A stretch of DNA of 37,763 nt from Candidatus Woesearchaeota archaeon (GTDB lineage Archaea > Nanobdellota > Nanobdellia > Woesearchaeales > GW2011-AR4): the NCBI GenBank assembly GCA_023266475.1, contig JAHFQA010000006.1, forward strand, positions 1-37,763. Direction: 5' to 3'. Position 1 is the first letter of the stretch; every line of letters starts with the position of its first letter. The translations under genes were made by a program, and so were the position numbers. This document shows positions 1 through 37,763 of this stretch, piece after piece. Under the pieces are notes generated by a model. That model saw nothing but the letters and a program-made list of their open reading frames with translations. It made no database searches and had not been told where the DNA came from.

Positions 1-34
1 ATTGAGCGTGCCAAAAATTCGTTGCACGCTCAAT
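1..34. terminator. Perfect 11-bp inverted repeat followed by T-run (terminator-like hairpin)
   Basis: ATTGAGCGTGC (1-11) / GCACGCTCAAT (24-34), then TTTTTTA. Confidence 0.5.
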
Positions 35-60
35 TTTTTATTAAGAAAGTAGAAAAACTT

Positions 61-108
61 TAGGCAAGGCAATTCATCTACACAGAAACTGTGTAGTATT
101 CTTGCCTA
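61..108. other. Nested two-stem hairpin just upstream of RelE-like ORF
   Basis: TAGGCAAG(61-68)/CTTGCCTA(101-108) enclosing CTACACAG(78-85)/CTGTGTAG(89-96). Confidence 0.5.
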
Positions 109-118
109 CGAGAATAAA

Positions 119-385
119 ATGTATTCTTATGAATTAAGGAAAAGTGTTGAGAAGATATTCTTTAAACTAGCAAAGAGGAATCCTAAACAGCTTCTTATTA
201 TTGAAAATAAAATTCAAGAAATCAGGCAAAATCCACAACACTATAAGAATTTAAGAAAACCACTACAACATCTTAAAAGAACCCATATCGACAAAAGTTT
301 TATACTTGTCTTTTCTGTTGATGAAAATAAAAAACACATAATAATTGAAGATTATGATCATCACGATAATATCTATTACAAATGA
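119..385 (+). CDS. RelE/ParE-superfamily toxin-like protein
   Basis: Length and pattern (IxxIxxNPxxxKxLRKPL...RTHIDKSFILVFSVDE...IIIEDYDHHD) typical of archaeal RelE-like toxins. Confidence 0.7.
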   Translation: MYSYELRKSVEKIFFKLAKRNPKQLLIIENKIQEIRQNPQHYKNLRKPLQHLKRTHIDKSFILVFSVDENKKHIIIEDYDHHDNIYYK

Positions 386-408
386 TTTCGAGGGGGAGAG
401 AACTCGAC

Positions 409-540
409 TCTGCGGACGCAGTTTTCCCACACTTCGTAGCTGAAAACGTATTTAACAGCGCGCATAAGTTCAACGCAATTTTTTCGGGGGCTAACGACGA
501 TATTGGGGCACACTCTCTTGTTGTGCTACGCACTTTATTT
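409..540. repeat. Mosaic intergenic repeat, copy A
   Basis: TCTGCGGACGCAG..CTTCGTAGCTGAAAA..TTAACA..ATAAGTT..GCAATTTTTTCGGGG..GACGA.ATTGGGGCA shared with copy at 21403-21505; tail GTGCTACGCACTTTATTT shared with 22.5 kb region. Confidence 0.8.
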
Positions 541-614
541 TTAATTTTATAGAATCTGGGCTAAGGGTTCATTCTTAGATAATTTAATATATGGGCTCCT
601 ATAAATATAGTATT

Positions 615-1034
615 ATGGTCTTGGAAAAATTTTCTGATTGGCTTAAACCAAACAAATATAAATTCATTATTGCGTTTATCGTAATATTGTTGAATTTTGC
701 TTCTTTTGTATATGTACTCTCCTATGCCCTTTGTGTTCAACCTTCTTGTCCAAGCGAAAGTAGTCTTTCTAGAATTCTCTCTCCATTTGTTGAATTTACT
801 TATAGTCCTTTTTATATTCAAAATGAGATAGCAGACTCTATATTGTATAAAATAACTTACATAAATGAAAATACTCATACAGTTGAAAGAAAATATCCTA
901 CTCCAATAGAATATACAATTCGTGCTATTTTTATTTTATTTGCGTTGTCTATTTATCAGATAGTCTGTTATGTTGTTAGTTGTATCATATACAAAATCTA
1001 TGAGAAAATAAAAAATAAATCTTATGGTTTTTAA
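615..1034 (+). CDS. Small multi-pass membrane protein, unknown function
   Basis: ORF with at least two hydrophobic segments; TATA-like TTTAATATA about 30 nt upstream of ATG 615. Confidence 0.55.
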   Translation: MVLEKFSDWLKPNKYKFIIAFIVILLNFASFVYVLSYALCVQPSCPSESSLSRILSPFVEFTYSPFYIQNEIADSILYKITYINENTHTVERKYPTPIEYTIRAIFILFALSIYQIVCYVVSCIIYKIYEKIKNKSYGF

Positions 1035-1035
1035 A

Positions 1036-1467
1036 TTATTCATTCAATAACTGCAATATTTTTGAAGTTCTGACAATTGAAATTCCCTTATATTCCTTCA
1101 AAGAGAGCAAATCCTCATCTCCACTAATAAGATAATCGGCTTTTGCACTTTCTGCACATTCAAGAAATTTATTGTCTTTTTCATCTCTGCAAACTTTTAT
1201 GTTCAATTTTGGAGCGATAACCAAATGGGAAAGCAAAACAAACTTTTGCATAATCTGGTCTGGTGTTAAATTTGCTTTTCTCATAACTTCATTAAACTTG
1301 GGTCTTTTTATCACTTCTTCAACCTCTTTAAGAATTTCAATTGTAATGTACAAATCTGCATTACCTTGCTCAATTTTCCTTAATAGCTCAGCTTCATTCC
1401 CTTCCCAAAAGAAAGCTGAAACAATGATGTTTGTATCAAGAACTAGTTTAAGCAGTATTTCTAACAT
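1036..1467 (-). CDS. PIN-domain toxin (VapC-like / COG1569-like)
   Basis: LVLDTNIIVSAFFW...EVEEV..RPKF...CRDEKDNKFLECAESAKADYLISGDEDLLSL; overlaps antitoxin ORF. Confidence 0.85.
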   Translation of the reverse strand: MLEILLKLVLDTNIIVSAFFWEGNEAELLRKIEQGNADLYITIEILKEVEEVIKRPKFNEVMRKANLTPDQIMQKFVLLSHLVIAPKLNIKVCRDEKDNKFLECAESAKADYLISGDEDLLSLKEYKGISIVRTSKILQLLNE

Positions 1468-1711
1468 CTTTAATAACTTTTTTTACATCTGCTCTTGTTA
1501 ATCCTGCTTGCTTTGCTGCATCCCGTAATGGCTTTGCTATTTCATCAAATGTTTTTTTAATCGCAGGAGTTTCTATTTTCTTTAGTATAACTGTTCCAGC
1601 TTCACCAAATACCATAAACTGGTCTGATTTTTTTATTCCCATTTCCTTCCTTAAAGAAGATGGTATAACCACTTGTCCTTTTTCAGATATCCTTGTTAGT
1701 TCAACTTGCAT
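1448..1711 (-). CDS. AbrB/SpoVT-family antitoxin
   Basis: MQVELTRISEKGQVVIPSSLRKEMGIKKSDQFMVF, AbrB swapped-hairpin signature; 20-nt overlap with PIN ORF. Confidence 0.9.
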   Translation of the reverse strand: MQVELTRISEKGQVVIPSSLRKEMGIKKSDQFMVFGEAGTVILKKIETPAIKKTFDEIAKPLRDAAKQAGLTRADVKKVIKDVRNTA

Positions 1712-1728
1712 ATTACATCACCTGTAGG

Positions 1729-1752
1729 ATAAGTAAAACATATCTTACTTAT
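1729..1752. promoter_or_regulatory. Operator-like inverted repeat in AbrB/PIN promoter
   Basis: ATAAGTAA-N8-TTACTTAT, 8-bp perfect arms, upstream of 1711 start, overlapping TATA-like sequence. Confidence 0.6.
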
Positions 1753-1779
1753 ATACTTTTCGATTTTAAGCCCCAGGTT

Positions 1780-1970
1780 CTTGATACTTTTTACGAGTGT
1801 GCTCCTTAACGTAGTTCTTAATTGCTTACTTTGTTCGCCTGATAGAAACGAGCCCCCGAAAAAACTTTGCTTTCAGCAACCACGTTGCACTTTTCGCATT
1901 CGCTCAGGGCGTATAACAGGAATTTTCCTTAAGTTATGTGCAATATTACTCAGGAACTTTGCTTTTGAAG
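1780..1970. repeat. Mosaic intergenic repeat, copy C
   Basis: CTTGATACTTnTT, TTCGCcTGATAGAA, GCCCC..AAAAAACTTTGCTT, TAACAGGAATTTTCCTTAAGTTATGTGCAAT modules shared with other copies. Confidence 0.65.
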
Positions 1971-2013
1971 TTATCATAAGATTTAAATACAATAATCAAT
2001 ATAATGAAGTAAT

Positions 2014-2328
2014 ATGAAAAAAATTATTATTTTTAGTTTAGTAGGTTTGGTAATACTTGCTATTGTATTAATCTCTATATTCGGATTATCAAGAAGCAAA
2101 TCATCCATAAAAAACGAGATTGAAAAAGCAAATTATTGTGACACAAAAGAAGATTGTGTTTATGCTGGTGGCAAATGTCCTTTTGGATGTTATGTTTATG
2201 TAAATAAAAATGAAGTCAATAAAATACAAAACATAATCGCTTCTTTTAAATCTAATTGCATCTATGATTGTATGTATTGCCCCGAAGTTGAATGTAAAAA
2301 TAATAAATGCGAACCTGTTTGTCAATAA
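2014..2328 (+). CDS. Small secreted/membrane-anchored cysteine-rich protein
   Basis: N-terminal hydrophobic segment, then C-rich ectodomain (CDTKEDC...CPFGCYVYVN...CIYDCMYCPEVECKNNKCEPVC). Confidence 0.75.
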   Translation: MKKIIIFSLVGLVILAIVLISIFGLSRSKSSIKNEIEKANYCDTKEDCVYAGGKCPFGCYVYVNKNEVNKIQNIIASFKSNCIYDCMYCPEVECKNNKCEPVCQ

Positions 2329-2450
2329 GGCAAAGTTCCCTGCGTCATACTGTCGCTCCGTTTCACTCCGCGATTTTTTCTTGCAGAAAAAACACATAAC
2401 AGCGACGCTTAAGTTATTTCAATTAAAGCGAACTTTGAAACCCCCGACTA
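2323..2450. repeat. Mosaic intergenic repeat, copy E (partial)
   Basis: ATAACAGCGACGCTTAAGTTATTTCAAT module and CCCCC end shared with copies A/C. Confidence 0.5.
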
Positions 2451-2587
2451 CCCACCCCTTAATTACAAGATTGTCACCTCATATTTACGGGAAAAAACTT
2501 CGCTTATCCGACCAACGAAAAACGATACGGAAATTCTGAACTTCCTCTAACATAGGATAAGCGATTACGCTTCGCTTCATCAAAATT

Positions 2588-2637
2588 CCCTAAAAAATTC
2601 TCTGAATTTTTTGGGCACAAAAAACCGAAGGTTTTTT
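2588..2637. terminator. Two adjacent terminator-like hairpins (bidirectional)
   Basis: CCC-t-AAAAAATTC/GAATTTTTTGGG (2588-2615) and AAAAAACC-GAA-GGTTTTTT (2619-2637). Confidence 0.55.
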
Positions 2638-2747
2638 AGTGTTTTCCAACGAGAAAGGTTGGGGGCTGAACGAATAAACAAAAATTTAATAAGCAATAGA
2701 TAATTGTGGCAATTTGATATAAATTTATCAGACATAAGGTAATAAAA

Positions 2748-2855
2748 ATGGCAAAACAAAAGAAATCGCCTTGGAAAGTCTGTAGTCGCAGGCACAAATA
2801 CAGAGGAAGCGGCTGTCCTCTTTGTTGGAAAGGTAATAAGAAGGTTAAGATGTGA
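2748..2855 (+). CDS. 35-aa basic zinc-finger-like microprotein
   Basis: MAKQKKSPWKVCSRRHKYRGSGCPLCWKGNKKVKM; C..H..C..C arrangement; below ORF-track size cutoff. Confidence 0.5.
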   Translation: MAKQKKSPWKVCSRRHKYRGSGCPLCWKGNKKVKM

Positions 2856-2865
2856 GGTGAATAGA

Positions 2866-3288
2866 ATGGCAAAACAAATTTTCGTTAATTTACCGGTGAA
2901 AAATCTGAATAAAACAATCGAATTCTTTACTAAACTTGGCTTTAAGTTTAAACCCCAGTTTACTGATGAGAATGCCACGTGCATGATTATTGGAAAGAAT
3001 ATATTTGCAATGCTTTTAGTTGAGAAATTCTTCAAACGATTTACAAAAAAGAAGATTTACGATACTGAAAAAAGCACAGGAGCAATTCTAGCTTTATCTG
3101 TTGAAAGCAGAAAAAAAGTAGATGAAATGATTAAAAAAGTCATCGCTGCTGGTGGAAAAGAGACAAGAAAAGCGGAAGACTATGGATGGATGTACGGACG
3201 AGCATTTGAAGATATTAATGGGCATCTTTGGGAAGTATTCTATATGGATGAAAGTAAAATGCCAGAAGAGATGAAGAAAAGGAAATGA
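2866..3288 (+). CDS. VOC-superfamily (glyoxalase/bleomycin-resistance-like) protein
   Basis: KQIFVNLPVKNLNKTIEFFTKLGF...FEDINGHLWEVFYMD; GAGGTG upstream of ATG 2866. Confidence 0.85.
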   Translation: MAKQIFVNLPVKNLNKTIEFFTKLGFKFKPQFTDENATCMIIGKNIFAMLLVEKFFKRFTKKKIYDTEKSTGAILALSVESRKKVDEMIKKVIAAGGKETRKAEDYGWMYGRAFEDINGHLWEVFYMDESKMPEEMKKRK

Positions 3289-3292
3289 GCAT

Positions 3293-4174
3293 ATGCAAAA
3301 AATAGTCCCACATCTATGGTTTGATAAGGAAGCAAAAGAAGCTACAACATTCTATGCTTCGCTATTTGAAAATTCAAACGTTAAAAACGTAACAACCATT
3401 ACCGGTACCCCTTCTGGAGATTGTGATGTTGTTACATTTAATCTTTCCGGACAAGAATTTAAGGCGATCAGCGCAGGACCATATTTCAAACTCAATCCAT
3501 CAATATCGTTTTTTGTAGTATTTGATAATGAAAAAGAGATAGAATCTGTGTGGAATAAATTAGTAGATGGGGGCAAAGTGCTTATGCCGTATAACACCTA
3601 TCCGTGGGCACACAAATACGGATGGTTGCAAGATAGATATGGACTCTCATGGCAGCTATCTTGGAGTGAACATCATAAGATGGAACAAAAAATAACCCCT
3701 TTACTTATGTTTACCAAAGATGTTGCAGGTAAAACAAAAGAGGCCATTGACACCTACACGAGCATATTTCCAAACTCTAAAATTGAGATGGTTGTACCCT
3801 ACGCCAAAGATGATGGCGACAAAGAAGGGTTTATCAAGCACTCTCGGTTTACGCTAAGTGGTAAGAATTTCATGGCAATGGACAGTTCGCTACCACATGA
3901 CTTTTGCTTTAATGAAGCCATATCCTTTGTAGTTAACTGTAACACTCAAAAAGAAATTGATTATTACTGGGAAAAGTTATCTGCGGTGCCTGAAGCAGAA
4001 CAATGTGGCTGGCTCAAAGATAAGTATGGTGTGTCTTGGCAAATCGTTCCAGCTGCTATGAATGAAATGATGACAAGTGGTAATAGAGAAAAGATTGCCA
4101 GAGTTACTGAAGCATTTCTAAAAATGAAGAAGTTTGATATTGCAAAATTACAGGAAGCATACGAAGGGAAATAA
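3293..4174 (+). CDS. Tandem PhnB-like VOC-superfamily protein
   Basis: Two halves each with WFD/FTKD..EA..FY.S.FPNS and W.L.DKYGVSWQIVP-type motifs. Confidence 0.85.
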   Translation: MQKIVPHLWFDKEAKEATTFYASLFENSNVKNVTTITGTPSGDCDVVTFNLSGQEFKAISAGPYFKLNPSISFFVVFDNEKEIESVWNKLVDGGKVLMPYNTYPWAHKYGWLQDRYGLSWQLSWSEHHKMEQKITPLLMFTKDVAGKTKEAIDTYTSIFPNSKIEMVVPYAKDDGDKEGFIKHSRFTLSGKNFMAMDSSLPHDFCFNEAISFVVNCNTQKEIDYYWEKLSAVPEAEQCGWLKDKYGVSWQIVPAAMNEMMTSGNREKIARVTEAFLKMKKFDIAKLQEAYEGK

Positions 4175-4229
4175 GAATTTGCCGCCGAGGCGTTAAGTGT
4201 TCCAATGGAAGATTTGGTAAAATAACTTT

Positions 4230-4664
4230 ATGCAAAAAATGCAATTTTCAATTGAGATAGAAGCCCCTAGGGAAAAAGTTTGGCAAACGCTCTGGGAAGA
4301 TAAAACATTTCGCGACTGGGGGAACATTATTGATGAAGGGCAATATATGGTCGGAGAAATGGCAGAAGGAAACGAAGTGCAATTTATTTCCTCCGAAGGT
4401 CTTGGAGTTACCAGCTTCGTAGAAAAGCTGATTCCGCATGAGTATATAGCGTTCAGGCAAGTCGCTGACACCATGGATAGCGGAAAGCAGGAGCGGGAAA
4501 AGGAATGGACGGGAGGCAAGGAAAGCTTTGAACTTAGCGAAAAGAACAATAGCACCAACTTGACGGTTAACATCGACGTCCCACCTGGGCTGGAGGAAAT
4601 ATTTCAGGATAGATTCCCCAGGGCCTTGGAACGAGTGAAAATCTTAGCGGAGAAAAAGAAGTAA
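4230..4664 (+). CDS. SRPBCC/AHSA1-family (START-like) protein
   Basis: FSIEIEAPREKVWQTLWEDKTFRDW...; C-terminal LEEIFQDRFPRALERVKILAE. Confidence 0.75.
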   Translation: MQKMQFSIEIEAPREKVWQTLWEDKTFRDWGNIIDEGQYMVGEMAEGNEVQFISSEGLGVTSFVEKLIPHEYIAFRQVADTMDSGKQEREKEWTGGKESFELSEKNNSTNLTVNIDVPPGLEEIFQDRFPRALERVKILAEKKK

Positions 4665-4726
4665 GAATTTGCCGCCAAAGAAAAACTTGAAATTAACAAA
4701 AACAATACTACCCCCAACTTTTCAGT

Positions 4727-4917
4727 CCTTCGGACATCATGCATTCTTCGTAGTAATTCATATAATTCAGCGACAAACTGTCAAAAACCACCCATCAGAG
4801 ATGGGTGGCATGCTTGCATTATTGATAATAAGCCAGTGGTTTTTGATGCTCGGAATTACACCATCTGATGTGTGGTTTTTGAGCACTACTCACTCCACCA
4901 TTCAAAGAATTGGTGGA
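4727..4917. ncRNA. Candidate structured RNA region with multiple and competing stems
   Basis: CCACCCATC-AGA-GATGGGTGG (4788-4808); CAAAAACCA(4782-4790) complementary to two TGGTTTTTG copies (4837-4845, 4873-4881); nested TGCTC/ACAC..GTGT/GAGCA; TCCACCATTC-AAA-GAATTGGTGGA (4894-4917). Confidence 0.4.
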
Positions 4918-5018
4918 ATTCCGTTGTTTAAAAAATAATAAAAAACTATGTTCACTCCAATCCGGAATATGATTTAACCCCAATTTTTCATTCTGCATCT
5001 TTGGACTAAAACCCATGC

Positions 5019-7604
5019 TTACTTTACCTTTATCTTCGCCAAAACCTGCTGGTGCATTCTCCTGATAAACTCAACTTTGTCTTCAATCTTCATTACATCA
5101 GTAAAGCCCTGGATTATTAAATTGAAAGCGAACGGGCTTGGCAATCTTGTATGAATCTCCTTTATCAAAATTTTTTTTTGCTCTATGCCTTCTATTACTT
5201 TTGCGGCATTCCCTATGTCCATTAGGTCTTCGAGAACTTCCCTTCTCGCTTCCTTCAGTATGCAAAAATTTGGATTAATCCTCTTGACAGCATTAAGCAG
5301 GATCATTGAAGAAACCTGCTGCCTTCCGACTCTTTTCTGATGGCCCATATAGCTTCTTAAAATCATCATTGCGCGGGATGCACAATGCCTAAACCTTCTC
5401 TTCAGGACTTCTGTCTGCTCGATTGCCATATCCATGACCTTTCTCATTTCCTGTGACTTTATTAAATTGAATGCCTGCAGCACATTGACACTTTTTTCTG
5501 ATGCAACGTAAAATCCATTGTCATTGATGCCGATTTCTACATCACGATGCTGGGTTCTTGCAATTGCAAAGGCAGCTGCCCTTGACAAACAATCATTGAC
5601 TCTTCTCCCATAAAGAGTGTGAAACACCACAATTTTTCTTTTGCTATTGTCATCGCTGTAATGCTCCACTATTATCCTTGAATGCGAAGGTATTTCTGCA
5701 TAATTGAACTGCTGGTAAAAGTAGTCATAAATTAACTCTGAAGAATTTTTGTCAACATATAAATAGCTGTTGATAAATTCCAAAATTTCTTTTTTGGATT
5801 TATTGGCGCAAAACATATCGTTCATCAATTTTCTAAATCTTCCTATCTCCAAGGCAAGGTCGAAGCTTAATGGAAGCATTTCTGAAAACCATGAGGGAAT
5901 TGTTGGCGGCCTGTAAACAGAGGCATTCACACAAGCCACCATGCCTTTGGCATAAAGGAACTCATATTTTTCTCCGCCGAGAACAAAAACATCGCCGCGA
6001 TGCAGCCTTTCAAGAAAGGCCTCATCTACATGTCCAATAATCTGCTCACCGACTTTAACAATTATATAGGATTCTTCTGGTATCGTGCCTATGTTTGTCA
6101 TGTAAATTACCCTGCTCATCTTTCCTTTTTTTCCTAGCTCGCCTGTTTCCTCGTCATACCATATTTTTGCGTAAATATGCCTGTCTTCCAATGAAATATA
6201 TTTTCCTGAAAGGTAATCAACTACTTCAATAAAATCCTTCCATTCTAATTCATTGTAACAATAGCTCTGCTGAATTAAATTAAACAATTCCTTAATCTTC
6301 CATTTTTGCTCAAGCGACATTCCATGGATTTGCTGGGCCAAAACATCCAAGCAGTTCCTGGGCAGGTGAATCTTATCAATCTTTTTTTCAATTGCAGATT
6401 TTAAAAGAACAGCACACTCAACCAAATCATCCCTGTCAAGAACAATGATTCTTGCTTTTACAGTATCATGTAATTTATGGCCTGACCTTCCTGCTCTTTG
6501 CAAAAATCTTGCAACTGATTTCGGCGAGCCCAAGCAAATTACTAAATCAATATATCCAATGTCAATGCCCAATTCTAAGGACGTGCTGGATACAATAACT
6601 TTCAATTCACCCTTCCTTAACCTATTTTCCGTAATATGCCTCAGGCTTTTCGATAATGAGCCGTGATGCGCGCCTATATTTTCTGCGTACTTCTTGGGAA
6701 ACTTTTCCTTTAGATGGTGAACAACCCTTTCAGTTGCAGATCGCGTATTTGTAAAAATCAATGTTGTCCTGTGGCTCTGGATTAAATCATCAATCAGGGC
6801 GTACATGGCATTATGCATCATCGCATGCTCCATCTCAACTAAATCTGGCACAGGGGATAAAACCTTTAAATCCATATTCTTGATGAACTGTACATCAACA
6901 ATCTTGCAGCTTCTTAATTTTCTATTTTCGTACCCAACGAGAAATTTTGCAATTTCCTCCAACGGCGCAATTGTTGCGCTTAACCCAATTCTTGTCATGG
7001 CTGGAGAAACCCTGTTTAATCTTTCTACTGATAATGACAAATGCACCCCTCTTTTGTTTTCTGCAAGCGCATGAATCTCGTCTGCTATAAACCAATCTAC
7101 ATTTTTTAAAAGCTCGCTAAACTTGATTGATGTCAGCATTATGGCCAGGCTTTCTGGAGTTGTTATCAAAATATGCGGTGGATGCTTCAACATTGACGCT
7201 CTTTCTGAAGGTGATGTATCTCCAGTCCTAGTTGCAACCTTTATGCTTAATTTTTTTCCAGCGATCCTTTCCATCTCCTTTAATGGCTCGACTAAATTTA
7301 TCTTGATGTCTTCTGACAAGGCTCTCAAAGGGCTAACGTAAACACAATATACTCTGTTTTCAAGTATCCCTTTTTCGCTTGAATCAATTAATTCATTTAA
7401 TATTGATAGGAAAGCGGTAAGTGTTTTTGTTGCGCCAGTTGGAGCGCTAACCAAAATATTATTTCTTGAATGGATTTCCATAACTCCATAAAGCTGCGGA
7501 AGTGAGAACTCCTTAAATCTGCTGAAGAACCATGCGTCTACTATTGGATTCAAGATGTGCCTTAGCTCCTCAGGCCTGCTTGGTTTCTCTGCGTATGTTA
7601 TCAT
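5019..7604 (-). CDS. lhr: Lhr-type ATP-dependent DNA/RNA helicase
   Basis: SAPTGATKTLTAFL, DEIHA, GLSATIAP, SSTSLELGIDIG, QRAGRSGH helicase motifs plus Lhr C-terminal region. Confidence 0.93.
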   Translation of the reverse strand: MITYAEKPSRPEELRHILNPIVDAWFFSRFKEFSLPQLYGVMEIHSRNNILVSAPTGATKTLTAFLSILNELIDSSEKGILENRVYCVYVSPLRALSEDIKINLVEPLKEMERIAGKKLSIKVATRTGDTSPSERASMLKHPPHILITTPESLAIMLTSIKFSELLKNVDWFIADEIHALAENKRGVHLSLSVERLNRVSPAMTRIGLSATIAPLEEIAKFLVGYENRKLRSCKIVDVQFIKNMDLKVLSPVPDLVEMEHAMMHNAMYALIDDLIQSHRTTLIFTNTRSATERVVHHLKEKFPKKYAENIGAHHGSLSKSLRHITENRLRKGELKVIVSSTSLELGIDIGYIDLVICLGSPKSVARFLQRAGRSGHKLHDTVKARIIVLDRDDLVECAVLLKSAIEKKIDKIHLPRNCLDVLAQQIHGMSLEQKWKIKELFNLIQQSYCYNELEWKDFIEVVDYLSGKYISLEDRHIYAKIWYDEETGELGKKGKMSRVIYMTNIGTIPEESYIIVKVGEQIIGHVDEAFLERLHRGDVFVLGGEKYEFLYAKGMVACVNASVYRPPTIPSWFSEMLPLSFDLALEIGRFRKLMNDMFCANKSKKEILEFINSYLYVDKNSSELIYDYFYQQFNYAEIPSHSRIIVEHYSDDNSKRKIVVFHTLYGRRVNDCLSRAAAFAIARTQHRDVEIGINDNGFYVASEKSVNVLQAFNLIKSQEMRKVMDMAIEQTEVLKRRFRHCASRAMMILRSYMGHQKRVGRQQVSSMILLNAVKRINPNFCILKEARREVLEDLMDIGNAAKVIEGIEQKKILIKEIHTRLPSPFAFNLIIQGFTDVMKIEDKVEFIRRMHQQVLAKIKVK

Positions 7605-7742
7605 TTTTATCCATGGTTTTATTTTTCTCTATATGGAAAATAAAGAGATATTATCAAAATGTCACCTTATAATATCGAACATAAATATATAATAGTTGTG
7701 TTTTCAAGAATTAGGATTGACAATTAGCCAACTTAATATTAT

Positions 7743-8210
7743 TCAAGGATCTGGCTTATTATATTCATAAATTTGTAGCTCTGGTTCTACACCTAAGACA
7801 CCCATTTGTTCCATTTCTTCCGGTGTTGCTGGCCGACGAGAAAAATTATCTTCAATTGTGTTGAATCTTGGCTGAAATTCTAATTTTCTGTGTATAATTA
7901 ATCTATCATAAGTATTTTTATCAACTTGAAATGTGATGTATTCATTTTGACCATGCGGATTATTGCGAGTCGCTCTGATAAGATAAATCCCATCGACATG
8001 GTGATGCATGGGTATAACATAATTTATAATTATTTTTTCATTGGAAACTTTATATTCTCTCGGCATTGTGACCATTTGTACCCAATTTCTTTCAGTTTTG
8101 TAATATTTGTCTGAAACTTCCCATTGCTCTGTCTTTGTTGCACAGCCTGCAAATCCTACCGTTGCCAATACTAAAGAACAAAGTGAGTTTCTAAGGGATA
8201 GATGCTTCAT
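7743..8210 (-). CDS. Predicted lipoprotein, unknown function
   Basis: N-terminal signal with lipobox-like LATVGFAGC. Confidence 0.6.
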   Translation of the reverse strand: MKHLSLRNSLCSLVLATVGFAGCATKTEQWEVSDKYYKTERNWVQMVTMPREYKVSNEKIIINYVIPMHHHVDGIYLIRATRNNPHGQNEYITFQVDKNTYDRLIIHRKLEFQPRFNTIEDNFSRRPATPEEMEQMGVLGVEPELQIYEYNKPDP

Positions 8211-8389
8211 TTTCCATGGAGTTAAGCATATAATATTTAATACTTTCGCTTATTCACCACTAATGAGTAATGTAATAATTTTTAATATCATGATGTTAAA
8301 TTATTAGGTTTAAACTTCAGAATGACTGCTCAATTTATTAGTAAACTAATTTCATAAAATTTATATTAAGTTTTGAAATACCGACTTTT

Positions 8390-8938
8390 ATGACATGGCT
8401 AAGCTCCAGCAAAGCTGCACGAAATTATACACCTGATGAAAGAGAAGTGATAGATGGGCACAGGACTCCAGCCCATGCTCAGGTTTTTTTGAATTCTTTG
8501 GCTTATTTTAGCTCTAGAGAAGACGTAGTTAATTCCTTTCGGCGCGCTCTTAGGCAAAGAAAAGTTAATTGCTTGGAGGGCGCACTTACTGCCGCTGCAA
8601 TACTTGAAAATTATGGGCACCGTCCAACCGTTCTGGATTTAGTGAGTTCTGAGAAAGAAGAACCTGATCATGTTGTTTTTGTTTTTGAGCATAACAGCAA
8701 ATTGGGTGCGATAGGCAGGTCCAGATATAGTCGCCTTCAATCAAGGCCACCAATTTATCGTAGTGAAGAGGATTTAGCGCGTTCTTATTATCTTGCTTTC
8801 AGAACAGCCAATGGTTACCTACACAAGTTCCGAGTAATAGATCTTGACAAAATAGGAAGATTTGACTGGAGATTTAGCAGCCATAATTTGATTGGGCTGG
8901 ACTACTATATGCAGCGCATGAGGCATTGGATTTTATAG
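8390..8938 (+). CDS. Transglutaminase-like cysteine protease-fold protein
   Basis: NCLEGALTAAAILENYGHRPTVLDLVS...DHVVFVFEHNSKLGAIG pattern. Confidence 0.55.
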   Translation: MTWLSSSKAARNYTPDEREVIDGHRTPAHAQVFLNSLAYFSSREDVVNSFRRALRQRKVNCLEGALTAAAILENYGHRPTVLDLVSSEKEEPDHVVFVFEHNSKLGAIGRSRYSRLQSRPPIYRSEEDLARSYYLAFRTANGYLHKFRVIDLDKIGRFDWRFSSHNLIGLDYYMQRMRHWIL

Positions 8939-9164
8939 ACCTTAATCAAAAGCTTTTTAAACAGCTTAATATTCCAGTATTCTGCGCTAATTTAATTAGC
9001 CATTCTGTCACCGAAAGGTGTAAAGAATAAATAAATTTACAATTTGTTTAGTTATATAATAAATAGGCGAGTAATGCGGTGAGTCAAAATTTTGTGCGAA
9101 GCACGGATTGAAATATCCATATTTTAAAATACTCAATTAAAAACAAAAAAATCAATATTAAAAA

Positions 9165-9740
9165 ATGACAATAATGTATGATGTGGATTCTCAGGAGCTT
9201 ATCATAAAAGCATCTCAAGAGTTAAAAAAACTTCCCGATATACAGCCGCCTGCATGGGCGCCGTTTGTTAAAACGGGGATGCACAAGGACAGGCCTCCTG
9301 TAGAAAGTGATTGGTGGTACATGAGATCAGCTTCTGTCTTAAGGACAATTTACAGGCTTGGCCCTATTGGAGTTTCCAAACTAAGGACAAAATACGGCGG
9401 CAAGAAGAATAATGGCGTCAAGAAGGAGCATTTCTACAAAGGCTCTGGAAACATATTGCGAAAATCCCTGCAGCAGCTCGAAAGGGCAGGTTTTGTTAAG
9501 TTTGCAGAAAAAGGGGTTCACAAGGGAAGAATAATAACACCAAAAGGAAAATCCTTTTTAGATAAAATAGCAACTCAAATCAACAAGGCAAAGCCAATGC
9601 AGGAATTAAAGCCTGAGGCAAAAGCTGAAACAAAAAAAGAAATTGTTGAAGTCAAGCATGAGCAAAAAGCTGTGAAGAGGCCTGAAGAGCCTAAATCAGG
9701 CTTAGCGCAAAATTTGGATGAAAAGACACCTAATCAATAA
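9165..9740 (+). CDS. rps19e: 30S ribosomal protein S19e with C-terminal charged extension
   Basis: PAWAPFVKTGMHKDRPP..DWWYMRSASVLRTIY..GPIGVSKLRTKYGGKKNNGVKKEHFYKGSGNILRK. Confidence 0.95.
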   Translation: MTIMYDVDSQELIIKASQELKKLPDIQPPAWAPFVKTGMHKDRPPVESDWWYMRSASVLRTIYRLGPIGVSKLRTKYGGKKNNGVKKEHFYKGSGNILRKSLQQLERAGFVKFAEKGVHKGRIITPKGKSFLDKIATQINKAKPMQELKPEAKAETKKEIVEVKHEQKAVKRPEEPKSGLAQNLDEKTPNQ

Positions 9741-9882
9741 GAATAGTTTAACAAGCAAAACATTAAATATTTTAAATTATTGTAAGTATCCAATAGTGCG
9801 CATTAAGAAAAATAAAGAACAAAATAAATCAAATTAAAATTGAAGTATTATCAACTTAACTATTGCTGGATGAAAAACTCAA

Positions 9883-10206
9883 ATGCCGACCTTAGACGAA
9901 ATCAGGAAAAGAAGGCTTGAGGAGATGATGCAGTCGCAGCAGCAGCAAGCGCAGGAGCAGGCCAAGGTACAGCAGCAGATAGAAATTATGGAAAATGCTG
10001 TAAAGCAGCTCTTGACAAAAGAAGCCTTGGTTCGCTACGGAAATTTGAAATCCGCGCACCAGGAAAAAGCGCTTCAATTGCTCTTAATCTTATTTCAGGC
10101 AATACAAAAAGGGCAGATTCAGAGCAAGATTGATGATTCAACATTAAAAAAAGTTCTGGAGCAGCTGACTCCAAAACCGAGAGAATTTAAAATAAAGAGA
10201 GTGTAA
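9883..10206 (+). CDS. PDCD5/TFAR19-family DNA-binding protein
   Basis: DEIRKRRLEEMMQ..., LLTKEALVRYGNLKSAHQEKALQLL. Confidence 0.9.
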   Translation: MPTLDEIRKRRLEEMMQSQQQQAQEQAKVQQQIEIMENAVKQLLTKEALVRYGNLKSAHQEKALQLLLILFQAIQKGQIQSKIDDSTLKKVLEQLTPKPREFKIKRV

Positions 10207-10291
10207 ATCAGTTTGGATATAAAATCCAATTACGATTGAACATTAAAGATTATTCAATAAAAAATAAATTGAACATAAATCAGAAAATAAA

Positions 10292-10465
10292 ATGGCACGT
10301 TACAAGCATCCAAGCAGAAAGAAAAGGCTGGCTAGGTTTAGAAAGCAAACTCGATGGGCGCCTTTTTGGACAGTGCCTAAAATATACGGCAAAACAAGAA
10401 AAATTCATCCAGGCAGGCATACAAAATTGAAAAGAAGCTGGAGAAGGACAAAGAATAAGGCTTAA
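10292..10465 (+). CDS. rpl39e: 50S ribosomal protein L39e
   Basis: Manual translation MARYKHPSRKKRLARFRKQTRWAPFWTVPKIYGKTRKIHPGRHTKLKRSWRRTKNKA; absent from the ORF track (57 aa). Confidence 0.95.
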   Translation: MARYKHPSRKKRLARFRKQTRWAPFWTVPKIYGKTRKIHPGRHTKLKRSWRRTKNKA

Positions 10466-10478
10466 ACATGTGATTAAA

Positions 10479-10775
10479 ATGGATTTAGAATTTAAATTTG
10501 ACCCAAGGCCAAGCACAGCTCATCAGTGCGATATTGGAGGAGTGATAGCTGGAGAACTTTTAAAAGGGCATGCAGTAATGGGGAAGGTCATAGATTTCAT
10601 TTGTAAATATTATAGCGGATTTATGTATGTGCCAAAAGAAACAATTTTAGACGTGCTGAAATTGATGATAGACAAAGGAGATGTTGAAGTAAGCCAAGGT
10701 AAAAACAATTCCGTGGTGATATCATTAAATCCGGATTATGAAATGAATTTCACAAAAATAGGCGGAACAGATTAG
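10479..10775 (+). CDS. Conserved-position small protein between L39e and L31e, unknown
   Basis: Intact ORF in a ribosomal operon; no family recognised. Confidence 0.65.
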   Translation: MDLEFKFDPRPSTAHQCDIGGVIAGELLKGHAVMGKVIDFICKYYSGFMYVPKETILDVLKLMIDKGDVEVSQGKNNSVVISLNPDYEMNFTKIGGTD

Positions 10776-10782
10776 ATTTAAA

Positions 10783-11328
10783 ATGGCTAAAAAGAAAGAA
10801 GAAACTTCAAAAACAATTTTGGAAAGAGTCTATGTAATTCCTCTTAGAAGGGAAACTCTTAAAGTTCCGTTTGAGGCAAAAGCGAACAAGGCTATGAAAA
10901 CAATTAGGCAGTTTATTGCAAAGCATATGAAATCAGAAAACGTTATGGTAGGAAAATACCTTAATTTGTACGTCTGGAAGCATGGCATGAAAAATCCACC
11001 GCATCACGTCAAGGTTAACGCAGCAAAGGACGATAAGGGAAAAGTTTTTGTAGAGATTGTTGGCGCTCCAAAAGAAGAGCCAAAAGTTGAAGAAAAAAAG
11101 AAATCTGTAAAAAAGGAAGAAAAAGAAATAAAAAATTTGGAAAAGCCAGTAGAAAAGCTTGAAAAAGAAGTTGAGGAAGTCAAGGAAGAAAATGCAGAAG
11201 AAGCAAAGAAAATAGAGCACGAAGAAATAAAGGAACTTCAGAAAGAGCATCCAAAGGTTCACGCGCCGAAAATGCCGAAGGAGCCAAGATTGCAGCAGCA
11301 GCATCCAACAGCGCCAAGAAGCGTTTAA
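10783..11328 (+). CDS. rpl31e: 50S ribosomal protein L31e with about 85-aa charged C-terminal extension
   Basis: ERVYVIPLRRETLKVPFEAKANKAMKTIRQFIAKHMK...VWKHGMKNPPHHVKVNA. Confidence 0.93.
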   Translation: MAKKKEETSKTILERVYVIPLRRETLKVPFEAKANKAMKTIRQFIAKHMKSENVMVGKYLNLYVWKHGMKNPPHHVKVNAAKDDKGKVFVEIVGAPKEEPKVEEKKKSVKKEEKEIKNLEKPVEKLEKEVEEVKEENAEEAKKIEHEEIKELQKEHPKVHAPKMPKEPRLQQQHPTAPRSV

Positions 11329-11372
11329 TTTAAATCAATTAACTTTATTAAACCCTAATTTTTTCTATCATT

Positions 11373-12365
11373 ATGGAAAATTTACTGCCATTTGAAAAAA
11401 TTGAAAGAAAAATTTTGGTCAGAAAAGATGCTGAAACTAATGAAAAATATGGTTGTACCCCTGGGGAAAGGAAAACAGAAGAAATCATAAATTATGGAAT
11501 TGTCAATATTGACAAGCCAAAAGGCCCAACATCTCATCAGATTGCAGATTACGTTCAAAAAATTCTTCACATAAATAAAAGCGGGCATTCAGGTACCCTT
11601 GATCCAAACGTCGTCGGTCTTCTTCCAGTTGCGCTGGGCAGGGGCACAAGAATCGTGCAAGCATTGCTTTCAGCAGGAAAGGAATATGTTGGAATCATGC
11701 ATTTACACAAAAATGTCGATGAAGATAAATTAAGAGAAACTATTAAAGAAAATTTTATCGGAAAAATTATGCAGATGCCGCCTTTAAAAAGTTCTGTCAA
11801 AAGACAGCTGAGGCAAAGAACTGTGTATTATTTTGACATTCTTGAAATCGACGACCAGGATATTTTATTCAAAGTTGGAACAGAAGCAGGAACCTATATC
11901 CGGAAATTAATCCATGATCTTGGCCAGAAATTAAATTGCGGAGCGCACATGGCTGAGTTGAGAAGAACAAAAGCAGGGCCGTTTGATGAGTCAACTTTGT
12001 GCACAATGCAGGCTTTGACAGATGCTTTTTATTTTTGGAAGGGGGAAAATAATGAAAAGTTTCTGAGAAAAGTTATACAGCCAATTGAAAACGGTATCAA
12101 TCACCTGCCTAAAGTTTGGATTTTTGACTCTACAGTTGACAGCTTAAGCCATGGTATTGACTTGAAGGTACCGGGAACGAGCAAACTAAATGATAACATT
12201 GCAAAAGATGATATTGTTGCAATTATGACATTAAAGGATGAATTGGTTGCATTAGGAAAAGCGCAAATAACTTCAAAGGAAATGCTCGGAGAAAAAGGAA
12301 TTGCAGTAAAAACAGAAAAAGTTTTTATGGTACCCGGTACTTATAAAACTACGAAGGCTTTGTAA
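11373..12365 (+). CDS. cbf5: Cbf5/TruB-family rRNA/tRNA pseudouridine synthase
   Basis: GIVNIDKPKGPTSHQ, GHSGTLDPNVVGLLPV, LIHDLGQKLNCGAHMAELRRTKAGPF, C-terminal PUA. Confidence 0.96.
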   Translation: MENLLPFEKIERKILVRKDAETNEKYGCTPGERKTEEIINYGIVNIDKPKGPTSHQIADYVQKILHINKSGHSGTLDPNVVGLLPVALGRGTRIVQALLSAGKEYVGIMHLHKNVDEDKLRETIKENFIGKIMQMPPLKSSVKRQLRQRTVYYFDILEIDDQDILFKVGTEAGTYIRKLIHDLGQKLNCGAHMAELRRTKAGPFDESTLCTMQALTDAFYFWKGENNEKFLRKVIQPIENGINHLPKVWIFDSTVDSLSHGIDLKVPGTSKLNDNIAKDDIVAIMTLKDELVALGKAQITSKEMLGEKGIAVKTEKVFMVPGTYKTTKAL

Positions 12366-12397
12366 AATAAAAATGTCATAGATTTAATTCTATATTC

Positions 12398-12979
12398 CTA
12401 TATTAATCTGCCATGTCCCTCAAACCATTGCAGGTAAGGCCTATACCTATATTGCGGTCTTGTTGCAATTGCAAATCTTGAAGTAGACACAGAAAAACCA
12501 TTTTCTAATGCCCCATTAGCTGTCCAGATGATGCAAGCGCTGGCATACACTCCCATCAAAAATAAGTGGTTTATACCACATTCCTTAATCTTTTCAGCCA
12601 AAATTGGATTTGTAAACCCATCTTCCGATGATTTAGACAGATAAAATCTGTTTGGAACTTTTTCAACAGCTTCCTTTAGCTCTGGAATTGTGTTGCCTTT
12701 TCCTTGATATTCTAATACAATAACTGGAATATTGTTTATTGAGCAGTATTCCAAAACCCCCTTTTGATAAGACAAAATGACACTCCTGTCAGAATTTGCA
12801 AGTTTTCTAAGGCATTTTTCTTGCATATCCACTATTAAAACAGCAGTATTTGGATGAGATTTGACAAGCTCTTCGAGCGCTTCTAACTGATCAGCTTCAT
12901 CGAAATTTTGAATATTATATTTTCTGGAAAGCCCTTCAGCCATCATACAAACTCTTTGAATTAAGTTCATGATATACAT
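12398..12979 (-). CDS. Isochorismatase-like cysteine hydrolase
   Basis: AVLIVDMQEKC..., YLSKSSEDGFTNP, MGVYASACIIWTANGALENGF. Confidence 0.85.
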   Translation of the reverse strand: MYIMNLIQRVCMMAEGLSRKYNIQNFDEADQLEALEELVKSHPNTAVLIVDMQEKCLRKLANSDRSVILSYQKGVLEYCSINNIPVIVLEYQGKGNTIPELKEAVEKVPNRFYLSKSSEDGFTNPILAEKIKECGINHLFLMGVYASACIIWTANGALENGFSVSTSRFAIATRPQYRYRPYLQWFEGHGRLI

Positions 12980-13069
12980 AATTATTAAGGTTGTTTTATA
13001 AATTTTACTGACTTGAAATCTGGTTAACAGTTAACTTTAAATATTTGCTTTATACTCATTTTGCTTGAA

Positions 13070-13171
13070 ATGAAATCAACTCTTGAGTGCCCATTGTGCG
13101 GAAGCGAAATTGAATCTCAAAAAGATTATTGCCCTGAATGCGGGGAAACCATAAAAAAGAAACGGGATTAA
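13070..13171 (+). CDS. 33-aa zinc-ribbon microprotein
   Basis: MKSTLECPLCGSEIESQKDYCPECGETIKKKRD, two CxxC knuckles; manual translation. Confidence 0.65.
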   Translation: MKSTLECPLCGSEIESQKDYCPECGETIKKKRD

Positions 13172-13207
13172 AAAACTTGACTAATTCTTGGTTTCTGAGT
13201 GATTTAA

Positions 13208-14734
13208 ATGCCTGAAGATAAAATAAAAAAGAGCTTGAAATATTCTGTCTATGATGGCACTGCCTTTGCTGTGATGGACGGTGCGACAGCTTCTTTTTTG
13301 ACGCCTTTTGCTATTGCATTGGGCTCTTCTGTCAGCCTTATTGCAGCTTTAACTTACATCCCTCAGTTAATAGGTGCCATTGTGCAGTTGTTTGCGGCAA
13401 AGATAGTTGAAATTGCAAAGAACAGGAAAAGAATTCTTGTTACTGGCTCCTTTATTCATGCATTGCTATGGATACCTCTGCTCCTTATTCCATATGCAAC
13501 GCCCAGCCAAAAATACCTTCTTGTTGTATTTGTTTCCCTTCAAAATTTAGTATGGCAGCCCATGAATCCTATAGGCAATTCCTTGCTGGGTGATATTGTT
13601 CCAAAGTATGAAAGAGGTAGGTTTTTTGGCGTTCGAAACAGAGTTGCTGGAGCAACTTCCTTTATTGCTGGCTTGCTTGCTGGTGTAATCCTAAATTATT
13701 ATTCCTTAAGAAACCCTTTTTTTGGATTCACAATACTATTTTCCATCGCTTTTGTGGCGAGGCTAATATCAACTTTATTCAAGAGCTTGCTGTATAATCC
13801 GCCTGCTGACCTTTCCCATGAGGAAAAATTTTCAATAGTGGATTTTGTCAAGCGAATGGACAAAACAAATTATGGCCATTTTGTTATTTTCACAACCTTG
13901 TTCAAGTTTGCAACAAATATTGCTGCCCCTTTTTTTGCTGTGTACATGCTAAAAGACCTTCACTTTAGCTATTTGCAGTTTACAGCTCTCATAGCTTCTG
14001 AACTTGTTGCGAGTTTTATTGCAATGGGAATTTGGGGAAGGCTAATAGATGAAAAAGGTACAAAACTTGTTCTTTATATTTCAGGCATTTTGACTCCAAT
14101 TATTCCATTGTTATGGCTCTTTTCAGGCAATTTTTATTATTTGATTATTATTGAAGCATTCTCCGGAGTATCATGGGCTGGCTTTAACCTTAGCTCTTCA
14201 AACTTTATTTTTGATGCAGTCAGGCCTGAAAACAGGATTAGATGCATAGCCTATTTCAAGTTTTTCGAGAGTCTTTCAATCTTCTTAGGAGCTGCCTTTG
14301 GAGGCTTCTTGATCAACATATTCCCTCCATGGATATTTATTTCAAGCATACCAATTGTATTTTTAGTCTCAGGAATTTTAAGATTGGCTGTTTCGATAAT
14401 CTTTTTGCCGGCTTTGAAAGAAGCAAGATTGATTGAACTCGGACTTGGGCATACTTTTTTTAAGAGATACATCACGATAAGGCCAAGTGAAGGGTTTGTG
14501 TATGAGGTTATTGGAAAATACCACCAACAAGATGAGCAAAATCAAGAGAAAAGGCAATTAAAAGATGAAAAGAGAAAAACAACTCCAAAAAAAGAGAGGG
14601 AACTATATAATAAAAAATTATTAAAATATATAGATAAAAACATTTCCCAGAAAAAAGAGCAGCATGATATTACCGATATGCACGAGATTCAGCATTTGAC
14701 TGAGGAAATTGAGAAGGGGAAGGTTAGAAAATGA
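13208..14734 (+). CDS. Major facilitator superfamily transporter
   Basis: About 12 hydrophobic helices; NSLLGDIVPKYERGRFFGVRNRV loop motif. Confidence 0.9.
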   Translation: MPEDKIKKSLKYSVYDGTAFAVMDGATASFLTPFAIALGSSVSLIAALTYIPQLIGAIVQLFAAKIVEIAKNRKRILVTGSFIHALLWIPLLLIPYATPSQKYLLVVFVSLQNLVWQPMNPIGNSLLGDIVPKYERGRFFGVRNRVAGATSFIAGLLAGVILNYYSLRNPFFGFTILFSIAFVARLISTLFKSLLYNPPADLSHEEKFSIVDFVKRMDKTNYGHFVIFTTLFKFATNIAAPFFAVYMLKDLHFSYLQFTALIASELVASFIAMGIWGRLIDEKGTKLVLYISGILTPIIPLLWLFSGNFYYLIIIEAFSGVSWAGFNLSSSNFIFDAVRPENRIRCIAYFKFFESLSIFLGAAFGGFLINIFPPWIFISSIPIVFLVSGILRLAVSIIFLPALKEARLIELGLGHTFFKRYITIRPSEGFVYEVIGKYHQQDEQNQEKRQLKDEKRKTTPKKERELYNKKLLKYIDKNISQKKEQHDITDMHEIQHLTEEIEKGKVRK

Positions 14735-14943
14735 TTACATTTTATACGATTTGCCGGTATAATACCTGTTCCTTAAAGATTACATTTTTGCTCTTAATAA
14801 TCCTTCCTTGTCTTTTGGGAAATTGTCTCCTATTGATTTTTCACACCTTACTAGAGGAATTATTACTTGCTTTTTAAATATTATTACACAAAAACCAAAA
14901 AATATTTATAATTCTAAAGTAAGAACATTATTTTGTGGTAAAA

Positions 14944-15282
14944 ATGCCTCTGACAACAAAGTACACTTGCACAAGATGCAGAAGAGAATTTGATTTTGAT
15001 AACATAAAATACGATGAGAACAATAAGCTGATTTGTGTGGAATGCCTTGAAAAGCAGAAAAAGATTGAAAGGAAAGAAAGGCTAAAGTTGGAAAAGGCAG
15101 TCGAAGGCGAAGAAATAAAATTCATCTGCGCAAGCTGCCGATTTAAATTCTCCATAAAAAAAGGCTCGCCAAAAACAGTAAAATGCCCGTATTGCAGCAG
15201 AACAAAGCTGATGATAGTCAAGAAATATAAAGATGAGAACGACTTGATTAAGGATTCTTCTGATCCGAGATTTGATTATTAA
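14944..15282 (+). CDS. Double zinc-ribbon protein
   Basis: CTRCRREF...CVEC and CASCRFKF...CPYC. Confidence 0.8.
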   Translation: MPLTTKYTCTRCRREFDFDNIKYDENNKLICVECLEKQKKIERKERLKLEKAVEGEEIKFICASCRFKFSIKKGSPKTVKCPYCSRTKLMIVKKYKDENDLIKDSSDPRFDY

Positions 15283-15528
15283 GATGTTTGTTACACGTGA
15301 TCTTGTAACTACTATACTTTCACCACTCTCAAATAGTCTATCCTCCGTTTATAAACAACAATTTTATCTTTCTATATTGAAAATAATAGACTTTTCATTA
15401 AAATTAGTTCACTATACCAGTATACAAAAACGTTACATTTATATACTAGTTCATGTATAGACAATACTCCAATTTTGGAAAAAGTTGGATTTAGATACTT
15501 AAAAAAGTCTTGAACTGAGGTGAATAGA

Positions 15529-16608
15529 ATGGGAATGGATTTTGTTATTGAAAGCGCACTAAAGCAACAGGTTGCGCAAAACGATGATTTGCAGGTTGGC
15601 CATGCTAATATTAAGGTTATTGGCTGTGGTGGAGCAGGCAGCAATATGGTAAGCTGGCTGTACAGAAAGGGAATAAGAGGAGCTGAAATCCTGGCATGCA
15701 ATACAGACAAGCAGCATTTGGAGATTACAGAAGCTGACAAGAGATTTCTCATTGGCAGAGAACTGACAAGAGGACTTGGCTGTGGTGGATTTCCTGACAA
15801 AGGGGCCAAGGCAGCTCAAGAAACAATTCAGGAAGTCAAGGATGTTTTAAAAGGATCTGACATGGTTTTTGTATGCGCTGGCATGGGAGGCGGAACAGGA
15901 ACAGGAGCTGCTCCAGTGGTTGCACAGGTTGCAAAAGATGCAGGTGCAATTGTAATTGGAACTGTCACAATGCCATTCAAGATTGAAAGGGCAAGGATTG
16001 ACAAAGCAGAATTTGGGCTTCAGCAGTTAAGGCAAACTTCCGACACAGTTATTGTTATTGATAACAACAGGCTTGTGAACATTGCAGGCAATCTGCCAGT
16101 TCAACAGGCATTTGCTGTTGCAAACGAGCTGGTGTCAACCATGATTAGAGGAATTGTTGAGACAATTGCAGTTCCATCGCTAGTCAACTTGGATTATGCT
16201 GATGTAAAGGCAATAATGCAAGATGGAGGTGTTGCAGCAATCGGTGTTGGAGTATCCGACACAACTAACAGGGTAGAGGAAGCTGTCAAAGGCGCATTAA
16301 GCAACCCATTGCTTGAAATAAGTTACAAAGGTGCAACAGGCGCACTAATACATGTTGAAGGCGGACCAGATATGACTCTTGATGAAGTAAACAGGATAGG
16401 CGAATTAGTAACTGAAAGCCTTGACCAGGATGCGAACGTCATCTGGGGCGCTAGAGTCTCAGAAAGCATGAAAGGAAAGGTTGCTGTTATGACAATTATC
16501 ACTGGTGTTAACTCACCTTGGATACTTGGCAAGGCAGACAAGAAGACAAGAGTCATTGAAGCAAAAAGATTCAGCGACGAGCTTGGAATAGACTACTTCA
16601 CAGACTAA
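15529..16608 (+). CDS. ftsZ: Cell division protein FtsZ
   Basis: [41 protein letters not shown], tubulin/FtsZ GTPase; RBS GAGGTG upstream. Confidence 0.97.
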
Positions 16609-16743
16609 GTAGTTTAATTTTTATTTTTTTAAATTTAATTATTGAGTAGTGCCCTATTGACTACGGCAAGAAGAACAAAAAGAATAAACTAAAGGATAAC
16701 ATTAACTAAAACAAATCATTAAAACGAACACATTAGCAAAAAA

Positions 16744-16760
16744 CCAATAACGATTGAACA
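16744..16760 (+). promoter_or_regulatory. CCAATAACGATTGAACA upstream motif
   Basis: Matches 10226-10242 (+) and 26947-26963 (-) at similar distance to start codons. Confidence 0.5.
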
Positions 16761-16814
16761 ATAATTAAAATATTATATATTACAAATACTTTAATAATTA
16801 AAAAGGTGATTATT

Positions 16815-17570
16815 ATGCCAGTAGACGAAGAAAGAATTGTTAAGAAAATGGTTGCTGAAATAGCTGATTCAAATGAGAGGTTTATGGGCAATCCATCCTC
16901 AGATATAGAGAATTTTAAAAGAATTGTGCCAGTTCTTCTTGAGAAGGGAATTGACAATGTCAACCTTTCAATGTTTGATGGGGTTACCAAAAGCAAGCTT
17001 CTCAATGCATTGGGAGAAGAGTATATAAGAAAAGGTAACATGAATGACTCTGTCAAAGCCTTTATACTGGCTGGAAACAGGCCAAGGCTTGTGGAAGTAG
17101 GCGAGCATTATGAAGAAGTGAGCATGTTTGGGAATGCAATTGATACTTACAGGCTTGCAGATGCAAATGACAGATTGCTTAAGATTGGAAAAAAATGCCT
17201 TGAAAACGGGCATTTTGCTGATGCAATCAAGGCATTTAGGCTCTGCAATGATATTGAAAATCTGACAAAAGTTGGTGATGAGTGCTTCCAGAAGGACAAA
17301 TGGGACTATGCAATTGAAATCTTCAGCGCTGTCAACAACACCCACAAGCTGGTTGAAATTGGGGACAAGTGCCTTAAAGAAAGGCAGATTGGTTATGCTT
17401 CAAAGGCTTATGAGCTTGCTCATGACAAAGACAAACTCAGCGGATTAGGAGACGTCTGCCTTAGGGAAGGGCTTTTGGCCACTGCACTTAAGTCGTATAC
17501 TGCAGCAGGAAACGACATGATGGTCCAGTTCATCAGGGAAAACTTCGGCAACAAGCTTACAAGCTATTAA
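16815..17570 (+). CDS. TPR-like alpha-helical repeat protein
   Basis: About 33-aa repeats (LVEVGEHYEEVSMFGNAIDTYRLA / LLKIGKKCLENGHFADAIKAFRLC / LTKVGDECFQKDKWDYAIEIFSAV / LVEIGDKCLKERQIGYASKAYELA); RBS GGTGAT. Confidence 0.85.
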   Translation: MPVDEERIVKKMVAEIADSNERFMGNPSSDIENFKRIVPVLLEKGIDNVNLSMFDGVTKSKLLNALGEEYIRKGNMNDSVKAFILAGNRPRLVEVGEHYEEVSMFGNAIDTYRLADANDRLLKIGKKCLENGHFADAIKAFRLCNDIENLTKVGDECFQKDKWDYAIEIFSAVNNTHKLVEIGDKCLKERQIGYASKAYELAHDKDKLSGLGDVCLREGLLATALKSYTAAGNDMMVQFIRENFGNKLTSY

Positions 17571-17594
17571 ATTTATTTTTTGATTTTAAACTAT

Positions 17595-17681
17595 AGGAAA
17601 TAACTTTAATTTTCGGATACATTTGTTATTTCCTAATAAGCAAATCACAATAAAAAGTTACGGATATTAGTGTGATTTGCT
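17595..17681. ncRNA. Tandem covarying hairpins with shared CGGATA loops
   Basis: AGGAAATAAC(17595-17604)/GTTATTTCCT(17625-17634) and AGCAAATCACA(17639-17649)/TGTGATTTGCT(17671-17681); both loops carry CGGATA. Confidence 0.6.
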
Positions 17682-17745
17682 ATAATTAGATGTAAGGATA
17701 AAAAATCAGATTAAACATTATCAAATAAACAGAGTTTTGATAAAA

Positions 17746-18144
17746 ATGGAACAACAAATGGATGCTTTCACTCAAAAAAGATTTGAAATTATGGTTGAGA
17801 TGGCTACCAAGAAGCTTCAGCAGGAAATTAATTCTCTGAAGGAAGCATTTAATTCATTAAATGGTGAACTAACTTCAGTAAAAAGCCAAATGTCAAGAAT
17901 GCAGTTTCAGCCGCAGCAGCATGCTGTGCAGAGGACATTAACTGATGAGCCGCCGCAAGTTGAAAATTCCACTATCCAGCCAAAAAAGGAAGTAAAGATT
18001 GTTGATTGCAGGCCTGACAATGAGAGAAAGCAGGAATTTGTAAGCGGCGCTGCAAAGAACGCAGATCCTATAAGGCCAAGGTACGGCGATTACGAGCCAA
18101 AGGATGTAAGCATTGACAAGTTCTTTTATTTTGGAAGGAAATAG
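17746..18144 (+). CDS. Coiled-coil hypothetical protein
   Basis: MEQQMDAFTQKRFEIMVEMATKKLQQEINSLKEAFNSLNGELTSVKSQMSRMQ heptad-like N-terminus, conserved-looking C-terminus. Confidence 0.7.
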   Translation: MEQQMDAFTQKRFEIMVEMATKKLQQEINSLKEAFNSLNGELTSVKSQMSRMQFQPQQHAVQRTLTDEPPQVENSTIQPKKEVKIVDCRPDNERKQEFVSGAAKNADPIRPRYGDYEPKDVSIDKFFYFGRK

Positions 18145-18800
18145 TTTCCTCTTTTCTTTTGATCCTTATTTACAGCAGCGTATCCAATTAAACTTCTCTT
18201 TGACCTATAAATTTCAACTTTGTGCACGAGGCCTTTGCTGATTAAGGAGTCCAGAATTTGAGTTGCCTGCTTGGAATTAAGAGCACCTGATCTATCATTG
18301 ATTTTTGTATAGTAGGCAATGTATTTATCATTAAAGTATAATCCTCGCTCACTTGTTTGACTTTCACGCAAAAGGCCAATTATGGCTGACTCATTTGAAG
18401 TCAAATCGACTGCTTGATAGATAGATGCATTTGCAACTGCCTTTTGGGCTACTAAATTGCTCGAATATCCACTGAAAATATATCCTTGAGACGTTTGAAT
18501 GTTGACTCTTAATAATTTGTTTGCCTTAACATATCGTTCCATAAGGCTAACTGCATTATCAGGTGAAATATTGCCGTATGTGCCTTCGCCTCTCGGTGTA
18601 GCTTTGGCAACAATGCCGGATGGAAAGAATAAGACATTGCCTTTGCATAAGTCATCTAGTGTATGTTTAACCGCTTTGCCAGCTAGTGATATAACTCTCG
18701 ACGGATTAATATATTTTTCCCTGTGTTTTCCCTGAATATCCATGACTCTGGGTAAATGGCATCTAATTAAATATTTTTGTAGAATAATTGTTAAGTTCAA
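18126..18800 (-). CDS. Hypothetical protein, possible C-terminal winged-helix
   Basis: Long ORF; ALNSKQATQILDSLISKGLVHKVEIYRSKRSLIGYAAV resembles wHTH; true start may be 18743 (MDIQGK). Confidence 0.6.
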   Translation of the reverse strand: MNLTIILQKYLIRCHLPRVMDIQGKHREKYINPSRVISLAGKAVKHTLDDLCKGNVLFFPSGIVAKATPRGEGTYGNISPDNAVSLMERYVKANKLLRVNIQTSQGYIFSGYSSNLVAQKAVANASIYQAVDLTSNESAIIGLLRESQTSERGLYFNDKYIAYYTKINDRSGALNSKQATQILDSLISKGLVHKVEIYRSKRSLIGYAAVNKDQKKRGNYFLPK

Positions 18801-18850
18801 TTGAGAAAGGGGGCTAACGAACGAAACGGAGAAGGGCGAGAAATCCTAAA
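18790..18850. repeat. Mosaic intergenic repeat, copy G (fragment)
   Basis: GTTAAGTTCAATTGAGAAAGGGGGCTAACGAACGA; GGGGGCTAACGA shared with copy A, AATTGAGAAAGnGGGC in inverted orientation at 21388-21403. Confidence 0.6.
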
Positions 18851-20071
18851 CTACTCCTCAATCTTTTGCATTAAGTCGTCCATATCAACCGGACGAAATT
18901 TTGTTAATTCTGTTGATATGTTTATTCTCTTATTTTTTTTATCAATAAAAGGGCATTCATCTAACTTATTGTTATGGTGATGTCCGCAGATTGCCCAGTC
19001 ATCCCAACTTGATGGGATATTGGCAGGATCGTGCACCAGGAAAAATCTTCTGCCTTTGTATTCTATAATCAGGCTATCAAAAACATTCTTTGTTTTGGAA
19101 ATTCTATCATGTTGGTTTCTTTCTCCAGTGGGTTTATAAGAAAAACCCCTAATGAAGAATGTATCCCCATTAAGTTTAGTCAGCCAATAATCAGCGCTTC
19201 TACTTTCTTTTCCAAAGCTCATGTCGCCAAGGAAATAAACTTTATCCTTCTTGCTAACTGTGTTATTCCAGTTATTGACAAGAGTCCTATTCATATCTTT
19301 TGTATTTAGAAATGGTCTTTTACAATATTTGATTATATTCGTGTGGTCTAAATGTAAGTCCGAAGTAACAAAAGTCCTTGGTTTTCTGAAAACATTTTTC
19401 AGTTTTTCAGTAAAACTTTTATATTCTACATTGATTCTTTCTTCTATAAATTCATTCGGATTAAATTTGTTCTCAAAATGACCTTTCAATAAATCCAATG
19501 TTTGAGCATAAACTCTTTTGTCCTTCGCTAATCTTCTTACTAATGGTCTTCTGAGTAAGAAATCATATTCTCTTAATATAAACCCGCCCTTTAACAATGT
19601 TGCTCTTACCATTACATGCTTAAAATTCAATTTTGATTTTCTATTGATGTAATCCTTTATAGCAGAAAATTTGTCTTCTGGTAGTTTCATTGCTATTGTC
19701 GCATGAAATGCAAAATCTTTTTCATAATCAAATGGTCTAAGCTGACAATACGGTTTTAGTATTTGGGATAGATTCCATCTAAATTCTTCTAATTCTTTGC
19801 TTGGATTAACATCCAAAAATACAACTTTGCTGTTTTCAAAAGCGCTAAAACCATCAATCTCAAAATTCATTAAAGGGCTTTTAGAACATAATCGGTTAAA
19901 ATCGCCAATTAATCTTTTTTCATCATTTGTATAAAATGGACCTACTAAAGTTATATGTGGTATTGCTCGTTTATATCCTAATCTAAATCGTCTATTAATT
20001 TCATAAACCAATTTCTTTATTTCATATTTTGCTTTTCCAAGAAACCTGAATTCTATAAGATAGTGGACCAT
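18851..20071 (-). CDS. 2H phosphoesterase (LigT-like) fused to calcineurin-like metallophosphoesterase
   Basis: Two HxT/S motifs (PHITLVGPF, FHATIAM) then TSDLHLDHTNIIKYCKRPF, FLGDMSFG, GHHHN; ATG is 1 nt after the HEPN stop. Confidence 0.85.
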   Translation of the reverse strand: MVHYLIEFRFLGKAKYEIKKLVYEINRRFRLGYKRAIPHITLVGPFYTNDEKRLIGDFNRLCSKSPLMNFEIDGFSAFENSKVVFLDVNPSKELEEFRWNLSQILKPYCQLRPFDYEKDFAFHATIAMKLPEDKFSAIKDYINRKSKLNFKHVMVRATLLKGGFILREYDFLLRRPLVRRLAKDKRVYAQTLDLLKGHFENKFNPNEFIEERINVEYKSFTEKLKNVFRKPRTFVTSDLHLDHTNIIKYCKRPFLNTKDMNRTLVNNWNNTVSKKDKVYFLGDMSFGKESRSADYWLTKLNGDTFFIRGFSYKPTGERNQHDRISKTKNVFDSLIIEYKGRRFFLVHDPANIPSSWDDWAICGHHHNNKLDECPFIDKKNKRINISTELTKFRPVDMDDLMQKIEE

Positions 20072-20072
20072 C

Positions 20073-20666
20073 TTACTTACTGCTTTTGTCAATAATTTTT
20101 TTTATTTCTCTCCTGAATTTTTGTGCGCGTTCCAGAGAAGTTTTTGCTTTTGATTCCACAAGCACTGTTCCCATCTCATAAGTGAATGAACTTCTTTTCT
20201 TTTTTTCAAAGAAATAATCTTCCATCAATTCATCAGCTTTTTGCTTTCCAAGAAGTTCAGCAGCATCTTCTTTTGCTTCAATAAAATCTTCCAAAAATTC
20301 TTTCTGTAATTTACCTGTGAGGTAAAAATAGTATATCATCGCATCAAATGTTACAGCATGTATAGAAAGGTCAGCTTTTATCTTAATTCCATTATTTTCC
20401 AAGAGTGCTCTCGCCATGTAAAACATGCTGTAATAACTGGCATTGACTACCCAGAGCAAGCCATTGAAGCTAGTAAAGCCAAGAGATTCCTGTTTTTTAG
20501 GATTGGTTGATAGTTCAAATAGTGCTTTTGCAGAATCGATTGAATCGTTAGCGTTCTTGAGGAAAAAATCTACATGTTCTGGCTTTCCTTTTGATTTTAT
20601 TGCACCATCACTGATAAATTGCTTAACTCTGTTTTCTGCTTCTTTTAACTTTTTTTCATCCAACAT
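20073..20666 (-). CDS. HEPN-domain protein
   Basis: VNASYYSMFYMARALLENNGIKIKADLSIHAVTF, resembles HEPN/UPF0332-type core. Confidence 0.75.
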   Translation of the reverse strand: MLDEKKLKEAENRVKQFISDGAIKSKGKPEHVDFFLKNANDSIDSAKALFELSTNPKKQESLGFTSFNGLLWVVNASYYSMFYMARALLENNGIKIKADLSIHAVTFDAMIYYFYLTGKLQKEFLEDFIEAKEDAAELLGKQKADELMEDYFFEKKKRSSFTYEMGTVLVESKAKTSLERAQKFRREIKKIIDKSSK

Positions 20667-21266
20667 TTATGATCGCCCCCTTTCAATTAATCTGTAAAAC
20701 AGTTCTGCACCATATAAGATTATATGTTTATTCAAAATCTCATTCATCACATTTTTTTCATCACGTTTGGAAAGCATTTCGTAAACACTTTCAAATCCTA
20801 TAACTCTTTCCTCAAAGGACAAGTCATAATTTGATGCAATGTTATGTAAAAATTTCTCATGAAATTCTATCTTATTAGTGCTGTCCACAATTAGTAGTAT
20901 ATCAATATCTCTTGGTTTACTCGAATCAACAGTTGAGCCAAAAACAAGCAAAACAAAACTATCCTGTTTGATTTTTTTAATAACTTCATCTGCAAAAAGC
21001 TTAATGTCCTTGAATCTATCAAGTAAGTTATCTCTTTTTAAATACTCAGCAAAAGCAAGAGTTTCATGATGAATCTTGTAATTTAAGCTAAGATTTTTAT
21101 GTTTATCTTGCCCAACAATTTTAGAATCTATTAATGGCTGTATTGCTCGATGTGTAAGGGATACATGCATTTTTAGTCTTCTTGCTACCTCCCTTAGAGT
21201 AAACGATTCAGTGATATAACTAGTAAATAATTGTAATATCTTGGCTGTAGACTTATGGATATACAT
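20667..21266 (-). CDS. wHTH-MNT nucleotidyltransferase
   Basis: N-terminal HTH (LREVARRLKMHVSLTHRAIQPLIDSKIV) and NTase motif VFGSTVDSSKPRDIDILLIV; RBS GGTGA upstream of ATG 21266. Confidence 0.88.
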   Translation of the reverse strand: MYIHKSTAKILQLFTSYITESFTLREVARRLKMHVSLTHRAIQPLIDSKIVGQDKHKNLSLNYKIHHETLAFAEYLKRDNLLDRFKDIKLFADEVIKKIKQDSFVLLVFGSTVDSSKPRDIDILLIVDSTNKIEFHEKFLHNIASNYDLSFEERVIGFESVYEMLSKRDEKNVMNEILNKHIILYGAELFYRLIERGRS

Positions 21267-21267
21267 A

Positions 21268-21295
21268 TGTTCACCTTTATATGAACAAGTGTTCA
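21268..21295. promoter_or_regulatory. Operator-like TGAACA/TGTTCA palindromes upstream of wHTH-MNT gene
   Basis: TGTTCA(21268-21273), TGAACA-AG-TGTTCA(21282-21295) adjacent to TATA-like TTTATATA. Confidence 0.6.
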
Positions 21296-21339
21296 CTTAA
21301 TAGTATATAAATGTTACGATTTCCATTAGGTTTTCTCGC

Positions 21340-21505
21340 CTTGATACTTGTTCTTGATGTATCGCTTCGCTCATTTGATAGAACGACGCCCTCTTTCTCA
21401 ATTCTGCGGACGCAGGTTTTCAGAACTTCGTAGCTGAAAATGAACTTAACAAGAATTTCTATAAGTTAGTTGCAATTTTTTCGGGGCAAAGACGAGATTG
21501 GGGCA
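21340..21505. repeat. Mosaic intergenic repeat, copy B
   Basis: Aligns end to end with copy A over 21403-21505; left part aligns with copy C (CTTGATACTTnTT...TTGATAGAACGA). Confidence 0.8.
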
Positions 21506-21574
21506 ATAGAATACGAGAGCTTGACAGCTGACGGCAATAATTTTAAATATACCTCCTTATTTCTATCTATAGTA

Positions 21575-22465
21575 ATGGATGCTAAAACATATTCACCTAG
21601 TGGAGCAAGTCCAACAACTTCTAATGAAGAACAAGGATTCTTTAGAAAGCACAAATACGGTTTAATTCAGACGGGATTGTTCACAGCATGCGGAGGGATG
21701 ATGTATGGGATGCTTACATTATTGATGGGGCAGATTGTTGTTAATAGTTCAGAAGTCTATGAGTATCATAATCCAAGAGCAGTTGAGCAAAGGACTCAAA
21801 ATAGGAGAGGGAATGTAAAGAAAGATGCAGTTCTCACTTTGATGGATAAAGTTGAGCCCTATATGATGCCAATAGTTAGAGCCACAGAAGCTCCGTGGAG
21901 AAAAATGAGTTATGTAATGCCTGAACATTATAAGCAAGCAAGAGCTAAAGCATTCCAAATTGCAGGAATTGATGAAAATAACCCATTGCATGATAAAAAA
22001 AGATTTGATCTTTACAGACAACTTGGATTTGCAGTTTTAAGAGATGAAGATGGAAGCAGAGGAATTTATATTCCTTTCAAAGTTTTGAAAGACTTTATCG
22101 AGAAAAATTCTTCATTTAGAAATCCAGAATGGGACCAATTGCTTGAACCAGAGACTACTTCAGGTGGAAAGTATACAGGAACTTTAATGGGTAAAGTGTT
22201 TCACAAAGCCGACTCAAAAGCTCAAGGTGGTAATGAAGATGGGGTTGCCGATAATTTAGAATGGAACAGAGCTTTGAAAGCAATGGGTTATACTACTGTT
22301 GATGACATTATCGAGGATATAATCCAAAAAGTAAAAGCCAATAGTCCTGAATTAAATGCCGAATTAAGACAGACAATTAGAAGTGTAAAAAAAGGCGATA
22401 AAATAGCTGATTTTGATACAGGACTTCCAACAAGAACGTGGGAATCCTATCTACAGATGAAGTAA
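21575..22465 (+). CDS. Hypothetical membrane-anchored protein with EF-hand-like segment
   Basis: TM segment YGLIQTGLFTACGGMMYGMLTLLMGQIVV; ADSKAQGGNEDGVADNLEWNRALKAMGY resembles a Ca-binding loop. Confidence 0.6.
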   Translation: MDAKTYSPSGASPTTSNEEQGFFRKHKYGLIQTGLFTACGGMMYGMLTLLMGQIVVNSSEVYEYHNPRAVEQRTQNRRGNVKKDAVLTLMDKVEPYMMPIVRATEAPWRKMSYVMPEHYKQARAKAFQIAGIDENNPLHDKKRFDLYRQLGFAVLRDEDGSRGIYIPFKVLKDFIEKNSSFRNPEWDQLLEPETTSGGKYTGTLMGKVFHKADSKAQGGNEDGVADNLEWNRALKAMGYTTVDDIIEDIIQKVKANSPELNAELRQTIRSVKKGDKIADFDTGLPTRTWESYLQMK

Positions 22466-22477
22466 TTATTTAATTCT

Positions 22478-22620
22478 GTTGCCCCTTAATGTATTTTACT
22501 TTATTGTGCTTCGCACTTTATTTACTTTGCCCCAAAAAAAACTTTGCTTCGCAACCTCATTGCATTCTCCTTTCAGTCGTAGGAATATTTAACGTGAGTC
22601 CCAATGCGTTTCCAATCAGG
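22478..22620. repeat. Mosaic intergenic repeat, copy D
   Basis: GTGCTTCGCACTTTATTT (cf. copy A tail) and GCCCCAAAAAAAACTTTGCTTCGCAACC.C.TTGCA (cf. copy C). Confidence 0.65.
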
Positions 22621-22724
22621 TATATTTCCAGATATTTTCTTTCTTATTTGTTAATATATCTTCACGGTCGAATAATCGGACACCGAATAAACTCAAAATC
22701 CGTATTATTTTAAAGGAGAATATT

Positions 22725-23009
22725 TCAATCAACCATAAACAATTTGCTGTCTTTTCCAACATCGAATAATCCAAGCCTTGCACCAATATCAAGAAAAGCA
22801 TGTGCGTAAACAACTGCACCGAACGCATTTACCAGATCTCCTTTTTTCTCAAAGTATTTTGCATCGTTATAATACCTTTGCGCCAAGTCAAGCAAATCCT
22901 CTGCCTCTTTTTTATGCTTTTCAACGATTTTAACTTTTTTCAGGGCTTTAGCTGTAAGACCAAAGTATTTTGTTAATTTATCTTTAATACTTATTCCAGC
23001 GTTCATCAT
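22725..23009 (-). CDS. DUF357-family archaeal protein
   Basis: DLAQRYYNDAKYFEKKGDLVNAFGAVVYAHAFLDIGARLGLFDV. Confidence 0.85.
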   Translation of the reverse strand: MMNAGISIKDKLTKYFGLTAKALKKVKIVEKHKKEAEDLLDLAQRYYNDAKYFEKKGDLVNAFGAVVYAHAFLDIGARLGLFDVGKDSKLFMVD

Positions 23010-23103
23010 ATTTATTGTTTCAGTCTTTTTTTAATGTTTCTTCAGAAATGGGCATATTTTCTAAAGATTCACTTTTGAAATAGATAGTATTTTTGAGCTT
23101 CAT

Positions 23104-23481
23104 TTAAGGCTCAACTCTTTTTATTTTCAAATCATCAAAATCTTTATCATACGAAACAAATTTTGAGCAATTGTGAATTAATGCTGCAGCATAATTTATT
23201 AAGTCAAAAATATTAAGGTCGTATTTTTCTATTCTTCTAAATGCTTCAAAAAGCAAATCTTTGTCTAAATCGATAATAAGGCCTTGATTCTTGAACAAGG
23301 ATTTAATGGAATTTGTTGCATAATCTTTATCCTTTCTTATTATTGAAATTGCGTGATGGGCTTCTACAAGGCATAGGGCATTGGTAATAAACTCTTCAGA
23401 AAGAACTCTGCGACAATTTTCTTTTTCACTATTATTTGTAAATGCCTTTATTATCACGTTTGAATCAACGAATTGCATCAT
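23104..23481 (-). CDS. PIN-domain toxin (VapC-like)
   Basis: MQFVDSNVIIKAF...NIFDLINYAAALIHNCSKFVSYDKDFDDL. Confidence 0.85.
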   Translation of the reverse strand: MMQFVDSNVIIKAFTNNSEKENCRRVLSEEFITNALCLVEAHHAISIIRKDKDYATNSIKSLFKNQGLIIDLDKDLLFEAFRRIEKYDLNIFDLINYAAALIHNCSKFVSYDKDFDDLKIKRVEP

Positions 23482-23705
23482 CTTTTATGCCTCAATTCAT
23501 GGCTTAACTTGATTACTTGCCGTGTGCTGAATTTTTTCTTTTCCTTCATCTCATCACATTTCCTGTACATTTCATTTATGTCTGGAATTTCCTCGTCTTC
23601 AAGCATCCTTTTTAGCACAGAGTCATAGCTTTCATTTGGGTGTTCTTTCTTCTGGCTTAACCTTCTCTTTGTGTTTTCATATAGCTGGATAGTTGTTATT
23701 TTCAT
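23478..23705 (-). CDS. VapB-like antitoxin
   Basis: MKITTIQLYENTKRRLSQKKEHPNESYDSVLKRMLED; stop overlaps PIN start. Confidence 0.8.
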   Translation of the reverse strand: MKITTIQLYENTKRRLSQKKEHPNESYDSVLKRMLEDEEIPDINEMYRKCDEMKEKKKFSTRQVIKLSHELRHKR

Positions 23706-23717
23706 GTTATTCACCTG

Positions 23718-23729
23718 TACCTATAGGTA
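23718..23729. promoter_or_regulatory. Perfect palindrome operator TACCTATAGGTA
   Basis: 12-bp palindrome between VapB-like start and TATA-like GTATATAAAT. Confidence 0.6.
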
Positions 23730-23827
23730 GCTATAGATGAGTATATAAATTTTGCGGTTATTTGTTACCTTTTATAAGTAACAAAAATAGAAAGATTTAT
23801 AAACTGATTATTTGTACCTTTAGTGCT

Positions 23828-24895
23828 ATGAATCCACATTATTTTGAGGTCACATCTGATCTACCTGAAGAAATTGAAATGATAGTTATGGAACTTGGCA
23901 AGGATTATGAAGTTTCACGTCCAAGACTCGGAGAAAATTTTCTCACTTCGTCAAGCTTATCACTGCCCCTTATGCATGGCACAAGAATTATTGTGCAATT
24001 CCAGTATAACGGGGAAATTAACCTATCGCCTAGTTTTATTGATGACGAAAGTATGGAAAGGGATTATCATTGGGTAGAGACAATTAATGATGCAAACCCA
24101 ATTTTTAATCAAAGAATTCAAGAAGGTCAGAGACCAAATTATAAATTCGTTGCAGATTACCGCCAACTTCCACAGGTTTTCCCATCCTTGCAAAAGGCAA
24201 TCAAAGCTGGTGAGCGATTTAGAACGCTAGATGTATGTGATGTCATTAATACTGTCGGCCTTGAAGATATTGTTCGAAAAGTTGAACACAAATCACTAAT
24301 AAAAACTTTGGCAAATATATATGATTTAATATCTAAAGCGACAAGCGGTGAAGAGCATGAAGAGATGAAAACTGAAAAAAACCTTAGCTTTCTAGTTAAA
24401 GAATATTTGAATACAGGCAAATTCAGCGGCGATTGTAAATCTGTTTCAATATTTACAGCAGGTTTAGCAATTGGTGCTGGTCTTCATGCAAGAGTTTTAG
24501 TTGGTGCAATCTTCGAAGCAGAGGATTATGGAGAGACAATTTCTAGATACAAATTTTTGATAGATAAGAACTATGCCAGACTCGAAGAATGCAAGAGACT
24601 AAATGCTCCAGCAGTTATGATAAAATATATTATTAAATGTATCACAAATTTAGAGAAAGAATTGAAAGATTTAAAGCCAGGCACAACAACTGAACGAAGT
24701 GGGGGTCATAACTGGACTGAAGTGTATGTACCTTTAGAAAACAGGAGGGACACATGGTTCGTAGTTGATCCTGCTTTCGGAACTTTTGGGAAATATCCTA
24801 CTGGAAAGCACCAATACGTCGCAATTTGCACTATGCCTGAATTTTTAGACCAATCTGTGAAATCAATAACCTTGAAAGTGGACTACAAAAAATAA
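23828..24895 (+). CDS. Transglutaminase-like domain protein
   Basis: GDCKSVSIFTAGLAIGAGLHARVLVG...GGHNWTEVYVP...WFVVDPAFGTF Cys-His-Asp pattern. Confidence 0.85.
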   Translation: MNPHYFEVTSDLPEEIEMIVMELGKDYEVSRPRLGENFLTSSSLSLPLMHGTRIIVQFQYNGEINLSPSFIDDESMERDYHWVETINDANPIFNQRIQEGQRPNYKFVADYRQLPQVFPSLQKAIKAGERFRTLDVCDVINTVGLEDIVRKVEHKSLIKTLANIYDLISKATSGEEHEEMKTEKNLSFLVKEYLNTGKFSGDCKSVSIFTAGLAIGAGLHARVLVGAIFEAEDYGETISRYKFLIDKNYARLEECKRLNAPAVMIKYIIKCITNLEKELKDLKPGTTTERSGGHNWTEVYVPLENRRDTWFVVDPAFGTFGKYPTGKHQYVAICTMPEFLDQSVKSITLKVDYKK

Positions 24896-24956
24896 ATAAA
24901 AGAAATCACAAATACTTTCTCAATTCCTATGTCGCACAGTGCCAGAATTTTTTTAT

Positions 24957-25100
24957 TCATGCTCGCTGTTCTTTTTCATATATCATATCCTTATACTTCT
25001 CTCTAACGGAATTTAACAATTCAGCCTTTTCATCTTCTGTCATTTTAGACATTTCTTCTCTAATCATATGCAGTTCGTCCATTGTTTTTGACTTTTTCAT
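24957..25100 (-). CDS. 47-aa small protein adjacent to PIN remnant (antitoxin-like)
   Basis: MKKSKTMDELHMIREEMSKMTEDEKAELLNSVREKYKDMIYEKEQRA; ATGA overlap with the PIN remnant stop. Confidence 0.55.
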   Translation of the reverse strand: MKKSKTMDELHMIREEMSKMTEDEKAELLNSVREKYKDMIYEKEQRA

Positions 25101-25371
25101 TCTAAAACCTCTTCTGGCGTTATTATCAATATGCCGGCATAGCCACTTTCCTTATTAACTTTACTGACGCCCACAATTGTTTTGAGCTTGACTATATGCT
25201 CCATATTCCAGCTGACTAGGACTTCCATCGTATTGACAGAAGCCAATGCTAAATGGATGGTTCATGATTTTGAATACCCACATCAAAGAATCTTTTAGTT
25301 ATTTTAGCTCGTTCTTAATCATCAGTAGCAAATGCAAAGTTTATGGCAGAAGATTCGATATATAGCCTCAT
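25097..25371 (-). pseudogene. Degraded PIN-domain toxin gene
   Basis: MRLYIESSAINFAFATDD*ERAKITKRFFDV... then shifted frame LALASVNTMEVLVSWNMEHIVKLKTIVGVSKVNKESGYAGILIITPEEVLE. Confidence 0.85.
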
Positions 25372-25404
25372 TTTGAGCCCCATTAATACAATAAATTCAA
25401 AATC

Positions 25405-26178
25405 TCACAAATACTTCCTCAATTCTTTTCCTTTTTCAATGCCGATGTCAATCATCTTGCTGATTTCGTCTATTGTCAGGGGAAAATCTCCGCCTTTCTG
25501 CATGGCGCACAAAGTGCCGTCTTCAATTGAGGAAACAGTCAGCCTCGCATCAATGACTCTTTCTTCTTCAACATCAGGGTCGACTATGAATTTGTCGCTT
25601 ATTTTTATAACCGTAACTGCAATAGGCGTTTTCTCAAGCTGAAGCTTTTTATCAGTTTTTTGCTTGTAGTCTATCTTCTCGCCATCAAAGCTTGGATATT
25701 TGGCGTCCTTCAATGCTGCAATTGCTGCCAGCGAAGACGCATCCAATAAGTTCCCTGCGTCGTTAATCGGGCAAATGTCAATTATGACCATCCATATTTT
25801 TTCTTTTGGTGTTATACACAGCTTCTTAAAGTCAAGAGCCTTGCTTTCCCTGATACCCCTGTCAACCACTCTTGCAAGCTCAATTGCCTGTATTCCAGGC
25901 GGCCCAAGCTCAAATTCAGGGTTTGACAATGGCAATAATTCAGCACCTACAATTATGGTGCCTTCGTCAGGCGTGTCTGGATATGGCTCGCCGACATCCA
26001 ATTTAATTCCAACCATCACATCTGTGTCGCCAATCCTTACGCGAGCAGAACCCTCTGCAGTTTTCACAACACCGTATTCCAGCTCAATTGGCTTTCTGTA
26101 ATCGGTTAGCTTTCTCCCGTCAAGCCTTATGCCGGCATTCAGCAAGCTAATTATGTGACTTCTAAGTTCTCTGTACAT
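25405..26178 (-). CDS. rrp42: Exosome complex protein Rrp42
   Basis: RLDGRKLTDYRKPIELEYGVVKTAEGSARVRIGDTDVMVGIK; RNase PH fold, downstream of Rrp41. Confidence 0.95.
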   Translation of the reverse strand: MYRELRSHIISLLNAGIRLDGRKLTDYRKPIELEYGVVKTAEGSARVRIGDTDVMVGIKLDVGEPYPDTPDEGTIIVGAELLPLSNPEFELGPPGIQAIELARVVDRGIRESKALDFKKLCITPKEKIWMVIIDICPINDAGNLLDASSLAAIAALKDAKYPSFDGEKIDYKQKTDKKLQLEKTPIAVTVIKISDKFIVDPDVEEERVIDARLTVSSIEDGTLCAMQKGGDFPLTIDEISKMIDIGIEKGKELRKYL

Positions 26179-26888
26179 TAGACTTCAACCTCGTGATATT
26201 TTTCCTTTAAGGCATTTTTCTGAATTTCGTAAATACTTGCAATCGCTTTTTTTCCCATTTCAAGCAATTTCATCAATTCATCTTTCTTTATCTCGCCATC
26301 CATCTGCAATAAAGTCACTTTTCCAGAATTTGGCATGATTGCTATTGGAACATCGGCAACTGGGACATCAGGATAGCTTTCTTCAGAATAATCCAAGTCA
26401 ACCAGCAATTTGTCAGCGACTTTGCCAACAGACACAGCACAAACCAGATCCTTCATCTCAAGCCCTGCATCAGCTAATGCCATTGAAGCCGCACAAATCC
26501 CAGCGCACCTTGAGCCAGCTTCCGTCTGAGGCAATTCAATAAAAACATCAACTACTGAGTTAGGATACTCGTCAAGATTCAAGACAGGAAGAAGTGCTTT
26601 TTCTGTAACTAATGAAATCTCTTTTGACCTTCTGGAGCCACCAGGCCTTACCCTTTCACCTGAACTCGAGAAAGGCATCATGTTATAGCTGCACCTCAAA
26701 ATCCCTTTTTGTGGGTCTTGCAAGAATTTAGGATGAAGGTTTCTTGGCCCGTAAACTGCAGCATAAGCCCATGTATTTCCAATCTTGAACATAGCAGAGC
26801 CATCCGCTCTCTTAACTACGCCAACTTTTGCCTCTATTGGCCTCATTTCATCAAATTTCCTTCCATTCAGTCTTTCTTTGTATGCCAT
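26178..26888 (-). CDS. rrp41: Exosome complex exonuclease Rrp41
   Basis: ERLNGRKFDEMRPIEAKVGVVKRADGSAMFKIGNTWAYAAVYGPRNLHPKF. Confidence 0.96.
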   Translation of the reverse strand: MAYKERLNGRKFDEMRPIEAKVGVVKRADGSAMFKIGNTWAYAAVYGPRNLHPKFLQDPQKGILRCSYNMMPFSSSGERVRPGGSRRSKEISLVTEKALLPVLNLDEYPNSVVDVFIELPQTEAGSRCAGICAASMALADAGLEMKDLVCAVSVGKVADKLLVDLDYSEESYPDVPVADVPIAIMPNSGKVTLLQMDGEIKKDELMKLLEMGKKAIASIYEIQKNALKEKYHEVEV

Positions 26889-27079
26889 TTAAAAGTTCAC
26901 CTTTGAGTTTTGAATATTTTTTGATTTTTTATTGAATTTTATTTAATGTTTAATCGTTATTGGATTTATTTTTTCATTATTGGTTTTTGATATGTTTTTG
27001 TTAACGTGATTCAATGTTTTAATTCATGTTTTTTGTTTATTTCCTAACGCATTCTTTCAAAATGTCAAAAAAATAAAAA

Positions 27080-27769
27080 CTATTTTTTCCGATTCTTCTC
27101 CAAAAATTCCTTTATTTTTTCAGTCAGCCCGCTCATGTGGCTTTCCTTCTCAATTTTTCTTATGGCCTGTATGGCAAGCAGTTCATTCATTGGCTCACCG
27201 TAAATCCAAATTAACCCATTCTGGCCTACAACAATATTGCAGTTTGTTGCGTCCTTAATCATAACTACCATTGAGCCCTGCTTTCCAATTATCCTTGGTA
27301 CTTTGTTAGGGTCAACTTCAATTATCCTGCCCCCATCCAGCTTTCTCAGCCCAGGGCCTTTCATTGTGACATCGATTAGCTTCTGGCTTGTGACATTCAC
27401 AATTTTGCAGACGATAAAATCGCCTAAATCATAATATTGTGTTAGGTTTGCACCCCTTGCGATAAACTCCGAAGTTGCATCTTTCATTGACATCATCGCA
27501 GAATAGGCTGAGTTTGTATCAAGCCTCCATCCATTAAATCCAACGTCGATGACTTTGCAGATAATTGTGTCGCCTGTCTTGGGTATATACCTTCCTGACA
27601 AAGGGACTAGTTTTATGGTTCTGCCATCAATCACCGCAAGGCCAAGCCGGTTTGCAATGATTTTTTCTCCCTCTCTATAAGTTCCAGCTCCTGGCAAAGT
27701 GTCCATTCCAATTGCCAATACCTCTCCTGGAACACATATGCTTTTATCCTCAATCATTATTTTTGACAT
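27080..27769 (-). CDS. rrp4: Exosome complex RNA-binding protein Rrp4
   Basis: S1/KH architecture; VPRIIGKQGSMVVMIKDATNCNIVVGQNGLIWI; RBS GGTGA. Confidence 0.95.
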   Translation of the reverse strand: MSKIMIEDKSICVPGEVLAIGMDTLPGAGTYREGEKIIANRLGLAVIDGRTIKLVPLSGRYIPKTGDTIICKVIDVGFNGWRLDTNSAYSAMMSMKDATSEFIARGANLTQYYDLGDFIVCKIVNVTSQKLIDVTMKGPGLRKLDGGRIIEVDPNKVPRIIGKQGSMVVMIKDATNCNIVVGQNGLIWIYGEPMNELLAIQAIRKIEKESHMSGLTEKIKEFLEKNRKK

Positions 27770-27772
27770 CGT

Positions 27773-28474
27773 TTATTTCACCTTTAAAATCTTACTTTCA
27801 ACATTTCCATGGCAAATCTTGTTTAATTTGTCAAAAAGGTCGTTTTCAAGCCCGCCAGGAATCTCAACAACACCCACCCAATATCCATTGCTTTGCCATT
27901 CCTCCCTCAAAATTGCCCCATATGATTTTACAGTCGAATAGCATTTTGGAGCGTATTCAGGTGAAATTTTAAGTGCCAGTTCTTTTATTTCAAATTTTAT
28001 GGGCAATATTGGCCTTAGGTGCTTTAGCGCTTCCTGAACTTGCTCCTGAACCGGCTTAAACTCATCAACATGGAATTTTGCCTCGGCAAAGGCATTCTCT
28101 ATCCTTTGAGGAGGGTGAGGCAGGTGCGTCCTTGGATCAACTCCATTTCTGTGTATTATTGAAATTATCTGCTTTCTTTTTTCCTCCCTTAAATTTTCCC
28201 TATATTCCTGAGTCAGCTGTATGTCGCCTTTTTGGATGATTATCTTTGCTACTTCATCAACTTCACTTGTGCCAAAAATCTGCTTCATGGCATGCTCCGA
28301 TGCCTCCATACCTTTTTTTGCATCAGAAAATATTCTCATTGCAGCAAGTACGTCATGCAATTCCATATTTCTGCCTTCGCGCAATGCAAGAGCGTTATTG
28401 CAGTCAACTAGAATCTCAAAATTCTGTCCCTGCGTCTTTAACCTTGCAATTATTGCCTGATCAACTGCAACCAT
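27773..28474 (-). CDS. SBDS/Sdo1 ribosome maturation protein
   Basis: FEILVDCNNALALREG, IIQKGDIQLTQEYRENLREEKRKQIISIIHRNGVDPRTHLPHPPQRIENA. Confidence 0.95.
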   Translation of the reverse strand: MVAVDQAIIARLKTQGQNFEILVDCNNALALREGRNMELHDVLAAMRIFSDAKKGMEASEHAMKQIFGTSEVDEVAKIIIQKGDIQLTQEYRENLREEKRKQIISIIHRNGVDPRTHLPHPPQRIENAFAEAKFHVDEFKPVQEQVQEALKHLRPILPIKFEIKELALKISPEYAPKCYSTVKSYGAILREEWQSNGYWVGVVEIPGGLENDLFDKLNKICHGNVESKILKVK

Positions 28475-28485
28475 AATAACTCACA

Positions 28486-29238
28486 TCATTTCTTCACTGC
28501 TTTCTTGTCGTCCTTTAATTCTGATGCAACTTTTTCTACCTTTGATTTTTGGAATCTCCTGAATTTTTTTTCAGTTATGCTGATGTATGCAGCATCAATC
28601 CTCTCAACATTAAAGTTTTCACCTAAGACTTTTTTTAAAGCCTTCAGTGACAATTTTAGGCCCTCGTCAACTGTTAAATCCTGTTTGTATTCGCTGTGTA
28701 AAATTTCCTCAACCTCGATTTCTCCTTCGCCAATAGCTGTGGCTCTGTACTGGAAATAAATTCCAATGGGATCTGTTTCAAATAATCTTGGCGTATGGTC
28801 GTCTATGCCTGCAACCAATACTGACACCCCGAAAGGCCTTAATCCACCGCTCTGAGTGCAAATCTGCTTAAGGTCGCACATTTCCTTCACAATTGTCAAA
28901 GTGTCAATTTCTGAATCATATGTAACCCTGTTTTGCTGCGCCCTCAACTGAGCCCTGTCAATTAGAACTCTTGCATCGCTCAAAATGCCAGATGCTGCAG
29001 CCCCAATATGCTCGTCAATCTGCCATATCTTTTCAACGCTTTCTGGCACAACCAACGTATCAACAACTCTCTTGTCTGCTACCATAAGGACTCCGTCAGA
29101 ACATACCATTCCAATTGCAGTTGAGCCCTGCCTTACTGTCTTTTTAGCGTACTCAACTTGCAATAGCCTTCCATCAGGACTAAACATGGTTATTGCCCTA
29201 TCATATCCCATCAGTTGATGCGGCATTGGTTGTTGCAT
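28486..29238 (-). CDS. psmA: Proteasome alpha subunit
   Basis: YDRAITMFSPDGRLLQVEYAKKTVRQGSTAIGM. Confidence 0.97.
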   Translation of the reverse strand: MQQPMPHQLMGYDRAITMFSPDGRLLQVEYAKKTVRQGSTAIGMVCSDGVLMVADKRVVDTLVVPESVEKIWQIDEHIGAAASGILSDARVLIDRAQLRAQQNRVTYDSEIDTLTIVKEMCDLKQICTQSGGLRPFGVSVLVAGIDDHTPRLFETDPIGIYFQYRATAIGEGEIEVEEILHSEYKQDLTVDEGLKLSLKALKKVLGENFNVERIDAAYISITEKKFRRFQKSKVEKVASELKDDKKAVKK

Positions 29239-29324
29239 TTTTATTACACCTCGATTAAATATTTTCTAGCTCTCTTATTTCGAATATATATTTTTTCAAT
29301 TGGATAATATTAAACACTACTAAT

Positions 29325-29693
29325 TTATAACGCCGTTTTCAAGTATCTTTCCTCTGCTTTCTTTAAAATTCCGGAAACGCCAATGCTCCTGAAGATTACC
29401 TCTTTGTCGTCTATTTTGTGCGCAAAAGCCAATGCTGCCTTTAATGCATCTACATGCCTGTTGCTTACCTTTACAATGCCCCTCTGTGCTTTCGGATTCC
29501 ATTTGTTATCTAGCATAATAATACCGGCTTTTGCCGTTCCCAGCTGTCCAAGGAGCTGCAGCATTGATTTCATTACACCGTTTGAAACGCTGTTAAAATC
29601 GCTTATTTTTTCCTTGGAGATAATCTCAAAGACCAGATAACGCTTTTTTTCCCTCAGGCTTGGCAAAATAGGCTTTAATTTCGTCTTTACCAT
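29325..29693 (-). CDS. rnp2: RNase P protein component 2 (Pop5-like)
   Basis: LREKKRYLVFEIISKEKISDFNSVSNGVMKSMLQLLGQLGTAKAGI. Confidence 0.88.
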   Translation of the reverse strand: MVKTKLKPILPSLREKKRYLVFEIISKEKISDFNSVSNGVMKSMLQLLGQLGTAKAGIIMLDNKWNPKAQRGIVKVSNRHVDALKAALAFAHKIDDKEVIFRSIGVSGILKKAEERYLKTAL

Positions 29694-29993
29694 CTCACAA
29701 TTATATGAGAAGAAAATTAGTAACCGTGTTTCCTCTCTCTGTTGGAACACAGAATAAACCAATAGTATTTAAAGTTTGCGATAATTAAAATTTGTAATTT
29801 ACCCTTGAATTCAGTTAGATAAACGCATAATATTTCTGAAAGCATAAAGATTATAGTTTTCTTGATTCTGTTAGGTGCCAAATGCAGGATTCATCTAAGC
29901 TATAAACTCACAAATAATGCCCTATTTTGCATTCAAAATAAAAAGATTTAAATATACGTAATAGAATGATTACTAGAAAATGAGGTGATTTAT

Positions 29994-30197
29994 TTGGTAA
30001 CTAGATTGGCGTACAGGATGACTGGGTTCGTTTTTTTGATCGTTGGCATATTGTTCTTTCTTAGGGACTTGGGAATAAATTATATTGGTAATACAAACAT
30101 AGTCAATATAATTATAGTCATGATTGGAGCCGGACTAGTGGCTGGCGGCGGTGTAGATTTATCAGAAGCCTCCAGCAAGCCTGCAAAGAAAAGATAA
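29994..30197 (+). CDS. Small two-TM membrane protein
   Basis: Probable TTG start after GAGGTGA RBS; two hydrophobic segments. Confidence 0.6.
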   Translation: MVTRLAYRMTGFVFLIVGILFFLRDLGINYIGNTNIVNIIIVMIGAGLVAGGGVDLSEASSKPAKKR

Positions 30198-30217
30198 AGG
30201 AGTTTCTTGAGTTTTGA

Positions 30218-31576
30218 TTATTGAGGAGCTGTGATGAGATTAAGAAGTTCCTCTCTTTTTTCTATCATTAACTTTTGTGAATTAGCTTCAAGATTAAGCC
30301 TAAGCAATGGTTCTGTGTTGCTCGGCCTAATGTTGAACCACCAGTCATCAAATTCAACAGTTATTCCATCAAGCTTTGATATTTTTTTAGGATTTTGCCT
30401 CTTGTAGATTGTTTCTATTCCTTTTAATTTAGATATTTTATCATTGACTTGGACACTGGCTTCCTCAATTGTATGGTATTTCCTGAATTCATTTAGCAAC
30501 ATCGATAATGACTTGTTTTTCTTTGACACAATTTCTGAAACTATTAAGCTAGTTATAATTCCCGAATCCGCCCTGTAATTGTCCTTATAGTAGTAATGGG
30601 CGGAATGCTCGCACGCAAATAATGATTTTGTTTTACGCATTGTTTCTTTTATAAAAGAATGCCCAACTCTTTCTATTATTGCCTTTCCCCCATACAGTTT
30701 TATTGTATCGGGCACTATGCGGCTGCATACCAAGTTATAGATTATTTTTAATTTTCTATTTTTGTTTTTTGTTAGAATGCCTTTAATAATCAATGAAGAA
30801 ATAAATGAGCTGTTTACAGTGTTTCCTTTTTCATCAACAAAAAAAATCCTGTCAGCGTCTCCATCAAATGCAACGCCAAAATCGCAGTTTTTTTCTTCAA
30901 CATATTTCTGCAATTCAGCTAGATTTTCAAATTTTGAAGGGTCGGCGGGGTGGTTTGGAAAATTGCCGTCGAGCTTGAAGTAGAGCGGTATAATTTTTAC
31001 AGGAAGATTTTTGTAAACTAACGGGATTATTTTTCCAGCCATTCCATTGCCGGCGTCAACAGCAATCTTTAATCTCCTTAACTTTTTTACACTTACGAAT
31101 TTTCTAACATGGCGCACATAATCATGTATAACATTTTTTTTGACTATTTTCCCAACATTTTTGGCATTCATTTTTTTATATTCATCTTTTTCAATTATTT
31201 GTCTTATTTTTCTCAACCCGGTATCTTCATTAATTGGTATGGCATTATTTTTGCAGAATTTAATTCCGTTGTACTGCTTTGGATTGTGGGAGGCTGTGAA
31301 CATGACAGCCGGCTTACCAAGAAATCCTGATGCGAAATAAACAGCATCTGTGCAGACTTCACCTATAAATATTGCATCTGCCCCCTGCTCTGTTACTCCT
31401 TTCATAAACGCTCTGCTCAATTTTGGAGAAGAAATCCTCATGTCGGTTCCAACAACAACATCCTTGCATCTGAGAAAATAAACAAAGGCCCTGCCTATTT
31501 TGTAGGCAACCTCCTCTGTAAGATTTTGGCCATATATTCCTCTTACATCATAAGCCTTGAAGATTTCTGAGAGCAT
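30218..31576 (-). CDS. Phosphomannomutase/phosphoglucomutase
   Basis: FKAYDVRGIYG, FTASHNPKQYNGIKF, AFDGDADRIFFVD, IRPSNTEPLLRL. Confidence 0.95.
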   Translation of the reverse strand: MLSEIFKAYDVRGIYGQNLTEEVAYKIGRAFVYFLRCKDVVVGTDMRISSPKLSRAFMKGVTEQGADAIFIGEVCTDAVYFASGFLGKPAVMFTASHNPKQYNGIKFCKNNAIPINEDTGLRKIRQIIEKDEYKKMNAKNVGKIVKKNVIHDYVRHVRKFVSVKKLRRLKIAVDAGNGMAGKIIPLVYKNLPVKIIPLYFKLDGNFPNHPADPSKFENLAELQKYVEEKNCDFGVAFDGDADRIFFVDEKGNTVNSSFISSLIIKGILTKNKNRKLKIIYNLVCSRIVPDTIKLYGGKAIIERVGHSFIKETMRKTKSLFACEHSAHYYYKDNYRADSGIITSLIVSEIVSKKNKSLSMLLNEFRKYHTIEEASVQVNDKISKLKGIETIYKRQNPKKISKLDGITVEFDDWWFNIRPSNTEPLLRLNLEANSQKLMIEKREELLNLITAPQ

Positions 31577-31754
31577 ATTGGATTTATTTCACAACATTTT
31601 TATAAATGTTTGTTTTCGGAAAAAGAATTAAACAAGGTAAATGAATACCAGCGGTTTAGAAAGAAATTGGATTTATTTTATAAATGGAAAACCGTCATGA
31701 TTATATCACTAAAATAGGTAATCAAAATAGGGCATTATAATTTGAATTAAAAAA

Positions 31755-32615
31755 TCACTCTAACCCAATCTCATCCTCTTCTGTTGGTGAAACCCCTTTC
31801 CATTTCCTTTCAGCTATTTTATATCTCTCAATGGTGCCAATGTCAAACCATTGCCCTGCGAATGGAAATCCTCTTAAGCGCCCCATTTTTGCAACCTTTG
31901 GAAAAATATCCTTCTCAAGCATTGTGAACCCATCTGGAATCATGTCAATAACCTCGGGCTCAATAATGTAAAATCCTGCGTTGATTAATTTGGAGCTGGG
32001 CTTTGAAGGCTTTTCAACAAATTCAATGATTCTTGAGCCGTCCAGCCTTGCAACTCCATAATGTGTTGGGTCGTCAACTGTGGTTAATGCAATTGTTATT
32101 AATGCGTTTTTTCTTTTGTGGAGCCTGAACATTCTGGGAATATTGATATTTTTTAATTCGTCACCATTTGAAACGATAAAACTGTCCTTGAGATATTTTC
32201 TCGCAAATTTCAATGGTCCAGCAGTCCCAAGAGGCTCGTTTTCTTCAACATAAGTGATATTCATTCCAATCTTGCTTCCATCGTCAAAGTGCTCTTTTAT
32301 TTTTTTTTTCAAATAACCAACGCACAAAACAGCGTCTCTTATTCCATATTTCTTGAGCAAGTCAAACAAATGCTCTGTTATCGTCTTGCCCTGCACCTCG
32401 AGTAAAGCCTTTGGGGTTTTATCTGTCAATGGCTTCAGCCTGCTGCCCGTACCTCCAACTAAAAGAACAGCTTTGCTTGGTATATTTGTCCCAAGGCCTT
32501 CTGCAAGAAGAAATTCTATTTCCTGAGACCTGTTTTTTATATCAACGCCGTCAATTCTTTTGTCTATCTGGCCAATTAGATTCTTATCAAGAGTTATAGT
32601 AATGCGCTCTTTCAT
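31755..32615 (-). CDS. Sugar-phosphate nucleotidyltransferase with N-terminal ribbon-helix-helix-like domain
   Basis: MKERITITLDKNLIGQIDKRI...NRSQEIEFLLAEGL then KAVLLVGGTGSRLKPLTDKTPKALLEV. Confidence 0.9.
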   Translation of the reverse strand: MKERITITLDKNLIGQIDKRIDGVDIKNRSQEIEFLLAEGLGTNIPSKAVLLVGGTGSRLKPLTDKTPKALLEVQGKTITEHLFDLLKKYGIRDAVLCVGYLKKKIKEHFDDGSKIGMNITYVEENEPLGTAGPLKFARKYLKDSFIVSNGDELKNINIPRMFRLHKRKNALITIALTTVDDPTHYGVARLDGSRIIEFVEKPSKPSSKLINAGFYIIEPEVIDMIPDGFTMLEKDIFPKVAKMGRLRGFPFAGQWFDIGTIERYKIAERKWKGVSPTEEDEIGLE

Positions 32616-32797
32616 CGTACCCCCAAGTTCCAGATAAATAGGTTATATTTAAAGCTTTTGTTTTTTATATGATGAAGTATGATAAATGGAAAAATTTAAA
32701 TATAAGGGGCAATGAACAAATTTACAGGGTAAGTTAAAGAATTCAGAATAAAATAGTCTGGCATATTTATAAAAATAATGTCAAATCTGTAATTAAA

Positions 32798-33754
32798 ATG
32801 GACAGAAATCTGGCTTTGGATTTTGTAAGGGCAACAGAAGCTGCCGCTATTAGCTCTGCTTTCTGGGTTGGCAAGGGAAATGAAAAATCAGCTGATCATG
32901 CAGCAGTTGAAGCAATGAGAAAGGCATTCAGCATAATTGACATGGACGGCACTATTGTCATAGGAGAAGGTGAAAGGGATGAAGCGCCGATGCTGTATAT
33001 CGGCGAGAAAGTAGGTTCAGGAAAGGGCATGAAGCTCGATATTGCTATTGACCCGCTGGAGGGCACAACAATAACTGCACGAGGCGATCCAAATGCAATG
33101 TCAGTATTTGCAGCAGCTCCTTCAGGATGCTTGTTGAATGCGCCTGACACATACATGGAAAAAATTGCTGTTGGCCCAAAATGCAAAGGGGCAATTGATC
33201 TAGATGCCAGTGTGGAAGAAAATATATCGGCTGTTGCAAAAAAGCTCGACAAGGACATTCAAGAAGTAACAGCAATCATTCTCGACAGGGAAAGGCATAA
33301 TGTGCTTATTGAAAATTTAAGGAAATGTGGTTGCAGGATTCGCCTTATAAGAGACGGTGACATAGCTGGCGCTTTGGCTCCTGCAATAAAAGAATCAGGC
33401 ATCGATATTTTATTTGGAACTGGAGGAGCCCCTGAAGGGGTTATTGCAGCAGTTGCGCTCAAATGCCTTGGTGGCGAAATTCAAGGAAGATTAAAATACA
33501 GAAATGAAGAAGAAAAGCAAAGGGCTAAGAAAATGGGAATTAATGACTTAAACAAAAAATTGATGATGGATGATTTGGTAAAAAATGAGGAAGCAATGTT
33601 TGCTGCTACTGGCGTTACAGACGGCACTATACTTAAGGGTGTCAGGTTCACAAGCCATGGTGCAGTAACTCATTCAATTGTGATGCGCGCAAAAACAAAA
33701 ACAGTGAGGTTTATTGAAGCACACCACAGGTTTGAGCATTTTCCTGATTATTAG
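32798..33754 (+). CDS. glpX: Class II (GlpX-type) fructose-1,6-bisphosphatase
   Basis: DGTIVIGEGERDEAPMLYIGE, IAIDPLEGTT, FGTGGAPEGVIAA. Confidence 0.95.
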   Translation: MDRNLALDFVRATEAAAISSAFWVGKGNEKSADHAAVEAMRKAFSIIDMDGTIVIGEGERDEAPMLYIGEKVGSGKGMKLDIAIDPLEGTTITARGDPNAMSVFAAAPSGCLLNAPDTYMEKIAVGPKCKGAIDLDASVEENISAVAKKLDKDIQEVTAIILDRERHNVLIENLRKCGCRIRLIRDGDIAGALAPAIKESGIDILFGTGGAPEGVIAAVALKCLGGEIQGRLKYRNEEEKQRAKKMGINDLNKKLMMDDLVKNEEAMFAATGVTDGTILKGVRFTSHGAVTHSIVMRAKTKTVRFIEAHHRFEHFPDY

Positions 33755-33836
33755 AATATATAATAAACAAAATTCAATAATTATTAATCAATTATTTGAA
33801 AATCAATAAAAATATTATAAAACGTTAAGAGATAAA

Positions 33837-34205
33837 ATGCCAAGAATAGTCCATTTTGAAATAACAGCGGAAAATCCTGATCGTGCTGCCAAATTTTACT
33901 CGGAGATTTTTGGATGGAAAATAGAAAAATATAATGGTCCGAAGGAATATTGGCTGATTACAACAGGTACTCAAGGTGAGATTGGCATTAACGGCGGAAT
34001 GTACAAGAGAATTCCGGGATTTTCAAACTATGTAAATATAATAGATGTTCCATCTGTTAATGATTTTGCCAAAAAAATAATCAAGCATGGCGGAAAACAA
34101 ATTGTTCCAAAAATAACGATTAGGGGAATTGGTTACTCTGCCTATTTTCAGGATACTGAAGGAAATGCTTTTGGAGTAATTGAAGAAGACAAAAGCGCAA
34201 AATAA
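33837..34205 (+). CDS. VOC-superfamily protein
   Basis: IVHFEITAENPDRAAKFYSEIFGWKIEKY...FQDTEGNAFGVIEED. Confidence 0.88.
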   Translation: MPRIVHFEITAENPDRAAKFYSEIFGWKIEKYNGPKEYWLITTGTQGEIGINGGMYKRIPGFSNYVNIIDVPSVNDFAKKIIKHGGKQIVPKITIRGIGYSAYFQDTEGNAFGVIEEDKSAK

Positions 34206-34224
34206 AGAACAAATGGGTGATTGT

Positions 34225-35241
34225 ATGCAGGAGCTTAAACAAACTATAAAAGACTTGGTTGTTGTTGGAAAGGGAATTTTAGCTGCTGATGAAAGCGTCA
34301 AAACTGCTGCAAAGCGCTTGGCCAGCATTGGTGTTGAATCAACAGACGAAACTAGAAGGCAATATAGAAATCTAATCTTAACTGCGCCTGAAATTGAAAA
34401 ATATATAAGCGGCGTTATTCTTTTTGAAGAAACCTTGCACCAAAAATCAAATGATGGAGTTTTGTTTCCAGAGCATTTGAGAAGAATATGGGTAGTTCCT
34501 GGCATAAAAGTTGATAATGGGCTCGCAGAGTTAAATGGCGAGCAAATTACCAAAGGACTGGATGACTTGGGAGAAAGGCTTGAAGTATTCAAAAAAGCAG
34601 GCACAAGATTTGCCAAATGGCGTGCAGTTTACTCAATTTCTGAGAATACTCCAAGTGATTTAATAATTAATAGAAATGCTGCAGACTTGGCAAAATATGC
34701 AAAAATTTGCCACCAGCATGGTTTTGTCCCAATAGTTGAGCCAGAAGTGTTGATTGATGGCGCTCATTCAATTGAAACCTGTTATAATGTTTCTGAAAAA
34801 GTTTTAAAGGCAGTATTTAATGCCTTGAAAAAAGAAGGAGTTAAGATTGAATACATAATCCTGAAGCCAAGCATGGTTATTTCTGGCAAGCAAGCCATAA
34901 ACAGGGCTAATGTGGATGAAGTTGCGAAAAAAACAGTAAAATGTCTCAAAGCAACTGTCCCTGAAGAGCTTCCGAGCATTAATTTCTTATCAGGGGGGCA
35001 AACACCTCAAGAGGCAACGGCCCACTTAAATAAAATGCACACCCTTGGAGAAAAACTTCCTTGGCATGTTAGCTTTTCTTATGCCAGGGCATTGCAGGAG
35101 CCTGCATTAGAGGCTTGGAAAGGCAAAGACGAGAATTTGCATACTGCACAAATGGCATTCATAAGGCGTGCTAAGCTTAACAGCTTGGCCACAATTGGCA
35201 AGTATAGAGAAGAGATGGAAAACGAGATTGAAGTGATGTAA
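34225..35241 (+). CDS. Class I fructose-bisphosphate aldolase (classical/eukaryotic-like type)
   Basis: GKGILAADESVKTAAKRLASIGVESTDETRRQYRNL, IILKPSMV, FLSGGQTPQEATAHLN. Confidence 0.93.
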   Translation: MQELKQTIKDLVVVGKGILAADESVKTAAKRLASIGVESTDETRRQYRNLILTAPEIEKYISGVILFEETLHQKSNDGVLFPEHLRRIWVVPGIKVDNGLAELNGEQITKGLDDLGERLEVFKKAGTRFAKWRAVYSISENTPSDLIINRNAADLAKYAKICHQHGFVPIVEPEVLIDGAHSIETCYNVSEKVLKAVFNALKKEGVKIEYIILKPSMVISGKQAINRANVDEVAKKTVKCLKATVPEELPSINFLSGGQTPQEATAHLNKMHTLGEKLPWHVSFSYARALQEPALEAWKGKDENLHTAQMAFIRRAKLNSLATIGKYREEMENEIEVM

Positions 35242-36255
35242 ATGATAAAAGTCGGAATCAACGGCTATGGGACAATTGGAAAGAGAGTTGCAGATGCTGT
35301 TGCAATTCAGAAGGACATGAAATTAATTGGAGTTACTTCTCATTCTTACAGCTTCAATACAGAAGTTGCCAAACTAAAGGGATACAAAATTTTTGAAGCT
35401 GTCAAAGAAAATGACTTGCGGCAAAATGGAATTGATCCTGATGGCGACTTAAAGAGCTTGCTTGAAGAAGTTGATGTCATTGTAGACGCAACTCCTAAAA
35501 AAGTTGGCAAAGAGAATCTTGAAAAATATTACAAGCCTAATAAAGTGAAGGCCACTTTCCAAGGTGGAGAAAAGCATAGTGATATTGGAATTTCATTTGT
35601 TGCTCAATGCAATTACAATGAAGCTATTAATAAAGAGTATGTGAGGATTGTAAGCTGCAACACAACAGGCTTGTGCAGGACTTTAAATGCTGTCAATCAA
35701 AAATACGGAATTTTAAGTGTCCATGCAACTATGATAAGAAGGGGCGCTGACCCTGGAGACATTCACCATGGCCCTATAAATGCTATTGTTCCTGTTCTTG
35801 AAATGCCAAGCCACCATGGCCCAGATGTCCAATCTGTGTTGCATGGTGTTGAAATATTTACGACTGCATTAAGCGTGCCATCAACTTTAATGCACCTGCA
35901 CACAATCACCTGTGATTTAAAGAAAAATGCAACTGTCGGCGAAGTCATTGAACTATTTAAGAATTCTACAAGAATAAGGGTTGTGAGGAATGCTGAGCAT
36001 CTGCGTTCAACTGCAGAAATAATGGAGTTTGCTAGGGACATGGGAAGATTAAGGGGTGATATGCCTGAAATCTGCGTCTGGCAGGAAGCGATTGGAATAA
36101 TTTCAAATGCCCACAACAAGCTCCTTTACATGCAGGCTGTCCACCAGGAATCAGATGTAATTCCTGAGAATATTGACTGCATAAGGGCAGTGATGGGATT
36201 TAAAGACGGCCAGAAGTCAATTGAGATGACAAATAATAGCATGGGGATAAGATAA
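35242..36255 (+). CDS. gap: Type II (archaeal) glyceraldehyde-3-phosphate dehydrogenase
   Basis: VGINGYGTIGKRVADAV, VSCNTTGLCRTL, MIRRGADPGDIHHGPINAIVP. Confidence 0.97.
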   Translation: MIKVGINGYGTIGKRVADAVAIQKDMKLIGVTSHSYSFNTEVAKLKGYKIFEAVKENDLRQNGIDPDGDLKSLLEEVDVIVDATPKKVGKENLEKYYKPNKVKATFQGGEKHSDIGISFVAQCNYNEAINKEYVRIVSCNTTGLCRTLNAVNQKYGILSVHATMIRRGADPGDIHHGPINAIVPVLEMPSHHGPDVQSVLHGVEIFTTALSVPSTLMHLHTITCDLKKNATVGEVIELFKNSTRIRVVRNAEHLRSTAEIMEFARDMGRLRGDMPEICVWQEAIGIISNAHNKLLYMQAVHQESDVIPENIDCIRAVMGFKDGQKSIEMTNNSMGIR

Positions 36256-36274
36256 TTTTGAAGAATTTTTTATA

Positions 36275-37657
36275 TTGATTTTGAATTTTGTCAAAGGGAT
36301 TGGTAGATTGGCACTTAGGAAAATAGCTAATGAAGGAGGAATCTTCTTGAATTATGTTATTAGGGAACTTTCACCAATAGCTTTTAAATTTCGAGATTTT
36401 GGAATCACAATGGTTCAGGATAATATTGGTGATCCTATAAAAGCCGGTGTCAAAGTTGAGGGCTGGATAAAAAAAATCATCTTAGACACCGCTGAAGATG
36501 ATAGGTCCATGGGGTACTCCTCAGAAGCTGAAGGCGAAGCTTCGGCTCGTGATTTTGTAGCTCAACATAGAAATTCCAGAAAAGGAGTTAAGATTTCTTT
36601 AGAAGATGTTATCTTTGCATCTGGCTCTTCTCCAATTATCTCTGAAATAAATTCCAGATTGTCTGAACAAGGAATTCTTCTTGTTCCAAGTCCTGGCTAT
36701 CCGGCACATTCTTCATACCAAGCTTTTAATTTGGGGAGAAATGCAGTTTACTACAAACTTGATCCATCGAATAAATGGTTACCGAACCTTGAAGATATTA
36801 AAAGAACTCTTGAAGCATATAACTATATGGTGAAAGGAATTATTGTTATAAATCCAGGTAATCCAACAGGAGCTGTATTCCCTCAGAGCATTATTCGTGG
36901 ACTTGTAGACATATGCGATGAATATGGAGTCTTGCCGATTTTTGACGAGTGCTACGCAAACACTGTATATGGTGGAACTGAATTTGTACACCTTGGTGAT
37001 GTTATTGGAGGTGCACCAGGAATATCATTGAGGTCAATGTCAAAAGATGTGCCATGGCCTGGTGGAAGATGCGGATGGATGGAAGCCTATAATCAAGAAA
37101 AGCATGAACATCTAAAAGAATTCTTTGAAATAATTAGGCAATCATTTAGGCAGCAAGCAAGTTCAACAACATTGCCGCAGTTGGCATTGCCTAAAATATA
37201 TGGTGACGAGAGATTTTCTAAACATTTACAAGAATGGAATTATCAATTAGAAATAGCTGCTGATATGAGGATTAACCATCTCAAAGAAATTGCCGGGTTA
37301 TCTGTTGTGCGGCCTCAAGGTGCATTTTATATGGCGCCGATTTTTGAGGATGGCTTTTTGAATGAATCACAAGAGCTGCCTGTGATGAATTGTTCAAGGA
37401 GAGATGAAGCTGAAAATTATTTAAAATCATTGCTGTCACAAGAACCAAATCTCAATTTAGATAAAAGATTAGTTTACAATTTAATGGCAAATGGTATTTT
37501 TGTTGTGCCTCTAACTGGATTTGGCCCACACTACCATGGATTTAGGGTAACTACGCTTAATCCAAACATTGAGCAGGTGGATGCAACTTATGCAAGACTT
37601 AAGGAATTAATTAGTCAATACCAAAATTCCACAAATGTGAGAGGTGCATGGATATGA
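36275..37657 (+). CDS. Pyridoxal-phosphate aminotransferase class I/II (alanine/aspartate type); start uncertain
   Basis: NPGNPTGAVF, DECYAN, SMSKDVPWPGGRCGWME; likely start downstream of 36275. Confidence 0.88.
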   Translation: MILNFVKGIGRLALRKIANEGGIFLNYVIRELSPIAFKFRDFGITMVQDNIGDPIKAGVKVEGWIKKIILDTAEDDRSMGYSSEAEGEASARDFVAQHRNSRKGVKISLEDVIFASGSSPIISEINSRLSEQGILLVPSPGYPAHSSYQAFNLGRNAVYYKLDPSNKWLPNLEDIKRTLEAYNYMVKGIIVINPGNPTGAVFPQSIIRGLVDICDEYGVLPIFDECYANTVYGGTEFVHLGDVIGGAPGISLRSMSKDVPWPGGRCGWMEAYNQEKHEHLKEFFEIIRQSFRQQASSTTLPQLALPKIYGDERFSKHLQEWNYQLEIAADMRINHLKEIAGLSVVRPQGAFYMAPIFEDGFLNESQELPVMNCSRRDEAENYLKSLLSQEPNLNLDKRLVYNLMANGIFVVPLTGFGPHYHGFRVTTLNPNIEQVDATYARLKELISQYQNSTNVRGAWI

Positions 37658-37763
37658 TTATCGGCGTGCCAAAAGAAATTAAGGACAAAGAAAGCAGAGT
37701 GTCATTGACTCCTGACGGTGCAAAAGCGCTTGTTGCAAATAGGCATAAGGTGTATGTTGAAAA
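37654..37763 (+). CDS. Alanine dehydrogenase N-terminus (truncated by window end)
   Basis: MIIGVPKEIKDKESRVSLTPDGAKALVANRHKVYVE; ATGA overlap with the upstream gene, RBS GAGGTG. Confidence 0.85.
   Translation, partial: MIIGVPKEIKDKESRVSLTPDGAKALVANRHKVYVE

Follow-up and report, generated by a model that had tools for sequence, protein, structure and literature searches.

Organization of the locus

Three genes lie head to tail on the minus strand of the window, by which we mean the whole stretch of 37,763 nucleotides that was analysed, from an archaeon of DPANN type. A winged-helix minimal nucleotidyltransferase (wHTH-MNT) is followed by a HEPN protein and then by a fusion of a 2H phosphoesterase to a metallophosphoesterase, with gaps of 0 and 1 nt: the HEPN ATG abuts the MNT stop codon, and the fusion ATG lies one base past the HEPN TAA. 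The tight packing described in an earlier note on this DNA is confirmed by the open reading frames, as is the length of about 200 aa that it gave for both partners, and the extra length of the MNT protein is accounted for by its winged helix. The features are as follows.

20667..21266, minus strand: winged helix plus minimal nucleotidyltransferase (MNT), 199 aa, PDC-M05A type, GS-x8-DID; presumed antitoxin and autoregulator
20073..20666, minus strand: HEPN protein of 197 aa (class II / PF05168 type), with H103 and R158-x4-Y163 invariant and RX4-6H absent; presumed toxin, Y163 the presumed nucleotidylation site
18851..20071, minus strand: fusion of 2H phosphoesterase (about residues 1–175; H39-x-T41, H123-x-T125) and metallophosphoesterase (about 233–406), 406 aa; optional third gene
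20069..20075, minus strand: junction of HEPN stop TAA, one base and fusion ATG; the 1-nt spacing also occurs in the remnant in genome G113 and in genome G176, where the third gene is another one
18783..18849, no strand: left flank with three inverted-repeat arms facing the right flank (18783–18802, 18799–18814, 18835–18849)
21326..21457, no strand: right flank with the matching arms (21326–21340, 21388–21403, 21438–21457), within a dispersed repeat of the genome

Pfam recognizes the MNT protein weakly (Polbeta, 0.057, and no match to PF01909 itself), and its match to the PADLOC profile PDC-M05A is of modest score (2.6e-8). Profile searches support a winged helix at its N-terminus (PDB 3r0a, 4e-5) and, at its C-terminus, a nucleotidyltransferase (NTase; 9xbd, 3e-5), in which G110, S111, D120 and D122 are invariant among 29 aligned homologues. 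GS and DXD stand at a spacing of x8 in the window protein and those closely related to it, and at the usual x10 in others, among them most of the distant homologues.

The HEPN protein is a borderline match to PF05168 (E 2.5e-4, 21.6 bits, just below the 22-bit cut-off) and a modest one to PDC-M05B (4.6e-4). H103 and E154-x2-K157-R158-x4-Y163 are invariant in the 25 aligned sequences of the family, and the classic RX4HXY / RX4-6H motif of HepT is absent from all 25, so the HepT chemistry that the earlier note had carried over to this protein is not transferable as stated. There is a weak alignment between its C-terminal R-x4-Y and the equal motif of the solved HEPN/NTase complex 9xbd, and the HEPN protein of an unrelated pair type (type B, the kind found in genomes G189 and G313, the window pair being type A) aligns with AF0298/2hsb across its own R-x4-Y.

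These two adjacent genes match both PDC-M05 profiles. The earlier note was right to read them as a toxin–antitoxin-type module. The two-gene core is a known class II (PF05168-type) HEPN/MNT module, already catalogued as PADLOC candidate PDC-M05. PDC-M05 has been presented as a nucleotidyltransferase with a HEPN protein, enriched in archaea and with an antiviral role still to be confirmed, in a paper that finds multiple PDCs enriched in DPANN (PMC12988326). It corresponds to the class II HEPN/MNT modules that carry PF05168, lack RX4HXY and have a conserved Tyr (PMC7641770), and to the HEPN-T group (PMC3710099).

The third gene had been described as a 2H and calcineurin-type phosphoesterase fusion, and this description stands. 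Pfam gives PF13563 (2_5_RNA_ligase2) at 2.6e-17 and Metallophos_2 at just 0.068; a profile search identifies the metallophosphoesterase half more securely (PDB 1xm7, 1.4e-21), and the sole solved 2H protein found for the other half is BSU11850 of Bacillus subtilis (2d4g). The catalytic motifs of both halves (PHITL/FHATI; DxH, GD, HD, GHHH) are kept across 10 homologues, so the fusion is not a chance reading frame. In these 10 homologues H39, H123 and T125 of the 2H half are invariant and residue 41 is T or S, leaving both HxT/S motifs present, and the metal ligands of the metallophosphoesterase half are intact (D238, H240, D283, H321, D322, H347, H364 and H366 invariant). The metal loop, usually GNHD, reads GFSYKPTGERNQHD in the window fusion (19106–19147, residues 309–322); this insertion is common to the window, G124, G109 and G285 and missing in six other homologues. 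The fusion is also a mosaic, its 2H half being closest to those of locus L049 and G189 (82 and 81 per cent) and its phosphoesterase C-terminus to those of G124 and G109 (84 and 80 per cent). Two AlphaFold models, one from a single sequence and one from a three-row alignment, were too poor to be used whole (mean pLDDT 48.6 and 48.7); the metallophosphoesterase half alone matched 1xm7.

Spread of the pair and its insertion site

Homologues of the HEPN protein are present in 148 of the 295 genomes of the archaeal order. Directly 5' of HEPN there is a wHTH-MNT gene in all related loci but one, 28 out of 29, the exception (L028) being cut at a contig end. Copies that are 80–93 per cent identical occur across different families, and we therefore read them as horizontal transfer: the pair has spread in this way within the order, and the window locus is horizontally acquired. 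One broken copy of the module was seen in genome G088 (L032/L090), where HEPN ends early, after about residue 126. The sequence that follows resembles what we take to be the end of an IS200/IS605-type element.

The three genes occupy an insertion hot spot. All are missing between the counterparts of genes 17737–18144 and 22725–23009 in 11 of 11 congeners, as read across the ftsZ-TPR...DUF357...rrp42 block, and the variable slot between these conserved genes (18144–22725) spans about 4.6 kb in the window versus about 0.4–1.5 kb in the 11 congeners. The reading frames beside the operon (18126–18800 and 21470–22465) give no Pfam hit that passes the cut-off, and neither was seen at this site in the congeners; an Rfam scan of the window returned no match. 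In the same region, a PIN-domain gene (23104–23714) with a small upstream DUF7557-like gene forms a VapBC-like pair, to which there is a partial match at the equivalent site in G009 (L173).

The operon is flanked by inverted-repeat arms of 15–20 nt, with an alignment score of 54 against a background maximum of 45 among 88 pairs of the same spacing. The dispersed repeat upstream of the MNT gene (21339–21451) has copies at window positions 403–457 and on contig C80 of this genome (17112–17223) at 74–82 per cent, and it is arms in this repeat that pair with sequence downstream of the fusion gene. A transposon with terminal inverted repeats was considered and rejected, and mobility by these repeats is not claimed, because the right arm lies in the dispersed repeat and arms of this kind are absent around the other MNT–HEPN pairs examined.

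How often a phosphoesterase follows the pair

A fixed three-gene set, as the earlier note had envisaged, does not describe these genomes. Twenty-nine related HEPN loci of type A were surveyed besides the window, two of them incomplete (that of G113 cut inside HEPN, L028 with its MNT off the contig), and a fusion homologue was found in the 3' flank (0.4–1.5 kb) of none of the 27 readable pairs, window and G113 left out. The nearest relatives of the window pair (G176, G235, G228 and G088) lack the fusion. Among 30 HEPN loci of type B, MNT lies upstream in 28 and a phosphoesterase behind HEPN in only 2 of these 28, both in the genomes that seeded the search. Conversely, full-length fusions occur with no MNT–HEPN alongside in G124, G202, G108, G048, G285, G425 and an Aenigmatarchaeota MAG (L049), most full-length fusions being solitary or behind unrelated genes. 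A conserved MNT–HEPN–2H/metallophosphoesterase system is ruled out by the neighbourhoods of these 30 type A and 30 type B loci.

What does occupy the position behind the pair differs from genome to genome. G176 has an unrelated reading frame of about 235–242 aa at the identical one-base junction (L018/L085, about 1708–2415); in L200 the type B pair is followed, by test, by a DUF4011/PDC-S37 helicase-like gene, and L191 and L202 have frames that look similar by eye; in L206 a PD-(D/E)XK nuclease follows it. The occupants of this slot vary and are conflict-related, which is what a defence island would lead one to expect. The first bases of the unrelated frame in G176, ATGGTCCA, are shared with the fusion, as though the remainder of the third gene had been replaced.

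The fusion is not a conserved neighbour of the pair, but it does recur. In G113, of the same order, contig C71 retains a remnant HEPN(106–197)-TAA-T-ATG-2H(1–36) with its 1-nt junction, contig C12 breaks off within the HEPN gene of an MNT–HEPN pair and shares its final 92 nt without a difference with C71, while contig C35 begins at fusion residue 5; we infer one three-gene locus broken by assembly, plus a remnant. The remnant (L076, C71 6293–7180) adjoins, by eye, an apparent intron-bearing tRNA gene. In G189 the fusion lies 2 nt downstream of the unrelated pair type, a wHTH-MNT of 195 aa (PDC-M05A, 3e-14) with a HEPN of 154 aa, and in G313 the same pair type is followed after 17 nt by a metallophosphoesterase without a 2H domain.

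Other genes, NTases among them, are also followed by a phosphoesterase. A metallophosphoesterase of the same family has a 4-nt overlap with the 3' end of an upstream gene in three genomes: AbiEii in G597 (PF08843, 2e-23; L137, 255–1666), a DUF6036 NTase in G414 (L135, 1492–2630) and a PDC-S01 ATPase in G607 (L142, 254–1998). The fusion of G109 starts 2 nt past a gene with a DUF4143/PDC-S01 C-terminus. In all, 29 phosphoesterase places were collected, about 25 with a readable 5' neighbourhood; this is an NTase module in 6 cases and PDC-S01 in 2. Once the window and G113 are set aside because of ascertainment and relatedness, NTase neighbours number 4 of 23 against an assumed background of 1–2 per cent (P = 8e-5 to 1e-3), that background being not a measured rate but one estimated from the 8 NTase matches of a 1.32-Mb genome, and the neighbourhoods having been inspected only after the pattern had been noticed. 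On the fusion tree the label 'behind MNT–HEPN' requires three changes.

Interpretation

Our main reading, to which we would assign a probability of roughly 40 per cent, is that the window carries a class II HEPN/MNT toxin–antitoxin module, gained horizontally, with an optional 2H-metallophosphoesterase accessory that acts on a phosphodiester made by the NTase. The analysis shows the order and spacing of the genes, their domain identities and intact motifs, the recurrence of phosphoesterases behind independent NTase modules and the horizontal gain, whereas each biochemical step is an inference. The winged-helix MNT would repress the operon and move AMP (or another NMP) onto HEPN, probably onto Tyr163 of the R-x4-Y motif, and HEPN would be kept harmless. 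When MNT is lost or inhibited HEPN would become active, probably on RNA or translation, and the phosphoesterase might take AMP off HEPN, as an eraser or re-activator, or trim the product written by the NTase. We know of no demonstrated activity of these 2H or metallophosphoesterase families on AMP-Tyr. Phosphoesterases follow an unrelated pair type as well (G189, G313), and other NTases too, as a functional link predicts, and for this reason the writer, effector and eraser of the earlier note survive as a hypothesis for an accessory rather than as the description of a fixed system. We read the third gene as an accessory that toxin modules built on a nucleotidyltransferase may carry or lack and that is swapped among them, perhaps reversing the nucleotide modification.

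A strong rival, only a little less credible to us, is that the phosphoesterase is a biochemically unlinked passenger of a defence or toxin–antitoxin island, where compact genomes and hot spots align mobile conflict genes and start/stop coupling only secures translation. The variable slot behind MNT–HEPN, the hot spot lacking the three genes in every congener and the mosaic of 2H and metallophosphoesterase halves between genomes are all in keeping with such a passenger, and phosphoesterases also lie behind Lon, LemA-like, SbcC-like and phage-like genes (named by eye). Less easily accommodated is the over-representation of NTase-type neighbours, from different families and at gaps of 1–2 nt or overlaps of 4 nt.

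RNA end processing seems unlikely. Here the 2H domain would open the 2',3'-cyclic phosphates of RNA cut by HEPN and the metallophosphoesterase would remove the phosphate, either healing the ends or blocking their re-ligation. A fusion of 2H and phosphatase is the chemically right pair for this, the 2H half is of PF13563/LigT type with both HxT motifs, and RNases of the HEPN type are said to produce 2',3'-cyclic ends (PMC3710099); however, this HEPN lacks RX4-6H, and the metallophosphoesterases of G313, G597, G414 and G607 come without 2H. The genome also encodes RtcB, and no RNA ligase gene was noticed beside the operon. RtcB joins 2',3'-cyclic or 3'-phosphate RNA ends, so that opening by 2H to a 2'-phosphate would hinder sealing; with RtcB present and the 2H domain absent in G313, healing fits less well. 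The AbiEii and PDC-S01 neighbours give no call for it either, and since what most of the toxin partners seen (class II MNT, AbiEii, DUF6036) have in common is nucleotidyl transfer and not HEPN, an eraser is favoured over RNA healing.

The viral protein Acb1 is a 2H-fold enzyme. That the fusion was picked up from viruses as a counter-defence or nucleotide-signal enzyme, acting on an oligonucleotide, cyclic or linear, much as phage Acb1 breaks down the cyclic nucleotides of immunity (PMC9117128), is improbable: 900 phage records hold a relative, but among the matches listed the best are all to the metallophosphoesterase half, no phage or plasmid record covers 80 per cent of the fusion, a scan of viral contigs for it found none, no cyclase lies beside the fusion gene, and the 2H profile finds BSU11850 and not Acb1. 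Haloarchaeal plasmid copies of the metallophosphoesterase have no MNT–HEPN annotated alongside.

Returning to the accessory of an NTase toxin module, the published models leave a place for an enzyme of this kind. In class I modules MntA puts three AMPs on a HepT Tyr and venom phosphodiesterase takes them off, the cellular phosphodiesterases that reverse HepT AMPylation being stated as unidentified by the authors, to whom no biochemistry on class II HEPN toxicity and nucleotidylation was known in 2020 (PMC7641770); a Legionella study likewise postulates a 'putative phosphodiesterase' (PMC11586414). Because it recurs behind NTase toxins, the phosphoesterase is a natural candidate for the missing AMP-removing enzyme. 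We consider it doubtful that phosphoesterases with or without 2H are a general, swappable eraser for DPANN-type NTase toxins (class II HEPN–MNT, AbiE and related NTases), which would here de-nucleotidylate HEPN and would be the phosphodiesterase left unnamed in those models. An essential eraser should be common, yet most MNT–HEPN pairs lack the phosphoesterase, and this counts against our main reading.

The core is known and the accessory unusual, and it is the recurrence of the accessory that deserves attention. A toxin-reactivating phosphodiesterase has been postulated yet left unnamed in two HEPN/MNT papers (PMC7641770, PMC11586414), and natural operons with a phosphoesterase as third gene, in two unrelated pair types, and relatives of that enzyme behind AbiEii and other NTases, make the question of AMPylation reversal directly testable with operons that are small and self-contained, and in class II modules. 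Should the link fail, the result would be a useful correction, with the slot behind MNT–HEPN a variable cargo site of defence islands.

Comparison with known systems

Both window proteins match the profiles of PDC-M05, which is likewise archaea-enriched; the available portion of its description presents two genes, with a phosphoesterase third gene unmentioned there (PMC12988326). The class II HEPN/MNT modules (PF05168/PF01909; PMC7641770) are similar in a HEPN without RX4HXY, a conserved Tyr and an upstream MNT with GS...DxD, whereas the window has a winged helix on MNT, an N-terminal extension on HEPN, GS-x8-DID in place of GS-x10-DXD, and the third gene. HepT/MntA (type VII, class I) shares the gene order, the type of NTase motif and a proposed nucleotidylation of a Tyr near a conserved Arg, and the window differs from it in lacking RX4HXY, in having Tyr at the position of the HepT His, in its larger proteins and in the third gene. 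The nearest solved relatives of the fusion halves, Aquifex aq_1665 (metallophosphoesterase, PDB 1xm7) and B. subtilis BSU11850 (2H protein, PDB 2d4g), are separate proteins, unlike the fusion, and both are 'hypothetical' in the PDB. Finally, the type IV AbiE system, although without a HEPN and with an NTase of another family, resembles the window in that its toxin, AbiEii, is an NTase, and in G597 it has a metallophosphoesterase of the same family at its 3' end.
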